A stretch of DNA of 64,000 nt from Blastococcus saxobsidens (GTDB taxonomy: Bacteria; Actinomycetota; Actinomycetes; Mycobacteriales; Geodermatophilaceae). The first letter of the stretch is position 1. Each line of letters begins with the position of its first letter. The notes under the pieces are model-generated. The model was not told the origin of the DNA, did no database searches, and was given only the letters and a program-made list of their open reading frames with translations. Below are positions 1-64,000 of this stretch, in pieces. Where the stretch lies: positions 1 to 64,000 of the forward strand of contig NZ_POQT01000006.1 in NCBI RefSeq assembly GCF_002938435.1, read 5' to 3'. Position numbers and translations under genes: made by a program.

Positions 1-1
1 C

Positions 2-805
2 GAGCCGGCGGTACCCCCGCCGGGGGCGCCGCCGGAGCCGGCCCGGCCCGCGGCGACGGACCCGGCCGAGCCGGCGGTCGCACCGGGGGAGGTCGGACCC
101 GGCCCGCTGCGCACGGCCCGCCGCCGGCGGGACCTGGTCGCTGCCGCGCTCATCGGCGTCCTGTCGCTGCTGCTGGGCTTCGCCCTCGCCGTGCAGGTCC
201 GCAACGCCGACGAGGCCCAGGTGCTGGCCGGCGCGCGCGAGGAGGACCTCGTGCGCATCCTCGACGAGCTCAACCTGCGCGAGGACCGGCTCCGCCAGCA
301 GCTCTCCGAGCAGCGTTCGGCCCTGCAGGAGCTCAACGGGTCCGGCAGCCGCACCGGGACCGCCCTGGAGGAGGCGCGGCAGCGGGCGCAGGAGCTGGGC
401 ATCCTCAACGGCACGCTGCCCGCGCAGGGGCCGGGGATGACGCTCGCCATCCGCGATCCCGCCGGCGACGTGCGGGTCACCGACCTGCTCGAGGTGATCC
501 AGGAGCTGCGCGGCGCGGGGGCCGAGACGATGCAGGTCGACGGCGTCCGGATCGGGCTGTCCTCGGCGGTCACGGGGAAGGCCGGGGACCTGCAGGTGGA
601 CGGCACGGACCTCAGCTCGCCCTACGAGTTCGTCGTCATCGGAGAGCCCCAGAACATGGCGACCGCCATGAACATCCCCGGTGGGGTCGTGCAGCTGATC
701 GGCGGCCGCGGTGGCAGCGTGCAGATCAGCCAGTCCGACCTGCTGGTGGTGGACGCGTTGCGGCCGCTCGACCGACCTCAATACGCTGCCCCCGACACCG
801 AGTAA
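2..805 (+). CDS. DUF881 family membrane-anchored protein (5' end missing)
   Basis: The frame is open from the first bases of the window, so the N-terminus is cut off; 267 codons are visible. They show a Pro/Ala-rich cytoplasmic tail, an Arg cluster (ARRRR), one hydrophobic segment (about residues 46-64) and then a coiled-coil stretch followed by the DUF881 domain (ending VVDALRPL). The family has no proven biochemical role. In actinobacteria DUF881 genes sit with DUF1290, gcvH and garA, as here, equivalent to Rv1825 in M. tuberculosis. A methionine-free start means the ATG/GTG lies upstream of the window; the internal GTG at 191 would remove the membrane anchor and is unlikely to be the real start. 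Confidence 0.85.
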
Positions 806-857
806 GGACCTCGGTGCCCCCCACCTCTCGCTCCGCTCGAGGCGGGCCCCTGCACCG
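804..857. repeat. Palindromic repeat element, copy 1 (intergenic)
   Basis: About 54 bp between the DUF881 stop and gcvH. It shares the blocks AAGGACC, TGCCCCCCACC, CTCGC, CGCTCG, GGCGGG and CCTGCA, in order and with near-equal spacing, with copies at 49155-49207 and 57644-57698. The centre can fold into a hairpin. This copy is not inside a gene. Confidence 0.75.
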
Positions 858-893
858 ACGCCGTTCCATTCCCTCACGAGGAGACGCCGCCGC

Positions 894-1298
894 ATGAGCA
901 CGCCCGACGACCGCCGCTACACCGACCAGCACGAGTGGGCGCTGGTCCAGGGCACCGACGGCACGTCGACCGTCGTCCGGATCGGCATCACCCACCACGC
1001 GCAGGACGCGCTGGGGGACATCGTCTTCGTCCAGCTGCCCGAGGTCGGCGCCCAGGTGGCGCCGGGGACGGCCATCGGCGAGGTGGAGTCGACCAAGTCC
1101 GTGTCGGACTTCTACGCGCCGGTCGCCGGCACCGTCGCCGCGGTCAACGAGCGGCTCGCCGACGCCCCCGAGACCGTCAACTCCGATCCCTACGGCGAGG
1201 GCTGGCTGGTCGACATCGCCGTCCCCGGCGAGGGCGGTGACCCGCTGGGTCAGCTGCTCGACGCCGCCGCCTACCAGGCCCTGGTCGACGGTTCGTGA
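894..1298 (+). CDS. gcvH: Glycine cleavage system H protein
   Basis: 134 aa carrier protein that shuttles the lipoyl-bound aminomethyl group among the P, T and L proteins of the glycine cleavage system. The lipoylation motif [11 protein letters not shown] is present with the acceptor Lys near residue 64, in a biotinyl/lipoyl fold ending WLVDIAV. The ATG at 894 is chosen because a GAGGAG Shine-Dalgarno lies about 10 nt upstream and the N-terminus ([11 protein letters not shown]) aligns with the family; the longer open frame back to 711 overlaps the previous gene. It lies in the same cluster as gcvP, 3.2 kb downstream; gcvT and lpd are not in the window. Confidence 0.97.
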
Positions 1299-1335
1299 CC
1301 GGGCAGCCGGGAGGCTGACTCCCGGTCGGCCTCAC

Positions 1336-1341
1336 TATGAT
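1336..1341 (+). promoter_or_regulatory. Candidate promoter of garA (TATGAT -10)
   Basis: TATGAT matches the -10 consensus in five of six positions and has CTGACT 15 bp upstream as a weak -35. It would give a long, structured leader of about 210 nt before garA. Confidence 0.45.
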
Positions 1342-1348
1342 CTCGAAA

Positions 1349-1392
1349 GGGGCGGATCCACCCGGGTCACCTGCGGGAAACCCATCCGCCCC
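1349..1392 (+). promoter_or_regulatory. Inverted repeat in garA leader
   Basis: GGGGCGGAT (1349-1357) is perfectly complementary to ATCCGCCCC (1384-1392) with 26 nt between. It starts just past the expected transcription start and about 170 nt before the garA start, so it is either a leader structure or a terminator of gcvH read-through. No known riboswitch core was recognised in it. Confidence 0.45.
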
Positions 1393-1560
1393 GCACTGCA
1401 CGTCCGGTTGACCCTCGGGCCGACCGGCTGGTTCCATGACCCACGGTCCGCCGCTCCCGCGGCGGCCGACCACGGAGGGCTGACCGGCCCACCGTCCGCC
1501 GGCCGCCCGCGGCCCGTACCGAGGCCCGCGGCGGGCCCCTCGCACCGGAGGAGAAGCAAC

Positions 1561-2073
1561 GTGCACTGCACTCGCTGTGGCCACGAGAACCCCGAGGGCA
1601 GTCGCTTCTGCGCGCAGTGCGGCTCGGCTCTCGCTCCCGAGCGCGTCGGCGAGTCGACCAGCGTGATCCCCAAGGTCGGCGGTGACGACTCCGGCGAGCA
1701 GCCGGAGGCGACCGAGACCCCGGAGGCGCACGCCGCCGTCGAGTCGCTGCCCGCCGGGTCGGCGCTCCTGGTGGTCAAGCGCGGCCCCAACGCCGGCAGC
1801 CGCTTCCTGCTCGACCAGGACGTGACGACCGCAGGGCGCCACCCCGACAGCGACATCTTCCTCGACGACGTCACGGTGAGCCGCCGGCACGTCGAGTTCC
1901 ACCGCGAGGGCGGTGGCTTCTCGGTGCACGACGTCGGCAGCCTCAACGGCACCTACGTCAACCGTGAGCCGGTGGACGTGGCGAACCTGGCCGGCGGCGA
2001 CGAGGTGCAGATCGGCAAGTTCCGGCTCGTGTACCTCACCGGCCCGCGCACCGGCGAGCCGGCCGCTCGCTAG
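1561..2073 (+). CDS. garA: GarA-type FHA protein with N-terminal zinc ribbon
   Basis: 170 aa. In mycobacteria GarA is a switch protein that binds and inhibits 2-oxoglutarate dehydrogenase and glutamate dehydrogenase until phosphorylated by PknB/PknG. The FHA domain (about residues 62-150) is nearly identical in pattern to the mycobacterial protein: GSALLVVKRGPNAGSRF, then GRHPDSDIFLDDVTVSRRH and GSLNGTYVN. The N-terminus differs: a CxxC-x13-CxxC zinc ribbon occupies residues 2-22, followed by ESTSVI where mycobacteria carry the ETTS phospho-motif. The GTG at 1561 follows a GGAGGAG Shine-Dalgarno at 8-15 nt; the earlier in-frame start would overlap gcvH. The stop overlaps the next gene's start (TAGTG). 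Confidence 0.93.
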   Translation: MHCTRCGHENPEGSRFCAQCGSALAPERVGESTSVIPKVGGDDSGEQPEATETPEAHAAVESLPAGSALLVVKRGPNAGSRFLLDQDVTTAGRHPDSDIFLDDVTVSRRHVEFHREGGGFSVHDVGSLNGTYVNREPVDVANLAGGDEVQIGKFRLVYLTGPRTGEPAAR

Positions 2074-2801
2074 TGGGCGTGCCCGAGCGCGACCGCGCGC
2101 TCGGGGACGCCGCCGACCAGCACACGCCACGCCTGACCATCGGTGAGGTGCTGGCTGTTCTTCGCGACGACTTCCCCGACGTGACGATCAGCAAGATCCG
2201 CTACCTGGAGTCCGAGGACCTGGTCCACCCGCAGCGCACGCCGTCGGGGTACCGGAAGTTCTCGCGGGCCGACGTGAGCCGGCTGCGCTACGTGCTGACC
2301 GCGCAGCGGGACCACTACCTGCCGCTGCGGGTCATCAAGGACCACCTGGACGCGCTGGACCGCGGTGAGCCGCTGCCCGGCACGTCGGCCGCCGCCCCGC
2401 CACCCCCCGCCTCGACGGGGGAGGGGGAGGAGGCGCCGCTGACCCCGGAGCAGTTCGCCCGGGCCGCCGGTCTCGAGCCCGGGCAGCTGGCCGACTGCGT
2501 CCAGTTCGGGCTGCTCTCGACCGACGCCGACGGGCGGCACCCGGCCGGCGACCTGCCCATCGCCCGGGCGGCCGCGGGGCTGGCCCGGCACGGCATCGAG
2601 CCCCGCCACCTGCGGGTCTACCGCAGTGCGGTGGAGCGCGAGGCCGGGCTCGTGGAGCAGCTCGTCGCACCGGTCCTGCGGGCCCGGTCCGAGGAGGCGC
2701 GCACGCGCGCCACCGAGAAGCTGACCGAACTGGCCGCGCTGTCCGCGCAGTTGCACACGGCGTTGCTCGAGACGCGCCTGCGGGACCTCCTGCGCCCCTG
2801 A
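2073..2801 (+). CDS. ftsR: MerR-family regulator, FtsR type
   Basis: 242 aa. N-terminal MerR winged helix (residues 19-88: LTIGEVLAVL, SKIRYLESEDLVHPQRTPSGYRKFSRADVSRLRYVL in shorter runs) followed by a Pro-rich linker and a C-terminal helical domain. It is the positional and sequence counterpart of Rv1828; the Corynebacterium homologue FtsR activates ftsZ expression. The GTG start overlaps the garA stop by one base, implying translational coupling. A GTG two codons later is an alternative start. Confidence 0.85.
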   Translation: MGVPERDRALGDAADQHTPRLTIGEVLAVLRDDFPDVTISKIRYLESEDLVHPQRTPSGYRKFSRADVSRLRYVLTAQRDHYLPLRVIKDHLDALDRGEPLPGTSAAAPPPPASTGEGEEAPLTPEQFARAAGLEPGQLADCVQFGLLSTDADGRHPAGDLPIARAAAGLARHGIEPRHLRVYRSAVEREAGLVEQLVAPVLRARSEEARTRATEKLTELAALSAQLHTALLETRLRDLLRP

Positions 2802-2915
2802 CCGGGCGTACCGTGGAGCCGTCGCCGTCCGATCCCGTCGACGGCCCGACAGTGACCGGCCGCCTGTCCAGACCGTCCCGCCCGACCCCCCGGGCCGCAG
2901 CCGAGGAGCCGCACC

Positions 2916-3407
2916 GTGCAGGAGCTTCGAGTCGTCGGCGTCCGCGTCGAACTGCCGGGCAACCAGCCCATCCTGCTGCTCAAGGAGACGCAGGGTGAGC
3001 GCTACCTGCCCATCTGGATCGGCGCCGTCGAGGCAGCCGCCATCGCGTTCGAGCAGCAGGGTGTCCGCCCGGCCCGCCCCATGACGCACGACCTGCTCCG
3101 CGAGGTCGTGCGGACGCTGGGCGCGGAGCTGGAGGCGGTCAACATCACCGAGATGCGCGACGGCATCTACATCGCCGAGCTGGTCTTCGGTGACGAGCGC
3201 GTGGTCAGCGCCCGGCCTTCCGACGCGGTGGCGCTGGCGGTGCGCACCGGCGCACCGATCTACGGCGCCGACGACCTCCTCGACGAGGTGGGGATCGAGA
3301 TCCCCGACGAGCAGGAGGACGAGGTCGAGAAGTTCCGCGAGTTCCTCGACCAGATCTCGCCGGAGGACTTCGGAGCCGGTTCCGGCTCCGGTGGCAACCC
3401 CACCTGA
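2916..3407 (+). CDS. Bifunctional nuclease family protein (DUF151)
   Basis: 163 aa, the normal length for the DUF151 family (Rv1829 counterpart). Conserved blocks seen: LLKETQGERYLPIWIG near residue 24, AAAIAFEQQG, RPMTHDLL and RPSDAVALAVRTGAPIY. Plant and bacterial members have been reported to have both RNase and DNase activity, but the role in actinobacteria is not settled. The C-terminus is acidic, then Gly/Ser-rich. It lies between two MerR genes, the same order as in mycobacteria. Preceded by GAGGAGCC as a Shine-Dalgarno. Confidence 0.88.
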   Translation: MQELRVVGVRVELPGNQPILLLKETQGERYLPIWIGAVEAAAIAFEQQGVRPARPMTHDLLREVVRTLGAELEAVNITEMRDGIYIAELVFGDERVVSARPSDAVALAVRTGAPIYGADDLLDEVGIEIPDEQEDEVEKFREFLDQISPEDFGAGSGSGGNPT

Positions 3408-3489
3408 GCCCAACAGGTTCCTATCGGCAGGTGCGCCCCGGACCATCACTCCAAATGGGGCAGGTGTGGCGACACGCCGCCCCGCTCAG

Positions 3490-3518
3490 TTGACCGGCCT
3501 CCTGGCCCGGCTTACCGT
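3490..3518 (+). promoter_or_regulatory. Housekeeping-type promoter upstream of second MerR gene
   Basis: TTGACC (3490-3495), a 17-bp spacer and TACCGT (3513-3518) form one of the best sigma-A-like promoters in the window. It would start transcription near 3525 and give a leader of about 85 nt. Confidence 0.7.
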
Positions 3519-3609
3519 CGGCGGACAACAACGGTGTGACACCTGGGTTCCCGGGCGATGGACCGTCGACCTGCTGCTGACGGTGGCGGGACAGAGGAGG
3601 ACGCTGGAC

Positions 3610-4185
3610 GTGAGCGACCAGAGCAACGGCTCCCAGGGTCAGCTGTTCAGCGACGCCGCCGTCGGGGCACCGCAGTACGACGAGGTCGACACCGACCTCG
3701 TCGGTTACCGCGGCCCGACCGCCTGCGCCGCTGCCGGGATCACCTACCGACAGCTGGACTACTGGGCCCGCACCGGCCTCGTGGCCCCGTCCGTGCGCAG
3801 CGCCACGGGCTCGGGCACCCAGCGGCTGTACTCCTTCCGCGACATCCTCGTGCTCAAGGTCGTCAAGCGGCTGCTGGACACCGGGGTCTCGCTGCAGAAC
3901 ATCCGCAAGGCCGTCGACCACCTGCGCCAGCGCGGCGTGAAGGAGCTGGCCAACGTCACGCTCTTCTCCGACGGCGCCACGGTCTACGAGTGCACCTCGG
4001 CCGAGGAGGTCGTCGACCTGCTGGCCGGCGGCCAAGGCGTCTTCGGCATTGCCGTCTCGGGCGCGCTCCGGGAGCTGTCCGGCGAGCTGGCCGAGCTGCC
4101 CGCCGAGCGCATCGACGGCGGCCAGGTCGTGCCGTCCGACGACGAGCTCTCCATGCGCCGTCGTCGCCGCGCCGCCACCGCCTGA
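3610..4185 (+). CDS. MerR-family transcriptional regulator (Rv1830 type)
   Basis: 191 aa. The helix-turn-helix starts near residue 37 (ACAAAGITYRQLDYWARTGL, then TQRLYSFRDILVLKVVKRLLDTG) and is followed by SLQNIRKAVDHLRQRG and a small C-terminal domain ending in an Arg-rich tail. It is orthologous in position to Rv1830, an essential regulator in mycobacteria. The GTG at 3610 is chosen because AGAGGAGG lies 10-17 nt upstream; the open frame extends back through the DUF151 gene but is a shadow there. Its own promoter lies at 3490-3518. It precedes gcvP and may be a local regulator, which is inference. Confidence 0.88.
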   Translation: MSDQSNGSQGQLFSDAAVGAPQYDEVDTDLVGYRGPTACAAAGITYRQLDYWARTGLVAPSVRSATGSGTQRLYSFRDILVLKVVKRLLDTGVSLQNIRKAVDHLRQRGVKELANVTLFSDGATVYECTSAEEVVDLLAGGQGVFGIAVSGALRELSGELAELPAERIDGGQVVPSDDELSMRRRRRAATA

Positions 4186-4438
4186 GGTTCGCGGCTCGGG
4201 CACGGGTTCCGGCCCCGTGACGCCGGGCCGCACCTGAGCCGCGCTCCTGCGGCAGCACGCCGACGCCCGGTTCCACCTGCGCTCGCTGCGGGTCTCCGAC
4301 CGTCGTCCCGCCGCTGCCACGGGTCGGTCCCCGCGCCACTCGGACGCCGCCGCCGGCGGGCGGGCCCATGGCCGCCGAGCTGCCCGGCTGACGCCCGGAC
4401 GGGCGCGCCCCGGGGCGGTCGATCGACGCGGCCGGATA

Positions 4439-4460
4439 CGACAAATGTCGCTGGTAGCGT
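4439..4460 (+). promoter_or_regulatory. Leaderless promoter of gcvP with overlapping palindrome
   Basis: The -10 box TAGCGT (4455-4460) ends 7 nt before the gcvP ATG, so transcription probably starts at the start codon. Just upstream, CGACA-AA-TGTCG (4439-4450) is a 12-bp palindrome in the -18 to -29 region, a plausible operator position. No glycine riboswitch motif was recognised in 4186-4467, and a leaderless mRNA would leave no room for one. Confidence 0.6.
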
Positions 4461-4467
4461 CGGACGA

Positions 4468-7494
<3,027 letters not shown>

Positions 7495-7508
7495 CCCGGC
7501 CCGCCGCT

Positions 7509-7539
7509 GCACGCCGACGCCGAAGACGGTGCGGCGTGC
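7509..7539 (+). terminator. Hairpin after gcvP
   Basis: GCACGCCG (7509-7516) pairs with CGGCGTGC (7532-7539), with further pairing possible in the loop. It starts 15 nt after the gcvP stop. There is no U tract, as is common for actinobacterial terminators. Confidence 0.5.
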
Positions 7540-7544
7540 TTCTG

Positions 7545-7603
7545 CGCCCATGCGCCTGGATGCGGTTGTCCGACGCGCACAACTGCATTCAGGCGCATGG
7601 GCG
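7545..7603. repeat. Inverted repeat with 25-bp arms
   Basis: Arms at 7545-7569 and 7579-7603 are complementary at 23 of 25 positions, and the two exceptions become G-U pairs in RNA from the + strand. The loop is 9 nt. It lies between the convergent ends of gcvP and the DUF5999 gene and could be a bidirectional terminator or a mobile palindromic element. Confidence 0.8.
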
Positions 7604-7641
7604 TGCCGTGCAGTGCCTTGCGGTCCTGCCGACCCGAGGAC

Positions 7642-7860
7642 TCAGGCGCTGACGGGCTGGGGGGCGAGCCACACGTGGTGGTCCCCGACGGCGCTGCCGT
7701 CGGGGAGCAGCTCGCCGTCGTCGTCGAAGAGGACGACGCCGTTGCACAGCAGCCGCCACCCCTGCTCGGGGTGGCTGCTGACGACGGCGGCGAGGTCGCG
7801 GGCCTCGCTCGTGGCCTCGGGGCAGGGCGTGCGGTGGGCGCACATGGCGATCACATCCAT
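7642..7860 (-). CDS. Small DUF5999-like protein
   Basis: Up to 72 aa from the ATG at 7860; the core begins at MCAHRTPCP (ATG at 7845, 67 aa), which is the usual family N-terminus. The rest (HPEQGWRLLCNGVVLFDDDGELLPDG) matches a small soluble family common in actinobacteria and of unknown function. The two Cys and the His near the N-terminus could bind metal, which is inference. It is convergent with gcvP and divergent from nothing close; neither start has a strong Shine-Dalgarno. Confidence 0.75.
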   Translation of the reverse strand: MDVIAMCAHRTPCPEATSEARDLAAVVSSHPEQGWRLLCNGVVLFDDDGELLPDGSAVGDHHVWLAPQPVSA

Positions 7861-7940
7861 TCGGCCGGGAGGAAGCCGGCCAGTCACTAACAGTACGTGG
7901 TCGCTTACGCGACACCCATAGTGTCGGCACGTCGAGCGGT

Positions 7941-7970
7941 CCAGGTCACGTGATCCAGGTCACCTGATCA
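7941..7970. repeat. Imperfect palindrome and 14-bp direct repeat
   Basis: CCAGGTCACGTGAT (7941-7954) is followed directly by CCAGGTCACCTGAT, a tandem 14-bp repeat with one mismatch. The second unit is part of GATCCAGGTCACCTGATC (7952-7969), a palindrome resembling those at 41829-41845 and 41892-41908. It lies downstream of the pantothenate kinase stop and upstream of the DUF5999 gene. Confidence 0.6.
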
Positions 7971-8051
7971 CCCGAAGGGGTCGTCACTTCCTGCCATAGC
8001 GGTACGGCGCGGCGCGTGCGCCGCCCGCTCGCCACGGCGTGTCGCGCGGTG

Positions 8052-9014
8052 TCAGAGCTTGCGGAGCAGCACCCGGCGGACCGAGTGGTCCGCGGCCTTC
8101 TGCAGCACCAGGCGGGCGCGGGAGCGCGTGGGAGCGATGTTGTCCCGCAGGTTGGGACCGTTGACCGCCGACCAGATGTCCAGAGCGGTCTCGCGGGCCT
8201 GGTCGTCGGTCAGCCCGGCGAAGCGGTGGAAGTAGGCGCCGCTGTCCTGGAACGCCGTCCGCCGCAGGGCCAGGAACCGCTCCACGTACCAGCGCTGGAT
8301 GTCGGCCTCGGCGGCATCGACGTAGACGGAGAAGTCGAAGAAGTCCGACAGGAACACCTCGGGCGCCGAGCCGTCCTGGCGGCGGCCGGCCTGGAGGACG
8401 TTGAGCCCCTCCACGACGAGGATGTCCGGCCGGTCCACGGCCTGCGCGCCGTCGGGCACGATGTCGTAGGACTGGTGGTCGTAGACCGGCGCGAAGACCT
8501 CCTCGCGGCCGGACTTCACGTCGGCGAGGAAGCGCAGCAGCGCCCGCCGGTCGTAGCTCTCCGGGAAGCCCTTGCGGCCGAGCAGCCCGCGCTCCTGGAG
8601 CGCGCTGTTGGGCAGCAGGAAGCCGTCGGTGGTGACCAGGTCCACGCGGGGTGCGCCGGGGCCGGCGGCCAGGAGCGTCTGCAGCAGGCGGGAGGTCGTG
8701 CTCTTGCCGACGGCGACGCTGCCGGCCACGGCGACGACGAAGGGCACCTTGGCCGTGGAGTCCCCGAGGAACTCGCTCTGCGCGGCCCACAGCCGGCGGC
8801 TGGCAGCCACGTGCAGGTCGAGGAGCCGGGCCAGCGGCAGGTAGACCGTGGCGACCTCGTCGAGGTCGATCCGGTCGCCGAGGGACGCCAGCTCCTCCAG
8901 TTCGGCCTCGTCCAGGGGCAGCCGGGACCCGGCCGCGAGCGCCCGCCACGAGTCCCGGTCGAACACCGCGTAGGGCGAGATGGAGCCGCGCGTCCCAGCC
9001 GTCACGGCGACCAT
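8052..9014 (-). CDS. coaA: Type I pantothenate kinase
   Basis: 320 aa, close to the usual length of 310-320. It phosphorylates pantothenate in the first step of coenzyme A synthesis. Seen: [12 protein letters not shown] near residue 13, the P-loop [11 protein letters not shown] (about 96-106), [30 protein letters not shown] and the family C-terminal motif [21 protein letters not shown]. The ATG at 9014 fits the family length; the frame stays open far upstream but runs antisense to the GNAT gene. The two genes are divergent, 114 bp apart. Confidence 0.96.
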
Positions 9015-9115
9015 CGTGCCGTCTGACCCGCCGGCGGCCTGCGCGCGGGTCACCCGGGCGGGTGTGGCCGGCTGCCGCCGGGCGGTGCGCGGACCCCCGG
9101 ACGGCGCCGCACGTC

Positions 9116-9121
9116 TAGGGT
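9116..9121 (+). promoter_or_regulatory. Leaderless -10 box (GNAT gene)
   Basis: TAGGGT ends 7 nt before the GTG at 9129. Confidence 0.6.
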
Positions 9122-9128
9122 TCGGGAC

Positions 9129-9953
9129 GTGCCTTCCCGCCCGGGACTGCTCGAGTGCATCGAGCGCTACTTCGCCGCCGCACCGCTGCCGGACGCCCGC
9201 GTCGAGCGTGCCGGCGCGCTCGACGTGCCCATCGCCGATCCGGCCTGGCCCTTCCCGGCCCGGCCCCGCCGCGACGCGGACGAGAACCCGGTGACCGTCG
9301 AGGACGTGCGTGCCGCGATCGTCCTGCAGCAGGCCGCCGGCCTGCCCGCCGCGCTGGAGTGGATCCACGAGTGCTCCCCGGAGGTGGCGGCCGCGGCGCG
9401 CGCCGCCGGCATGCCGGTGGAGGACCTCCCGCTGCTGGTCGCCGACGACCCCGTCGACCTGGTGCTGCCGGTCGGCGTGCGGCTGTTCCTCGTGGGCGCC
9501 GACGACCCCGCACTGCCGCGGTTCCAGCAGATCGCGGCCATCGCGTTCGCCCACCCCGGCGGCGCGGCCGACGTGGGGGACGCGCCCCTGGACACCTCGC
9601 CGGAGGCCGCGGCGCGCACCGCCGTCCTGCGCGAGCGGATCGCCGACGGCCGCACCGTGATGATGGTGGCGATGGAGGACGGCGAGCCGGTGGCGGTCGG
9701 CTCCCACCAGCCGATCGACATCGACGACGACTCCCAGGTCAGCGAGGTCGTGGGGGTGGCCACGCTGCCCCGCCTGCGCGGCCGCGGACTGGGCGCCGGC
9801 CTGGTCTCGGCGCTGGTCGCCCACGCCCGCGAGACGGCCGACCTGGTGTTCCTCGCCGCCGGTGACGACGACGTCGCCCGCGTCTACGAGCGGATCGGCT
9901 TCGCCCGGATCGCGACCACCGGGGTCGCGGAGCTGCCGGCGCCCGAGGCCTGA
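9129..9953 (+). CDS. GNAT family N-acetyltransferase
   Basis: 274 aa. The C-terminal half is a GNAT domain: the acetyl-CoA binding motif RGRGLGAGL (about residue 218), preceded by the beta-4 strand [11 protein letters not shown] and followed by [11 protein letters not shown]. The N-terminal 120 residues ([24 protein letters not shown]) are of a type often fused to GNATs in actinobacteria and may be a substrate-binding domain. Substrate unknown. Leaderless GTG start. Divergent from coaA, convergent with the PEBP-like gene 16 nt downstream. Confidence 0.85.
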
Positions 9954-9969
9954 ACGCCGGCAGCCCGGC

Positions 9970-10515
9970 TCACTGCTGCTCGTACGTGAGGACCAGGGTC
10001 GCCCGCGCGAGCGTGTGGAAGAAGAGGTTGAAGCCCAGGACGGCCGGGGTGGTGTCGCCGTCGACGTCCAGCCGCTCGGTGTCGACGGCGTGCACGACCA
10101 CGAAGTACCGGTGCGGCCCGTGGCCGGCCGGGGGAGCGGCGCCTACGTACCCGGCGAACCCGCCGTCGTTGCGCAGCTGCAGCGCCCCCTCGGGCAGCTG
10201 CGGGGAGTCCTTGTCACCGGCTCCGGAGGGCAGCTCGGTGACCGAGGCCGGGATGTTGGCGACCGCCCAGTGCCAGAACCCGCTGGCGGTCGGGGCGTCG
10301 GGGTCGTAGACCGTGACGGCGAAGCTCTTCGTGCCCTCGGGGAAGCCCGACCAGGACAGCTGCGGTGAGCGGTCCTCGCCGCCGGCGCCCATCACGCCGC
10401 TGACGTGCGGCACGGGCAGCACCTGCCCGTCGGTGACGTCGCTGCTCGTGACGTCGAAACCCGGCACCTGGGGCAGGAAGTCGTACGGGTTCGGCGGGGT
10501 GGGCCGGTCGGCCAT
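9970..10515 (-). CDS. YbhB/YbcL family PEBP-like protein
   Basis: 181 aa. Phosphatidylethanolamine-binding-protein fold; bacterial members have no agreed function. Seen: [26 protein letters not shown] (in two shorter conserved blocks near residue 50-75), HWAVANIP and [11 protein letters not shown]. No signal peptide. The ATG at 10515 has GAGGGAGAG upstream. It is convergent with the GNAT gene and divergent from the HAD gene. Confidence 0.92.
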
Positions 10516-10674
10516 GGTGGTCTCTCCCTCGATCGCTGGGGGAACGGCCTGTCGGGTGCGGTGTGCCGTCCCGTCGCGACCCTAGGCAGCGGCAGCCCCG
10601 CGCGCCCGTCGGCCGCCCGCGCCGTGGACACGGGGACGTCGCAGGTCCACCACGTGCGTGTCATCGGTCGCCGG

Positions 10675-10680
10675 TAGCGT
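10675..10680 (+). promoter_or_regulatory. Leaderless -10 box (HAD-GH65 operon)
   Basis: TAGCGT ends 6 nt before the GTG at 10687 and would drive both the HAD phosphatase and the coupled GH65 gene. Confidence 0.65.
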
Positions 10681-10686
10681 CGCGCC

Positions 10687-11433
10687 GTGCCCACTCCGCG
10701 AGAGCTCGGTCTGCCCGCCGGCGTCCGTGCGTGCCTGTTCGATCTCGACGGCGTCCTCACCCGCACGGCGACCGTGCACATGGCGGCCTGGAAGCGGACC
10801 TTCGACGAGTTCCTGCGCGCGACCGATCCGGCGGCGCCGGCGTTCACGCAGGAGGACTACAACCGGTACGTGGACGGCAAACCGCGCGCCGACGGCGTCC
10901 GGGACTTCCTGGCGAGCCGGGGCATCACGCTCCCCGAGGGCGCGGCCGGCGACGCCCCGGACGCCGCGACCGTGGCCGGCGTGGCCACCCGCAAGAACGA
11001 GCTGGTGCTGCGCGAGCTCGAGGAGCAGGGCGTCGAGGTCTACGAGGGCTCGGTGCGCTACCTGCGCGCGGTCAAGGAGGCCGGGCTGGCCACGGCGGTG
11101 GTCACGGCGTCGGCCAACGGCGGTCAGGTGGTGGCCTCCGGCGGCTTCGCCGACCTGATCGACACCCGGGTCGACGGCGTCGTGGCCGGGCGGGAGGGGC
11201 TGCGCGGCAAGCCGGCGCCGGACACCTTCCTCGCGGGAGCGCGCGCCCTGGGAGTCGAACCGCGCGAGGCCGCGGTCTTCGAGGACGCCCTGGCCGGCGT
11301 CGCCGCGGGCCGCGCCGGGGGTTTCGCCTTCGTGGTGGGGGTCGACCGGGTGGGCCAGGCCGACGGCCTGCGCGCGGCCGGCGCCGACGTCGTCGTGACC
11401 GACCTGGACCAGCTGATGGGGGAGGGGCGGTGA
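10687..11433 (+). CDS. HAD hydrolase, beta-phosphoglucomutase type
   Basis: 248 aa. HAD motif I is DLDGVLTRTATVH (about residue 18), with motif II TASANGG, motif III in GLRGKPAPDTFL and motif IV VFEDALAGV. The helical cap and the coupling to a GH65 phosphorylase point to beta-phosphoglucomutase, which converts the beta-glucose 1-phosphate released by the phosphorylase to glucose 6-phosphate. The family also contains simple phosphatases. Its TGA overlaps the next gene's GTG (GTGA), so the pair is translationally coupled. Leaderless start. Confidence 0.85.
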   Translation: MPTPRELGLPAGVRACLFDLDGVLTRTATVHMAAWKRTFDEFLRATDPAAPAFTQEDYNRYVDGKPRADGVRDFLASRGITLPEGAAGDAPDAATVAGVATRKNELVLRELEEQGVEVYEGSVRYLRAVKEAGLATAVVTASANGGQVVASGGFADLIDTRVDGVVAGREGLRGKPAPDTFLAGARALGVEPREAAVFEDALAGVAAGRAGGFAFVVGVDRVGQADGLRAAGADVVVTDLDQLMGEGR

Positions 11434-13790
11434 CCGAGGGGCGCGCGGTCTTCCCGATCGAGCCGTGGTCGCTCACCGAGGTGGGGCTGGACCACGCCTC
11501 GCTGGCCGTGCACGAGTCGGTGTTCGCCCTGGCCAACGGGCACATCGGGATGCGCGGCTCGTTCGAGGAGGGGGAACCGGTCGTCGTCCCGGGTACCTAC
11601 CTCAACGGCTTCTTCGAGGAGCGGCCGCTGCCCTACGCCGAGGCGGGCTACGGCTTCCCCGAGATGGGGCAGACGGTCGTCAACGTCACCGACGGCAAGC
11701 TCATCCGGCTGCTGGTCAAGGACTCGCCGCTCGACCTGAACTACGGCGAGATCATCGACCACCGCCGGACGCTGGACCTGCGCGCGGGGGTGCTGCGCCG
11801 GTCGACGGAGTGGCGTTCGCCGGGTGGGCGCTGTGTGCGTGTGACCAGCACCCGGCTGGTGTCGCTCGCCCGGCGGTCCATCGCCGCGATCGAGTACCAG
11901 GTGGAGGTCACCGACGACCTGGGGGACCTCTACGTCGCCCTGCAGTCGGACCTCCTGGCGAACGAGGACGGCACGGCCGCCGATCAGGACGACCCCCGCG
12001 CCGCGGCGGCGCTGGCCTCCCCGCTGCAGTGCGAGCTGGCCGCCGCCCGCGGCCGCCGGGCGGTGCTCGTGCACCGCACCAAGCGCAGCCGGCTGCGGAT
12101 GGCTGCCGGCATGGACCACGTCATCGACATCCCGGACAGCTGCACCGAGGACATCGAGGCCGTCGGCGACCTGGCGAGGTACTCGCTGGCCGCCCGCATC
12201 CCGCCGCGCGGATCGCTGAAGCTGGTCAAGTTCCTGTCCTACGGCTGGTCCTCCCGCCGGTCCGGCCCGGCGCTGCGCGACCAGGTGGAGGCCGCGCTCG
12301 CCACGGCGAAGCTGGCCGGCTTCGACCGGCTGCTGCAGGAGCAGCGGGAGCTGCTCGCCCAGCACTGGGACGAGGCCGACGTCGAGATCGAGGGCGACGA
12401 CGAGCTGCAGCAGGCCGTCCGCGTCGGGATGTTCCACGTCCTGCAGGCCGGTCTGCGCGGCGAGCGGCAGGCGATCCCCGCCAAGGGCCTCACCGGGCCC
12501 GGGTACGACGGGCACACGTTCTGGGACACCGAGACCTATGTGCTGCCGGTGCTCACCTACACCGCGCCCTCCGCCGCGCGGGACGCCCTGCGCTGGCGGC
12601 ACTCCACGCTCCCGCTGGCCCGGGAGCGGGCACGGGAGCTCGGGTTGCACGGCGCGACGTTCCCCTGGCGCACCATCCGGGGCGAGGAGACCTCCGGGTA
12701 CTGGCCGGCGGGGACGGCGGCCTTCCACATCAACGCCGACATCGCCGACGCCGTGGCCCGGTACGTGCACGCCACCCTCGACGACGACTTCGACCGCGAT
12801 TTCGGCGCCGAGCTCCTCGTCGAGACGGCTCGGCTGTGGGCCTCCCTCGGGCACTTCGACCCCGAGCACGGCTTCCGCATCGACGGCGTCACCGGGCCCG
12901 ACGAGTACACCGCCGTCGTGGACAACAACGTCTACACGAACCTGATGGCGCAGCGGAACCTGCGCGAGGCGGCGGCCGCGGTGAGCCGCCAGCCGGAGGT
13001 GGCCGCACGCCTCGACGTGACCGGGGACGAGGTCGAGGAGTGGCTGCGGGCCGCCTCGCTCATGGCGGTGCCCTACGACACCCAGCGCGGCGTGCACATG
13101 CAGTCCGACGGGTTCACCCACCACGAGGAGTGGGACTTCGAGGGCACGCCGCAGAGCCACTACCCGCTCCTGCTGCACTACCCGTACTTCGAGATCTACC
13201 GCAAGCAGGTGGTCAAGCAGGCCGACCTGGTCATGGCCCTGCACCTGCGCGGCGACGCCTTCACCCTCGAGGAGAAGATCGCCGACTTCGCCTACTACGA
13301 GGCGCGCACCACCCGGGACTCGTCGCTGTCGGCCAGCCAGCAGGCGGTCGTGGCCGCGGAGACCGGGCACCTGGAACTGGCGCACCAGTACTGGGCCGAG
13401 GCGGCACTGACCGACCTGCAGAACCTGCACTCCAACTCCGGGCACGGGCTGCACATCGCCTCGCTGGCCGGCGGGTGGACCGTCGCCGTCGCCGGGTTCG
13501 GCGGCCTGCGCGACCACGGCGGCGAGCTGACGTTCGCCCCGCGGCTGCCCAGCCGCATCACCCGGTTGCGCTTCCGGGTCGTGTACCGCGGCCGCAAGCT
13601 CACCGTCACCGTGGAACCGGACAAGGCCACCTACCGGCTGGTCGACGGCGACCCGCTGGACATCCGCCACCACGGCCGGCAGGTGGTGGTCGACCACGCC
13701 GACCTGGTGCTGGGCATCCCGCCCGCGCCGAAGGTGGACCCGGTGCGGCAGCCCCCCGGCTGCGAACCCCGCCGGCGCTCCCGCCTCTGA
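11430..13790 (+). CDS. Glycoside hydrolase family 65 phosphorylase
   Basis: 786 aa, normal for maltose, trehalose or kojibiose phosphorylases, which split an alpha-glucoside with phosphate and release beta-glucose 1-phosphate. Seen: the N-terminal beta-sandwich (HESVFALANGHIGMRG), the catalytic (alpha/alpha)6 barrel with GYDGHTFWDTETY and ETSGYWPAGTAAFHIN, and the catalytic-acid region DGVTGPDEYTAVVDNN with its Glu at about residue 492, then KQADLVMAL. Start GTG at 11430 overlaps the HAD stop. The exact disaccharide cannot be read from sequence. No transporter gene adjoins, so the substrate may be internal, such as trehalose. Confidence 0.93.
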   Translation: MTEGRAVFPIEPWSLTEVGLDHASLAVHESVFALANGHIGMRGSFEEGEPVVVPGTYLNGFFEERPLPYAEAGYGFPEMGQTVVNVTDGKLIRLLVKDSPLDLNYGEIIDHRRTLDLRAGVLRRSTEWRSPGGRCVRVTSTRLVSLARRSIAAIEYQVEVTDDLGDLYVALQSDLLANEDGTAADQDDPRAAAALASPLQCELAAARGRRAVLVHRTKRSRLRMAAGMDHVIDIPDSCTEDIEAVGDLARYSLAARIPPRGSLKLVKFLSYGWSSRRSGPALRDQVEAALATAKLAGFDRLLQEQRELLAQHWDEADVEIEGDDELQQAVRVGMFHVLQAGLRGERQAIPAKGLTGPGYDGHTFWDTETYVLPVLTYTAPSAARDALRWRHSTLPLARERARELGLHGATFPWRTIRGEETSGYWPAGTAAFHINADIADAVARYVHATLDDDFDRDFGAELLVETARLWASLGHFDPEHGFRIDGVTGPDEYTAVVDNNVYTNLMAQRNLREAAAAVSRQPEVAARLDVTGDEVEEWLRAASLMAVPYDTQRGVHMQSDGFTHHEEWDFEGTPQSHYPLLLHYPYFEIYRKQVVKQADLVMALHLRGDAFTLEEKIADFAYYEARTTRDSSLSASQQAVVAAETGHLELAHQYWAEAALTDLQNLHSNSGHGLHIASLAGGWTVAVAGFGGLRDHGGELTFAPRLPSRITRLRFRVVYRGRKLTVTVEPDKATYRLVDGDPLDIRHHGRQVVVDHADLVLGIPPAPKVDPVRQPPGCEPRRRSRL

Positions 13791-13842
13791 GCGACGCGCC
13801 CCGCCTACCGCCCGCCTCCGGCTCACCGGCTGTGGGGGTGCG

Positions 13843-13882
13843 GCACCTGCGCCAGGGGCGCTGCACCTGCGCCAGGGGCGCT
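13843..13882. repeat. 20-bp unit repeated twice in tandem
   Basis: GCACCTGCGCCAGGGGCGCT occurs at 13843-13862 and again, without change, at 13863-13882, then four more matching bases follow. It lies 52 nt past the GH65 stop in otherwise empty DNA. Confidence 0.85.
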
Positions 13883-13964
13883 GCACGATGCCCGCAGCAG
13901 GTGATCCACCCGCACAGCGGTCGGGCAGCCGTCCGCAGCGCACCGCCCCTCTGCACCGTGATCG

Positions 13965-13997
13965 ACCGTTATCCCCAACAACGAACCGACTTTCGCC
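13965..13997 (-). repeat. TTGTTGGGGATAACGGT motif, copy A
   Basis: On the minus strand: AAAGTCG, five variable bases, then TTGTTGGGGATAACGGT. The same arrangement occurs on the plus strand at 31174-31206, matching at about 28 of 33 positions. Copy A lies 5 nt beyond the M50 protease stop and does not precede any gene on its own strand. Confidence 0.75.
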
Positions 13998-14002
13998 GGG
14001 GT

Positions 14003-14707
14003 TCAGCCGAGCAGCCACCTCGCGCCCAGACCCAGGGCAGCAACGTCGACGACCAGGAAGACGCCCACCCAGAAGAGGGCGGGGAAGGGCGTGAGCCGGG
14101 CCAGCTGGTCGGCGTCGGAGTCGGTGCCCCCACGTCGGCGCCGGGCTGTCTGCAGCTCGAGCACGGCACGGGGCGCGGCCAGCAGCAGGAACCAGGTGGC
14201 GAGAGCGGCGAACGCCGCCTGCCCGGCCGGGGGAAGCCACCAGGTGGCGGCGAACACGATGCCGCCGGTGACCAGCACCGACCACAGCCCGTACCAGTTC
14301 CGGATCTGCACGAGGAGCAGCGCGAGCAGGACCAGCAGGGCCCAGAGCAACCCGATGGCGTGACCGGCCGACAGCAGGGCGGCGGCGCCCAGCCCGAAGA
14401 GGCCGGGGCCGATGTAGCCGGCGGCGCAGGTGAGGACCATGCCCAGGCCGGTCGGCCGGCCGGCGGAGACGGTCAGGCCGGAGGTGTCCGAGTGCAGCCG
14501 GATGCCCGACAGCCGCCGCCCGGCCGCGAGCGCGACCAGCCCGTGGGCGCCCTCGTGGGCGATGGTGACGACGTTGCGCGCCGGACGCCACAGCGTGGGG
14601 GAGAGGACCAGGACGGCCGCGGCCGCCGCGGTGCCCAGGAGCACCGTGGTCGAGAGGTCCGGCACCGTCGCCGTCACGCGCTCCCAGAACCGGGCGAGGG
14701 CCTCCAC
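14003..14707 (-). CDS. M50-family membrane metalloprotease (M50B type)
   Basis: 234 aa from the GTG at 14707. The zinc-binding HEGAHG (HExxH) lies in VVTIAHEGAHGLVALAAGRRL near residue 52; about five hydrophobic segments follow, ending VFLVVDVAALGLGARWLLG. This is the pattern of M50B-type intramembrane peptidases; substrates are unknown. The frame runs back to 14848 but that would overlap the start of the divergent ABM gene, and the upstream part is not family-like. A second motif for zinc (NPDG type) is not obvious, so activity is uncertain. Confidence 0.82.
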   Translation of the reverse strand: MEALARFWERVTATVPDLSTTVLLGTAAAAAVLVLSPTLWRPARNVVTIAHEGAHGLVALAAGRRLSGIRLHSDTSGLTVSAGRPTGLGMVLTCAAGYIGPGLFGLGAAALLSAGHAIGLLWALLVLLALLLVQIRNWYGLWSVLVTGGIVFAATWWLPPAGQAAFAALATWFLLLAAPRAVLELQTARRRRGGTDSDADQLARLTPFPALFWVGVFLVVDVAALGLGARWLLG

Positions 14708-14832
14708 GCCCGGAGTCTCGCGCACCGACCTGGGCGCGGCGGGGGAGCGGCGGGGTGTCGGCGCCGGAGGGAGGCCGGACTCACACCGCCGCGGGTGACA
14801 CCTCGATCGGCCGGAGGCCTGATATTGGAGGC

Positions 14833-15429
14833 ATGACGACGTCCGCACCTCTCATCCGGGACGACCTCCCGGTGACGGTGTCCTTCACGCGCCGCGCCGA
14901 CCCGGCGCACGCCCGGGAGATGACGGCGTGGATCCGCGCCGGTCTCAGCATGGCCGAGAGCTTCCCCGGCTTCCTCGGGGGCGGCTGGGTCCGCTCCCGT
15001 CGCGACGCCGACGAGTGGCACATGCTCGCCCGCTTCGCCGACCAGCCGACGCTGGCGGCCTGGGAGGCCTCCTCCGAGCGGCAGTGGTGGCTGCGTTCGG
15101 CCCAGGGGCTGGCGGAGGTGACCCGCACCGAGCGGCGCACCGGCATCGAGGGCTGGTTCGACTCCCCGGTGGCCGAGGAGGTCAGCGCCGTCCCGGCCGC
15201 AACCGCCCCGCCGAGGTGGAAGCAGGCCGTCACGATCTGGCTGGTCTTCTTCCCGGTGAACCTGCTGGCCACGGTCACCCTGGGTGCGGCGCTGGCGGAC
15301 CTGCACGTGGTGCTGCGGGTCCTCGCCGTCACCGTGGTGCTCACGCCGGTGATGACCTACCTGCTGCTGCCGTGGATCACCGCGCGCCTGCAGTGGTGGC
15401 TGCAGGGCCGGCGGTGGCGCGACCGGTAG
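14833..15429 (+). CDS. ABM-domain protein with C-terminal membrane segments
   Basis: 198 aa. Residues 12-100 resemble the antibiotic biosynthesis monooxygenase (ABM) dimeric alpha-beta barrel: VTVSFTRRADPAHAREMTAW, FPGFLGGGWVRS, EWHMLARFADQPTLAAWEAS. Two hydrophobic segments (about 137-158 and 165-188) anchor it in the membrane. Such ABM-TM proteins are widespread and mostly uncharacterised. The ATG at 14833 starts the domain cleanly; a GGAGG lies very close (4 nt), so the start may be off by a few codons. Divergent from the M50 gene. Confidence 0.78.
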   Translation: MTTSAPLIRDDLPVTVSFTRRADPAHAREMTAWIRAGLSMAESFPGFLGGGWVRSRRDADEWHMLARFADQPTLAAWEASSERQWWLRSAQGLAEVTRTERRTGIEGWFDSPVAEEVSAVPAATAPPRWKQAVTIWLVFFPVNLLATVTLGAALADLHVVLRVLAVTVVLTPVMTYLLLPWITARLQWWLQGRRWRDR

Positions 15430-15511
15430 GGGGCGACGCCGGGGGACGGTGCGGCGCGTCACCTCGATCGGGGCACGGCCAGGTCGGTCGCGGTGAGGAT
15501 CGGGGGCGAGC

Positions 15512-15754
15512 ATGACGGGCTTGCACGGCGTCTACCTGCCCGCGCAGGACGTGCGCCGTGCGCGCGGGGCATGGCGGACGGTGGCGCCGATGATCCCGCT
15601 GCTCTTCGCCGAGTCCAACCCGATGCCGCTGAAGTACTGCCTCTTGCGGCTCGGGCTGCTCCGCTCACCCGAGTGCCGGTTGCCGCTCACCCAGGTGTCG
15701 GCCGGCGTGGCGCGGACCCTCGACGCCGTCGTCGCCGGTCTGGCCCGGCCCTGA
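15512..15754 (+). pseudogene. C-terminal fragment of a dihydrodipicolinate synthase gene
   Basis: 80 codons. From about residue 20 on (ARGAWRTVAPMIPLLFAESN, then PMPLKYCLLRLGLL and CRLPLTQVS) this matches the last 55-60 residues of DapA, where the usual text is LFxExNPxPVKxALxxLGL. The barrel, the Schiff-base Lys and the catalytic Tyr are absent, and no matching upstream piece was seen in 15430-15511. It cannot be a working synthase. It may still be translated from the ATG at 15512. Confidence 0.75.
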
Positions 15755-15760
15755 CGGCTG

Positions 15761-15946
15761 CTAGTTCCCGGGCTTGACGGCCTTGCCGCGCTCCTTGTCC
15801 GCCTCGTCGGCCTGGTACGCGCCCGGCACGACGCCGGCGCCGTCGCCGCCGGGCGTGGCCGGCTTGTCGATCAGGTTTTCCGGCCCGGGCGACGGCGTGC
15901 CGCCCGGCTCCTGCTTCTCGTCGGTGTCGGGCCGCTGCTCCGTCAT
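15761..15946 (-). CDS. Small hydrophilic protein, unknown
   Basis: 61 aa, rich in Asp, Glu, Lys, Pro and Gly with no hydrophobic core, so probably disordered. No family recognised. The gene is supported by a strong Shine-Dalgarno, AGGAGGAG, placed 5-12 nt before the ATG at 15946, and by typical third-position GC. It ends 7 nt beyond the dapA fragment on the opposite strand. Confidence 0.6.
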   Translation of the reverse strand: MTEQRPDTDEKQEPGGTPSPGPENLIDKPATPGGDGAGVVPGAYQADEADKERGKAVKPGN

Positions 15947-16016
15947 GGCTCCTCCTGGCAGATGGGACTTCTGGACAGCCGCTACCCGTGCGCCACGGGT
16001 GGAACCGGGGAACGGG

Positions 16017-16100
16017 TCACAGCTGCTGCGTCAGGTTCCCCGCGTTGCCGTCGGGGTCTCAGACGTGCGCGACGCGCTGCCCGCAGGGCATGTCGTTCGA
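16017..16100 (-). pseudogene. Decayed C-terminus of a VOC (glyoxalase-like) gene
   Basis: Read on the minus strand, the frame gives NDMPCGQRVAHV, a TGA stop, then DPDGNAGNLTQQL and a terminal TGA. VOC proteins of this group end DMPWGQRVAHVRDPDGNxVNLTQ, so a CGA Arg codon has mutated to TGA. Only about 28 codons are recognisable; upstream the similarity fades. The surrounding 15947-16204 holds nothing else recognised. Confidence 0.65.
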
Positions 16101-16204
16101 CGGCCCGGGAGAGCGGCCGCACGGTGCCGGGCACGGAGACCTCCGGGGGAGCAGGGCGAGGTGTACACGGGGAGGGAACCGGCACGGGCGGCGGAAGTGA
16201 GCGG

Positions 16205-16795
16205 TCAGCCCGTGCGGGTGAACAGCCACCGGGCGAAGGCGGCGTCCTGGTAGAGCTCGGTGCGCCACCGGACCGACAGCCGGAAGGAGCCCGGGGGGAC
16301 GACGAGCAGCGGGCTCGCGTCGGTGGCGGTGTCGTCGTCCAGCTGGTCGGAGTCCGGCGTCGGGCCGGGGGACTCCGGCAGCAGGAAGGCGCCGTCGTCA
16401 CCGGTGCCGTCCAGTGCCGCGCTGACGAAAGCCAGCCGCCCGCTGGGCACCGGGACCACGTCACCGCCCTGGTCGTCCGTGGCCGGGAAGGCCAGCGCGG
16501 CGTCCAGCGTGCCGCGGTAGTCCTCGGCGTCGACCTGGACGACGGCGACGCTGCCGTCGTCGGCGCGGAAGACCTCCAGCCAACCCTCGTCGCCGATCTC
16601 GGGGTCGGTGAGCACGAGGCCGGCGGTGCCGGGGCCCACCGCGACGGCGGTGAGCTCGTAGGTCAGCTGCGGTACCAGCGCCTCGTAGGCCTGCCCGGAC
16701 ATGCCGTGCCAGGACGGGAGGAGGTCTGCATCGAGGGCGAGGAACGGCTCGCCGTTGGTCCAGCAGCGACCCACGTAGGTCCACGCGACTGTCAT
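16205..16795 (-). CDS. Hypothetical protein, possibly Imm21-like
   Basis: 196 aa from the ATG at 16795, which has CAGGA upstream; an in-frame ATG at 16867 is a weaker alternative. Acidic and soluble. The order WTNGEPFLALDADLLPSWHG, then YEALVPQ, AVAVGPGTAGLVLTDPE and GRLAFVSAALDG resembles the layout of Imm21-type immunity proteins from polymorphic toxin systems. That likeness is by eye and weak. No toxin gene is next to it; if it is an immunity gene it is an orphan. It is the last gene before the dif-like site. Confidence 0.5.
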   Translation of the reverse strand: MTVAWTYVGRCWTNGEPFLALDADLLPSWHGMSGQAYEALVPQLTYELTAVAVGPGTAGLVLTDPEIGDEGWLEVFRADDGSVAVVQVDAEDYRGTLDAALAFPATDDQGGDVVPVPSGRLAFVSAALDGTGDDGAFLLPESPGPTPDSDQLDDDTATDASPLLVVPPGSFRLSVRWRTELYQDAAFARWLFTRTG

Positions 16796-16889
16796 GCGGT
16801 CATCCTGCAGGTCACGGGAACTGGGCGACGCCAGGCGACCGGTGCCGGCGTGATCCGAGGAGGGCACCGACGTAGCGCTCGTCCAGACG

Positions 16890-16917
16890 AGTTGACATAA
16901 CGTTGATTATCGGCGTC
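16890..16917 (-). other. dif: Chromosome dimer resolution site dif (predicted)
   Basis: 28 bp with the exact build of a XerC/XerD site. On the minus strand: arm GACGCCGATAA (XerC side), 6-bp centre TCAACG, arm TTATGTCAACT (XerD side). The XerD arm matches the E. coli arm at 9 of 11 positions, and the whole closely follows the actinobacterial dif as I remember it (CGCCGATAAT, two variable bases, ACATTATGTCAA). Genes on both sides run mainly toward it, as expected at a replication terminus. In 16796-17354 the only other structures seen are the GATCTTGAT repeats, a long palindrome and the lipoprotein promoter. Confidence 0.88.
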
Positions 16918-17149
16918 GTGGTCAGGCTTCGGGAAGGGGGTCATGATCTCGGGCTTCTGCGCGCCCCCCGGTCCGGCATCGTCGCGTGGACAGCCGGTGC
17001 AGTCCGAGTCGCGTAGCCGTCGTCGTCGACCGCGCCGGGCACCCGCCCACCCGCCCGCTCCCGGCTCTCCGTCGCCCCAGCGGCGTGGCTCGGCACGATC
17101 CGGGTCGCCCGACGACTCTCAGGGTCCCCGTCTCACTCCCCCGCATGTC

Positions 17150-17174
17150 GATCTTGATCCTTGATGATCTTGAT
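17150..17174. repeat. GATCTTGAT direct repeat
   Basis: GATCTTGAT at 17150-17158 and 17166-17174, with CCTTGAT between them. The unit spacing is 16 bp. It lies 230 bp from the dif-like site in DNA without genes; it could be a protein-binding site. Confidence 0.55.
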
Positions 17175-17259
17175 AGCGACGTACGTGCAGGACCGGATGT
17201 GCACCCGTCGAGCGCCGTTCGGCCGACAGGCGGCGCCAGGGACCCTCCTCCCCCTGTCT

Positions 17260-17310
17260 CGCTACACCCGTGCACTTACGTAACAGTGACGTAAGTGCAC
17301 GGGTGTAGCG
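17260..17310. repeat. Perfect inverted repeat with 22-bp arms
   Basis: Arms 17260-17281 and 17289-17310 are perfectly complementary around the 7-nt centre AACAGTG. The arms are less GC-rich inside (CTTACGT) than the neighbouring DNA. It lies 45 bp before the lipoprotein gene and 340 bp from dif. Confidence 0.9.
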
Positions 17311-17342
17311 GGCTTCGACGGGCGGTTGGCAGCCGGTGTTCG

Positions 17343-17348
17343 TAGGGT
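17343..17348 (+). promoter_or_regulatory. Leaderless -10 box (lipoprotein gene)
   Basis: TAGGGT ends 6 nt before the ATG at 17355. Confidence 0.6.
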
Positions 17349-17354
17349 CGAGCC

Positions 17355-17591
17355 ATGCAGATCCGACGACCGCTTGCCGCGCTGTTCGCCGCTCTTGCGC
17401 TCTTCGGAGGGGGCGCCACGATGACTGCGTGCCAAGCTGCAGGACAGGACCAGAACGACGGGTCGACCGACGACAGCGAGAACACCGGCGGGAGCGACCC
17501 GGGCAGCGAGGACCAGGGGAACCTGCCGGACAACAGCAACCCGGAGCAGGACCAGGACGACCTGGACGACGACACGACCGACCCGGACTGA
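17355..17591 (+). CDS. Small Asp-rich putative lipoprotein
   Basis: 78 aa. Positively charged start (MQIRRP), hydrophobic stretch to about residue 20, then MTAC, a weak lipobox with Cys26 as the possible lipidation site. The rest is almost entirely Asp, Glu, Gln, Asn, Gly and Ser, so it would be a disordered, strongly acidic surface tail. No family recognised. Supported by a leaderless promoter and an ordinary signal-peptide layout. Convergent with the zinc-finger gene 13 nt beyond. Confidence 0.65.
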   Translation: MQIRRPLAALFAALALFGGGATMTACQAAGQDQNDGSTDDSENTGGSDPGSEDQGNLPDNSNPEQDQDDLDDDTTDPD

Positions 17592-17604
17592 CCGGAGGAG
17601 CTCG

Positions 17605-18012
17605 TCAGCTCGAGCGCTCGGTGACCCACAGGCGGTCGAGCCGACCGGTGGAGCGCACCAGATCGGCCAGCGAGCGCTCGAGCTCGGCCTTGGTCGGGCG
17701 CTCGCCGAGCATGGTCTGCACGTCCTCCAGTGCGCAGCGCAACTGGAACAGCCGGTCCTGCAACCCGTCGAGATCGGCGCGGGACACCAGCACCACGTCA
17801 CCGGGCAGGCCGGCCTTCTGGGTGGCCGCACGCTGCTCGTAGGCCCGCTGGCGGCAGGCCTGACCGCAGTACAGCCGGGGCCGACCGACCGAGCCCTGCT
17901 CGGGCAGCACCCGCCGGCACCACCCGCAGCGCCGCTGCTCGCCGCTCCCCCGGCTGGGGAGGGGCGGGACGGGGAGGGACGTCGTGCTGCCGGACGCGTG
18001 CTGCTGTGCCAC
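17605..18012 (-). CDS. Small zinc-finger protein, unknown function
   Basis: 135 aa from the GTG at 18012. A CxxC-x16-CxxxC finger (CGWCRRVLPEQ then RLYCGQACRQRAYEQR) lies at about residues 30-60; the ACRQRAY signature is common in small actinobacterial proteins. The C-terminal half (DLDGLQDRLFQLRCALEDVQTML) is likely a coiled coil. A TACCGT box 8 nt upstream supports leaderless transcription from this start. The frame is open further up to 18195, but there it would overlap the divergent GDPD promoter. Confidence 0.65.
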   Translation of the reverse strand: MAQQHASGSTTSLPVPPLPSRGSGEQRRCGWCRRVLPEQGSVGRPRLYCGQACRQRAYEQRAATQKAGLPGDVVLVSRADLDGLQDRLFQLRCALEDVQTMLGERPTKAELERSLADLVRSTGRLDRLWVTERSS

Positions 18013-18020
18013 GCCTCGGG

Positions 18021-18026
18021 ACGGTA
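18021..18026 (-). promoter_or_regulatory. Leaderless -10 box (zinc-finger gene)
   Basis: TACCGT on the minus strand, 8 nt before the GTG at 18012. Confidence 0.45.
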
Positions 18027-18140
18027 GACGCCGGTGCTGACAGCCGGGGGTGACACGCCACAACGGGCCGGCGGAACCACGACGCCTGGGGTCCTGCACC
18101 ACCCGCACCGGGGCCTCGAAGGCGCGGGCGGGGCTCCCAC

Positions 18141-18146
18141 TAGCGT
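18141..18146 (+). promoter_or_regulatory. Leaderless -10 box (GDPD gene)
   Basis: TAGCGT ends 6 nt before the GTG at 18153. Confidence 0.6.
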
Positions 18147-18152
18147 GAACAC

Positions 18153-18929
18153 GTGGTTCCCGCGCGGTTCGCCTACCTCGACGCACCGACGCCACTGGCC
18201 ATGGCCCACCGCGGCGGGGCGATCGAGCACCTGGAGAACACCATGCCGGCCTTCCAGGCCTGCGTGGAGATGGGCTACCGGTACCTGGAGACCGACGTCC
18301 AGGTGACCGCGGACGGCGTCCTGGTGGCGTTCCACGACCCGACGCTGGAGCGGGTCACCTCGCAGCCCGGCCGCATCGACGCCCTGAGATGGGCGCAGAT
18401 CAGCGAGGCGCGGATCGGCGGCCGGGAACCGGTGGTGCGGCTGGAGGACCTCCTGGCCGCCTGGCCGGACGTCCGGTTCAACCTCGACATCAAGGCCGCC
18501 GGTGTGCTCGCCCCCCTGGTCCGCCTCGTACGGCGGATGCAGGTGGCCGACCGCATCTGCCTCGGCTCCTTCTCCGACGCGCGGATCGCCGCGGCCCGGC
18601 GGCTGTTCGGGCCGTCGGTGTGCACGTCGCTGGGGCCCCGCGGGGTCGCCGCGCTGCGGCTGTCCTCCTACTCCCCCCGGGCGGCGGGCCTGGTTCGCAT
18701 CCAGGCCGGCTGCGCGCAGGTGCCGCTGCAGCTCGGCGGGCGCGCTCTGGTCGACGAGCGGTTCCTGGCGGCGGCGCACGCGCGGGGCCTGCAGGTGCAC
18801 GTGTGGACGGTGGACGACCCGGTCGAGGCCGAGGCCATGCTCGACCTCGGGGTGGACGGGATCATGACCGACCGGCCGGCCATGATCCGCGAGCTGCTGG
18901 AGAAGCGCGGCCAGTGGGCGGGGCGGTGA
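18153..18929 (+). CDS. Glycerophosphodiester phosphodiesterase
   Basis: 258 aa. Hydrolyses glycerophosphodiesters to glycerol 3-phosphate and an alcohol. Catalytic blocks: MAHRGGAIEHLENTMPAF (residues 14-31, with the catalytic HR), YLETDVQVTADGVLVAFHD (the metal ligands E and D and the second His), and VHVWTVDDP near the end. No signal peptide, so it acts in the cytoplasm. The TGA overlaps the next gene's GTG, coupling it to an acyltransferase; glycerol 3-phosphate recycling for lipid synthesis is a reasonable inference. Confidence 0.93.
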   Translation: MVPARFAYLDAPTPLAMAHRGGAIEHLENTMPAFQACVEMGYRYLETDVQVTADGVLVAFHDPTLERVTSQPGRIDALRWAQISEARIGGREPVVRLEDLLAAWPDVRFNLDIKAAGVLAPLVRLVRRMQVADRICLGSFSDARIAAARRLFGPSVCTSLGPRGVAALRLSSYSPRAAGLVRIQAGCAQVPLQLGGRALVDERFLAAAHARGLQVHVWTVDDPVEAEAMLDLGVDGIMTDRPAMIRELLEKRGQWAGR

Positions 18930-19816
18930 GCCTCGGCGGGCGGCTGCGCAGCTGGCACCCGCGCACGCCGCCCCTGCCGCAGGACCTCGCCGACCTGGTC
19001 CGGCCCGACGACCCGGAGTGGTTCGCCCGGGAGCTGGCGATCGCGGTGGCGCCACCGTGGTGGCTGTGGCGGCTGCTGCTGCGCCGCTTCTCCTGGCTGG
19101 TGAGCATCTTCGGCCGGGTGGAGGTCACCGGCAGCATCCCCGAGGAGCTCCGCCGGGGGCCGCTGCTGCTGGCGGCCAACCACATCGGTGACTTCGACCC
19201 GTTCGTCGTCGCCGTCGCCCTCGCCCGGCTGGGCGTCATGCCGCGCATCATGGCGACGGGCGGGATCATGTCCGCCCCCGTGGCCGGCCCGCTGCTGGAG
19301 CGCACCGGCGCCATCCGCGTGGAGCGGGGCACCGAGCTCGCGCGGCACGCCGTCCGGGTCACCGAGGTGGCGCTGGTGCACGGTGGGCACGTCGTCGCGT
19401 ACCCGGAGGGGCGGGTCGGGCTGGCGCCGGACTTCTGGCCCGAGCGGGGGCGCACCGGCATGGCCCGGTTGGCCCTGGGTCTGCGCGTGCCGGTCATCCC
19501 GGTCAGCCAGTGGGGCGCCCACGAGGTGCTGCAGTACGGCAACGACTGGGGCAAGCTCCGCACGCTGGTGCGCGCGGTCGTCCGGCGGCCGGTGCTGCGG
19601 GTGCACGTCGGCCCGCCGGTCCACTTCGACGACCTGCAGATGGGCCGGGTGGGTGACGCCAACCGCGCCCGCGTCCGTATCGCCGCAGCCCTCACCCGCG
19701 GGCTGCGGCCCTTGCGCGTCGGCGAGCTGGACGCGCCGGCGTTCGCCGACCCCACCCGCCCGACCACCGCCGTCGCCGCCTTCCCGGGCGGGGTCGTACC
19801 GGAGGACATCCCGTGA
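18926..19816 (+). CDS. 1-acylglycerol-3-phosphate acyltransferase (PlsC-like)
   Basis: 296 aa. Motif I NHIGDFD (NHxxxxD, about residue 88), motif III YPEGRVG (about 156) and the IPVSQWGAHEVL block are those of the PlsC family, which acylates lysophosphatidate in phospholipid synthesis. A hydrophobic stretch (residues 42-60) may attach it to the membrane. The GTG at 18926 overlaps the GDPD stop. A related but separate acyltransferase is at 28912-29772. Confidence 0.88.
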   Translation: MSLGGRLRSWHPRTPPLPQDLADLVRPDDPEWFARELAIAVAPPWWLWRLLLRRFSWLVSIFGRVEVTGSIPEELRRGPLLLAANHIGDFDPFVVAVALARLGVMPRIMATGGIMSAPVAGPLLERTGAIRVERGTELARHAVRVTEVALVHGGHVVAYPEGRVGLAPDFWPERGRTGMARLALGLRVPVIPVSQWGAHEVLQYGNDWGKLRTLVRAVVRRPVLRVHVGPPVHFDDLQMGRVGDANRARVRIAAALTRGLRPLRVGELDAPAFADPTRPTTAVAAFPGGVVPEDIP

Positions 19817-19868
19817 CCGAACCGCTCCGGTGCTGGACCGGCCGCCGCCGGACTGGGAATCTGCCGCG

Positions 19869-21224
19869 GTGACCACAGCCCCACCCGCCGCCGACCCGTC
19901 GGTGCCGCCGGCCGACCGCGCGCTCCGGCGCGAGCGCTTCGGCTGGTATTCCTACGACTGGGCGATGTCGGTCTTCAACACCTCGGTGACGACCGTCTTC
20001 CTGGGCCCGTACCTGACCGCCATCGCCCGGGACGCCGCCGGGCCGGACGAGCGGCTGTCGTTCCTCGGTCTGTCCATCGCGGCCGGCAGCTGGTTCTCCT
20101 ACGTGCTCTCGGCGTCGGTGGTCCTGCAGGTGCTCGTGCTGCCGCTCACCGGCGCCGTGGCCGACCGCACCGGGCGCAAGCGGGAGATGCTGCTCGGCTT
20201 CGCCCTCCTCGGTGCGCTCGCGACGACGTTGCTGTTCTTCGCCGGGGACGGCCGTTGGCTGATGGCGGCACTCCTCTTCGTCCTCGCCAACATCAGCTTC
20301 GGCGCGGCCACCGTCGTCTACTACTCGTGGCTGCCCGACCTGGCCGGCCCCGACGACCGGGACAAGGTCTCCAGCCGGGGTTGGGCCTTCGGCTACGTCG
20401 GCGGTGCGCTGCTGCTCGCCGTCCACCTCGGCCTGGTGATCGCCGCCGAGGACCTGGGGCTGACCACCGGCGAGGCCGTCCGGATCTGCCTGGCCACCGC
20501 CGGCCTGTGGTGGGGTGCGTTCACCCTCTTCTCGGTGTCCCGGCTGCGCAACCGCCCGGTCGCGGCCTCGGCGATGCGGTCCGGCAGCAGCTTCCGGCAG
20601 CTGGCCACCACGTTCCGGGAGATGCGGGCCTTCCCGCTGACCCTGTGGTTCCTCGGCGCGTACCTGCTGTTCAACGACGGCGTGCAGACCGTCATCTCGC
20701 TGTCGGCCACGTACGCGACCGAGGAGCTGGACCTGGCGCAGGACGTGCTCACCGGCGCGATCCTGATGGTGCAGGTGGTGGCCATCTTCGGCGCGCTGGG
20801 GCTCGGTCGCATGGCCGGGCGCTACGGGGCCAAGCGCGTGGTCCTCGGCGCGCTGGTGGCGTGGATCGGCGTGCTGTTCGCGGCGTTCTTCCTGCAGACC
20901 GGGGCGGTCGCGCAGTTCTACGCCCTCGCCGCGGTCATCGGTCTCGTGCAGGGCGGCACCCAGGCTCTGTCCCGGTCGCTGTTCAGCCAGCTGATCCCGG
21001 CGGGCAAGGAGGCCGAGTACTACGGCTTCTACGAGATCAGCGACCGCGGCACCAGCTGGCTGGGCCCGCTCGCCTTCGGCCTCACGTACCAGCTCACCGG
21101 GTCCTACCGGCTCGCGATCGTCAGCCTGGTGATCTTCTTCGTGGGTGGCTTCGTCGCGCTGGCCGCCCTCCCGATGCGCCGCGCCGTCCTCGCGGCCGGC
21201 AACACCCCACCGGAGCGCCTGTGA
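19869..21224 (+). CDS. MFS transporter, UMF1/Atg22-like
   Basis: 451 aa with about 12 hydrophobic segments. The N-terminus RERFGWYSYDWAMSVFNTSV and the first-loop motif DRTGRKREMLLG identify the UMF1 branch of the major facilitator family, related to yeast Atg22. Substrate unknown; relatives are linked to amino acid or nucleobase export. GTG at 19869 is chosen because the family N-terminus starts soon after. The stop overlaps the thymidine kinase start (GTGA). Confidence 0.85.
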   Translation: MTTAPPAADPSVPPADRALRRERFGWYSYDWAMSVFNTSVTTVFLGPYLTAIARDAAGPDERLSFLGLSIAAGSWFSYVLSASVVLQVLVLPLTGAVADRTGRKREMLLGFALLGALATTLLFFAGDGRWLMAALLFVLANISFGAATVVYYSWLPDLAGPDDRDKVSSRGWAFGYVGGALLLAVHLGLVIAAEDLGLTTGEAVRICLATAGLWWGAFTLFSVSRLRNRPVAASAMRSGSSFRQLATTFREMRAFPLTLWFLGAYLLFNDGVQTVISLSATYATEELDLAQDVLTGAILMVQVVAIFGALGLGRMAGRYGAKRVVLGALVAWIGVLFAAFFLQTGAVAQFYALAAVIGLVQGGTQALSRSLFSQLIPAGKEAEYYGFYEISDRGTSWLGPLAFGLTYQLTGSYRLAIVSLVIFFVGGFVALAALPMRRAVLAAGNTPPERL

Positions 21225-21973
21225 GCACGGCCGACACCGGCCTCCAGACCCCTCCGCCGCTCCCCGCACCGCACGTGGTGCCCGCATCGGGTGACCGGCG
21301 CCGGCACCCCGCCCCGGCGCACCTGCGGTTCTTCCACGGGCCGATGGACTGCGGGAAGTCGACGCTGGCGCTGCAGGTCGACCACAACCAGAGCCGGCAG
21401 GGCCGCCACGGCCTGCTGGTCACCCAGGGGGACCGCTCGGCCGTACCTCAGGTCAGCTCCCGGGTGGGGCTGTGCCGGTCGGCGACCGAGATCGACGGCG
21501 GCACGGACCTGCGGCTGCTGGTCCGCGACCGCTGGGCCGAGGGGCACCGGGTGGACTACCTGATCGTCGACGAGGCCCAGTTCCTCTCCCCCGGGCAGGT
21601 CGACCAGCTGGCCGAGCTGGTCGACGAGTCGCACGTCGACGTCTACGCCTTCGGGCTCACCACCGACTTCCGCGCCCGGCTGTTCCCCGGCACGCAGCGC
21701 CTGCTCGAGGTGGCCGATGACGTGCAGCGGATCCAGGTCGAGGTGCTCTGCTGGTGCGGCCTGCCCGGGCTGCTCAACGCCCGCGTGGTGGACGGGGTGA
21801 TGGTGCACTCCGGGGAGACCGTCGTCGTGGCCGACACCGCGCCGGCGGAGCTGCCCGGCGAGCCCTCCGGCTCCTCCCCCGCCGTCCGCTACCAGGTGCT
21901 CTGCCGACGGCACCACATGCGCGGCGAACTCGGCCCGACGGCGGCCGGACCCGGGCAGCTGGCACTCCCCTGA
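21221..21973 (+). CDS. tdk: Thymidine kinase
   Basis: 250 aa type II (Tk1-like) enzyme that phosphorylates thymidine in the salvage pathway. Seen: Walker A GPMDCGKST (about residue 41), Walker B YLIVDEAQF (about 112), the YAFGLTTDFR lasso-region block, and zinc ligands CWCG and CRRHH. The N-terminal 35 residues are a variable Pro-rich extension. GTG at 21221 overlaps the transporter stop. Last gene of a four-gene coupled string (GDPD, PlsC, MFS, Tdk). Confidence 0.93.
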   Translation: MSTADTGLQTPPPLPAPHVVPASGDRRRHPAPAHLRFFHGPMDCGKSTLALQVDHNQSRQGRHGLLVTQGDRSAVPQVSSRVGLCRSATEIDGGTDLRLLVRDRWAEGHRVDYLIVDEAQFLSPGQVDQLAELVDESHVDVYAFGLTTDFRARLFPGTQRLLEVADDVQRIQVEVLCWCGLPGLLNARVVDGVMVHSGETVVVADTAPAELPGEPSGSSPAVRYQVLCRRHHMRGELGPTAAGPGQLALP

Positions 21974-22059
21974 GCCCGGGCTTCACCCCTGCGGGGGGCG
22001 CCCAGGGGCCGCCGGAGCCCGTTATCTGACCCCATGCGATGATGAGCAGCCGATTCGGC

Positions 22060-22085
22060 GGAATCTCTCCGCCTTTTTGGTCGTT
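22060..22085 (+). promoter_or_regulatory. SigR/SigH-type promoter of rbpA
   Basis: GGAAT (22060-22064), exactly 18 bp, then GTT (22083-22085): the consensus of the thiol-oxidative-stress sigma factor SigR (SigH in mycobacteria). In Streptomyces rbpA is a known SigR target, so the site fits its gene. The leader would be about 80 nt. Confidence 0.8.
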
Positions 22086-22174
22086 CATCTCTCTGACTCC
22101 CCGGTTTCGTGGGTATGCCCTGCGGCGATCGGACGTCGAGTCCAGACCGACACAAGACGAGAGGACGGTGTGCC

Positions 22175-22519
22175 ATGGGTGAGCGTTCCTTGCGCGGCAG
22201 CCGACTGGGCAGCGTCAGCTACGAGACCGAGCGGAACACCGCTCCGATCGAGCGGCAGTACGCGGAGTACCGGTGCGCTTCCGGCCACCTGTTCACGGTT
22301 CCGTTCGCGGATGACGCCGAGCTCCCCGACACGTGGGAGTGCAAGTTCGACGGCTCTGCCGCCAAGCTCGTCGGGGGGGCCGAGCCGGCCCCCAAGAAGG
22401 TGAAGCCGCCGCGGACCCACTGGGACATGCTCCTCGAGCGTCGCAGCGTCGAGGACCTGGAAGAGGTCCTGGCGGAGCGCCTCGAGGTGCTGCGCGGCCG
22501 GCGTACCCGCGCCAGCTGA
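22175..22519 (+). CDS. rbpA: RNA polymerase-binding protein RbpA
   Basis: 114 aa, the standard length. RbpA binds the sigma-A subunit and stabilises the open promoter complex. Seen: MGERSLRGSRLGSVSYETER at the start, YRCASGHLFTVPFADDAELPDTWECKFDG (the core domain, in two runs), and the sigma-interacting C-terminus RTHWDMLLERRSVEDLEEVLAERL. One of the usual zinc ligands is kept as Cys near residue 34, a second at about 55. The ATG at 22175 is preceded by GAGAGGA. A 13-bp hairpin follows the gene. Confidence 0.97.
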   Translation: MGERSLRGSRLGSVSYETERNTAPIERQYAEYRCASGHLFTVPFADDAELPDTWECKFDGSAAKLVGGAEPAPKKVKPPRTHWDMLLERRSVEDLEEVLAERLEVLRGRRTRAS

Positions 22520-22533
22520 CGCACTGACGACGG

Positions 22534-22564
22534 AACGGCCCCGGTGGATCTCACCGGGGCCGTT
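22534..22564. terminator. Bidirectional terminator between rbpA and fxsA
   Basis: AACGGCCCCGGTG (22534-22546) pairs perfectly with CACCGGGGCCGTT (22552-22564) around a 5-nt loop, between two convergent genes. A short T-poor tail follows. Confidence 0.8.
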
Positions 22565-22584
22565 CTGCGTCCGCGCGCGGTCGG

Positions 22585-23088
22585 TCAGGGGCGCCGGTGC
22601 GGATCCCCCAGGACCTCGCCCTCGATCACCGGTCGGCGCTGCCCCGCGTCGTGCTCGCCGGGCACCTGCGCGGTCCGCACGCTCTGCACGCGCACCGTCC
22701 CGCGCATGCGGTCGGGCAGCCGCGACAGGACCAGCCGGCCCAGCGCCCGGCGGACCAGGCCGCGCGTGCCGGGCAGCAGGCACAGCAGGCCGACGACGTC
22801 GCCGAGAAAGCCGGGCAGCACCATCAGGAGGCCGCCGGCGGCGACGAGGCCCGCGTTCCCCAGCTCGACGGACGGCGACCGGCGGGTCCGGGCACGCTCG
22901 CGCAGGTCCGTCAGCGCCCGCGTCCCCTGCCTGGCGAGCAGCACGACGCCCAGGGCACTGGTGGCCAGGGTCGCCAGCACCGTGGCGCCCACGCCGATCC
23001 AGGTGGCCACGAGCACGAACACGGCCACTTCGGCGAGGGTGGTCAGCCCGACCACCAGTCGCAGCCGCCGGCGCACCAGGTCAGCCAC
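22585..23088 (-). CDS. fxsA: FxsA family membrane protein
   Basis: 167 aa. Small membrane protein with three to four hydrophobic segments, including LVAAGGLLMVLPGFLGDVVGLLCLLP, the FxsA signature region. E. coli FxsA relieves F-plasmid exclusion of phage T7; the general role is unknown. The C-terminal tail is polar. In mycobacteria fxsA (Rv2053c) also lies beside ppm1 and rbpA, as here. Confidence 0.88.
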   Translation of the reverse strand: MADLVRRRLRLVVGLTTLAEVAVFVLVATWIGVGATVLATLATSALGVVLLARQGTRALTDLRERARTRRSPSVELGNAGLVAAGGLLMVLPGFLGDVVGLLCLLPGTRGLVRRALGRLVLSRLPDRMRGTVRVQSVRTAQVPGEHDAGQRRPVIEGEVLGDPHRRP

Positions 23089-23149
23089 GTCGGTCTCTCC
23101 TCACGGTCGTTCCGCCTCTCCGTCGCGGGGCCGGGTGTGGGGGTCCCGG

Positions 23150-23923
23150 TCAGCGACGGGTGTCGCCGTCCGGGCCCGGGACGGGAGGGGTCACCCTCCC
23201 GGGCAGCCAGCCGGCCAGCCGGTCCTGCACGCCCCACACGGTCACCCGTGCCCATGCCTCTCCAACGATCGAACTGCTCATCTTGCTCCGGCCGTACGCC
23301 CGTTCGGTGAAGGTGATGGGCACCTCGGTGACCCGGGCCCCGGCCCGCAGGGCGCGCCAGGCCCAGTCGACCTGGAAGCAGTAGCCCTCGCTGGCCACCT
23401 CGTCGAAGGGCAGCCGGTCGATCAGCTCGGCACGGGCGGCCCGGAACCCGCCGGTGGCGTCCTGCAGCGGCAGGCGCAGCGCCCAGCGGGTGTACCTGTT
23501 GCCCACGCGGGAGAGCAGCAGACGATGAGCCGGCCAGTCCTCGACGCGGCCACCCTCGACGTACCGGGAGCCCAGCACGAGGTCGGCGTCCTGCAGCGCT
23601 GTCAGGAGCCGGGGCAGCTGCTCGGGCGGGTGCGAGCCGTCGGCGTCCATCTCGACGAGCACGTCGTAGCCGCGTTCGCGGGCCCAGCAGAAGCCGGCGA
23701 CGTAGGCGCGGCCGAGACCGGCCTTTGCCGCGCGGTGCAGCACGTGCACGCGCGGGTCGGCCGCGGCCAGCCGGTCGGCGATGGCGCCGGTGCCGTCGGG
23801 TGACCCGTCGTCCACCACGAGGGCGTGCGCGGTGGGCACGCTGTCGTGCAGCCGCTGGAGGATCCGCTCGACGTTCTCGGCCTCGTTGTAGGTGGGGACG
23901 ATGACCAGCACGCGGTCGCTCAC
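23150..23923 (-). CDS. ppm1: Polyprenol monophosphomannose synthase
   Basis: 257 aa, GT2 family glycosyltransferase that moves mannose from GDP-mannose to polyprenol phosphate, the donor for glycolipid and glycoprotein mannosylation outside the membrane. Seen: VLVIVPTYNEAENV at the start, VVDDGSPDGT, the DXD-type EMDADGSH (about residue 93), the ATGGFRA block and CFQVDWAWRALRAG. GTG at 23923 overlaps the lnt stop. In M. tuberculosis the two activities are one fused protein (Ppm1); here they are separate, coupled genes. Confidence 0.94.
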   Translation of the reverse strand: MSDRVLVIVPTYNEAENVERILQRLHDSVPTAHALVVDDGSPDGTGAIADRLAAADPRVHVLHRAAKAGLGRAYVAGFCWARERGYDVLVEMDADGSHPPEQLPRLLTALQDADLVLGSRYVEGGRVEDWPAHRLLLSRVGNRYTRWALRLPLQDATGGFRAARAELIDRLPFDEVASEGYCFQVDWAWRALRAGARVTEVPITFTERAYGRSKMSSSIVGEAWARVTVWGVQDRLAGWLPGRVTPPVPGPDGDTRR

Positions 23924-25545
23924 GCGGCGGTCCCCGCCCGGCGCCGGGCACGGTCCCGCCGGACGACCACCAGCACCGCACCGAGTCCGAGCGCGGTCAG
24001 CACCCACTCCGGGCCCGAGCCCACCCGGGAGGCGAGCGTCCGGTCGTCCCGCTGTGCGATCTCCTCCACGAAGACGTCGGGGGTGAAGAGCTCGGAGGAG
24101 CGCACGACGGTGCCGTCGGGCGCGACGATGGCGGAGATGCCGCTCGTGGCCGCGATGGCGACGGTGCGGCCGTGCTCGACCGCGCGCACGCGGCTCATGG
24201 CCAGCTGCTGCTCGCTCTCGTCGGTGTAGCCGAAGGTCGCGTTGTTCGTCTGGACCACGAGCATCCCGGCGTCCGCGACGTCGCGGACGAGGCCGTCGTA
24301 GACGACCTCGAAGCAGATCAGGTCGCCCAGCCGGACGCCGCCGACGTCGAGCAGGCCGACCTCGTCGCCGGCGGCGAAGTCGCGGCGGACGAGGTCCACC
24401 TGCTCGCTGAAGAGCCGGAAGAACGACCGGTAGGGGATGTACTCGCCGAAGGGCACGGGGTGGCGCTTGACGTAGGTGTCCCCCGGTCCGTCCCGGGGGT
24501 CCCAGACGATCGCGGTGTTGCTGACGTACCGGCCCGGCCCGTCGACCACCGCGCCCACGAGGACCGGGACGCCGATGGTCGCCGCCGCCCGGTCGATCTG
24601 CCGCGCGGCGTCGGCGTTGGTGTACGGGTCGATGTCGGAGCTGTTCTCCGGCCAGATCACCAGGTCCGGTTGCGGCTGCTCCCCCGCCGCCACCGCTGCG
24701 GCGAGCTCGAGGGTCCGCTGCACGTGGTTGTCCAGGACGGCCCGGCGCTGGGCGTTGAAGTCCAGTCCAGCGCGGGGCACGTCCCCCTGGATGACGGCGA
24801 CGGTGGACGTCGGTCCGCCCTGGGTCAGCGACGGCCCCGGCAGCGGCAGCCAGGCCACGGCTCCCACCAGGGGCACGGCGACCGCGGCGGCCAGGCTACC
24901 TGCGGCCGCCCGCAGCGCCCCTCCCCTGCCGGCGCGGAGCACGGCCAGGACGACCGCGGCCAGCAGGGTGCCGGTGAGGGCGACGGCGAAGCCCAGCAGC
25001 GGCACCCCGCCGTACGCGGCGAGCGACAGCAGCGGCCCGTCGGTCTGGCTCAGGCCGAGGCGACCCCACGGGAAGCCGCCGAAGGGGGCCCGGCCGCGGA
25101 GGGCCTCCTGGGCCACCCACAGCGCCGCCGTCCACACCGGCCAGGCGGGCAGCCGGGTGACGAGGGCGCTGACGCCGCCGAGCAGCGCGAGGTACAGCGC
25201 CTGCACGACGGCCAGGGCCAGCCACGGGAACGAGCCGACGTAGATGCCGGTCCAGGAGAGCAGCGGGACGAAGAACGCCAGGCCCATCACCAGGCCGAGC
25301 CACAGGCCCGAGCGGACGCCCCGGCCGTGCACCGCGAGGGCCAGGGCCATGGGGCCGAGGACGGCGAGCGGGACGAGGGCGGCGCCGGGGAAGGCGAGCA
25401 TCATGCCCAGCCCACCGACGGCGGCCAGCAGGGTGCGCCACGGCAGGGTGCGGGCGGCCCGGGGGGTGCCGGGCTCCGGCGTGGCACCGGGTGGCGCCGG
25501 GGGTGGCAAGGTGCCCGTCGCCGGCCCGCCAATGCCTGCAGGCAC
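23920..25545 (-). CDS. lnt: Apolipoprotein N-acyltransferase
   Basis: 541 aa. Adds the third acyl chain to lipoproteins at the outer face of the membrane. N-terminal multi-span part (about residues 45-230), then a nitrilase-like domain with the triad Glu in VIWPEN, Lys in YVKRHPVPFGEYIPYR and Cys in DLICFEVVYD; a last hydrophobic helix (VLTALGLGAVLVVV) precedes an Arg-rich tail. The GTG at 25545 has a near-perfect AGGAGGAA Shine-Dalgarno; the frame is open 396 nt further up but that part looks non-coding. The 532 bp to the next gene (25546-26077) hold no convincing gene. Confidence 0.94.
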   Translation of the reverse strand: MPAGIGGPATGTLPPPAPPGATPEPGTPRAARTLPWRTLLAAVGGLGMMLAFPGAALVPLAVLGPMALALAVHGRGVRSGLWLGLVMGLAFFVPLLSWTGIYVGSFPWLALAVVQALYLALLGGVSALVTRLPAWPVWTAALWVAQEALRGRAPFGGFPWGRLGLSQTDGPLLSLAAYGGVPLLGFAVALTGTLLAAVVLAVLRAGRGGALRAAAGSLAAAVAVPLVGAVAWLPLPGPSLTQGGPTSTVAVIQGDVPRAGLDFNAQRRAVLDNHVQRTLELAAAVAAGEQPQPDLVIWPENSSDIDPYTNADAARQIDRAAATIGVPVLVGAVVDGPGRYVSNTAIVWDPRDGPGDTYVKRHPVPFGEYIPYRSFFRLFSEQVDLVRRDFAAGDEVGLLDVGGVRLGDLICFEVVYDGLVRDVADAGMLVVQTNNATFGYTDESEQQLAMSRVRAVEHGRTVAIAATSGISAIVAPDGTVVRSSELFTPDVFVEEIAQRDDRTLASRVGSGPEWVLTALGLGAVLVVVRRDRARRRAGTAA

Positions 25546-26077
25546 GCGCTTCCTCCTGATGCTGCCGCGCCCGGACGGGGCGGATCCTCCCCGCACCGTT
25601 CGGGCGGGGTCCGGACCGCGGTGGTGCGCGGTCCCGACCCAGCATCCCATTCCGGCCCGGATGACGGACGCGTGTACGCCGACGCCCCCGGACGGACCCC
25701 TGACCGGAGAGCGCCGGTGGGTGCACCACGGGGGCAGCGCGCCTTCGGGCCGGACGGCCGCTCGCTGGCTGCGAGCGGCGCGACCGTTGTCTGATGGCGC
25801 GGGTCCACGCGGGCTCCACCGGGAGGCCCGCCACGCACTCCCCCGGCGGCCCGCCGCTCCTCCTCGGCCCGGTGCGGCGACGGCGGCCCCGGGCCGCTCG
25901 GCGCCGGCCAGGAGGACCGGACGCGCCCGCCCGGGAAGCACCAGCGGTGCGACCGGTCAGGAACTCCAGGGACTGTAAGAAGTGTGCACCGGCGGAATCG
26001 AGACCTTCGGGGGCTGAGAGTCGGAGTGTGACCAGATCGTTACCCTCTGGCGTCCGGAGCGGGCGCCGAGGCGCCGG

Positions 26078-27592
26078 TCAGGGCCGTTTCCCCAACGGGA
26101 CCCCGTCCACGACCAGCCGCCGGCACGCGGGGCGGGCACGGTCAGCCAGGACCGTGGACAGCCCGTCGGTCGTGGCCCACAGCGCCAGGTCGGCCGGCGC
26201 TCCCACGGCGAGCGGGCCGGCCGGGTGCTCCGCGCGCACGGCCGACCAGCCGCCGTGGGTGGCGGCGTCGAACGCGTCGAACGGTCGGAGGCCCGAGCCG
26301 GGCGTGCGGTGGTCGACCGCGGCGTGCACGCCTCCCCAGGGGTCGAGCGGCGTGACGGGGGCGTCGCTGCCGAGGGCGAGGGTGACGTCGCCGTCGGCCA
26401 GGTCGGCGAAGGGGTTCGTGGCGAGGGCCCGCGTCGTGCCCAGTCGTTCGGCGTACATGCCGGCGTCCCCGCCCCAAGCCGCGTCGAACCCGGGCTGGAC
26501 GCTGGCCACCATCCCCCAGGCGCGCATCCGGGCGATGACGTCGTCGGACACCATCTCCAGGTGCTCCAGCCGGTGCCGGCAGGACCGGACGGCGGCCACC
26601 CCCAGCTCGGCGACGACGGTGCCCACCGCGTCGAGCACCTGGTCCACAGCGGCGTCGCCGATGCAGTGGAAGCCGGCCTGGATGCCGGCGGCCGTGCAGT
26701 CCCGGACGTGGGCCACGAGAGAGGACGTCTCGAAGCGCAGCGCCCCCGACGTCTCGGGCCGGTCGCTGTAGGGAGCGCTCAGCGCGGCGGTGTGCGACCC
26801 CAGGGCGCCGTCGCAGAACAGGTCTCCCCCGGCGCCGGCCAGGCCGAGCTCGCGCACCAGGTCCAGCCCGCCGCGCTCGGACAGCTCGCCCCAGTAGCCC
26901 AGCACCCGCGGGCCCGGGCTGCCGTCGCCCAGTGCCAGGACCTCCCGCAGGTCCTCTGCCGACGACACCTCCGGCCCCGCCATCTCGTGCAGGCTCCCGA
27001 TGCCCAGCGCCACCGCCGCGGCCCTGGTCGCCTCCTGCGCCGCGTGCCGCTGCACGGCGTCGACCGCGCCGTAGGCGGCTTTGCGGGCGGCGTGGTGCGC
27101 GTCCAGCCGCAGCCGGCCGTCCGCGGAGAAGCCGGGCAGCCCGCTGATCCCGGGGACGCGGTCCAGGAGCGCCGTGGAGACGGTGGCCGAGTGCACGTCC
27201 ACGCGCGCCAGGTAGGCCGGGCGGTCGCCCACGGCCGCATCGAGGTCGTGCCTGGTGAGGCCGCGCTGCTCCGGCCAGCCGGTCTCGTCCCAGCCGGTGC
27301 CCAGGACGATCCCGCTGCGCGATCGGGCCACGTGCGCACGGACGCCGGCGATGGCATCGGCAACGCTGAGGCTCGAGTGGAGGTCGAGGCCGGTCAGCGC
27401 CAGCCCGGTCGCGGTCATGTGCACGTGGGCGTCGACGAAGGCCGGGGTGAGCAGCGCCCCCTCCCCCGCGATCACCCGCGGCGCGGAGGGAGCCTCGGCG
27501 GCGTCGCCGAGCCAGGCGATCCGGCCGCCGTCGACGAGGAGCGCCCGGCCGGGGCGGTCGCCGACGGTGACGTCGGTGACGAGCAGGCTCAT
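26078..27592 (-). CDS. Amidohydrolase family 3 (YtcJ-like)
   Basis: 504 aa, the usual size. TIM-barrel metal-dependent hydrolase: the metal pair VDAHVHM (about residue 54), the long insert with DVHSATVSTALL, FHCIGDAAVDQVLDAV, HRLEHLEM, and the last barrel Asp in LALGSDAPVTPLDPW. Substrate unknown; relatives hydrolyse N-substituted amides or formyl groups. No signal peptide. ATG at 27592 overlaps the end of a 17-codon reading frame (starting MTTLIGDVAL) with a purine-rich site upstream, which might be a leader. Confidence 0.9.
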   Translation of the reverse strand: MSLLVTDVTVGDRPGRALLVDGGRIAWLGDAAEAPSAPRVIAGEGALLTPAFVDAHVHMTATGLALTGLDLHSSLSVADAIAGVRAHVARSRSGIVLGTGWDETGWPEQRGLTRHDLDAAVGDRPAYLARVDVHSATVSTALLDRVPGISGLPGFSADGRLRLDAHHAARKAAYGAVDAVQRHAAQEATRAAAVALGIGSLHEMAGPEVSSAEDLREVLALGDGSPGPRVLGYWGELSERGGLDLVRELGLAGAGGDLFCDGALGSHTAALSAPYSDRPETSGALRFETSSLVAHVRDCTAAGIQAGFHCIGDAAVDQVLDAVGTVVAELGVAAVRSCRHRLEHLEMVSDDVIARMRAWGMVASVQPGFDAAWGGDAGMYAERLGTTRALATNPFADLADGDVTLALGSDAPVTPLDPWGGVHAAVDHRTPGSGLRPFDAFDAATHGGWSAVRAEHPAGPLAVGAPADLALWATTDGLSTVLADRARPACRRLVVDGVPLGKRP

Positions 27593-27769
27593 GCCGGTCC
27601 GCCGGGTGCCGACAGTGCGACGTCCCCGATCAGCGTGGTCATCCCCAGCGTCCCTTCCCCGTCCGTCGCCGCCGGTCGGCGGTCCGCGCGAAGAAGATCA
27701 TGGTGCCCATCCGGGGCGGGCGCCGACCGGGGTTCCCCGGTGGGGCGGGACGGTGCATCCTCGGCGGCC

Positions 27770-28330
27770 ATGGGCCTCGTCGTCGTGCACATGGGGATCT
27801 CGATGGACGGCTTCATCGCCGGACCGGACGGCGAGATCGACTGGCACGTGGTCGACGGCGAACTGCACCAGCACATGAACGACGAGTTGCGCGGCGCCGC
27901 CGCCTTCTTCGAGGGTCGGGTCGTCTACGAGCTGATGGAGGGCTACTGGCCGACCGCGGACGACGACCCCGGCGCCACCGCCGTCGAGCGTGATTTCGCC
28001 GCCGTCTGGCGGGCCACACCCAAGGTGGTCTTCTCCCGCACCCTGCAGCGGGTGGGGCCGAACGCGGAGCTGGTGCGGGACGTCGTCCCCGAGGAGGTGC
28101 GGGCCCGGGTGGCGCGGCTGGACGGACCGGTGGTCGTGGGTGGTGCCGTCCTCGCCGCCGCGTTCGCCGAGCACGACCTGGTGGACGAGTACCGGCTCTA
28201 CGTGCACCCGGTGCTGATCGGCCGCGGCCGGCCCATGTTCCCGCCGACGGACCGCCGCACCTCGCTGCGGCTGCTGGGGACGCGGGCCTTCGGCAACGGG
28301 GTCGTGCTGCTGCGCTACGGACGCGCCTGA
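27770..28330 (+). CDS. Dihydrofolate reductase-like protein (RibD C-terminal type)
   Basis: 186 aa. Starts VVVHMGISMDGFIAGPDGEIDW and has GGAVLAAAF and YRLYVHPVLIGRGRPMF, the marks of the RibD_C/DHFR-like reductase family. Such stand-alone proteins are common and mostly untested; they probably bind NADPH. The ATG at 27770 gives the normal N-terminus; the long open frame above it is antisense to the amidohydrolase. Confidence 0.88.
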   Translation: MGLVVVHMGISMDGFIAGPDGEIDWHVVDGELHQHMNDELRGAAAFFEGRVVYELMEGYWPTADDDPGATAVERDFAAVWRATPKVVFSRTLQRVGPNAELVRDVVPEEVRARVARLDGPVVVGGAVLAAAFAEHDLVDEYRLYVHPVLIGRGRPMFPPTDRRTSLRLLGTRAFGNGVVLLRYGRA

Positions 28331-28368
28331 CCATGTTTGCCGTGCGGGCGCGGCGGTAGGCATCCGCG

Positions 28369-28893
28369 ATGGCCGGGGACGTGCTGCTGTGCACCGAACG
28401 GCTGCGGCTGCGCGCCTGGACCACCTCTCCCGCCGACCTGGCACGTCTGGGCGATCTCTACGGTCGTGAGGAGGTCACCCGCTGGCTCGGTGGCCCGCCC
28501 ACGGTGCCGGTGCCCGAGCTGGTGACCCGCTGGCAGGTGATCCACGAGACCGACGAGCGTTTCGGGTGCTGGGCGGTCGAGCGGCCGGACGGGGTGCCCG
28601 GCGGCACCCTGCTGCTCAAGCCGCTCCCCCACGGGGTCGGCGAGGTCGAGGTCGGCTGGCACCTCCACCCCGACTCGTGGGGGCACGGATACGCGACCGA
28701 GGCGGCCCGGGCGGTGATCGACCGCGCCTTCGGGCAGGGGCTGCCGGAGGTCTACGCCGTCGTCCGACCGGGCAACGAGCCGTCGATGGGCGTGTGCCGG
28801 CGGCTGGGCATGGCGCCGCTGGGCCGGATGTGCCGGTGGTACGGCGTCGAGCTGGAGGCCTTCCGGCTCATGGCGCCGGTGGTCGTCGACTGA
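28369..28893 (+). CDS. GNAT acetyltransferase, RimJ/RimL-like
   Basis: 174 aa. LCTERLRLRAWTTSPADLARL at the start, the strand VGWHLHPDSWGHGYATEAARAVIDRAF with the acetyl-CoA loop GHGYA, then RPGNEPSMGVCRRLGMAPLGRM. This is the branch that acetylates ribosomal protein N-termini or small amines; the target is unknown. A TAGGCAT sequence 5-6 nt upstream suggests a leaderless start. Confidence 0.88.
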   Translation: MAGDVLLCTERLRLRAWTTSPADLARLGDLYGREEVTRWLGGPPTVPVPELVTRWQVIHETDERFGCWAVERPDGVPGGTLLLKPLPHGVGEVEVGWHLHPDSWGHGYATEAARAVIDRAFGQGLPEVYAVVRPGNEPSMGVCRRLGMAPLGRMCRWYGVELEAFRLMAPVVVD

Positions 28894-28915
28894 GGCCGGC
28901 TGATCGACGCCTCAG
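28890..28915. terminator. Hairpin containing both convergent stop codons
   Basis: CTGAGGC (28890-28896) pairs with GCCTCAG (28909-28915). The GNAT TGA lies in one arm and the TGA of the acyltransferase (minus strand) in the other. The stem is short. Confidence 0.4.
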
Positions 28916-29772
28916 CGGCGGCGGAGGCGGTCTCTCACCCGGGCCAGCGGCGACTTCTTCCGCTTCCGCACCTCCTGGCCGGCGGCGCGCACGGCGTCGG
29001 CGGTGGCGGCTTCGGCCGGGGTGGGCGCGGTGCCGCCGAGGTGGGCGGGCTGCCACCAGCGCTCGTCGTCGGTCGCCGGCTGGTCGGGGTAGGTGCGCTG
29101 CGCCTCGTCGAGCAGCGCCTCCATGGCCGCGCGGGTGCGCCGCAGCAGCACCTGGACCTTCTCCCCCGGCTCGGGGATGATCGACTCGCCGACGATGACG
29201 GTGACGGGGATGCCGCGGCGCAGCTCCACCTTGTGGTTCTTGGTGGCCACGCGGTGCCCGCCCCAGACCGCGGCCGGGAGGATCGGGACGCCGGCGTCGA
29301 TGGCCATGCGCGCGGCGCCCGCCTTGAGGTCCTTCACCGTGAAGCTGGTGCTGATCGTCGCCTCGGGGAAGATGCCCACGATCTCGCCGTCCTTGAGCGC
29401 GCGGACGGCGGTCTCGAAGGCGGCCGTGCCGACCCTGCGGTCGACCGGGATGTGCCGCATGGCGCGCATGAACCGCCCGGAGAATCCGTGGTCGAACACC
29501 GCCTTCTTCGCCATGAAGCGCACCAGGCGGTGCTGCGGCAGCGCGGCCAGGCCCAGGAAGGTGAAGTCGAAGAAGCTGACGTGGTTGCTGCAGATGATCG
29601 CGCCGCCCGTGGGGGGCACGTGCTCCGAGCCGCGGACGTCGAACCGGAAGCGGAACAGCCGGAAGACGACGAGCGCGATCCGGATGATGATCCGGTAGGG
29701 CTTGTCCTTCGGGTCCGGCGAGGCGCCGTACAGACCCGGCCGGACCACGTCTTGCCAGCTCGCCGTGTACAT
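28912..29772 (-). CDS. Lysophospholipid acyltransferase (PlsC-like)
   Basis: 286 aa. NHVSFFDF (the NHxxxxD-type motif with F before D in the usual spacing, about residue 63), RHIPVDRRVGT, GIFPEATIS and ILPAAVWGGHRV identify an acyltransferase of the PlsC family. The C-terminus is long and basic. The start MYTASWQDVVRPGLYG is preceded by a TAGATT box. Second PlsC-type gene in the window. Confidence 0.87.
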   Translation of the reverse strand: MYTASWQDVVRPGLYGASPDPKDKPYRIIIRIALVVFRLFRFRFDVRGSEHVPPTGGAIICSNHVSFFDFTFLGLAALPQHRLVRFMAKKAVFDHGFSGRFMRAMRHIPVDRRVGTAAFETAVRALKDGEIVGIFPEATISTSFTVKDLKAGAARMAIDAGVPILPAAVWGGHRVATKNHKVELRRGIPVTVIVGESIIPEPGEKVQVLLRRTRAAMEALLDEAQRTYPDQPATDDERWWQPAHLGGTAPTPAEAATADAVRAAGQEVRKRKKSPLARVRDRLRRR

Positions 29773-29778
29773 GCGCGG

Positions 29779-29784
29779 AATCTA
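29779..29784 (-). promoter_or_regulatory. Leaderless -10 box (second acyltransferase)
   Basis: TAGATT on the minus strand, 6 nt before the ATG at 29772. Confidence 0.55.
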
Positions 29785-29845
29785 GCCGGTGCCCCAGGAG
29801 GCCGCCTTCCCGGTGCGTCACCCCGGGTGCCCGGACGTGCCGGGG

Positions 29846-30997
29846 TCAGACGGTGCGCTCGCCGTGGGTCACGGCGACGGCGGCGCGGACCACCGCCGTG
29901 AGCTCCCCGGTCTCCTGGTGCACGCGGCGCTGCAGGTCGGCGCCGGTACCCCGGGCGAGCAGTGCCGCCACGCCGTCGCCGACGAGCTGCTCGTCGCCGG
30001 CGTCAGCCAGCGCCGGACCGACGTGCTCGAGCAGGTCGCCGAGGACGTCGGCGGCCGGGGCGGGGCGACCGGTGCGCGGGTGGACGAGGTCGCCGCCGAG
30101 TCCGGACCGGCCGGCGCGCCAGGCGGCCAGCCGGAGCACCTCGGGCCGCATGTCCGGAACGGCGCCGCCGGCACGGGCGTCCCGTGCCGCCGTCTCCACC
30201 AGTCCGCGCACCAGTCCGGCGAGGGTGACGGCGTCCTCGACCCGCAGGACGACGTCGGCCGTGCGCACCTCGACGGTCGGCCACTTGGCCGACAGGCGGG
30301 CATCGAAATAGACCATGCCGGTGTCCAGGACCGTTCCGGTGGCCAGCACGTCGTCGACCAGCCGGTGGTAGTCCGCCGCACCGGCGAACGGGCCGTTCGG
30401 GCCGGCGGAGGGCCACCGGTGCCACACCTGCGAGCGGAAGCTGGCGTAGGCGGTGTCGTTGCCGCGCCAGAAGGGGCTGTTCGTGCTGATCGCCGTCAGC
30501 ACGGGCAGCCAGATCCGGATCCGGTTGAGGACGTCCACGCCCTCGTCGTCGTCCTCGACCGACACGTGCACGTGGCAGCCGCAGGTGAGCACGTCGCGGG
30601 CGGTCTGCCCGAAGGCGGCCTCCAGGCGGGCGTACCGCTCCCCCGCGGTCGGGACGGGCTCGACGGCCACAGGCGAGGTGGCCAGGGCCGCGACGCGGGC
30701 TCCCACGGCGGCCGCCGCGGCATCGGCGCGGCCACGCCAGTGCCGCAGCTCCCGGCACACCTCGTCGAGGGTCGTGCAGACGGCGGTTCCGAGCTCCAGC
30801 TGCTGGGCCTTCAGCTCCGGCATCAGGTGGGCGGTGTCGGGAGTGCCGGCCTCTCCGCGCTCGGCGCGGTCGTGCTGCTGGACGTCCTCCCCCTCGCCCG
30901 CGCGTGCCGCGACGGCCAGGGCCTCCGGTCCCTTGGGCGCCGGGCGGCCGGTTCCGTCCACGACCAGCAGCTCTTCCTCGACACCCACGGTTCGCAC
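29846..30997 (-). CDS. Carboxylate-amine ligase, GCS2 family (YbdK-like)
   Basis: 383 aa. ATP-dependent ligase of the glutamate-cysteine ligase 2 family. Seen: VGVEEELLVVD at residue 4, CGCHVHVSVED, the AISTNSPFWRGNDTAYAS block, and KWPTVEVRTADV. Weak gamma-glutamylcysteine synthase activity is known for some members; the true substrate here is unknown. The GTG at 30997 begins right at the family N-terminus; the open frame above it is antisense to the next gene. GATGAT 6 nt upstream resembles a leaderless -10 box. Confidence 0.9.
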   Translation of the reverse strand: MRTVGVEEELLVVDGTGRPAPKGPEALAVAARAGEGEDVQQHDRAERGEAGTPDTAHLMPELKAQQLELGTAVCTTLDEVCRELRHWRGRADAAAAAVGARVAALATSPVAVEPVPTAGERYARLEAAFGQTARDVLTCGCHVHVSVEDDDEGVDVLNRIRIWLPVLTAISTNSPFWRGNDTAYASFRSQVWHRWPSAGPNGPFAGAADYHRLVDDVLATGTVLDTGMVYFDARLSAKWPTVEVRTADVVLRVEDAVTLAGLVRGLVETAARDARAGGAVPDMRPEVLRLAAWRAGRSGLGGDLVHPRTGRPAPAADVLGDLLEHVGPALADAGDEQLVGDGVAALLARGTGADLQRRVHQETGELTAVVRAAVAVTHGERTV

Positions 30998-31173
30998 GAA
31001 CCCATCATCTGCAGCCGGCGCCGGGACAGCAGCGCCGGAGGGGGCCCGGCACCCCCATGGAGGGGTGCCGTCCGTCATGCCGCCGTCGGCACCCGAGCCC
31101 GCCCTGGGCCCCCGTCGTTGCCGCCCGGCGCCCGTAGGGTGCCGGTGACGTCGATCTCGGCAGGTGACCACAA

Positions 31174-31206
31174 GCAAAAGTCGCATTGTTGTTGGGGATA
31201 ACGGTA
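31174..31206 (+). repeat. TTGTTGGGGATAACGGT motif, copy B
   Basis: AAAGTCG (31177-31183), five bases, TTGTTGGGGATAACGGT (31189-31205). It abuts and partly overlaps the TAGTAT -10 box of the gene at 31217, filling the -35 region. The inverted copy A is at 13965-13997. Confidence 0.75.
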
Positions 31207-31210
31207 GTAT
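31205..31210 (+). promoter_or_regulatory. Leaderless -10 box (recombinase-like ORF)
   Basis: TAGTAT ends 6 nt before the ATG at 31217. Confidence 0.65.
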
Positions 31211-31216
31211 TCGGTC

Positions 31217-32071
31217 ATGGCACGTGCCTGGCAGCAGCCGCTGCCCGACATGCCGGCCCCTCCTCCGTCTGCGGCCTGGGGCCGGATCGCACCGCCGTCC
31301 GGCTACGAACCGCAGTGGCGCCGGCTGGTCGACGCCGCGCTCGAGCTCGACCTCGGTCCCGACGACCTGGCGGCGGGCGGGTTGGACGCCGTGGCGCAGG
31401 CGCGCGAGTGGAAGCCCGCCACCGTGGCGCTGTACAGCAAGGTGGCCCGCTACGGGGGGCTCGCGCTGCCGTTGCCGGCGACACCGGAGCCGGATCCGGT
31501 CGCGCTCGACCTCCGCCCGCTCACCCTGGTGCGGGGCGAGGACCCGGAACACCTCCGGTCGGTCGCCTGGTGCGCCCTGGCGCTCGGCTGGCCGGCCCCG
31601 GTGGGCGTGTTCCGGTCGCTGCGCCGGGACCAGGTCCGGGTCACCTCCCGCCGGCTCCTCATCTCGACCGACGACGGCGAGTGGGCGGTGCCGGGCGCGC
31701 TGACGGCCTGGCACGCGTGGGAGGCCTGCCGGAACCGCTTCCCCGCCCTGGCCGCGAGCCCGTGGGTGCTGCCGGCGCTGCGCCGCGGCCCGGGCCTGGA
31801 CTCCCGCATCGGCGGCCGGCTGTCGTCCCAGGCGCTGCAGGCGACGTTCACCAAGCATGCGCGCAGCACGGTGGGGCACCTGCGCGCCACCGTCACCCCC
31901 TCGCGCCGGGAGGCGGTGGAGCAGCTCGCGGTGGACTACCGCCGGCTGTCCTATGACACCTACCGGCGGCTGGCCCTGGCGGCCGGCGCTCCCCCGGTCA
32001 CGGCCCGCGGGGTGGTGCGGGCTGCCCGCACGGTCTCCCGGTCCGCACGCGCCGGCCGCCTCGCCGGCTGA
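31217..32071 (+). CDS. Unknown protein with a layout like a tyrosine recombinase
   Basis: 284 aa, basic. Not firmly recognised. After a Pro-rich start, residues 36-78 (DAALELDLGPDDLAAGGLDA, then WKPATVALYSKVARYGG) look like a phage-integrase core-binding domain. The second half (VAWCALALGWPAPVGVFRSL, then RRDQV, RRLLISTDDGEWAVP and LSSQALQATFTKHA) follows the order of a tyrosine recombinase catalytic domain, but the R-H-x-x-R-Y set is not evident, so it is probably not an active recombinase. Leaderless start under copy B of a repeated motif. Converges with the radical SAM gene 9 nt beyond. Confidence 0.6.
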   Translation: MARAWQQPLPDMPAPPPSAAWGRIAPPSGYEPQWRRLVDAALELDLGPDDLAAGGLDAVAQAREWKPATVALYSKVARYGGLALPLPATPEPDPVALDLRPLTLVRGEDPEHLRSVAWCALALGWPAPVGVFRSLRRDQVRVTSRRLLISTDDGEWAVPGALTAWHAWEACRNRFPALAASPWVLPALRRGPGLDSRIGGRLSSQALQATFTKHARSTVGHLRATVTPSRREAVEQLAVDYRRLSYDTYRRLALAAGAPPVTARGVVRAARTVSRSARAGRLAG

Positions 32072-32080
32072 CGGAGCACC

Positions 32081-33217
32081 TCACAGCAGGCTCAGCTGCT
32101 CGGGGATGTCCTTCGGCGGGGCCGGCCGCCGGGTGCCCGGCGGTTCCACCCCGGGCAGACCACGGGTCGGCAGGCTGCCGTTCGGGAAGCCGATCTCCTC
32201 GTCCCCGGGTACGCCGGTGGCGATCGGCCCGTCGGCCTGCCGCGCTGCACCGCTCGATCGGCGGTCCAGACCGTGGCGGGTCAGCAGCGGGGCCACCCGC
32301 CGGGAGAGCCAGGCGCGGTACTCGGCCGGGACGTAGGCCCGACGGGCGTAGAGCCGCTCGTAGCGCGGCACCAGCGCGGGGTGCGCGCCGGCCAGCCAGG
32401 CCATGAACCACTCGCGGGCGCCGGGGCGCAGGTGCAGCGGGATGACGGTGACGCCGGTGGCCCCGGCGGCGGCGATCGCGCCGAGGGCGGCGTCCAGGCT
32501 CGCCTCGTCGTCGGTGAGGCCCGGCAGGACGGGCGCCAGGAAGACCCCGCACGGCAGACCGGCGTCGGTGAGCGCCCGGACCAGGTCCAGGCGGGCGCGG
32601 GGCGAGGGCACGCCCGGCTCCAGGGCGGCGTGCAGATCGTCGTCCCAGATCGCCATGGAGATGCCGAGGCCGACCGGTACCTGCTGCGCGGCCTGCGCGA
32701 GCAGCGGGACGTCCCGGCGCAGCAGGGTGCCCTTCGTCAGGACCGAGAACGGGGTGCCGGAGTCCGCCAGTGCCTCGATGACGCCGGGCATCAGCCGGTA
32801 GCGACCCTCGGCGCGCTGGTACGGGTCGGTGTTGGTGCCGAGCGCGACGTGCTCGCGCTGCCACGACGGGCGGGTCAGTTCCTTGCGCAGCACGTCGACG
32901 AGATTGGTCTTCACCACGACCTGGGTGTCGAAGTCCCTGCCGGAGTCGAAGTCCAGCCACTCGTGGGTCCGACGCGCATAGCAGTAGGCGCAGGCATGAC
33001 TGCAGCCACGGTACGGATTGATCGTGTACGGGAACGGCATGGACGAATCGCCCGGCACGGCGTTGAGCGCGCTCTTCGCGCGCACCTCGTGGAACGTCAG
33101 GCCCGGGAATTCCGGCACCTGCACGCTGCGCAGCAGACCGCGGATCGACGGCATGCCCGGCAGCGCCGAGGTGTCCTCGACGTCGAGCCGCTGCGCTTCC
33201 CACCGCATGGACACCAT
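32081..33217 (-). CDS. Rv2578c-family radical SAM protein
   Basis: 378 aa (375 if the ATG at 33208 is used). The radical SAM cluster motif is CSHACAYCYARRTHEW (CxxxCxxC, about residue 73), preceded by FPYTINPYRGC and followed by VKTNLVDVLRKEL and ALGTNTDPYQRAEG. Distantly related to spore photoproduct lyase (SplB group); the reaction is unknown. An SOS box abuts the start codon (33218-33233), so it is likely part of the DNA-damage regulon. From memory, Rv2578c is also a LexA target. Confidence 0.88.
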   Translation of the reverse strand: MVSMRWEAQRLDVEDTSALPGMPSIRGLLRSVQVPEFPGLTFHEVRAKSALNAVPGDSSMPFPYTINPYRGCSHACAYCYARRTHEWLDFDSGRDFDTQVVVKTNLVDVLRKELTRPSWQREHVALGTNTDPYQRAEGRYRLMPGVIEALADSGTPFSVLTKGTLLRRDVPLLAQAAQQVPVGLGISMAIWDDDLHAALEPGVPSPRARLDLVRALTDAGLPCGVFLAPVLPGLTDDEASLDAALGAIAAAGATGVTVIPLHLRPGAREWFMAWLAGAHPALVPRYERLYARRAYVPAEYRAWLSRRVAPLLTRHGLDRRSSGAARQADGPIATGVPGDEEIGFPNGSLPTRGLPGVEPPGTRRPAPPKDIPEQLSLL

Positions 33218-33233
33218 GCGAACACGCGTTCGA
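33218..33233. promoter_or_regulatory. LexA/SOS box before the radical SAM gene
   Basis: GCGAAC-ACGC-GTTCGA: one mismatch to the actinobacterial SOS box TCGAAC-N4-GTTCGA. It touches the first base of the ATG at 33217. Confidence 0.75.
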
Positions 33234-33253
33234 ACGGTTGTCCACCCCGGCGG

Positions 33254-33727
33254 TCAGATCGGCGGGCGGTCCTCGTAGGAGGTGGAGAGGACGACCGTCG
33301 TCCGGGTGGTGACGTGGGCCGCCGACCGGATCTCCTTGAGCAGCGCCTCCAGGGCGTCCGGCGAGGCCACCCGCACCTTGAGGATGTAGCTCTCCACGCC
33401 GGCCACCGCGTGGCACTCCTCGATCGCGTCGAGGTGCGCCAGCAGGGCCGGCGCGTCGTCGGTCTGCGAGTCGGTCGGCGTGATCGACACGAAGGCGGTC
33501 AGCGGCAGCCCGAGCTGCTTGGCGTCCAGCGTCGCCCGGTAGCCGGTGATCAGCCCGCGCTGCTCGAGCCGGCGCACCCGCTGGTGCACCGCCGACACCG
33601 ACAGGCCCACCCGCTCGGCGAGCTCGGTGTAGCTGGCCCGCCCGTCGCGGGCCAGCGTCGCCATCAGCGCCCGGTCGACGTCGACCGCGGCCGCCCCGGA
33701 CTCAGCCGGGGAGTTCGACGAGCTCAC
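33254..33727 (-). CDS. Lrp/AsnC family transcriptional regulator
   Basis: 157 aa. Winged helix at residues 16-65 (VDRALMATLARDGRASYTEL, SVSAVHQRVRRLEQRGLI) and a C-terminal RAM ligand domain (AFVSITP, CHAVAGVESYILKV). Members sense amino acids. The GTG start lies 26 nt inside the end of the M24 peptidase gene, so the two are probably co-transcribed, which would tie the regulator to peptide or amino acid breakdown. Confidence 0.9.
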   Translation of the reverse strand: MSSSNSPAESGAAAVDVDRALMATLARDGRASYTELAERVGLSVSAVHQRVRRLEQRGLITGYRATLDAKQLGLPLTAFVSITPTDSQTDDAPALLAHLDAIEECHAVAGVESYILKVRVASPDALEALLKEIRSAAHVTTRTTVVLSTSYEDRPPI

Positions 33728-34847
33728 GGGGGCCGTTGTTCAGGACGCGGACGCCGTCGTCGGTGCAGACCACGATGTCCTCGATGCGGGCGCCGCAGCG
33801 GCCGGGCAGGTAGATGCCCGGCTCGACGGAGAACGCCATGCCGGGTTCCAGCGGCAGGTCGTTGCCCGCCACGATGTAGGGCGCCTCGTGGGTGTCGAGG
33901 CCGATGCCGTGGCCGGTGCGGTGGATGAAGTACTCGCCGTACCCGGCGTCGGCGATGACATCGCGCGCCGCGGCGTCGATCTGCTCGGCGGTGACGCCGG
34001 GGCGCACGGCCGCCGTCGCGGCCTGCTGGGCGGCGTGCAGCACGCCGTACCACTCGGCGACCTCGGCCGGGGCGCTGCCGCCGACCACGTAGGTGCGGGT
34101 GCAGTCCGACCGGTAGCCGGTCGCCGTCTCCCCGCCGATGTCGACGACGACGAGGTCGCCGGCCTCCACCGTGCGGGACGACAGCTCGTGGTGCGGGCTG
34201 GCCCCGTTGGGGCCGGACCCGACGATGGTGAAGTCCACCCCGACGTGCCCGTCGGCGAGGATCGCCGCCGCGATGTCGGCCCCGACCTCGGCCTCGGTGC
34301 GGCCGACCCGCAGCCACTCCCCCATCCGCGCGTGCACCCGGTCGATGGCCGCGCCGGCCAGCGCCAGCTCCTCCACCTCGGCGGGCGTCTTGACCATGCG
34401 CAGCCGGTCCACGACGGGAGCGGCCAGCTCCAGCGTGGAGCCGGGAAGTGCACGCTGGACGCCGAGCGCGTGCTCCGCCCAGGTCCGCGAGCCGACGGCC
34501 ACCCGTCTGGGCGACCCGCCCAGCCGCGCGGTCGCTGCACCGGCGAGGACGGCGAAGGCGTCGTCCGTCTCGTCCCAGGCCAGCAGGTCCAGGCCGAGGG
34601 CGCCGGCCGGGCTGGCGTCGACCATCGGCGCCTCCAGCCGGGGCACGACGAGGAAGGGCTCGCCGGCGCGCGGCACGGCCAGCGCCGTCAGGCGTTCCAT
34701 CGCGTGGGCGTCGTACCCGCACAGGTAGCGCAGGTCGGCGCCGGGGGTGAGCACGAGGAGGTCGACGCCCAGCTCCGCGGCGATCGAGCGGGCCGCGTGC
34801 ACGCGATCGACGGTGACCAGCGGGGCGGAGGCGGTCGGGGTTCCCAC
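33702..34847 (-). CDS. pepE: M24 family metallopeptidase (Xaa-Pro dipeptidase type)
   Basis: 381 aa. Pita-bread fold with the two-metal ligands in VVVDIGGETATGYRSDCTRTYV (D and D), FIHRTGHGIGLDTHEAPYI (H), SVEPGIYLPG (E) and ARIEDIVV (E). The N-terminal creatinase-like domain is complete (PGADLRYLCGYDAHAMERL). It is the counterpart of Rv2089c (PepE), which also stands beside the exonuclease gene. Leaderless GTG start: TAGTCT lies 6 nt upstream. Confidence 0.92.
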   Translation of the reverse strand: MGTPTASAPLVTVDRVHAARSIAAELGVDLLVLTPGADLRYLCGYDAHAMERLTALAVPRAGEPFLVVPRLEAPMVDASPAGALGLDLLAWDETDDAFAVLAGAATARLGGSPRRVAVGSRTWAEHALGVQRALPGSTLELAAPVVDRLRMVKTPAEVEELALAGAAIDRVHARMGEWLRVGRTEAEVGADIAAAILADGHVGVDFTIVGSGPNGASPHHELSSRTVEAGDLVVVDIGGETATGYRSDCTRTYVVGGSAPAEVAEWYGVLHAAQQAATAAVRPGVTAEQIDAAARDVIADAGYGEYFIHRTGHGIGLDTHEAPYIVAGNDLPLEPGMAFSVEPGIYLPGRCGARIEDIVVCTDDGVRVLNNGPRELVELPG

Positions 34848-34853
34848 AGCGGC

Positions 34854-34859
34854 AGACTA
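34854..34859 (-). promoter_or_regulatory. Leaderless -10 box (M24 peptidase)
   Basis: TAGTCT on the minus strand, 6 nt before the GTG at 34847. Confidence 0.6.
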
Positions 34860-34900
34860 GCCAGCCACCCCGGGATTCCCCGCACGCGTCGCCGGACCGC

Positions 34901-34906
34901 TACCGT
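34901..34906 (+). promoter_or_regulatory. Leaderless -10 box (exonuclease gene)
   Basis: TACCGT, 8 nt before the GTG at 34915. Confidence 0.5.
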
Positions 34907-34914
34907 CCGCCGTC

Positions 34915-35841
34915 GTGAGCACCATGCTGCTGGACGCCGCGTCGCTGTACTTCCGGGCCTTCTACGGGGTCCCGACCAGCGTCACGACGCCGGACGGCCG
35001 GCCGGTCAACGCCGTCCGCGGCTTCCTGGACATGACCGCCCGGCTGGTCACCACGCACGGCCCCGACCGGTTCGTGGCCTGCTGGGACGACGACTGGCGC
35101 CCGGCCTTCCGGGTCGAGGCGCTGCCCTCCTACAAGGCGCACCGGGTCGCGCCCGAGGGCGGCGAGGAGACGCCCGACGAGCTGGGCCCGCAGGTGCCGA
35201 TCCTGGTCGAGGTGCTCGCGGCGGCCGGGATCGCCCGGGTCGGGGCGCCCGGGTACGAGGCCGACGACGTCATCGGCACGCTCGCCACCCGCGCCCGCGG
35301 GCCGGTCGACGTCGTCACCGGTGACCGGGACCTGTTCCAGCTGGTCGACGACGCCCGCGGCGTGCGGATCCTCTACACCGCCCGAGGCATCTCCGACCTG
35401 GAATTCGTCGACGAGGCCGCCGTCGCCGCCAAGTACGGCATCCCGGGCCGGGCCTACGCCGACTTCGCGGTGCTGCGCGGCGACCCCAGCGACGGGCTGC
35501 CCGGGGTGACGGGCGTCGGCGCGAAGACGGCGGCCGCCCTGATCAACGAGTTCGGCGACCTCTCCGGCATCCGGGCCGCGGTGGCACGCACCGTCGTGCC
35601 GAAGCCGCCGCTGACCGCGGCGGTGCTCAAGAGGCTGCACGCGGCCGCCGACTACCTCGACGCCGCGCCCGTCGTCGTCGCCGTCGCCACGGACATCGAC
35701 ATGCCCGCGGTCGAGGGCGCCCTCCCCCGCTCGCCGGCCGACCCCGATGCACTCGCCGAGCTGGCCGAGCGGCACGGCCTGCAGTCCTCGCTCAGCCGCC
35801 TGGGCGCGGCGCTCGGCTGGCCGGCCGACGCGCTGGGCTGA
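34915..35841 (+). CDS. 5'-3' exonuclease, PolA N-terminal type
   Basis: 308 aa stand-alone relative of the 5' nuclease domain of DNA polymerase I (Rv2090 counterpart). Metal-binding acidic residues are visible in MLLDAASLYFRAFYG, FVACWDDDW, GYEADDVIGTLA and VVTGDRDLFQL, and the DNA-binding helix-hairpin-helix is GLPGVTGVGAKTAAALINEFG. Probable roles are flap or primer removal and repair. Divergent from the M24 peptidase, the same arrangement as in mycobacteria. Confidence 0.9.
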   Translation: MSTMLLDAASLYFRAFYGVPTSVTTPDGRPVNAVRGFLDMTARLVTTHGPDRFVACWDDDWRPAFRVEALPSYKAHRVAPEGGEETPDELGPQVPILVEVLAAAGIARVGAPGYEADDVIGTLATRARGPVDVVTGDRDLFQLVDDARGVRILYTARGISDLEFVDEAAVAAKYGIPGRAYADFAVLRGDPSDGLPGVTGVGAKTAAALINEFGDLSGIRAAVARTVVPKPPLTAAVLKRLHAAADYLDAAPVVVAVATDIDMPAVEGALPRSPADPDALAELAERHGLQSSLSRLGAALGWPADALG

Positions 35842-35879
35842 TCCGGGGTCAGGGCTCGCTCCAGGTGCAGCGGGCGCCG

Positions 35880-36351
35880 TCAGGCCACCGTTGACTCGAC
35901 GACGACGGCGCGACGGCGGACGTCGGCGAGCACCGCGACGATCCCCTCCACCTGCGCCAGATCGTCGCGCTCCCGTAGCTGGCGGGTGTACTCCTCGTCC
36001 TGGAGCCGGAACTTCTCGGCCAACTTCTGGACGTCGGCGTGGGTGAGCGGGGCCATGGACGGCGGTGTTGCCGAGCTTGCGGATCAGCGTGAGCTTGTTC
36101 GTGATGCCGAGCGGGACCTTGCGGGCGAAGGCGGGATCCGCGATGCGTGCGGCGACGTCGTCGCGGTACGGGACCGGCAGCCTGTCGACGGCGTAGATGT
36201 GGGCGACGAGCTGCTCGACCGCTCGGCGGGCGTAGAAGCAGGCGGAGCGTGGGTCGGTGGCGAGATAGGACGCGGCGCGCACGCAGTCGGCGTGGACCGC
36301 CGGCCATTCAGCACGCAGAAACCCGAAGTTGCTCGATGCGCCTACCACGAT
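35880..36351 (-). pseudogene. Remnant of an HsdR-like (DUF4145/helicase) gene N-terminus
   Basis: From the GTG at 36351 the minus strand encodes SNFGFLRAEWPAVHADCVRA, DPRSACFYARRAVEQLVAHIY and ITNKLTLIRKLGNTAVHG, the N-terminal domain of type I restriction subunit R-like helicases. At about 36050 the frame shifts; the next frame carries THADVQKLAEKFRLQDEEYT and a Glu/Arg-rich helix that resembles a later coiled coil of the same proteins, then stops at 35880. Helicase and nuclease parts are gone. It fills most of the 756-bp gap before the HNH gene. Confidence 0.7.
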
Positions 36352-36554
36352 CCCCGTCGACCAGCGGCCGCGGACGTCGGTGCGTGGCCGAGTTGTCACT
36401 CCAGGAGATCTGTGCGTGCCGGGGTGCTGGCCGCGGAGCTTCGCTCGCCCGGCAGGGCGAGATCGAATGGCGCAGGTGGCCGCTTCCACCGATGGGATAA
36501 CGAGGCGCTGACCAGCGCATTCCGGTTGTCGGCGGAGGACGGCCGCGGTAAAAT

Positions 36555-36570
36555 TCGAACATCCGTTCGA
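36555..36570. promoter_or_regulatory. LexA/SOS box before the HNH gene
   Basis: TCGAAC-ATCC-GTTCGA, a perfect match to the actinobacterial SOS box, with one more complementary base on each side (36554, 36571). It lies 27 bp before the start codon. Confidence 0.9.
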
Positions 36571-36597
36571 ATTAGTGGCGATCGAGAGGAGAGTGCC

Positions 36598-38172
36598 ATG
36601 GGTCTGGACGACGGCTTCGTCCCGTTCCCGGATGCTGGCACCTTCCGGCTCGGCGGCTCGACTCCGGCGCCTGCTCCGCCCCGGGCGGCCGACCGGGAGG
36701 CGACCTCGGCTCGGGGCGCGGAGGCGACGGCCGCGGGCGAGGCGGCCCGGCAGCTGTCGATGGAACTGCCCGACGACGTCGCGGCCGTCCTGGCCGGCGC
36801 GCTCGAGCTGGCCGGTGCGGATCTGCTCGACGGCTCACCTGCCACCCAGGCGTCGGTGTTGCTGGCCCGGGTCCGCGGGTTGACCCAGCTGCAGAACGTC
36901 ATCGAGGCCGCTGTGGCCCGGACCGTTCGGGCCGCCGAGTGCGCCCAGGCCGCGGATTTCGACGGGCACAAGACGATCAAGAGCTGGATGTCGGGGCACC
37001 TGAACGTCTCCCCCGCCACTGCCGCCCGGGTGACGAGAGCCGGACGGACATTGGAGCAGCTGCCGCGGTGGTCCGAGGCCGCCTGTGCCGGCCGGGTCAC
37101 CCCCGATCAGACCGCGGTCGTGGCCAGGGTCGCCACCCCGGCGCGACTGGCCGCCGCGGCCGAGCTCGGCGTGGAACTGCACGGAGACGACGGGGTCGAC
37201 GCGACGCTCCTGGCCTGCGCAACCGGCGATCATCCCGAGACGCTGCCTGCCGTCGTCGCGCGCATGCTGGACTGGATCGACCCCGACGGGCCGGAGCCCG
37301 ACCCCACCCGTCGGCGGGAGCTGCACCTCTCCCCCTCGGCCGGCGCCGAGGGCGGCGGAACCATCCACGGCCGCCTCGACGCCGCCGGCTACGAAAAGGT
37401 TGCGACCGCACTCACCGCCTACCAGCAGGCGGGCCGGGCCGCTGAGGACGACCGCAGCCACGCTCAGCAGATGGCCGACGCCCTCGTCCAACTGGCTTAC
37501 AACGGCTTGGCCGCCGCCGACACCCCGATGCTGCGCAAGCACCACGCGCAGGTCGCGGCCACCATCTCCGCTGGGGACCTGCTCGATCCCGACGTGATCG
37601 CGGGCGCCGCACGCCTCGGGTCGGGCCAGCGGGTGTCCAACGAGGTGGCCCGCCAGTTGGCCTGCGACTCGATCATCACCCGGGTGCTCTTCGGTCCCGA
37701 CGGCATGCCGCTGAACATCGGCCGTTCACAGCGACTCGTGCCCGCACCCATCCGCAAGGCGGCCGACGCCCGTGACGGCGGTTGCACCTTCGCCGGCTGC
37801 TCGGCTCCGACCTGGTGGTGCGACGCCCATCATGTTCAGGAGTGGATCGCCGACCACGGTGAGACGTCGGTGGCCAACACAGCGTTGCTCTGCGAGCGCC
37901 ACCACACCAAGGTCCACCACGGCTTCTCCATCGCCTGGGATCCGGTCGAGAAACGGTGGCGCACCTACCGTGAAGACGGCACCGAGATCATTGTCGGCTA
38001 CCCACACGGAGAACCGGCTTCCCTCGATCGTCGACTTGACCTGCCCCCGGAGAACCGTCACGCCCGGCACGCTATCCCGACGAGCGATCCATCCCCGGAA
38101 GGCGGCTGCGGGTCGCTGGGCGGCGTTGCCGGACTCACTTCAGCCGAGGCTCACGGCTCCGACCAGGTGTAG
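36598..38172 (+). CDS. DUF222/HNH endonuclease protein (13E12 repeat type)
   Basis: 524 aa. N-terminal DUF222 region (about residues 45-340) and C-terminal HNH nuclease: CTFAGCSAPTWWCDAHHVQEW, then NTALLCERHHTKVHHG, with the paired Cys and His ligands intact. The family includes the REP13E12 proteins of mycobacteria, several of which are LexA-controlled. ATG at 36598 has GAGAGGA upstream. The perfect SOS box and the neighbouring restriction-gene remnant suggest a mobile or defence-linked history. Its 3' end overlaps the next gene, on the other strand, by 22 bp. Confidence 0.92.
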   Translation: MGLDDGFVPFPDAGTFRLGGSTPAPAPPRAADREATSARGAEATAAGEAARQLSMELPDDVAAVLAGALELAGADLLDGSPATQASVLLARVRGLTQLQNVIEAAVARTVRAAECAQAADFDGHKTIKSWMSGHLNVSPATAARVTRAGRTLEQLPRWSEAACAGRVTPDQTAVVARVATPARLAAAAELGVELHGDDGVDATLLACATGDHPETLPAVVARMLDWIDPDGPEPDPTRRRELHLSPSAGAEGGGTIHGRLDAAGYEKVATALTAYQQAGRAAEDDRSHAQQMADALVQLAYNGLAAADTPMLRKHHAQVAATISAGDLLDPDVIAGAARLGSGQRVSNEVARQLACDSIITRVLFGPDGMPLNIGRSQRLVPAPIRKAADARDGGCTFAGCSAPTWWCDAHHVQEWIADHGETSVANTALLCERHHTKVHHGFSIAWDPVEKRWRTYREDGTEIIVGYPHGEPASLDRRLDLPPENRHARHAIPTSDPSPEGGCGSLGGVAGLTSAEAHGSDQV

Positions 38173-38855
38173 CGCGCCTCCTCGGGGTCGGTGATCTCGA
38201 TCCGGAGGGTGACCTCCTCCTCGTCCTCGGTGACGCCGGTGCAGTCGTAGGTGGCGCCGTCGTCGACGGTCATCTCCTCGGCGCACTCCAGGTCCACGGC
38301 GACGCCCTCGCGCTGCTCGAACTGATCGGCGACGTCCTGCTCGACGGCGGACCGGGAGAGCACCGTCGACCCGCCGGTGGTGGCCAGGAGGACGGAGACG
38401 ACCGCGACGGCCGCCAGGAGCAGCAGGCCCAGGACCAGGCCGCGCCGCGACCTCCGGGCCGGCTGCGGGGCGCCGTAGCCCGGATGGCCGTAGCCGGGCA
38501 CGCCGTAGCCGGGCACGCCGTGCTGGGACGGCCCCGGCTGCCAGGGACCGGGCTGATGCGGCCCGTACTGGTGCTGTCCGGGCTGGGGTGCCCCGTACGG
38601 CGGCTGTCCGTACTGGGGCTGTCCGGGCTGGGGTGCCCCGTACGGCGGCGGTCCGGCCTGGGGCGGCCCGGCCTGGGGCGGCCCGTACGGAGGCCGGCCC
38701 GAAGGCGGCGGCCAGCTGCCGAACGGGGGCTGCCCGTAGGGCTGGGTCCCCCCGGGAGGCGCGTTCCACGGCTCGGGTGACGGCGCGGCACCCTCGGGAC
38801 GCCCACCCCGCGGGTCGCCCTCGCGGAAGTCGTCGTCCTGCGGCGGGTTGGTCAT
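38151..38855 (-). CDS. Pro/Gly/Tyr/Gln-rich membrane protein with DUF4333 domain
   Basis: 234 aa from the ATG at 38855 (GGAGAG upstream). Residues 1-135 are a low-complexity tail of PYG, PQP and QPGQ repeats, facing the cytoplasm. One hydrophobic helix (GLVLGLLLLAAVAVVSVLLA) follows an Arg cluster, and the outer part (SRSAVEQDVADQFEQREGVAVDLECAEEM) is a DUF4333 domain with the two conserved Cys (ECAEE, YDCTG). Function unknown. Confidence 0.85.
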   Translation of the reverse strand: MTNPPQDDDFREGDPRGGRPEGAAPSPEPWNAPPGGTQPYGQPPFGSWPPPSGRPPYGPPQAGPPQAGPPPYGAPQPGQPQYGQPPYGAPQPGQHQYGPHQPGPWQPGPSQHGVPGYGVPGYGHPGYGAPQPARRSRRGLVLGLLLLAAVAVVSVLLATTGGSTVLSRSAVEQDVADQFEQREGVAVDLECAEEMTVDDGATYDCTGVTEDEEEVTLRIEITDPEEARYTWSEP

Positions 38856-38949
38856 CGTCTCTCCCGGAGCCGTGCCGAACCCGGCCACCGGCCGGGCGCG
38901 ACGAATTCTGCCGCACCGGGCCGCCCCATCCGGGACGGCGACGCGCTGG

Positions 38950-41784
38950 TCAGCCGCCGACCGCCACCGCGACCACGCCGCGACGGACCCGGTCCACCGC
39001 CGCGCGGGCCGTGCGGGCGACCGCGTCGTCGGCGACCTTCGCCAGCTGGTCCAGCAGGTCGATGAGCTGCCGGGCCCAGCGCACGAAGTCGCCGCCTGAG
39101 AGCTCGGTGCCGGCCTGCTCGGCGCCGGCGAGCACCCGGTCCAGGCTCTGCCCGTCGGCCCACCGGTAGGCGGCCCACGCGAAGCCGAGATCGAGGTCCC
39201 GGCTGGCCGGGACGCCGTGGTCGAGCTCGACGTCCTGCAGCCGCGAGCGGATCCCTCGCATCACGCCGATGGCGGCGGCCACCTTGCCGGCGGGGACGGC
39301 CGGCAGGCTGGGCGTGTCCCGGCGGGCCTCGAACACCAGCGTGGAGACGGCGGCGGCCAGCTCGACCGGGTTCAGGCCCCGCCACGCCCCGGCCCGCAGG
39401 CACTCGGCCACCAGCAGGTCCGACTCCGACCAGATCCGGGCAAGCCGGCGCCCGTCGTCGGTCACGACCGGCGCGTCGTCCACGGCGCCGAGCTCCTCGG
39501 TCTCCGCCGGCACCAGCGGCACGACCTCGGGCACCAGGTAGCCCAGTTCCTCCAGCACGTCGCAGGTGCGGTCGAACTGGCGGGTCAGCGATCCGGTGCG
39601 CTCGGCCATCGTGCGCTGGAGGGCGTCCGCCTCGTGCACCGCGCGCAGCCACCGCTCGGCCACCCGCACCCGCTCCTCCCGGTCGGGGAGCTGGTGCACC
39701 GGGTGGTTGCGCAGCGCCGCGCGCAGGTCGGCCAGCACCGGGTCGTCGGCGGCCGCCGAGCGGTTCTTGACCCGCCGGGCGCCCAGGTCGTGCTCGACGC
39801 GGGCGTTGCGCAGCGTGGAGGCGAGGTCGCGGCGGGCGTGCGGGCTGCGGTGGTTGAAGTTCTTCGGCACCTTCACCCGCGCCAGCGCCGTCACCGGGCC
39901 CGGGAAGTCCACCGAGCCCAGCCGGCCGGCCCACTTGTCCTCGGTGAGCACCAGCGGCCGCGGATCGGCGAGGTCGGTGATGCCCGGGTCCAGGACGACG
40001 GCCAGGCCCTGCCGGCGGCCCGTGGGCACGCGGATCACGTCGCCGGGGCGCAGCGCGGCCAGCGCGTCGGCGGCCTCCATCCGGCGCTTGGCCTGCGAGT
40101 CGCGGGAGAGCTCCTTCTCCCGGTCGGAGATCTCCCGGCGCAACCGGGCGTACGCCCCGACGTCGCCGCGGTCGGACCGCATCTCGAGGGCGTTCCGCTC
40201 GGCGTCCTGCTCGTGCCGCGCCGCGGCCCGGGCGAGCCCCACGACGGAGCGGTCGGCCTGGAACTGGGCGAAGGAGCTGGCCAGCAGCTCCCGCGCCCGG
40301 GCCCGGCCGAAGGAGCCGACCAGGTTGACCGCCATGTTGTAGCTGGGCCGGAAGGACGACCGCAGCGGGTAGGTGCGGGTGCTGGCCAGCCCGGCCACCA
40401 CGCTCGGGTCCATGCCCGGGGCCCAGATGACGACGGCGTGCCCCTCGACGTCGATCCCGCGGCGCCCGGCGCGGCCGGTCAGCTGGGTGTACTCCCCCGG
40501 AGTGACGTCGACGTGCGCCTCGCCGTTCCACTTCACCAGACGCTCGAGGACGACCGTGCGCGCCGGCATGTTGATGCCCAGCGCCAGGGTCTCGGTGGCG
40601 AACACGGCCTTGACCAGGCCGCGGACGAAGCACTCCTCGACGGTCTCCTTGAACGCCGGGACCAGTCCGGCGTGGTGCGCGGCCAGCCCGGCCAGCAACC
40701 CCTCGCGCCACTCCCAGAAACCGAGGACGTGCAGGTCCTCCTCCGGCAGCGAGCCGGTCCGCTCGTCGATGATCGCGGCGATCTCGGCGCGCTCGGCCTC
40801 GTCGGTGAGCCGCAGACCGGACAGCAGGCACTGGTGGACGGCGGCGTCGCAGCCGTTGCGGCTGAACACGAAGGTGATCGCCGGCAGCAGGCCCGCGCCG
40901 TCCAGCCGCTCGATGACGTCGGACCGCGCCGGCGGCCGGTACCGCGGCCGGTGCCCGGAGTCACGTCGCCGGTCCCCGCCCCAGCCCTCGATCCGCCGCT
41001 CGTGCTCGCGGACGTGGCGCACCAGCTCCGGATCGACGACGGAGGCGCCGCGCTCCCGGGTGGACAAGGGGCGGGGGCTCTGCCCGTGCTCCCCGGCGTG
41101 GGCCGCCGGGCGCAGCGAGAAGAGGTCGAAGACCCGGTTGCCGACGAGCATGTGCTGCCACAGCGGGATCGGGCGGATCTCGCTGACCACGACCTCGGTG
41201 TCGCCGCGGACGGTGACCAGCCAGTCGCCGAACTCCTCCGCGTTGCTCACGGTCGCCGACAGCGAGACGAGCGTGACCGACTCGGGCAGGTGGATGATCA
41301 CCTCCTCCCACACCGCGCCGCGGAAGCGGTCGGCGAGGTAGTGCACCTCGTCCATGACCACGTAGCCGAGGCCGGCGATCGCCGGCGACTCGGCGTAGAG
41401 CATGTTGCGCAGCACCTCGGTGGTCATCACGACCACCGGGGCGTCGCCGTTGATGGCGTTGTCGCCGGTGAGCAGCCCCACCCGCTCGGCGCCGTAGCGC
41501 TCGACCAGGTCGTTGTACTTCTGGTTGGACAGCGCCTTGATCGGCGTCGTGTAGAACGCCTTCCGCCCCTCGGCGAGGGCCTTGTGCACGGCGAACTCGC
41601 CCACCACCGTCTTGCCGGCGCCCGTCGGCGCGCAGACCAGCACGCCGGAGCCCTGCTCCAGGGCCTCGCAGGCCTCCACCTGGAACGGGTCCAGGGCGAA
41701 GCCGAGCTCGGCGGTGAAGTCGGCCAGCGTGGGGTGGGAGGTCCGCCGCCGGGCAGCGGCGTACCGCTCAGCGGGGCTGGACAT
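38950..41784 (-). CDS. helY: DEAD/DEAH-box RNA helicase HelY
   Basis: 944 aa. Ski2-like superfamily 2 helicase (Rv2092c counterpart). Motifs: Walker A VCAPTGAGKTVVGEFAV, TPIKALSNQKY, DEVHYL (DEVH), SLSATVSN, then GINMPARTVVLE and QLTGRAGRRGID, followed by a long DSHCT-type C-terminal domain. The ATG at 41784 (MSSPAERYAAARRRTSHPTL) is preferred because TAACGT lies 7 nt upstream; an in-frame start at 41847 exists but sits in a palindrome. First of the tat/paf/proteasome-linked genes. Confidence 0.94.
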   Translation of the reverse strand: MSSPAERYAAARRRTSHPTLADFTAELGFALDPFQVEACEALEQGSGVLVCAPTGAGKTVVGEFAVHKALAEGRKAFYTTPIKALSNQKYNDLVERYGAERVGLLTGDNAINGDAPVVVMTTEVLRNMLYAESPAIAGLGYVVMDEVHYLADRFRGAVWEEVIIHLPESVTLVSLSATVSNAEEFGDWLVTVRGDTEVVVSEIRPIPLWQHMLVGNRVFDLFSLRPAAHAGEHGQSPRPLSTRERGASVVDPELVRHVREHERRIEGWGGDRRRDSGHRPRYRPPARSDVIERLDGAGLLPAITFVFSRNGCDAAVHQCLLSGLRLTDEAERAEIAAIIDERTGSLPEEDLHVLGFWEWREGLLAGLAAHHAGLVPAFKETVEECFVRGLVKAVFATETLALGINMPARTVVLERLVKWNGEAHVDVTPGEYTQLTGRAGRRGIDVEGHAVVIWAPGMDPSVVAGLASTRTYPLRSSFRPSYNMAVNLVGSFGRARARELLASSFAQFQADRSVVGLARAAARHEQDAERNALEMRSDRGDVGAYARLRREISDREKELSRDSQAKRRMEAADALAALRPGDVIRVPTGRRQGLAVVLDPGITDLADPRPLVLTEDKWAGRLGSVDFPGPVTALARVKVPKNFNHRSPHARRDLASTLRNARVEHDLGARRVKNRSAAADDPVLADLRAALRNHPVHQLPDREERVRVAERWLRAVHEADALQRTMAERTGSLTRQFDRTCDVLEELGYLVPEVVPLVPAETEELGAVDDAPVVTDDGRRLARIWSESDLLVAECLRAGAWRGLNPVELAAAVSTLVFEARRDTPSLPAVPAGKVAAAIGVMRGIRSRLQDVELDHGVPASRDLDLGFAWAAYRWADGQSLDRVLAGAEQAGTELSGGDFVRWARQLIDLLDQLAKVADDAVARTARAAVDRVRRGVVAVAVGG

Positions 41785-41791
41785 GACGTCC

Positions 41792-41797
41792 ACGTTA
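41792..41797 (-). promoter_or_regulatory. Leaderless -10 box (helY)
   Basis: TAACGT on the minus strand, 7 nt before the ATG at 41784. Confidence 0.6.
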
Positions 41798-41828
41798 GGC
41801 GCGCGCCGGGGCGTTGGCGCGCCGCCAC

Positions 41829-41845
41829 GATCAGGCTCCCTGATC
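41829..41845. repeat. GATCAGG palindrome upstream of helY
   Basis: GATCAGG-CTC-CCTGATC: 7-bp perfect arms. It repeats the palindrome at 41892-41908 with a different centre. Confidence 0.7.
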
Positions 41846-41891
41846 ATCGGGTGTCCCCCCTCAGCGTCTGCGACGAGGGAGGACGCGCCGT

Positions 41892-41908
41892 GATCAGGTC
41901 ACCTGATC
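41892..41908. repeat. GATCAGGT palindrome at the end of the DAG kinase gene
   Basis: GATCAGGT-C-ACCTGATC: 8-bp perfect arms. The stop codon of the DAG kinase-like gene lies inside it. Similar to 7952-7969. Confidence 0.7.
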
Positions 41909-42795
41909 GTGGCCCCGTCGGTGCCGGCGACGCGCACCGCGCCGGGCACGCACTCGCTGGTCGCCGGCAGCGGCGCGACGGGCTCGCCGTCGGCGTAGGT
42001 GGTCACGCCGGCGCAGCTCAGCTCCACGCGGGTGGCCCGGTACACGCTCACCGCGGGGTGCTGGACGTGCGTGCCGTCGGCCAGCCGTGGCCTGGTGCGG
42101 ATCAGGTCCAGCCTGCGCCCCGCCGCCACGACGGTGACGTCGAACAGCCCGTCCCCGAGGTCGGCCCCCGGGCAGATCTTGAGCCCGCCGCCGTACCAGG
42201 GGGTGTTGCCGACGGCGACCATCGTGGCGGCCAGCGTGCGCGCCTCGCCGTCCAGCGACAGCGTCATCTCGAGGGGCCGCAGCCGGGCGAGCTCGACGAG
42301 GACGGCGACGTCGTACCGGCGGCGCCCGCGCGGCCAGCGCAACCGGTTGGCGCGGTCGGTGACGGCGGAGTCGAAGCCGCAGCACAGCACGGTGGCCCAC
42401 CAGCGGTTCCCGGTCCGGCCGGCGTCCATGGCCCGGCTGCGGCCGGCGAGGAGGTCGGCGGCGGCGCTGCGCGCGGCCTGCAGGGGATCCGTCGGCACGC
42501 CGAGGGCCAGCGCCAGGTCGTTGCCGGTGCCGGCGGGGACCACGACCAGCGGCGTCGGCGTGCCCGCCACCGCCTGCAGCGCCGCGTGCGCGGTCCCGTC
42601 GCCACCGACGGCGACCACCGCCCCGGTGCCCTCGCGCACCGCGACCTCGGCCTGGCGCTCGGCGTCGGCCCCGGTGGTGGCGGGCAGGACGTGCGGGGTG
42701 AGCCCGGCCGACCGCAGGGCGGCGACGACCGCCCCGGCCCGCGCGCGGGCACGGCCCCGCCCGGCGGCGGGGCTGATGAGGACGCTGACGTCCAC
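41899..42795 (-). CDS. Diacylglycerol kinase family lipid kinase
   Basis: 298 aa. [17 protein letters not shown] at the start, the nucleotide-binding GGDGTAHAALQA (about residue 65), VPAGTGNDLALALGVPTDPL and the C-terminal ICPGADLGDGLFDV block are typical of the YegS/DgkB family, which phosphorylates diacylglycerol or related lipids. Starts 4 nt after the tatC stop, so it is in the same operon. The lipid substrate is not known. Confidence 0.9.
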   Translation of the reverse strand: MDVSVLISPAAGRGRARARAGAVVAALRSAGLTPHVLPATTGADAERQAEVAVREGTGAVVAVGGDGTAHAALQAVAGTPTPLVVVPAGTGNDLALALGVPTDPLQAARSAAADLLAGRSRAMDAGRTGNRWWATVLCCGFDSAVTDRANRLRWPRGRRRYDVAVLVELARLRPLEMTLSLDGEARTLAATMVAVGNTPWYGGGLKICPGADLGDGLFDVTVVAAGRRLDLIRTRPRLADGTHVQHPAVSVYRATRVELSCAGVTTYADGEPVAPLPATSECVPGAVRVAGTDGATIR

Positions 42796-42799
42796 GCGG

Positions 42800-43717
42800 T
42801 CAGCCGCGGGGGGACGTCGGCGCGCGGTCCACCGGTTCGTCGAGCGACGACGGGTGGGCGTCCAGCGGCGAGGCCTCGTCGTCGGACAGGCCGTGGAAGT
42901 GCTCGGCGGCGTCCCGGCGCGCCCGGCGCCGGTCGACGAAACGCGCCACCTGGATGGCGAGCTCGAACAGCAGGATCATCGGCCCGGCCATGAGCAGCAT
43001 GGTGAACGGGTCCTGCGTGGGGGTGACGAAGGCGGCGAACACGATGGTCAGGAAGAAGATCCAGCGCCGGCTGCGGCTGAGCACCTCGTGGCTCAGGACG
43101 CCGGCCAGGTTGAGCGCGACGGCGATCAGCGGCACCTCGAAGCTCACACCGAACGCGACCAGCAGCGACAGCACGAAGCCGATGTAGTCCTGCGCGGTCA
43201 GTGCGATCACCACGCCGTCGCCGGCCAGGGAGAGCAGCAGCTCCAGACCGGCGGAGAGCGAGACGTAGGCGAGCACGGCCCCGAGCGCGAACAGGGTGCT
43301 GGAGACGGCGACGAAGGCGATGCCGTAGCGCTTCTCGTTGGTCTTGAGCCCGGGCGTGACGAAGGCCCAGAGCTGGTACAGCCAGAACGGCCCCGACAGC
43401 ACCGCGCCGGCCAGGAACGCCACCTTGAGCCGGATGAAGACACCGCCGAAGACGTCGGTGATCAGCAGTCCGCAGCCGCCGGCGTCGTCCCCGCCGTAGC
43501 GCAGGTCCTCCGGCAGGCCGCAGTAGGGGGCCCGGATGAACTCGCCGAGCCCGTGCTCGTACCACCAGAACGCCACGGCGGTGGCCACCAGCAGTGCGAG
43601 CAGCGCCTTGCCGATGCGGTTGCGCAGCTCGGTGAGGTGGGCGACCAGGCTCATCGTCGCCTGGGCGTCACGCGGCGGCCGCCGACGGCGCCGTGCGCCC
43701 CGGGTCGCCTCGCTCAC
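42800..43717 (-). CDS. tatC: Sec-independent translocase TatC
   Basis: 305 aa from the GTG at 43717. Six-span receptor of the twin-arginine export system. Seen: MSLVAHLTELRNRIGKAL (residues 22-39), ITDVFGGVFIRLKVAFLAG, the FVTPGLKTNEKRY loop, GVSFEVPLIAVAL and FVTPTQDPFTMLLMAGPM. Basic N-terminal 20 residues and an acidic tail. The frame is open to 43849 but would overlap tatA. Followed closely by the DAG kinase gene. Confidence 0.96.
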   Translation of the reverse strand: MSEATRGARRRRRPPRDAQATMSLVAHLTELRNRIGKALLALLVATAVAFWWYEHGLGEFIRAPYCGLPEDLRYGGDDAGGCGLLITDVFGGVFIRLKVAFLAGAVLSGPFWLYQLWAFVTPGLKTNEKRYGIAFVAVSSTLFALGAVLAYVSLSAGLELLLSLAGDGVVIALTAQDYIGFVLSLLVAFGVSFEVPLIAVALNLAGVLSHEVLSRSRRWIFFLTIVFAAFVTPTQDPFTMLLMAGPMILLFELAIQVARFVDRRRARRDAAEHFHGLSDDEASPLDAHPSSLDEPVDRAPTSPRG

Positions 43718-43742
43718 CGCCGTGCTGCCTGGTGCGCGGGGG

Positions 43743-44075
43743 TCAGCGCGGGCCGTCGGCCGCGCGCGCCTGCTCGGCGCGGGCCCGCAGCTCCGCGGCA
43801 CGCAGCTCGGCCTGGCGGGCCTCCTCGTGCAGTTCCGCGGTCGGGTCACCGGACGCCGGCGCGGCGGCGGGGGTGACGATCTCGCCCCGGAGGGGCGTGG
43901 TGCGGGCGGCGTCCTTGGTGCGGACGTCGTCCTCCTTCATCCCCTTCATCTCGCCCTTGAAGATGCGCAGGGACCGGCCGAGCGACCGCGAGGCGTCCGG
44001 CAGCTTCTTGTAGCCGAACAGCAGCAGGATGGCCAGGATGATCAGGCCGATCTCCAGCGGGCCGAGTCCGCCCAT
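43743..44075 (-). CDS. tatA: Sec-independent translocase TatA
   Basis: 110 aa. One N-terminal membrane helix (LEIGLIILAILLLFGYKKLP, residues 6-25) with the hinge FGYKKLPD and the amphipathic helix ASRSLGRSLRIFKGEMKGM, then a long charged tail, as in actinobacterial TatA. The ATG at 44075 has GGAGGA 8-13 nt upstream. Upstream of tatC, 25 nt apart. Confidence 0.95.
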   Translation of the reverse strand: MGGLGPLEIGLIILAILLLFGYKKLPDASRSLGRSLRIFKGEMKGMKEDDVRTKDAARTTPLRGEIVTPAAAPASGDPTAELHEEARQAELRAAELRARAEQARAADGPR

Positions 44076-44163
44076 GGCACGTCCTCCAAGAGTTGATGGC
44101 ACCCGAATGCTACGCCGGGAAGCGTTCGGCTCCCCGCTGCCGGGCGGTTCGGTCGACTGCTGT

Positions 44164-44364
44164 TCAGCGCTCGTTCATGTGGCCGCGCGTGCGCTCGGCC
44201 GCGGCGGTGGTGGCCTGCACCTGCTCCAGCACCGGGCGCAGGTCCCGCGCCCCGGCCTCCAGCTCCGCGCGGAGCCGGCCCAGCCCGCCGAGCACCCCGT
44301 GCAGGAGCACGGCGAGCACGACGAGGGCGACGACGGCCACGGCGAGGGCGATCCAGAGCAGCAC
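44164..44364 (-). CDS. Small single-span membrane protein with coiled coil
   Basis: 66 aa. LWIALAVAVVALVVLAVLL is one membrane helix, then RLRAELEAGARDLRPVLEQV is a predicted coiled coil. No family recognised; position between tatA and pafC and the layout recall small helper proteins, but that is speculation. GTG at 44364 is leaderless (TAGGGT 7 nt upstream). Confidence 0.72.
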   Translation of the reverse strand: MLLWIALAVAVVALVVLAVLLHGVLGGLGRLRAELEAGARDLRPVLEQVQATTAAAERTRGHMNER

Positions 44365-44371
44365 GGGCTCG

Positions 44372-44377
44372 ACCCTA
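44372..44377 (-). promoter_or_regulatory. Leaderless -10 box (small membrane protein)
   Basis: TAGGGT on the minus strand, 7 nt before the GTG at 44364. Confidence 0.55.
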
Positions 44378-45358
44378 GCGGCCCGCGCCCGGCGTTCCGC
44401 CGTAGCGGGCGAGCGCGGTCCGGGCCTCGGCGGCGACCTGGGTGGCGATCTCGACCGGCTCGTCGACGACCGCGTCGCCGCCCAAGGAGGCGACCAGCCG
44501 GCGGGCCCAGGCCAGGTCGGCGGTGCGCACGGTGACGGCGAGGCCGCCGGGTGGGTCCTCGACCGGGGTGATGTCCTCCACCGGGTAGTAGTCGGCCACC
44601 CAGCGGGCGGCGCGGGCCAGTCGCAGGCGCACCGCGGGGGCCTCGGGCCCGGGCCGGTAGACGCCGTCGTCGACGTTGCGGGTCTCCGCCTGCGGAGGCG
44701 GGGCGGCCGGCTCGTCGAGCACCGCCACGTCGTCGACCCGGTCGAGGCGGAACAGCCGGACGCCCTCGGCCCGCCGGCACCAGGCCTCGAGGTACCAGCG
44801 GCCCTCGACCAGGAGCAGCTGCATCGGGTCGACCGTCCGCTCGGTCCGCTCGTCGCGGGTGGGCACGTAGTAGTGCAGGTGCAGCGCCCGGCCCTTCTCC
44901 AGGGCGTTGCGGACGACGGCCAGGGTCTCCTCGCGGGCGTCGACGCTGACCGCGACGGGGGTGACCCGCTCGGCGGCGTCGCCGGCGGCGGCAGAGACCT
45001 TCGCCAGCGCCCGGCTGACCGCGTCGCGTTCGGCGAGCCCGGGCAGCTCCAGGAGGGTGCGCAGGGCGACGACGAGGGCGACCGCCTCGTCGGTGGTCAG
45101 CCGCAGCGGGCGCACCATGCCGGCGCTGAAGGTCACGCGGACCCGGTCGCCCTCGAAGGAGACGTCGATGAGGTCCCCGGGCCCGTAGCCGGGCAGACCG
45201 CACATCCACAGCAGCTCGAGGTCGCTGCGCACCTGCCGCTCGGTCACGCCGAAGTCGCGGGCGGCCTCGGCCAGGCCCACGCCGTCGGGCCGGGCGGTCA
45301 GGTAGGGCACGAGGGCCAGCAGCCGGGTCATGCGGTCGGTGGTGGCGGACGCGCTCAC
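44375..45358 (-). CDS. pafC: WYL-domain regulator PafC
   Basis: 327 aa. N-terminal helix-turn-helix (MTRLLALVPYLTARPDGVGL, EAARDFGVTERQVRSDLELL) and WYL domain (HLHYYVPTRDERTERTVDPM, then LLLVEGRWYLEAWCRRAEGVR), plus a C-terminal extension. With PafB it forms the activator of the LexA-independent DNA-damage response in mycobacteria. GTG at 45358 follows a GAGGAGG stretch. It lies 73 nt after the pafB stop, and a 35-bp repeat occupies that gap. Confidence 0.92.
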   Translation of the reverse strand: MSASATTDRMTRLLALVPYLTARPDGVGLAEAARDFGVTERQVRSDLELLWMCGLPGYGPGDLIDVSFEGDRVRVTFSAGMVRPLRLTTDEAVALVVALRTLLELPGLAERDAVSRALAKVSAAAGDAAERVTPVAVSVDAREETLAVVRNALEKGRALHLHYYVPTRDERTERTVDPMQLLLVEGRWYLEAWCRRAEGVRLFRLDRVDDVAVLDEPAAPPPQAETRNVDDGVYRPGPEAPAVRLRLARAARWVADYYPVEDITPVEDPPGGLAVTVRTADLAWARRLVASLGGDAVVDEPVEIATQVAAEARTALARYGGTPGAGR

Positions 45359-45399
45359 GCGGCCTCCTCGCTGTCGCTCGTCATCCGCGTGAGCATGGC

Positions 45400-45434
45400 T
45401 GCTGTGCTGATCGGTGAGCTCGCACGCTCGCTCA
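45400..45434. repeat. 35-bp dispersed element, copy A (pafB-pafC gap)
   Basis: TGCTGTGCTG, five bases, TGAGCTCGC, two bases, GCTCGCTCA. The same blocks with the same spacing occur at 51237-51271. The stop codon of pafB lies at its end. Confidence 0.75.
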
Positions 45435-46421
45435 CGTCGTCTCCCCCAGGGCGGCCAGGCGGGTCAGCCGGGCGATCACGGCGTCGCGCATCTCGGTGGG
45501 CGCCTCGACGACCACGTCGGCCCCGTAGGCGGCGAGCTCGTCGGCCAGCGCCCACGGCTCGGTGGTGCGCAGCTGGAGCCGGTCCTCGACACCGCCGGCA
45601 CCGTCGTCGGCCGGGCCGAGCGAGGTGGCGCGCCGGCGCAGCCCGACCGCCGCGCCGGGCCGCGCGCGGACCAGGACGAGGTGCTCCTCTCCCCCGGCCT
45701 GTCCGGCCACCACGGCAGTGAGGTCCAGGTCGGCAGGCGGCTCGAACGCACCGGCCGGGCCGGTCGGCTTCGGCGTCCCGACCACGCGGGACAGCCGGAA
45801 CACCCGGTCGGCCTGGCGGTCGAGGTCGAAGCCGACGAGGTACCAGCGGCCGTGCCAGGCGACGACGCCCCACGGCTGCACGTGCCGGCGCGCCGCGGAG
45901 TCCTCGTCGGGCCTGCGGTAGTCGAACTGCAGCTGCCGGCGGTCGCGGGCCGCGGCGTAGGTGGGCTCGAAGGCGGCCTCGCCCCGGTCCAGGCGCGGCT
46001 GGATGGGCAGCGAGCGGGAGGTGTCGACGTCGACCCCCGCGGCCTTCAGCTTCACCAGGGCGCTCTGCGCGGCGCCGGCCAGCTGCGCGGACTCCCACAG
46101 CCGCACCGCGAGACCGATCGCGGCGGCCTCCTCGCCGGTCAGGTGGATCTCCGGCAGCTCGTAGTCGGCGCGGGCGATGCGGTAGCCGTCCTCGGTGTCG
46201 AAGGCGCTGGTGCGGCCGGTCTCCAGCGGGACGCCCATCTCGCGGAGCTCGGCCTTGTCCCGCTCGAACATCCGCTTGAACGCCTCGTCGGCGCGGTCGG
46301 ACCCGTCATCGGCCTCGTAGCCGGGGACGGTGGCGCGGATGCGGGCCGCGGTCACGTACTGCCTGGTGCTCAGCAGGGCGATGACCAGGTTGACCAGTCG
46401 TTCCGCCCGCTTGGCCGCCAT
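45432..46421 (-). CDS. pafB: WYL-domain regulator PafB
   Basis: 329 aa. N-terminal winged helix (RAERLVNLVIALLSTRQYVT, then FERDKAELREMGVPLET) and WYL domain (LQFDYRRPDEDSAARRHVQP, then GVVAWHGRWYLVGFDLDRQ). Partner of PafC. The name comes from its link to PafA, but the pair acts in DNA damage, not in pupylation. ATG at 46421 is leaderless (TAGCCT 7 nt upstream). Confidence 0.93.
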   Translation of the reverse strand: MAAKRAERLVNLVIALLSTRQYVTAARIRATVPGYEADDGSDRADEAFKRMFERDKAELREMGVPLETGRTSAFDTEDGYRIARADYELPEIHLTGEEAAAIGLAVRLWESAQLAGAAQSALVKLKAAGVDVDTSRSLPIQPRLDRGEAAFEPTYAAARDRRQLQFDYRRPDEDSAARRHVQPWGVVAWHGRWYLVGFDLDRQADRVFRLSRVVGTPKPTGPAGAFEPPADLDLTAVVAGQAGGEEHLVLVRARPGAAVGLRRRATSLGPADDGAGGVEDRLQLRTTEPWALADELAAYGADVVVEAPTEMRDAVIARLTRLAALGETT

Positions 46422-46428
46422 GCCCCAC

Positions 46429-46434
46429 AGGCTA
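46429..46434 (-). promoter_or_regulatory. Leaderless -10 box (pafBC operon)
   Basis: TAGCCT on the minus strand, 7 nt before the pafB ATG at 46421. Confidence 0.62.
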
Positions 46435-46485
46435 GTCAGGCACCGGTCGGGTCGCTGCCGCCCGGCCGGGCGCCGGGACCCTCGA

Positions 46486-46491
46486 TAGCCT
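46486..46491 (+). promoter_or_regulatory. Leaderless -10 box (DUF3866 gene)
   Basis: TAGCCT ends 6 nt before the ATG at 46498. It is divergent from the pafB promoter, 51 bp away. Confidence 0.62.
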
Positions 46492-46497
46492 GCCGGT

Positions 46498-47658
46498 ATG
46501 AGCTCTGCCGCCTCCGTACCCGCCTCCCGCATCCGCTGGCGCCGCGGGAAGGTGACGGGAACCGGCCGGGCATGGCGCGACGCGCTGGAGCTGACCGTCG
46601 AGGTCCCCGACGAGGGCGAGGTACCGGCGCTGGCCCACCCGTCGCTGGTCGGCGTCCCGGAGGTGGGCGACGACGTCCTGCTCAATACGACGGCGCTGGC
46701 GCAGAACCTCGGCACCGGCGGGTACGCGCTCGTCGTCGCCGTCCCCGACCGGCTGCCGCCGGACCCGGAGACGACCGGTCACCTGGTCAAGGCGCGCTAC
46801 ACGCCGCTGCAGGTGACCGTGCAGGGCGTCGACGAGCAGGACACCGAGCACCACGCGGCGATCGCCGACGCCGACGACCTGGGCGGCATGCCGGTCGTGG
46901 TGGCCGACCTGCACTCGGCGCTGCCGGCGGTCCTCATCGGGATGCTGGCCACCGACCCCGACCTGAAGGTCGCCTATGTGATGACCGACGGCGGGGCGCT
47001 GCCCGCCGCGTTCTCCCGCACGGTGACCGCGCTCAAGTCGTCGCTGGCCGGGGTGGTCACGGTCGGGCAGGCCTACGGCGGCGACCTCGAGGCCGTCACC
47101 CTGCACACCGGGCTGCTGGCCGCCAAGCACGTGCTGGGTGCCGATCTGGCCATCGTCACCCAGGGCCCGGGCAACCTGGGCACCGGCACCCCGTGGGGCT
47201 TCTCCGGCGTGGCCGCCGGCGAGGCGTGCAACGCCGTCAGCGTGCTCGGCGGCCTGCCGGTCGGCGCCCTGAGGATCTCCGACGCCGATCCGCGCCCCCG
47301 GCACCGCGGGGTCTCCCACCACTCGCTCACCGCGTTCGGCCGGGTGGCGCTCGCCGGGGTCACGCTGGTCGCGCCGCGCGGGCTGTCCTCCGAGCTCGGC
47401 GGCCAGGTGGACGAGGACCTGGCGAGCCAGCCGGAGCGCAACGTCGTCGTCTGGGTGGACACCGACGGGCTCGACATCGCCCTGGGCCTGTCCCCCGTGC
47501 CGCTGCGCACGATGGGCCGCGGCTATCCCGAGGAGCGGGCGTACTTCCTGGCCGCCGCGGCCGCGGGCCGGTACGCCGCCCTGCAGGTGCCCGTGGCCGG
47601 GGAGGCCGCGGAGGCCGACGACGCCGAGGCGCCCGTCGAGCCGGCCACCGCCGACTGA
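46498..47658 (+). CDS. DUF3866 family protein
   Basis: 386 aa. Conserved blocks: LVKARYTPLQVTV, VVVADLHSALPAVLIGM, AYVMTDGGALPAAFSR, TVGQAYGGDLEAVTLHTGL and VTQGPGNLGTGTPWGFSGVA. Function unknown; the repeated Gly-rich turns suggest an enzyme. It is commonly next to the paf genes in actinobacteria. The N-terminus SRIRWRRGKV is the family start. Confidence 0.88.
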   Translation: MSSAASVPASRIRWRRGKVTGTGRAWRDALELTVEVPDEGEVPALAHPSLVGVPEVGDDVLLNTTALAQNLGTGGYALVVAVPDRLPPDPETTGHLVKARYTPLQVTVQGVDEQDTEHHAAIADADDLGGMPVVVADLHSALPAVLIGMLATDPDLKVAYVMTDGGALPAAFSRTVTALKSSLAGVVTVGQAYGGDLEAVTLHTGLLAAKHVLGADLAIVTQGPGNLGTGTPWGFSGVAAGEACNAVSVLGGLPVGALRISDADPRPRHRGVSHHSLTAFGRVALAGVTLVAPRGLSSELGGQVDEDLASQPERNVVVWVDTDGLDIALGLSPVPLRTMGRGYPEERAYFLAAAAAGRYAALQVPVAGEAAEADDAEAPVEPATAD

Positions 47659-47661
47659 CCC

Positions 47662-47704
47662 GCTTTTCCGCGGAAAGTCACCTGGTGACTTTCCGCGGAA
47701 AAGC
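47662..47704. terminator. Inverted repeat with 21-bp arms between DUF3866 and pafA
   Basis: Arms 47662-47682 and 47684-47704 are perfectly complementary around one base. Each arm contains CTTTTCCGCGGAAAG, itself a near-palindrome. It lies between two convergent genes (4 nt from the DUF3866 stop and 3 nt from the pafA stop), so it is probably a bidirectional terminator; the U-rich ends (CTTTT) support this. Confidence 0.85.
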
Positions 47705-47707
47705 AGG

Positions 47708-49066
47708 TCACATGCTCGCGATGAGCTTCTCCACGCGCTCGTCGACGGCCTTGAACGGGTCCTTGCACAGCACGGTGCGCTGCGCCTGGTCGTTGAGCTT
47801 CAGGTGCACCCAGTCGACGGTGAAGTCGCGGCGCTTCTCCTGGGCCTTGCGGATGAACTCGCCGCGCAGCTTGGCGCGGGTGGTCTGCGGCGGAACGTTC
47901 TTGGCCTCGAAGATGCGCGGCTCGTGCGCCACGCGCTCGACCTGGCCGGCCCGCTCCAGCAGGTAGTACAGGCCACGGGTCCGGCTGATGTCGTGGTAGG
48001 CCAGGTCCATCTGGGCGATGCGCGGGGAGCTCAGCTCCAGACCGCGCTTGGCCCGGTAGCGCTCCAGCAGGCTGTACTTGATCGCCCAGTCGATCTCGCG
48101 GTCGATGAGGCCCAGGTCCTCGCTGTCGACGGCCTTGAGCACCCGCCCCCACAGCTCCAGCATCTGCCGGTGCACCGGGGAGCAGCCCTCGCGGTCGACG
48201 AACTCCATGGCCCGGCTGTGGTATTCGGCCTGGATCTCCAGCGCCGACATCTCGCGGCCGCCTGCCAGCCGGACCTTGCGGCGGCCGGTGATGTCGTGGC
48301 TGATCTCCCGGATGGCCCGGATGGGGTTCTCCAGCGTCATGTCCCGGATCGGGACGCCCGCCTCGATCATGCGCAGCACCAGGTCGGTCATGGTGACCTT
48401 GAGCAGCGTCGTCGTCTCGCTCATGTTGGAGTCGCCGACGATGACGTGCAGCCGCCGGTAGCGCTCGGCGTCGGCGTGCGGCTCGTCCCGGGTGTTGATG
48501 ATCGGGCGGCTGCGGGTGGTGGCGCTGGAGACGCCCTCCCAGATGTGCTCGGCGCGCTGGCTGACGCAGTACAGGGCACCCCGCGGGGTCTGCAGCACCT
48601 TGCCGGCGCCGACGACGATCTGCCGGCTGACGAGGAACGGGATGAGGACGTCGGCCAGCCGGGCGAACTCGCCGTGCCGGCCGACGAGGTAGTTCTCGTG
48701 GCAGCCGTAGCTGTTGCCGGCGGAGTCGGTGTTGTTCTTGAACAGGTAGATGTCGCCGGTGACGCCCTCCTCGGCCAGCCGCTGCTCTGCATCGACCAGG
48801 AGGCCCTCGAGGATCCGCTCGCCTGCCTTGTCGTGGACGACGAGCTCGGTCAGGTCGTCGCACTCGGCGGTGGCGTACTCGGGGTGGCTGCCGACGTCGA
48901 GGTACAGCCGGGAGCCGTTGCGCAGGAAGACGTTGGAGCTGCGCCCCCACGACACCACGCGCCGGAACAGGTAGCGGGCCACCTCGTCGGGCGACAGCCG
49001 GCGCTGGCCCTTGAAGGTGCACGTGACGCCGTACTCGGTCTCGATCCCGAAGATCCGTCGGTCCAC
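47708..49066 (-). CDS. pafA: Pup-protein ligase PafA
   Basis: 452 aa. Attaches Pup to Lys residues of target proteins. Glutamine-synthetase-like fold: [16 protein letters not shown] at the start (with the Mg-binding Glu), [48 protein letters not shown] and [14 protein letters not shown]. It lacks the insert that marks Dop. GTG at 49066 is leaderless (TAGTCT 6 nt upstream). Confidence 0.97.
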
Positions 49067-49072
49067 GCTCCG

Positions 49073-49078
49073 AGACTA
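49073..49078 (-). promoter_or_regulatory. Leaderless -10 box (pafA)
   Basis: TAGTCT on the minus strand, 6 nt before the GTG at 49066. Confidence 0.62.
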
Positions 49079-49121
49079 GGCGCCGAATGCGACACCGGCC
49101 CACCGCCGGACCGGCGGGCCG

Positions 49122-49439
49122 CTACCGCTTCGCGTCGAGCCGTTGCAGCAGCAGAAGGACCCGCTGCCCCCCACCGCTCGCCCGCTCGCGGCGGGATCCT
49201 GCAGCGGGCCGGTCGCCGTACGGGAAGGCGTGGCGCTTCTTGGTCTCCTCGTCGGCCCCCGGGTCGACGGCGAGGTGCCAGGCGGCGTAGCCGGTCCAGC
49301 CGTGCTCCTCGATCTGCTCGTTGCCGTCGTCGGCGGAGGGAGCGGCGTCGGACCACTCCGTCCGGTCGTCGTAGGTGCCCGCGTCGATCAGCGTCCGGGC
49401 CTGCGTGACGGCGTCGTCGACGACCTGGTGGTCCGGCAT
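49122..49439 (-). CDS. Conserved hypothetical protein carrying an inserted repeat
   Basis: 105 aa from the ATG at 49439. The first 75 residues (IEEHGWTGYAAWHLAVDPGA, then KKRHAFPYGD) match a small actinobacterial family in which the text normally goes on FRRVHRxGL and ends LLQRLD. Here residues 76-95 (RPAAGSRRERASGGGQ) are instead encoded by copy 2 of the palindromic element, and the C-terminus then returns to LLLLQRLD. The protein may still fold, but the family's C-terminal region is missing. Starts 29 nt after the prcA stop. Confidence 0.7.
   Translation of the reverse strand: MPDHQVVDDAVTQARTLIDAGTYDDRTEWSDAAPSADDGNEQIEEHGWTGYAAWHLAVDPGADEETKKRHAFPYGDRPAAGSRRERASGGGQRVLLLLQRLDAKR
49155..49207. 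repeat. Palindromic repeat element, copy 2 (in-frame)
   Basis: Same blocks as copy 1 (AAGGACC, TGCCCCCCACC, CTCGC, CGCTCG, GGCGGG, CCTGCA). It lies inside the C-terminal coding part of the hypothetical gene on the minus strand and is read as AAGSRRERASGGGQ. Confidence 0.8.
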
Positions 49440-49467
49440 GCCCGCTCCGCCACCCCGTCGCGCGGCG

Positions 49468-50334
49468 TCAGCCCTCGCCGCCGTCCTCGGCGTGTTCGTC
49501 GTACCCGGTACCGCCCGCGGTGTCCGGTGCGGCCGGGTCCCCGAGCCCGGCCGGCGTGCCGGGGGCGGGGTGGCTCGGCGTGTGGGCGTGCGTCTCGGGA
49601 GCGGCGGCGGTCGTGGGAGCACCGTCGCCGAGGAGGGTGTGCAGGGCGGCACCGACGACGCGGCGGAACGCCCGCTTGGGACGGCGGCGGTCGAGCACCG
49701 CCACCTCCAGCTGCTCGGCGCTGAGCCGGGCGTGACCGCCCTGCTGCGAACCCGCCGTGGCAGGGCTGACGGCGGACAGGGCGTCCACGCCGACCTTGAG
49801 CGCGTCGGCCAGCCCCATGCCCGAGTGGAAGTTCTCGCGGAGGTGCCCGGTCACGGCGTCGGCCTGACCGCCCATGACGACGAAGTCCGGCTCGTCGACC
49901 ACGGAGCCGTCGAAGGTGAGCCGGTACAGCTGGTCGCGCTCGGGGGTCTCCCCGACCTCGGCGACGCAGAGCTCGACCTCGTAGGGCTTCATCTGCTCGG
50001 TGAAGATCGCACCGAGGGTCTGCGCGTAGGCGTTCGCCACGATCCGGCCGGTGACGTCACGGCGGTTGTAGGAGTAGCCGCGGACGTCGGCGAGGCGCAC
50101 CCCGGCGACCCGGAGGCTCTCGAACTCGCTGTAGCGGCCGACGGCGGCGAAGCCGATCCGGTCGTAGATCTCGCCGATCTTGTGCAGCGTGGAGCTGGGG
50201 TTCTCGGCGATGAGCAGGACGCCGTCGGCGTAGGTGAGGACGGCGACGCTGCGACCGCGGGAGATGCCCTTGCGGGCGTACTCCGAGCGGTCGCGCATGA
50301 CCTGCTCGGCGGAGGCGTAGTACGGCATGGTCAT
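49468..50334 (-). CDS. prcA: Proteasome alpha subunit
   Basis: 288 aa. Forms the outer rings of the 20S core. [20 protein letters not shown] at the start is the gating N-terminus, followed by the usual alpha-fold ([20 protein letters not shown]-type [20 protein letters not shown]). The last 60 residues are a long Pro/Ala/acidic tail. GGGAGG overlaps the prcB end and serves as the Shine-Dalgarno; prcB stops 3 nt before. No catalytic Thr, as expected. Confidence 0.96.
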
Positions 50335-50337
50335 GGC

Positions 50338-51195
50338 TCAGGCCTCCCGCGGCATGTTCTGGCGGTCCGCGGCCGCACGCTGGGTGACGATCCGGTCCGC
50401 GACCGCGGCGACCTCGGCGTCGGTGAGCCGGACGGCGCCCTCGGCGTCCACCCGGTAGACGATCGGGTAGAGCCGGCGCACGGGGTCGGGGCCACCGGTG
50501 GCCGAGTCGTCGTCGGCGGCGTCGTACAGGGCCTCGACGACGGTGCGGGTGGCCTCGTCGGCAGGGAGACCGGAGCGCCAGGTCTTCTTCAGCGAGTTCT
50601 TCGCGAACAGCGAGCCGGAGCCCACGGCGGCGTAGCCCCGCTCCTCGTAGTTCCCGCCGGTGACGTCGTAGCTGAAGATGCGCCCGGGGCTGGTGCCCGG
50701 GGCGGCGTCGAGGTCGAAGCCGGCGAACAGCGGGACGACGGCCAGGCCCTGCAGGGCGGCGCCGAGATTGCCGCGGATCATCTGCGCGAGGCGGTTGGCC
50801 TTGCCGTCGAGGCTCATCGTGAGCCCCTCGATCTTCTCGTAGTGCTCGAGCTCGACCTGGTAGAGCTTCACCATCTCGATCGCGATGCCCGCGGCGCCGG
50901 CGATGCCGATGACGCTGTAGGAGTCGGCCGGGTAGACCTTCTCGATGTCGCGGCTGGAGATCAGGTTGCCCATGGTGGCGCGGCGGTCACCGCCCATGAG
51001 AACGCCGCCGTCGAAGGTGACCGCGACGATCGTGGTGCCGTGCGGGGCGATGTCACCCACGGGGAGCTGCGGGACGGGACGCCGGCCAGGCAGCAGCTCG
51101 GGAGCCGCCGTCGACAGGAAGTCGGTGAACGAGGAACCCACCCGGTCCAGGTACGCGGGCGGGAACCCGCTCCGGCCAGCTGACGACTCGTTCAC
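50338..51195 (-). CDS. prcB: Proteasome beta subunit
   Basis: 285 aa. Catalytic subunit. A propeptide of about 56 residues ends at HG, exposing the nucleophile in [20 protein letters not shown] after autocleavage; Lys33-type residue and the SRDIEKVYP block are conserved. GTG at 51195 has GAGGTGA upstream. In mycobacteria prcB directly follows pup; here an endonuclease VII gene lies between them. Confidence 0.96.
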
Positions 51196-51236
51196 GCGGT
51201 CACCTCGCCGGCGCTCGGCGCCCGCGTGCCCGATCT

Positions 51237-51271
51237 TGCTGTGCTGCCTGCTGAGCTCGCCAGCTCGCTCA
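51237..51271. repeat. 35-bp dispersed element, copy B (upstream of prcB)
   Basis: TGCTGTGCTG, five bases, TGAGCTCGC, two bases, GCTCGCTCA: 28 of 35 positions equal to copy A at 45400-45434, same spacing. It lies in the 174-bp gap between the endonuclease stop and the prcB start. Confidence 0.75.
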
Positions 51272-51369
51272 AAGATCCGCCTCTCCCACCCGCTCGCGCC
51301 GGCGTGGATCGCTGTCCTGCCGAGTGCCGCGCGTGCTGCTCGCGCGCGGACCCGGACGTCGCTGCGACC

Positions 51370-52032
51370 CTACCGGCGACCACTGACGTCGGCTGGCCCG
51401 TCCGGGTCCTCGGCGCACGCGGCCTGCAGGGTCGCCATGCCCTGCTGCTGCATGTGGTGCTCGACGTAGAAGGCCGCCATGCGCAGCAGCCAGGGATCGT
51501 CCCGGAACTGACCGAGACCGCCGTTGCAGTTGAAACAGAGCAAGGCTCGGACAGCGCCGGTGCCATGATCATGATCAACATGCTTGGCGGGCGCTGCGCG
51601 GCAGATCGCGCAGACCCCTTGCTGGGTTGCCAGCATGAGATCGGCCTCGGCGGCCGTCAGCCCGTATCGGCGGGTGAGGTGGTAGGTGCGGGCCCCGCCG
51701 ACCTTCTCACGTGAATTGCGACCCCTGGCGTTGTGGCACGGAAGGCAATAGGTGGCATGCCCGGTACGCGACGTGCGCGTCCGCGGGAACTGCTCGAGGC
51801 TCTTGACCTCACCGCAGTCCGGACACCACTTGGCACCTTCCGGCACGACGAGGTCCGGCGGCGCCGAACGGTTCTGGCGCGGTTGTACGCGCCGAGCCTC
51901 ACGACTCTTCGCTGAGCGCTCGGCCAGGTGCGCGCGGCAGTAGAAAGCGAGCTTGTCGCGCGATCTCTTGTTCTGACTGAAGTCAGATACAGGGCGGTGT
52001 GCCCCGCAATCGCGACAGAACTTGGTGTCCAT
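51370..52032 (-). CDS. Endonuclease VII (HNH) domain protein
   Basis: 220 aa. Two N-terminal CxxC zinc pairs (FCRDCGAHRPVSDFSQNK, and WCPDCGEVKSLEQFPRT) with CRAH and CLPCHN, then the recombination endonuclease VII core: YGLTAAEADLMLATQQGVCAIC, HVDHDHGTGAVRALLCFNCN. The HxDHxH and CxxC metal site is complete, so it is probably an active nuclease. AGAGGTGA precedes the ATG at 52032. It sits inside the pup-prcB-prcA operon on the same strand, so it is likely co-transcribed. Confidence 0.9.
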   Translation of the reverse strand: MDTKFCRDCGAHRPVSDFSQNKRSRDKLAFYCRAHLAERSAKSREARRVQPRQNRSAPPDLVVPEGAKWCPDCGEVKSLEQFPRTRTSRTGHATYCLPCHNARGRNSREKVGGARTYHLTRRYGLTAAEADLMLATQQGVCAICRAAPAKHVDHDHGTGAVRALLCFNCNGGLGQFRDDPWLLRMAAFYVEHHMQQQGMATLQAACAEDPDGPADVSGRR

Positions 52033-52063
52033 CGATCACCTCTTCAGGAGAAGATGATCTTGG

Positions 52064-52273
52064 TCACTCCCCCCCTTTTTGTACGTATGCACGCACGAAG
52101 TCTTCGCTGTTCTCCTCGAGCACCCCGTCGATCTCGTCCAGGAGCGAGTCGACGTCCTCGGTCATCTCCTTGTGCCGCTCGGCGACCTCGCTGTCGACCG
52201 AGGCCTCGACCTCGTCGGTCTCCTCGCGCGAGCGCGTCGCCTTCTGCTGCCCGCCGGTGTCCCTGGTGGCCAT
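52064..52273 (-). CDS. pup: Prokaryotic ubiquitin-like protein Pup
   Basis: 69 aa. Ends YVQKGGE, so the C-terminus is already Glu and needs no deamidation by Dop (many Pups end in Gln). The central helix SLLDEIDGVLEENSEDFVRA binds the ring ATPase coiled coil. Disordered, acidic. ATG at 52273 has GGAGGG upstream. The gene for the ring ATPase is 2.6 kb away, beyond dop. Confidence 0.97.
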   Translation of the reverse strand: MATRDTGGQQKATRSREETDEVEASVDSEVAERHKEMTEDVDSLLDEIDGVLEENSEDFVRAYVQKGGE

Positions 52274-52388
52274 GCTGCCCTCCGGTCCTTTCAGTGGCTG
52301 GTGCTGCCTGGAAAGTACCCGCCGGGACCGACATCCGGCGTCCGCCGACCGGGTGCCGTGGACGGGCGGCCGCCCTGTGGACGACGGG

Positions 52389-53894
52389 TCAGGGGCCGGT
52401 GATCGTGTCGACGAGCTCCTGCGCCGTCGCCGACGCCTCGAACAGCGCTCCCACGTGCTCCCGTGTGCCCCGCAGCGGCTCCAGCGTCGGGATGCGGACC
52501 AGGTTCTCCCGGCCCAGGTCGAAGACCACGGAGTCCCAGGACGCCGCCGCCACCTGGGTCGGGAAGCGCCGCAGGCACTCGCCGCGGAAGAACGCCCGGG
52601 TGTCGGCCGGCGGGCTGACCATCGCGCGGGTGACGTCGGTGTCGGAGAGCAGCCGCCGCATGGCGCCGCGGGCGACCAGCCGGTTGTACAGCCCCTTGTC
52701 CGGCCGGACGTCGGAGTACTGCAGGTCCACCAGCTTCAGCCGCGAGTCGCCCCAGCCCAGGCCGTCGCGCGACCGGTAGCCCTCGAGCAGCCGCAGCTTC
52801 GCCGGCCAGTCCAGCTGGTCGGCCAGCCGCATCGGGTCGGCCGCCAGGTCGTCCAGGACGGCCGCCCAGCGGTGCAGCACGTCGGTGGTCTGCTCGTCGC
52901 CCTCGCCACGGTCCTCGACGAAGCGGGCGGCGGCCTCCAGGTAGATCCGCTGCAGCTCGATCGCGGTCATCCGCCGGCCGTCCCGCAGCCGCACCCGGTG
53001 GGTCAGCGACGGGTCGTGGCTCACCGCCTGGAGCTCCTGCACCGGGTCCTCGACGGCCAGGGCCCCCGGCAGGGCCCGCGCCTCGATCATCGCGAGCACG
53101 AGCGACGTCGTCCCGACCTTGAGGTAGGTGGACAGCTCCGCCAGGTTCGCGTCGCCGATGATCACGTGCAGCCGCCGGTACTTGTCGGCGTCGGCGTGCG
53201 GCTCGTCCCGGGTGTTGATGATCGGCCGCTTGAGCGTCGTCTCCAGGCCGACCTCGACCTCGAAGAAGTCCGCCCGCTGGGAGAGCTGGAACCCCTCGGT
53301 GCGGCTCTCCGTCCCGATCCCCACCTTGCCCGAGCCGGCGAACACCTGGCGGGTCACGAAGAACGGCACCAGCCCGCGGATGATGTCGATGAACGGCGTC
53401 CGCCGGTCCATGAGGTAGTTCTCGTGCGACCCGTAGGAGGCACCCTTGCCGTCGGTGTTGTTCTTGTAGAGCTGGATGGGCTGCGTGCCGGGGATCTGCG
53501 CCGCGCGCCGGGCGGCCTCGGCCATGACCCGCTCCCCCGCCTTGTCCCAGAGCACGATGTCGCGCGGGCTGGTGACCTCCGGCGTCGAGTACTCCGGGTG
53601 CGCGTGGTCGACGTACAGGCGGGCCCCGTTGGTCAGGATGACGTTGGCCATCCCGTGGTCGTCGTCCAGGTCGTTGTGGTCCAGCGCTTGCGCGGGCGTG
53701 AGGTCGAAGCCCCGCGCGTCACGCAGCGGGGACTCCTCCTCGAAGTCCCACCGCGGACGACGCGGCGTCGGCGCGTCCGCCACGGCCCAGGCGTTGACCA
53801 CGAGGCTCGACAGGGTCGTCGGGTTCGCGCTCGGCTGCCCCGGGACCGAGATCCCGTACTCCACCTCGGTGCCCATGACCCGCCGAACGCTCAT
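52389..53894 (-). CDS. dop: Deamidase/depupylase Dop
   Basis: 501 aa. Relative of PafA that removes Pup from substrates. [20 protein letters not shown] at the start, then the Dop-specific loop ([20 protein letters not shown]), [31 protein letters not shown] and [16 protein letters not shown] at 53894 is leaderless (TAGGGT 6 nt upstream). With a Pup that already ends in Glu, depupylation rather than deamidation would be its main task. Confidence 0.95.
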
Positions 53895-53900
53895 GGCCCA

Positions 53901-53906
53901 ACCCTA
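53901..53906 (-). promoter_or_regulatory. Leaderless -10 box (dop)
   Basis: TAGGGT on the minus strand, 6 nt before the ATG at 53894. Confidence 0.62.
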
Positions 53907-53992
53907 GGCGGCTCCCCGTGGGAGCCGTCGCCGCCGCCCGGACCGCCGGACCGGTCGGAGCGGGCCCCGGTCGGCGTCGGCAGGATGGCGGC

Positions 53993-54853
53993 GTGGACGC
54001 ACCGCCCCTCGGGCTCTTCCTGGACGTCGACGGCCCGGTGAGCAGCCCGGCGACGCGGACCGTCCCAGGGCCCCTGCTCGACGACCTGCACGCGCTGCTG
54101 GCGCGCGGGATCCCCGTCGTCCTGAACACCGGGCGGTCCACCGACTTCGTCGTGGCCCGGGTGTTCACCCCGCTGGCGGCCCGTGGTCTTCCTGCCGCCG
54201 CCCGGCTGCACGCCGTCTGCGAGAAGGGCGGCACCTGGCTCTCGGCGGGCGCCGAGGGGCCGGGCGTGGTGCACGCCGACCCCGCCCTCGCGGTTCCGCC
54301 GGTGTGCCACGAGCTGCTGGAGACGCTGGTCGCCGAGTACGGCGATGCGATGTTCGTCGACCGGTCCAAGCGCACGATGGCCACGGTCGAGGCGCGCACC
54401 GACGTGCCGCCGGGCGTCTACGCCCGGCGCCAGCGGGCGTTCGACACCGATCTGCTGGCGGTTATGAGAGCCGCCGGCATCGGGGTCCGGCTGCGCGACG
54501 AATCCTTTCCCGACGCCGACGGCGGCACGCCGTGGCGGATCGATCCGTCGATCATCGCCACGGACGTCGAATCGAGCGCCGCGGGCAAGGCGCTGGGCGC
54601 CCGCCGGGGTCTGGCGCTGCTCACCGGCGACGGTCCGCTCCCCCGCACCTGGCACACGGTCGGCGACTCGCGGACCGACTACGCGATGGCCGACGAACTG
54701 CACGCGCGCGGCGACGCGGTGACCCACGTCGACGTCGGCCCGGCCCCCGCGCTCGCCGACCGGCCGTACGCCGTCACGGCGGTGCCCGGACTGGTCCACG
54801 AGGCGGCCGGTGGGGCCCACCTGCGCGCCGTCCTCGCGTCGCTCGCCGCCTGA
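53993..54853 (+). CDS. HAD superfamily hydrolase, sugar-phosphatase type
   Basis: 286 aa. FLDVDGPVSSPATRTVPGPL (motif I, with DVD in place of the usual DxD), LNTGRSTDF (motif II), AAGKALGARRGLALL with the Lys (motif III) and VGDSRTDYAMADEL (motif IV). The cap type recalls Cof/SPP-like sugar phosphatases. Substrate unknown. The GTG at 53993 starts just before the core; CAGGAT 6 nt upstream resembles a leaderless box. Divergent from dop, convergent with mpa. Confidence 0.8.
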   Translation: MDAPPLGLFLDVDGPVSSPATRTVPGPLLDDLHALLARGIPVVLNTGRSTDFVVARVFTPLAARGLPAAARLHAVCEKGGTWLSAGAEGPGVVHADPALAVPPVCHELLETLVAEYGDAMFVDRSKRTMATVEARTDVPPGVYARRQRAFDTDLLAVMRAAGIGVRLRDESFPDADGGTPWRIDPSIIATDVESSAAGKALGARRGLALLTGDGPLPRTWHTVGDSRTDYAMADELHARGDAVTHVDVGPAPALADRPYAVTAVPGLVHEAAGGAHLRAVLASLAA

Positions 54854-54859
54854 ACGACG

Positions 54860-54899
54860 CCGGCGGCCCGGTCCCCGCGAGCAGGGGCCGGGCCGCCGG
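54860..54899. terminator. Bidirectional terminator between HAD gene and mpa
   Basis: A 16-bp GC stem with one bulged T (54860-54876 against 54884-54899), placed between two convergent stop codons. Confidence 0.75.
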
Positions 54900-54916
54900 T
54901 CGGACACGTGCTCCGG

Positions 54917-56695
54917 CTACAGGTACTGGCCGGTGTTGGTCGCGGTGTCGATGGCGCGGCCGGCCTCGTTGCCCTTGCCGCTGATGAGCGTGCGGATGTA
55001 GACGATCCGCTCGCCCTTCTTGCCCGAGATCCGCGCCCAGTCGTCGGGGTTGGTCGTGTTCGGCAGGTCCTCGTTCTCCTTGAACTCGTCCACGCAGGCC
55101 TGCATCAGGTGGCCGACCCGCAGACCCGAGGCGCCGGTCTCCAGGTGCTCCTTGATCGCCATCTTCTTGGCGCGGTCGACGATGTTCTGCAGCATGGCGC
55201 CGGAGTTGAAGTCCTTGAAGTACAGGACCTCCTTGTCACCGTTGGCGTAGGTGACCTCGAGGAAGCGGTTCTCCTCGGTCTCGGTGTACATGCGCTCGAC
55301 CGTGCGCTGGATCATCCCGGCGATCGTGGCTTCGCGGCTGCCGCCGTTCTCGGCGAGGTCGTCGGGGTTGATCGGCAGCGACGTCGTCAGGTACTTGCTG
55401 AAGATGTCCCGCGCGGCCTCGGCGTCCGGGCGCTCGATCTTGATCTTCACGTCGAGCCGGCCGGGCCGCAGGATCGCCGGGTCGATCATGTCCTCGCGGT
55501 TGGAGGCGCCGATGACGATGACGTTCTCCAGCCCCTCGACGCCGTCGATCTCGCTCAGCAGCTGCGGGACGATCGTCGACTCGACGTCGGAGGACACGCC
55601 CGATCCGCGGGTGCGGAAGATCGAGTCCATCTCGTCGAAGAAGACGATGACCGGCGTGCCCTCGCTGGCCTTCTCGCGCGCCCGCTGGAACACCAGGCGG
55701 ATGTGCCGCTCGGTCTCGCCCACGTACTTGTTGAGCAGCTCCGGGCCCTTGATGTTGAGGAAGTAGGACTTCCCCTGGCTCGTGTCGCCGTCGCCGCGGA
55801 CGGCGGCGACCTTCTTCGCCAGCGAGTTCGCCACCGCCTTGGCGATCAGCGTCTTGCCGCAGCCGGGAGGGCCGTACAGCAGGATGCCCTTGGGCGGCCG
55901 CAGTTCGTAGGTGCGGAACAGGTCGGCGTGCAGGAACGGCAGCTCCACGGCGTCGCGGATCTGCTCGATCTGACGCGCGAGGCCACCGATGTCGGAGTAG
56001 TCGATGTCGGGGACCTCTTCGAGGACGAGCTCCTCGACCTCGCTCTTCGGGATCCGCTCGTACACGTAGCCCGAACGGCTCTCCAGCAGCAGCGAGTCAC
56101 CCACGCGCAGCGGCTGGTCGGTGAGCGAGTCGGCGAGGTAGACGACGCGCTCCTCGTCGGTGTGCCCGATGACCAGGGCGCGCTGCGTGACGCCGTCGAC
56201 CGGCTCGAGCAGCTCCTTGAGCATGACGACGTCGCCGGCGCGCTCGAACTGCCGCGCCTCGACGACGTTCATCGCCTCGTTGAGCATGACCTCCTGGCCG
56301 GGGCGCAGCTCCTCCGCCGCCACGTTCGGCGACACCGACACCCGCAGCTTGCGGCCACCGGTGAAGACGTCGACCGTGCCGTCCTCGTACGAGGTCAGGA
56401 AGACGCCGTAGCCCGAGGGCGGCTGACCGAGCCGGTCGACCTCCTCCTTGAGCGTGACCAGCTGCTCGCGGGCATCCCGCAGCGTGCTCGCCAGCTTGTC
56501 GTTGCGCTCGGAGAGGAAGGCCGCGCGGCCCTCCGCCTCGGCGATCCGCTCCTCCAGCGCCCGCACCTGGCGGGGGCTGTCGGACACCTTGCGGCGCAGC
56601 AGACCGATCTCCTCCTCGAGGTAGGAGATCTGAGTGAGCAGGGCGGCGACGTCACGGTCACGTCGCGCGTTCAACTCGTCGGGACCCGGGCCCAT
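54917..56695 (-). CDS. mpa: Proteasomal ATPase Mpa/ARC
   Basis: 592 aa. Ring AAA+ ATPase that binds Pup, unfolds the target and feeds it to the 20S core. N-terminal coiled coil (about residues 15-85), OB domains, then Walker A GPPGCGKT, Walker [11 protein letters not shown] and arginine-finger block [14 protein letters not shown]. It ends GQYL, the motif that docks on the proteasome. The ATG at 56695 has GGAGGTG upstream; a TTG five codons earlier is unlikely. Between mpa and trmI, TATAGA in the 117-bp gap is a likely -10 box. Confidence 0.97.
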
Positions 56696-56812
56696 CGCGC
56701 ACCTCCGCAATTCGGGGGGAGCCAGGAGGCAAATCTATACACGCGGGACGACAGTTCGCCGCCGCCTCGCGGGGTCGGCTTCGCGGTGCTAGGAGCGCCC
56801 GGCGGTCCTCCG

Positions 56813-57754
<942 letters not shown>

Positions 57755-57830
57755 TCAGCGTACGGACGGTGCCGGTGTGACCCCCGACGCCGATGCGGCG
57801 CGGACACTCGGAAGTGTCGGAGGGGCGACC

Positions 57831-57836
57831 TAGCCT
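57831..57836 (+). promoter_or_regulatory. Leaderless -10 box (RecB-like nuclease)
   Basis: TAGCCT, 7 nt before the ATG at 57844. Confidence 0.62.
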
Positions 57837-57843
57837 CGGACCC

Positions 57844-58797
57844 ATGACGGCGATGGTGCAGACCGATCCGCAGGCCGACGCCACCGCTCCGGCGGTCCTC
57901 CCGCCGGTGGAGGACGCCCCGGCTCCCCGGCGCCCGTCCCTCTCCCCCAGCCGCGCGGCCGACTTCAAGACCTGTCCGCTGCTGTACCGCTTCCGGACCA
58001 TCGACCGCCTGCCGGAGAAGAAGAGCCTGGCCGCGGTGCGCGGCACGCTCGTGCACTCGGTCCTGGAGCGGCTCTACGACCTGCCGCCCGCCCAGCGGAC
58101 CCCGGAGGGCGCCCTGGAGCTGCTCGAGCCGGCCTGGTCCGAGCTGCGCGAGGAGCCCGGTATCGCCGAGCTGTTCGAGGCGACCGGCGACGCCGGCGCC
58201 GAGACCGACGTCAACGCGCCGGAGTCGGTGGAGGCGTGGCTGGCCTCGGCCGGGAAGCTCGTGGAGAAGTACTTCACCCTGGAGGACCCCCGTCGCCTCC
58301 AGCCCGAGGCCCGCGAGGAGCTCGTCGAGGTCACCCTGCCCGACGGGCTGCTGCTGCGCGGCTACGTCGACCGGCTCGACGTAGCCCCGAACGGCGCACT
58401 CCGGGTGGTCGACTACAAGACCGGCTCGATGCCCCGCGAGGCGTTCGAGTCCAAGGCCCTGTTCCAGATGAAGTTCTACGCGCTGGTGCTCTGGCGCACC
58501 CGTGGCGTGGTCGCCGCACAGCTCAAGCTGCTCTACCTGGGTGGCGAGGGCGACGCACTGACCTACGCCCCGGAGGAGGCCGAGCTCGTGCGCTTCGAGC
58601 GGACCCTGCTCGCGATCTGGTCGGCGATCGAGAAGGCCGTGGAGACCGGCGAGTTCCGGCCCAACAAGACCCGGCTCTGCGGCTGGTGCGACCACCAGGC
58701 GCTGTGCCCGGCCTGGGGCGGCACTCCCCCGCCCTTCCCGGCCGAGGCGGCCGCCGCGGCCGGCTGGCGCACGACGCTCCCGGTCACCGCCGTCTGA
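57844..58797 (+). CDS. RecB/Cas4-like PD-(D/E)XK exonuclease
   Basis: 317 aa (Rv2119 counterpart). SPSRAADFKTCPLLYRFRTI at residue 35 with the first Cys, RGTLVHSVLERLYDLP, then the catalytic GYVDRLDVAPNGALRVVDYKTG (D...DYK), QMKFYALVLW and C-terminal CGWCDHQALCPAW. The four Cys would hold an iron-sulfur cluster, as in AddB and Cas4. No helicase domain. Probably a repair nuclease. Leaderless ATG. Confidence 0.92.
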   Translation: MTAMVQTDPQADATAPAVLPPVEDAPAPRRPSLSPSRAADFKTCPLLYRFRTIDRLPEKKSLAAVRGTLVHSVLERLYDLPPAQRTPEGALELLEPAWSELREEPGIAELFEATGDAGAETDVNAPESVEAWLASAGKLVEKYFTLEDPRRLQPEAREELVEVTLPDGLLLRGYVDRLDVAPNGALRVVDYKTGSMPREAFESKALFQMKFYALVLWRTRGVVAAQLKLLYLGGEGDALTYAPEEAELVRFERTLLAIWSAIEKAVETGEFRPNKTRLCGWCDHQALCPAWGGTPPPFPAEAAAAAGWRTTLPVTAV

Positions 58798-58826
58798 CCA
58801 CCGGCGGGGTTTCGCCCCGCCGGTGG
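58798..58826. terminator. Terminator between RecB-like and DinB-like genes
   Basis: CCACCGGCGGGG (58798-58809) pairs perfectly with CCCCGCCGGTGG (58815-58826), loop TTTCG, between convergent genes. Confidence 0.78.
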
Positions 58827-58839
58827 GCCGCGACACCGG

Positions 58840-59316
58840 TCAGCCCGTGACGCCGTCCAGGAGCTCCCGGGCCGCGTCGGCATGGCCCGCGTGCCGCGCG
58901 GTCTCCTCCACCAGGTGCAGCAGGACCCAGCGGAGGTCCCGGCCGCTGCCGTCGGCACACGGCTGGGTCATCGGCATCGACCGCACCGCCGCCGCCGTGG
59001 CCAGCGCCCGTTCCCGGTACCGACGCACGGCCCCGGCCACCGTGAGCTCGGGCCCCGGCGCGAACTCCGCCTCGCTCCGGCTGACCGGCTCGCCGCGCAT
59101 GGCGCCGTCGATCCACCGCCACTCCACCTGCGTGAGGTGGTGGACGATGCCGAGCAGCGGGATCAGCGCCCCATGGGGACGCCACCGCGCCTGCTCCTCG
59201 TCCAGGTCCGCCACCTTGCGCAGGATCGAACCGCGCAGGTGGTCGAGCCAGGCGAGCAGGAGCTCGGTCTCGTCGGCCGTCGGGGCGGGTGGAGGCAGCT
59301 CCGGCAGGTCGGGCAC
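58840..59316 (-). CDS. DinB family protein (DUF664 type)
   Basis: 158 aa four-helix protein. WLDHLRGSILRKVADLDEEQ, LGIVHHLTQVEWRWIDGAMRG and LLHLVEETARHAGHADAARELLDG carry the three metal-binding His (HH, H and H). Such proteins include mycothiol-dependent enzymes; others are untested. GTG at 59316 is leaderless (TAGCCT 6 nt upstream). Confidence 0.9.
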   Translation of the reverse strand: MPDLPELPPPAPTADETELLLAWLDHLRGSILRKVADLDEEQARWRPHGALIPLLGIVHHLTQVEWRWIDGAMRGEPVSRSEAEFAPGPELTVAGAVRRYRERALATAAAVRSMPMTQPCADGSGRDLRWVLLHLVEETARHAGHADAARELLDGVTG

Positions 59317-59322
59317 GCGCGC

Positions 59323-59328
59323 AGGCTA
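59323..59328 (-). promoter_or_regulatory. Leaderless -10 box (DinB-like gene)
   Basis: TAGCCT on the minus strand, 6 nt before the GTG at 59316. Confidence 0.6.
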
Positions 59329-59360
59329 TCCGCGCCGTCCGACGGCACCGCCGTCCTCGG

Positions 59361-59609
59361 TCAGCTCCGCTCGGCGCGCACGTGGGCGACGAGGGCGTTG
59401 GCGTGCCCGTGACCCAGCCCGTGCTCGGTCGCCAGCCAGCTCACCACCTGCATGTGGGTGTCCAGCGGGCTGCGCCGGACCATGTCGAGCCACTCCCCGA
59501 CCGGCCTGCCGTACTTCTCCTCGATCGACGGGGAGTAGGACGCGGGCCCCTGACGGGCCCGTCGCCTGCCGCACTGCTCATGACTCTCCTCGCTACCGGC
59601 GCCGTCCAC
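59361..59609 (-). CDS. DUF4287 family protein (start uncertain)
   Basis: 82 aa as an open frame from GTG at 59609. The body SYSPSIEEKYGRPVGEWLDM, then HMQVVSWLATEHGLGHGHAN and ALVAHVRAE is the DUF4287 family, whose function is unknown. The good start signal is elsewhere: GAGGAGAGTC followed by ATG near 59579 lies in another frame (MSSAAGDGPVRGP) and would need a one-base shift near 59545 to join the body. So the gene may be frameshifted or use the less obvious GTG. Confidence 0.65.
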   Translation of the reverse strand: MDGAGSEESHEQCGRRRARQGPASYSPSIEEKYGRPVGEWLDMVRRSPLDTHMQVVSWLATEHGLGHGHANALVAHVRAERS

Positions 59610-59636
59610 AGCCGTGACCGGACGGGCGCGGGCAAG

Positions 59637-60350
59637 TCATCGGCGGATCAGCGGAACGCGGTCTCCAGCCGTACGCGCGGCGAGCACCGGCACCAGGTCG
59701 TCGACCCCCACCCCGGAGAGCGTGTCGCGCAGCGTCAGCCCCGGCGCGGGCGGCACCGGCTGCAGCGCCGGGACCCCGAGCACCGCCATCCCGGCCGCCA
59801 GGCCCGAGGTCACGCCGACCAGCGAGTCCTCGACGACCACGCAGGAGGACGCGTCGACCCCCAGCTGGGCGGCCGCCTGCAGGTACGGCGCGGGGTCCGG
59901 CTTGCGGGCCGGCACCTCGTCGCCGCAGACGGTGACGTCGAAGGGGTCGCCGCCCAGGTCGGCCGCGATGCTTCCCAGCACGATGTCGGCGAGCCGGCGC
60001 GGGGTCGTCGTCACCAGGGCGGTGGCGATCCCGGCCGCACGGACCCCCTCGAGCAGCTCGCGGGCGCCTGGACGCCACGCGATGCCGCGGGACATCAGCT
60101 CGCCGGTCCGGTCCTCCACCCACCGAGCGTCGGCCTGCAGCTGCCCCTCGGTGCGCACGACGCCGAGGTCTGCGTGCAGCACCTCCATCGACCGCCGCAT
60201 GCTCGTGCCGACCGTCGCCGCCCGGGCCTCCTCCGACATCCGGCCACCGAGGGAGGCGGCCAGCTCGAACATGGCCTCGCCCCAGTACTCCTCGGTCTGC
60301 ACCAGGGTGCCGTCCATGTCGAACAGGACGGCAGCAGGACTGCTCCGCAT
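59637..60350 (-). CDS. HAD family phosphatase
   Basis: 237 aa. AAVLFDMDGTLVQTEEYWGE (motif I, residue 6), VTTTPR (motif II), KPDPAPYLQAAAQLG (motif III) and VVEDSLVGVTSGLAAG (motif IV). Small helical cap as in phosphoglycolate and sugar phosphatases; the substrate is not known. ATG at 60350 has GAGGAA upstream. Divergent from the GGDEF gene with 258 bp between. Confidence 0.9.
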   Translation of the reverse strand: MRSSPAAVLFDMDGTLVQTEEYWGEAMFELAASLGGRMSEEARAATVGTSMRRSMEVLHADLGVVRTEGQLQADARWVEDRTGELMSRGIAWRPGARELLEGVRAAGIATALVTTTPRRLADIVLGSIAADLGGDPFDVTVCGDEVPARKPDPAPYLQAAAQLGVDASSCVVVEDSLVGVTSGLAAGMAVLGVPALQPVPPAPGLTLRDTLSGVGVDDLVPVLAARTAGDRVPLIRR

Positions 60351-60608
60351 GGGGACGGCGGTTCCTCGCTTCTCGGTTCCCCGGGCGCGGGGCACGTGCA
60401 GCCCGGGTCGATCGGTGGTCGGGGCTGGGTCGGCGACGTGAGCCGGCCCTGTCCTCCCGGGGACGAGCCTCCGCGGTGGTGCCCTTCGCGTGCCATCGTC
60501 CCAGCCGGCGCCCCGTCGCAGGGACGTGCCCCCGGAGAGCATGGAGCCCGCCGGCCGGTCGGCACTCCCCTCCTCAGGGGAGGTGCGGGAACCGATTCGA
60601 CGACCGCC

Positions 60609-61286
60609 GTGATCTGCGCCTCGATCAGCGCCTTCGTCGGGGTCATGGCCTGCTTCTTCGCCGACCGCCGTGTGGCGGTGGCCCACATCGTGACCGCGGT
60701 CGGAGGGACGTCGGCGGCGCTGCTCCTGCGCGGCGACGCGCCGGCGGCCACCGCCGCGGCGCTCGCGGTCGTCGTGTCCACCCTCGCCGTCGTCACGCGG
60801 ACGCTGGTCCTGCGCGCCTCCGGCGCCGAGTCCGACGCACTCACGGCCCTGGCGAACCGCCGCGGCTTCGACGAGGCGCTCGACGAGCAGGTGCGGCGGC
60901 GCGACGCCGTGCTGTCGGCGGGCCTGCTGGACCTGGACCACTTCAAGCCGATCAACGACACCGAGGGCCACGAGGCCGGTGACCGCCTGCTGCGGCAGGT
61001 CGCCGACAGCTGGCGGCAGCAGCTGCCGCCCGGTGTCCTCCTGGCCCGGCACGGCGGCGACGAGTTCGCGCTGCTGATGCCCGGGTTCTCCGGTCCCGAG
61101 GCACTCGCCGTCGTCCGGCGCCCCTGCTCCGTCGTACCCGACGTGAGCATGTCGGCCGGGGTGGCGGAGCGCTGCCCCGGGGACACCGCGGCCCAGCTGA
61201 TGCGGCGCGCCGACCTGGCCCTCTACCAGGTGAAGGCGGACGGTCGCGGCGCAGCCGCGCTGCACCCGGTGGCTCCGGTCGGCTGA
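60609..61286 (+). CDS. GGDEF-domain protein (putative diguanylate cyclase)
   Basis: 225 aa from the GTG at 60609. Two hydrophobic segments (residues 3-17 and 24-65) are followed by LTALANRRGFDEALDEQ, LDLDHFKPINDTEGHEAGDR, the intact ARHGGDEFALLMPG signature and SAGVAERCPG. It lacks the RxxD inhibitory site upstream of GGDEF. Shorter than most membrane-bound cyclases, so the N-terminus may be truncated or the start may lie further up, where no good site was seen. Likely makes cyclic di-GMP. Confidence 0.8.
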   Translation: MICASISAFVGVMACFFADRRVAVAHIVTAVGGTSAALLLRGDAPAATAAALAVVVSTLAVVTRTLVLRASGAESDALTALANRRGFDEALDEQVRRRDAVLSAGLLDLDHFKPINDTEGHEAGDRLLRQVADSWRQQLPPGVLLARHGGDEFALLMPGFSGPEALAVVRRPCSVVPDVSMSAGVAERCPGDTAAQLMRRADLALYQVKADGRGAAALHPVAPVG

Positions 61287-61322
61287 CCACCGTGCCCACC
61301 GGTGCCGACCGGCATCCCGGGA

Positions 61323-62015
61323 TCAGGCGGGGCGGGTGCCGGTCAGCGTGGCGAAGGCGATGACGTTGTCCTCGTAGCTGCGCACCGCGGAGTCGAAGTC
61401 GCCCCCGCAGGTGATCAGCCGCAGCTGGGCGTCGTCGGTGTTGCCGTACACCTCGATGGTCGGGAACTCGTCCTTCGGGTGCACCTCGACCCGGTCGACC
61501 GCGAAGACCGCGACCGTGCCGTCGGCGCGGTCGACGGTCACCTCGTCGCCGGGCTCCAGGGCGCCGAGGTCGAAGAAGATGCCGGGACCGTGCTCGGCGG
61601 AGTCCACGTGCCCGAGGATGACCGCGGGGCCGACGGCGCCGGGCGCCGGGCCGCGCTGGTACCAGCCGGCCTTGTCGTCGGGCTCGAGCGGCGGGACCTC
61701 GACGGTGCCGTCGTCGTTGAGGTCCAGGCGGAGCAGCTCGCTGGTCACGTCGATCGAGGGGATGCCCACCGAGACCGGCTCGGCCACCGGCTCGGCAGGA
61801 GCGGTCGGCTCCGCGGGGGTGCCGCTCGGCTCCGTCGGCGAGGCAGGGGCCGGCACGGCCGGCTGCGAACGCTCGGTGCCCGCCGCGGCCGGGGTCGGGG
61901 CCTGCTGCTGCCCGGTCACCACCACGACGACGGCGACGACGGCCACGACTGCGAGGGCGACGGCCAGCGCCATCCACGTGCGGGGGCTCGGACGGCGGCT
62001 GCTCTGCTCGGTCAC
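61323..62015 (-). CDS. Class E/F sortase-like transpeptidase
   Basis: 230 aa. One N-terminal membrane helix (ALAVALAVVAVVAVVVVVTG), a Pro/Ala/Thr linker and a sortase domain: VGIPSIDVTSELLRL, VILGHVDS (catalytic His), LRLITCGGDFD (catalytic Cys in TC). The usual Arg-containing block SYRDN is SYEDN here. GGAAGGA lies upstream of the GTG at 62015. The gene ahead of it on the same strand, 79 nt away, encodes a secreted protein and is its likely substrate. Confidence 0.85.
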   Translation of the reverse strand: MTEQSSRRPSPRTWMALAVALAVVAVVAVVVVVTGQQQAPTPAAAGTERSQPAVPAPASPTEPSGTPAEPTAPAEPVAEPVSVGIPSIDVTSELLRLDLNDDGTVEVPPLEPDDKAGWYQRGPAPGAVGPAVILGHVDSAEHGPGIFFDLGALEPGDEVTVDRADGTVAVFAVDRVEVHPKDEFPTIEVYGNTDDAQLRLITCGGDFDSAVRSYEDNVIAFATLTGTRPA

Positions 62016-62094
62016 GCGGGTCCTTCCGGGTCGGCGGAGAAGGGGCCGGGGCCGCGCGGGGCGGGCATGCCACCCGCGCGGCCCCGGAGCCGGA

Positions 62095-62862
62095 TCAGGC
62101 CTGGTCGGCCTGACGACGGCGGTAGGCGACGGCACCGGCAGCAGCCGCACCGACCGCAGCCAGGGCGCCGACACCGATCGCGGCCTGGTTCTCCACGCCG
62201 CTGGTCGCACCGGCACCGGTCTCGGCACCACCGGCGGGCGTGGTGCCCATCTGCGCGGCCTTCAGCGGGCCACAGGCGGCCGGGGCGGTGGCCTCCATGG
62301 GCAGCGAGGGGTCGAGGTCGCTCTTGATGTCGCCGTCGTAGGCGCCCGAGCCGTCCTTGTCCACGCCGTGCACCACGAGGACAGCGGTGCCGGCCGCGAA
62401 CGCCTTCTGCACGTCCTCGGTGATGGAGAAGGTGCGCTCGTAGGTCAGGGAACCACCCTCGGCGGTCGGGAACCGGTCGACGGCCAGGCCGCTGTCGGGG
62501 CTGGTGTCACCGGTCGTGGTGAGCGAGGTGCCGATGGCGCCGTAGGCGGGCGCGCCCTCGGTGGTGCTCAGGAAGCCGTCGCCGTCCTTGTCGTCGGCGT
62601 CGGTCGGGCACACACCCTGGGCGCCGATGTGGAAGTGCTGGGCGTGCGGGGACCCGGCCAGCAGGTTGGACGCCTTGACCGTCACGGTCGCCTGGTCGCC
62701 CTTGAGGGTCACCATGCCGGTGCCGGTGACGCCCGACTGGTTCAGGGCGCCGAGGGAGGCCTGGTAGCTGCCGTCGTGGTCGGCCAGGGCCGTGCCCATG
62801 GTGAGCAGCGGGAACGCCGCGGCGGCGATGGCGACGGTCGGGAGGGCGAATGCCTTGCGCAT
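62095..62862 (-). CDS. Secreted CHRD-domain protein with C-terminal anchor
   Basis: 255 aa. Signal peptide (residues 1-28, cleavage after TALA), CHRD domain (YQASLGALNQSGVTGTGMV, then HAQHFHIGAQGVCP and a DADDKDGDGF stretch that could bind calcium), then a hydrophobic helix and YRRR tail (residues 225-249). No LPxTG was seen; the text before the helix is TPAGGAETGAGATSG. It lies directly upstream of the sortase, in the same operon. Confidence 0.85.
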   Translation of the reverse strand: MRKAFALPTVAIAAAAFPLLTMGTALADHDGSYQASLGALNQSGVTGTGMVTLKGDQATVTVKASNLLAGSPHAQHFHIGAQGVCPTDADDKDGDGFLSTTEGAPAYGAIGTSLTTTGDTSPDSGLAVDRFPTAEGGSLTYERTFSITEDVQKAFAAGTAVLVVHGVDKDGSGAYDGDIKSDLDPSLPMEATAPAACGPLKAAQMGTTPAGGAETGAGATSGVENQAAIGVGALAAVGAAAAGAVAYRRRQADQA

Positions 62863-63029
62863 GGTGTGCTCCAGTTCTCGGGGGGACTGACACGAACCAG
62901 CAGGCGGCTCCCCCGGCGGGAGATTCCTCCCGCCTCCGCCTGTGATGCAACCCGCATTCGGCGCCGCCCCCCGGATCGGTTCACCTGGGGGGAAAATTCT
63001 CGGCCGATCCCAACCGGAGGGCCCCTCCG

Positions 63030-63629
63030 GTGCGAACATCGAGCATGACTGCTTCGCGATCGGCCGGTCGAGGCCACTCCCCCGGACGGCGGGTGGGCCA
63101 GGCGCTGCTCGGCATGGCCGCGACCGCGCTGATCGTGGGCACCGGACCCTCCGTGGCCCTCGCCCACGACGGACTGGTCAGCACCACGCCGGCCCCGGCC
63201 GAGACGGTGAGCACCGCGCCGTCGGCCGTCGAACTCCGGTTCACCGGGGAACCGCTGCCGCTGGGCACCCAGGTGCTGGTGAGCGGACCGGACGGCGCCC
63301 CGGTGTCGGAGGGCCCTGCCGAGATCCGCGACACCGCGGTCGTCCAGCCGGTGCGGGACGCGCTCCCGGCGGGCGCCTACCGGGTGGAGTGGCGCAGCAC
63401 CTCCTCCGACGGGCACCCGCTGTCGGGAACGTACGACTTCACCGTCACCGAGGCCGCCGCCTCCGCGCCTGCCTCCGCGCCCGCCGCCGCCGCCGAGCCG
63501 GTCCTGGAGCCGGCCCGGGCCGACGCTCCTCAGGACGCCGGGCTCCCCGCCGTCTATCCGCTGGCCGGCGTCGGCCTGCTCGGCGCCCTCGGCGTCCTGA
63601 CCGCCCGTCGGCTGCGCAGGCGGTCGTGA
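63030..63629 (+). CDS. copC: Copper resistance protein CopC
   Basis: 199 aa (194 from the ATG at 63045). Signal peptide ends VALA|HDGLVS, so the mature protein begins with the copper-binding His. The YobA/CopC fold includes PAPAETVSTAPSAVELRFTG, and GHPLSGTYDFTV has the second His. A Pro/Ala linker and C-terminal helix anchor it. Stop overlaps the copD start. Confidence 0.92.
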   Translation: MRTSSMTASRSAGRGHSPGRRVGQALLGMAATALIVGTGPSVALAHDGLVSTTPAPAETVSTAPSAVELRFTGEPLPLGTQVLVSGPDGAPVSEGPAEIRDTAVVQPVRDALPAGAYRVEWRSTSSDGHPLSGTYDFTVTEAAASAPASAPAAAAEPVLEPARADAPQDAGLPAVYPLAGVGLLGALGVLTARRLRRRS

Positions 63630-64000
63630 CCCGCGGCGGGCCGGCGACCCTGCTGACCCCCGAGGGCCGATCCCCGGCCCGAGCGGAGCAGGAGGCACGG
63701 CTGCCGTGGACGGCGCCTGCACTGGCCGCCACCGGCGTCGCGCTGGTCGCCGTCGTCCTGGCGGCGCTCACCGTCGGCGGTGGCGGTCCCGAGGGCGGGC
63801 ACCCCCTGGCCGGTCCCGGCGCCCTGGTCGAAGGTCTGGCGCCGATCGCCGCCCTGGCCGCGCGGATCGCCGCCGTGGGCACCGTCGGCACTCTGGTCTT
63901 CGCCGCCGTCCTCCTGCCCGGGACCCCCGAGGCCCGCCGGGCGCTCGGCGCCGCCTCGTCGTGGGCGCTGGCCTGGGCCGGGACCACCGCGCTCGGGGCC
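63626..64000 (+). CDS. copD: CopD family membrane protein (3' end missing)
   Basis: 125 codons visible; the gene runs off the window. GTG at 63626 overlaps the copC stop (GTGA). After a short soluble part come hydrophobic segments (ALAATGVALVAVVLAALTVG, then RIAAVGTVGTLVFAAVLLPG), the N-terminal part of the CopD copper-import domain. In actinobacteria copC and copD often form one operon or one fused protein. Confidence 0.82.
   Translation, partial: MTRGGPATLLTPEGRSPARAEQEARLPWTAPALAATGVALVAVVLAALTVGGGGPEGGHPLAGPGALVEGLAPIAALAARIAAVGTVGTLVFAAVLLPGTPEARRALGAASSWALAWAGTTALGA

Follow-up and report, generated by a model that had tools for sequence, protein, structure and literature searches.

Organization of the locus

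The window, meaning the whole stretch of DNA that was analyzed, comprises the first 64 kb (64,000 nucleotides) of contig C6 (173,820 bp) of a draft genome of 86 contigs (4,523,459 bp). The sequence, uniqueness, position and conservation of the site described below, the strand polarity switch around it and the side bias of the palindrome beside it were determined by computation. The following features were recognized.

16145-16151, plus strand: last plus-strand GGGGGAG to the left of dif
16205-16867, minus strand: conserved hypothetical gene that reads away from dif, its start lying about 23 bp from the site; no Pfam match
16890-16917, minus strand: dif (28 bp), from sequence reading, genome search and degenerate-pattern search
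16890-16900, minus strand: XerD arm of dif, TTATGTCAACT
16901-16906, minus strand: center of dif, TCAACG
16907-16917, minus strand: XerC arm of dif, GACGCCGATAA
16931-16953, minus strand: box conserved at the genus level, with the sequence GAGATCATGACCCCCTTCC in the window, located 14-36 bp beyond the XerC arm at near-constant spacing
17129-17178, minus strand: box conserved at the genus level in which repeats of ATCAAGATC precede GGGGGAG, the closest polar site to dif on the XerC side
17136-17142, minus strand: first minus-strand GGGGGAG to the right of dif, bracketing the polarity switch together with 16145
17260-17310: 51-bp palindrome on the XerC side of dif, with 25-nt arms that are 96% complementary and 1 nt between them
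17277-17293, minus strand: core of the palindrome, CGTCACTGTTACG, a 17-bp match
17355-17591, plus strand: small gene, lipoprotein-like from a reading of its N-terminus, directed away from dif; no Pfam match

An earlier note on this DNA had the genes converging on dif from both sides. On average they do: based on a hand-picked gene list in which some ORF extents overlap, 10326 bp of coding sequence read toward dif and 4803 bp away from it on the left, and 11205 and 7230 bp, respectively, on the right (to 35.8 kb). The two genes that immediately flank the site (16205-16867 and 17355-17591), however, diverge. The decayed genes reported near dif were not recovered as a general feature, since four ORFs between 15.7 and 18.1 kb have matches in all three congeners at 58-90% identity; an ORF at 14.8-15.4 kb is matched in one of the three (G021). 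The gcv and proteasome neighbors that had been named are present, as gcvP and a Pup/proteasome cluster. An Rfam search of the region 15.5-20 kb gave no match at E values up to 1.

Identification of dif

Read on the minus strand, the 28 bp divide as first proposed into an 11-bp XerC arm, a 6-bp center and an 11-bp XerD arm. The suggested fit to actinobacterial dif is also good. In a count made by eye, 23 of the 28 positions (20 of 22 in the arms) are identical to the putative dif of Frankia alni as it appears in the accessible part of Kono et al. 2011 (PMC3025954). Judged from the same part of that paper, both sites are 28 bp long with an 11-6-11 arrangement, and they show only ordinary differences, in the center and at the ends of the arms (PMC3025954).

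A degenerate actinobacterial dif core, with up to three mismatches allowed, matched the 64-kb window once and without a mismatch (shuffle mean 0.02). In the whole genome the 28-mer is single, as had been predicted, with one copy at up to three mismatches and none for the reversed control. The XerC arm also contains the sequence GCCGATAA, which we take to be identical to the -10 consensus of sigma-28 (FliA/WhiG); no -35 partner was seen by eye and the occurrence is probably due to chance.

When up to two mismatches were allowed, the dif pattern was found exactly once in 39 of 40 genomes, the present one among them; the genome lacking a match (G034) is 86% complete. A second set, overlapping the first, had the pattern in 37 of 39 genomes (missing in G034 and G056). 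Across the order 183 of 199 genomes had it at no more than one mismatch, 11 with multiple matches, and class-wide it was present in 92 of 118 genomes. Each of the three single-contig congeners examined has dnaA at the start of its contig, and dif lies at 2,522,670 of 4,875,340 (G007), 1,994,455 of 4,297,415 (G021) and 1,833,693 of 3,701,696 (G017), a distance from dnaA of 51.7, 46.4 and 49.5% of the chromosome length, respectively. Since the present genome is a draft of 86 contigs with dif 16.9 kb from a contig end, the antipodal position is seen in the relatives and would extend to this genome by inference.

Second dif-like sites were observed on other contigs of six genomes (L189 to L194, on G161:C16, G193:C27, G096:C13, G184:C30, G152:C1 and G168:C15, respectively); these contigs are probably plasmids or islands. 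Contig G193:C27 has two dif-like sites in opposite orientation, 51 bp apart.

Strand polarity and the replication terminus

The GC skew is nearly flat, with no clear switch, in the window, in the remainder of the contig and in the sampled stretches of three relatives, and in these stretches it is too weak for placing the terminus. Strand polarity was examined in approximately 1.25 Mb from four genomes by comparing, for 6- to 8-mers found 60 times or more, the counts on the ter-ward and the other strand. The top 7-mer was GGGGGAG, with 452 ter-ward occurrences versus 36 on the other strand; for the six remaining orders of one A among six G, the ter-ward bias is at most about 2.3:1. On the contig carrying the window 73 of 75 GGGGGAG sites agree in direction, 11 of 11 to the left of dif being on the plus strand and 62 of 64 to the right on the minus strand. 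The best switch point falls within a 991-bp interval (16145-17136) with dif inside it. Relative to dif, the switch was located to -1071/+236 bp in G021, -2047/+217 bp in G007 and -876/+241 bp in G017, so that the interval brackets dif in all four genomes.

As a short G-rich motif with a strong ter-ward bias on both arms, GGGGGAG has the character of an AIMS or KOPS. The accessible text of PMC2830990, which cites Hendrickson and Lawrence 2006 for AIMS, presents (T/C)GGGGGAG as a leading-strand architecture-imparting sequence which located dif in Corynebacterium aurimucosum; because this motif has already been published, the GGGGGAG switch is a known kind of signal. The same octamers occur here on the ter-ward strand with a switch at dif, and compared with C. 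aurimucosum, as described in that text, no difference was found except that the genus is another one (PMC2830990).

Based on the single copy, the occurrence of one site per genome in relatives, the position opposite dnaA in congeners and the GGGGGAG switch, positions 16890-16917 are with high confidence the chromosome dimer-resolution site dif at the replication terminus, in agreement with the earlier note. It is most improbable that the 28-mer represents a mobile-element attachment copy of the IMEX type instead of a working chromosomal dif; several genomes of the order do have second dif-like sites on other contigs, but here the 28-mer is single in the genome, has a gene neighborhood common to three congeners and coincides with the polarity switch. 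Finding dif is routine in itself, yet it marks the terminus in a draft genome.

Candidate Xer and FtsK proteins

Two strong XerD-family genes were identified in the genome, with scores of 328.2 bits (C30) and 259.9 bits (C29) against TIGR02225; the first is narrowly and the second well below the cut-off of 329.6 bits, and the next of the 13 matches has 114 bits. One FtsK-gamma domain scores above its cut-off. Judged from these sequences, the dimer-resolution machinery appears to be encoded, with two XerD-family candidates and FtsK-gamma.

By analogy with known systems, XerC/XerD-like recombinases would bind the 11-bp arms of dif, and the two dif copies of a chromosome dimer would be recombined across the 6-bp center. 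FtsK, guided by the polar GGGGGAG sites that point to dif on both chromosome arms, would unite the two sites at the septum and activate recombination by the XerC/XerD-like proteins.

Conserved sequences on the XerC side

Column statistics on 23 loci of the genus (that of the window included), covering up to 200 bp on both sides of dif, revealed conserved positions on the XerC side; on the XerD side only three conserved columns were found, and they adjoin the XerD arm. Beyond 200 bp the alignment covered the XerC side. In 20 of the 23 loci a CCCCTYY box begins 22-23 bp beyond the XerC arm, and this box was also present in 12 of 33 loci of other genera in the family and in 2 of 47 loci of other families (background, 10 in 21,620 slots). 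Farther out, at about -225 to -258, a CAAGATC-like box together with a G-run (GGGG(A/G)G) was present in 18 of the 23 loci.

A palindrome beside dif

The palindrome at 17260-17310, of the form CGTCAC-N-GTGACG in its core, is located 343 bp from dif. Its single-strand fold has a predicted energy of -47 kcal/mol for one strand and -43 kcal/mol for the other (z about -9). A looser form of the pattern matches the genome only once, beside dif. Among the 23 genus loci, 21 have the palindrome at -350 to -404; in the other two it is found at -494 and -1376.

The order was represented by 103 oriented dif loci, a selection from several locus sets, 102 of which have enough flanking sequence on the XerC side. 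A slightly degenerate core was found within 1 kb on this side in 61 of the 102 loci, distributed over five families (49/55 in f1, 3/5 in f3, 2/4 in f4, 6/9 in f8 and 1/2 in f15). No such core was found within the same distance in the loci of f2 (10), f13 (4), f16 (8), f5 (2), f6, f7 and f9 (1 each). The XerD side has it within 1 kb in 10 of 99 loci, all of them f1. For the strict core the corresponding numbers are 41 of 98 loci (XerC side) and 10 of 98 (XerD side). The matS (MatP) consensus is GTGACRNYGTCAC; a matS pattern built on this consensus had no match in any of the 98 loci, with 1 kb searched on each side of dif, and the same result was obtained for all nine equally strict control palindromes, that is, matS and eight others.

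A search with the strict form, having A or T in the center, gave 86 sites in 61 of 150 genomes, compared with four sites for the reversed control. Of 75 placed sites, 50 are within 2 kb of dif or a dif-like site, 47 of them on the XerC side; the 50 include the site on the plasmid-size contig G152:C1. The other 11 sites (ten in f15, one in f16) were placed in a set of 14 genomes which, ten having been chosen for possessing a match, is not a fair sample; seven of these sites are on the XerC side, at a distance of 233-241 bp from dif. The total near dif or a dif-like site (up to 2 kb) is thus 57 of 86, with 54 on the XerC side, while the remaining 29 are farther from dif or on other contigs, some of them in drafts. 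In other orders the palindrome was present in none of 29 orientable dif loci (30 fetched), two of which have less than 500 bp of XerC side.

The distance between palindrome and dif is mostly about 50-850 bp, with a few up to 2 kb. No helical phasing relative to dif was detected in the genus (23 loci) or in all 57 loci of that test; the phasing group labelled f1 was selected by prefix and may hold one f15 locus. The variable distance without helical phasing argues against a rigid accessory complex.

Outside the core, the arms of the 55 f1 sites pair within sites (complementarity 0.555) beyond what is seen when arms are re-dealt between sites (0.400; maximum of 2000 shuffles, 0.457). This pairing allows a hairpin, a cruciform or the mutational correction of quasi-palindromes. 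The eight f8 sites have no clear outer-arm pairing, and the f3, f4 and f15 sites are too few for a comparison.

Additional palindromes were observed in several relatives. Genus loci with the dif center TGCACA (L006, L008, L011, L017, L019, L021 and L022) have extra palindromes on the XerD side, at about +264 to +693. Away from dif, two congeners (G022 and G010) carry long palindromes that are nearly identical to one another and combine the same core with extended arms (L185 at 3862, L186 at 806 and L187 at 4814); one of them is just past the end of a gene. An extra CGTCACCGTGACG palindrome in G026 (L188 at 5052) is located just past a gene which, from a reading of the ORF, is ParB-like, approximately 12 kb from dnaA. 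Inspection by eye of the gene neighbors of some of the palindromes away from dif gave no common candidate protein.

Plasmid-size replicons and a second palindrome

One of the six extra dif-like loci has the palindrome (L193); L189, L190, L191, L192 and L194 are without it. L193 is on the 191-kb contig G152:C1, probably a plasmid, where the palindrome is 49 bp from the dif-like site, start to start, on the XerC side. A further locus, L184, was identified as the Mycolicibacterium crocinum plasmid NZ_CP092363.2 (100% match over 1201 bases). NZ_CP092363.2 and G152:C1 each have two CGTCAC palindromes, 840 and 945 bp apart, respectively, and in the former the two flank a RelE/ParE-Phd toxin-antitoxin pair. 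On both replicons a second type of palindrome, with the Xer-arm form CATGGATAA-N6-TTATCCATG, is found near one of each pair.

Chromosomal forms of this second palindrome are close to TCATGSATAA-N6-TTATSCATGA and lie within about 1 kb of dif. They were found on the XerD side in all eight f16 loci (L176-L183) and in the only f9 locus (L003), and on the XerC side in 12 of 15 f15 loci (L174-L175, L230-L237, L239 and L240). A ninth f16 locus with a doubtful dif (L229) has an atypical second palindrome on the opposite side. The core of the second palindrome did not occur in about 1.19 Mb of background, which was taken from the genus of the window and does not represent f15 or f16. The second palindrome might be a further site for a tyrosine recombinase, or a XerD site.

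Possible role of the palindrome

The CGTCAC-N-GTGACG palindrome has a symmetric, conserved 13-bp core, is present in few copies per genome, prefers one side of dif and in some cases adjoins Xer-like sites of plasmids, which fits a site for a dedicated dimeric protein. We therefore infer that it is a candidate binding site of a dedicated dimeric terminus protein. Such a protein, once bound, would act at the terminus, either as an accessory or architectural factor of Xer recombination or as a terminus organizer.

Among the alternatives, the one that retains some weight, though we consider it unlikely, is that the palindrome is an operator or promoter element of the adjacent gene and shares an intergenic region with dif. 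In the window about 45 bp separate its end from the ATG of the lipoprotein-like gene, which three congeners and some other genera of the family also have. Across genera and families, however, the neighbors vary while palindrome and dif persist together. The other neighbors, named from a reading of their N-termini, are polyketide-cyclase-like, MarR/HxlR-like, MazF-like and others; in L115 the palindrome adjoins a gene other than that for the lipoprotein, and on the 191-kb contig it recurs next to a dif-like site.

A transcription terminator hairpin is still less probable. The high stability of the fold on both strands and the pairing of the f1 outer arms within sites would suit a terminator, as would the loci in which the palindrome follows the end of a gene. 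The two genes flanking it in the window, however, run away from it, so neither needs termination there. Nor would a terminator be expected to cluster at dif; moreover, the core sequence is conserved across five families, and outer-arm pairing is not clear in f8.

We give a similarly low probability to a replication fork barrier of the Tus/RTP kind, for which the terminus position and the few copies, mostly close to dif, could be cited, since the symmetric core has no polarity and 54 of the 57 sites near dif share a single side, forming no trap on both arms.

The binding site for a dimeric protein is the preferred reading of the palindrome, and it may be part of a larger arrangement. We give an even chance to a composite dif locus in much of the order, composed of the dif core and an XerC-side palindrome bound by a putative dimeric protein, together with the second palindrome (CATGSATAA-N6-TTATSCATG) in most of the f9, f15 and f16 loci seen, both palindromes being present on the two plasmid-size replicons. 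Its role would be in the dimer resolution of the chromosome and of some plasmids, or in organization of the terminus.

The new part of this work is the palindrome beside dif, with its strong enrichment on the XerC side across several families, one of which contains Mycolicibacterium. To our knowledge no dedicated terminus-binding protein is known in the latter family, and none was named among the literature matches listed, as far as their accessible text goes. Among the matches listed, in which subscription journals are thinly covered and texts are partly accessible, there was likewise no description of a CGTCAC-N-GTGACG palindrome beside dif. The core offers a 13-bp bait for a terminus-binding protein and a concrete way of looking for factors other than XerCD and FtsK at the actinobacterial terminus.

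Comparison with known terminus and Xer systems

If the composite reading were true, the locus would provide an actinobacterial functional counterpart to the accessory proteins of cer and psi or to MatP. In cer and psi the accessory DNA is on the XerC side. In the enterobacterial matS/MatP system a 13-bp site is repeated 23 times across 800 kb, according to the accessible part of PMC3330122. Both matS and the core described here are 13-bp palindromes tied to the terminus, but the half-sites of the latter are in the opposite order and its few copies adjoin dif.

The plasmid Xer sites cer and psi, as covered in the accessible text of PMC5357621, involve accessory sequences together with PepA, ArgR and ArcA. 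These sites and the locus described here, compared on the basis of the same text, have in common the conserved non-core DNA beside the Xer site. They differ in that cer and psi are plasmid sites, whereas here the core is the chromosomal dif and the distance to the palindrome is variable (PMC5357621). The nearest functional analogy to the palindrome would be the accessory DNA of cer and psi, as that text presents it.
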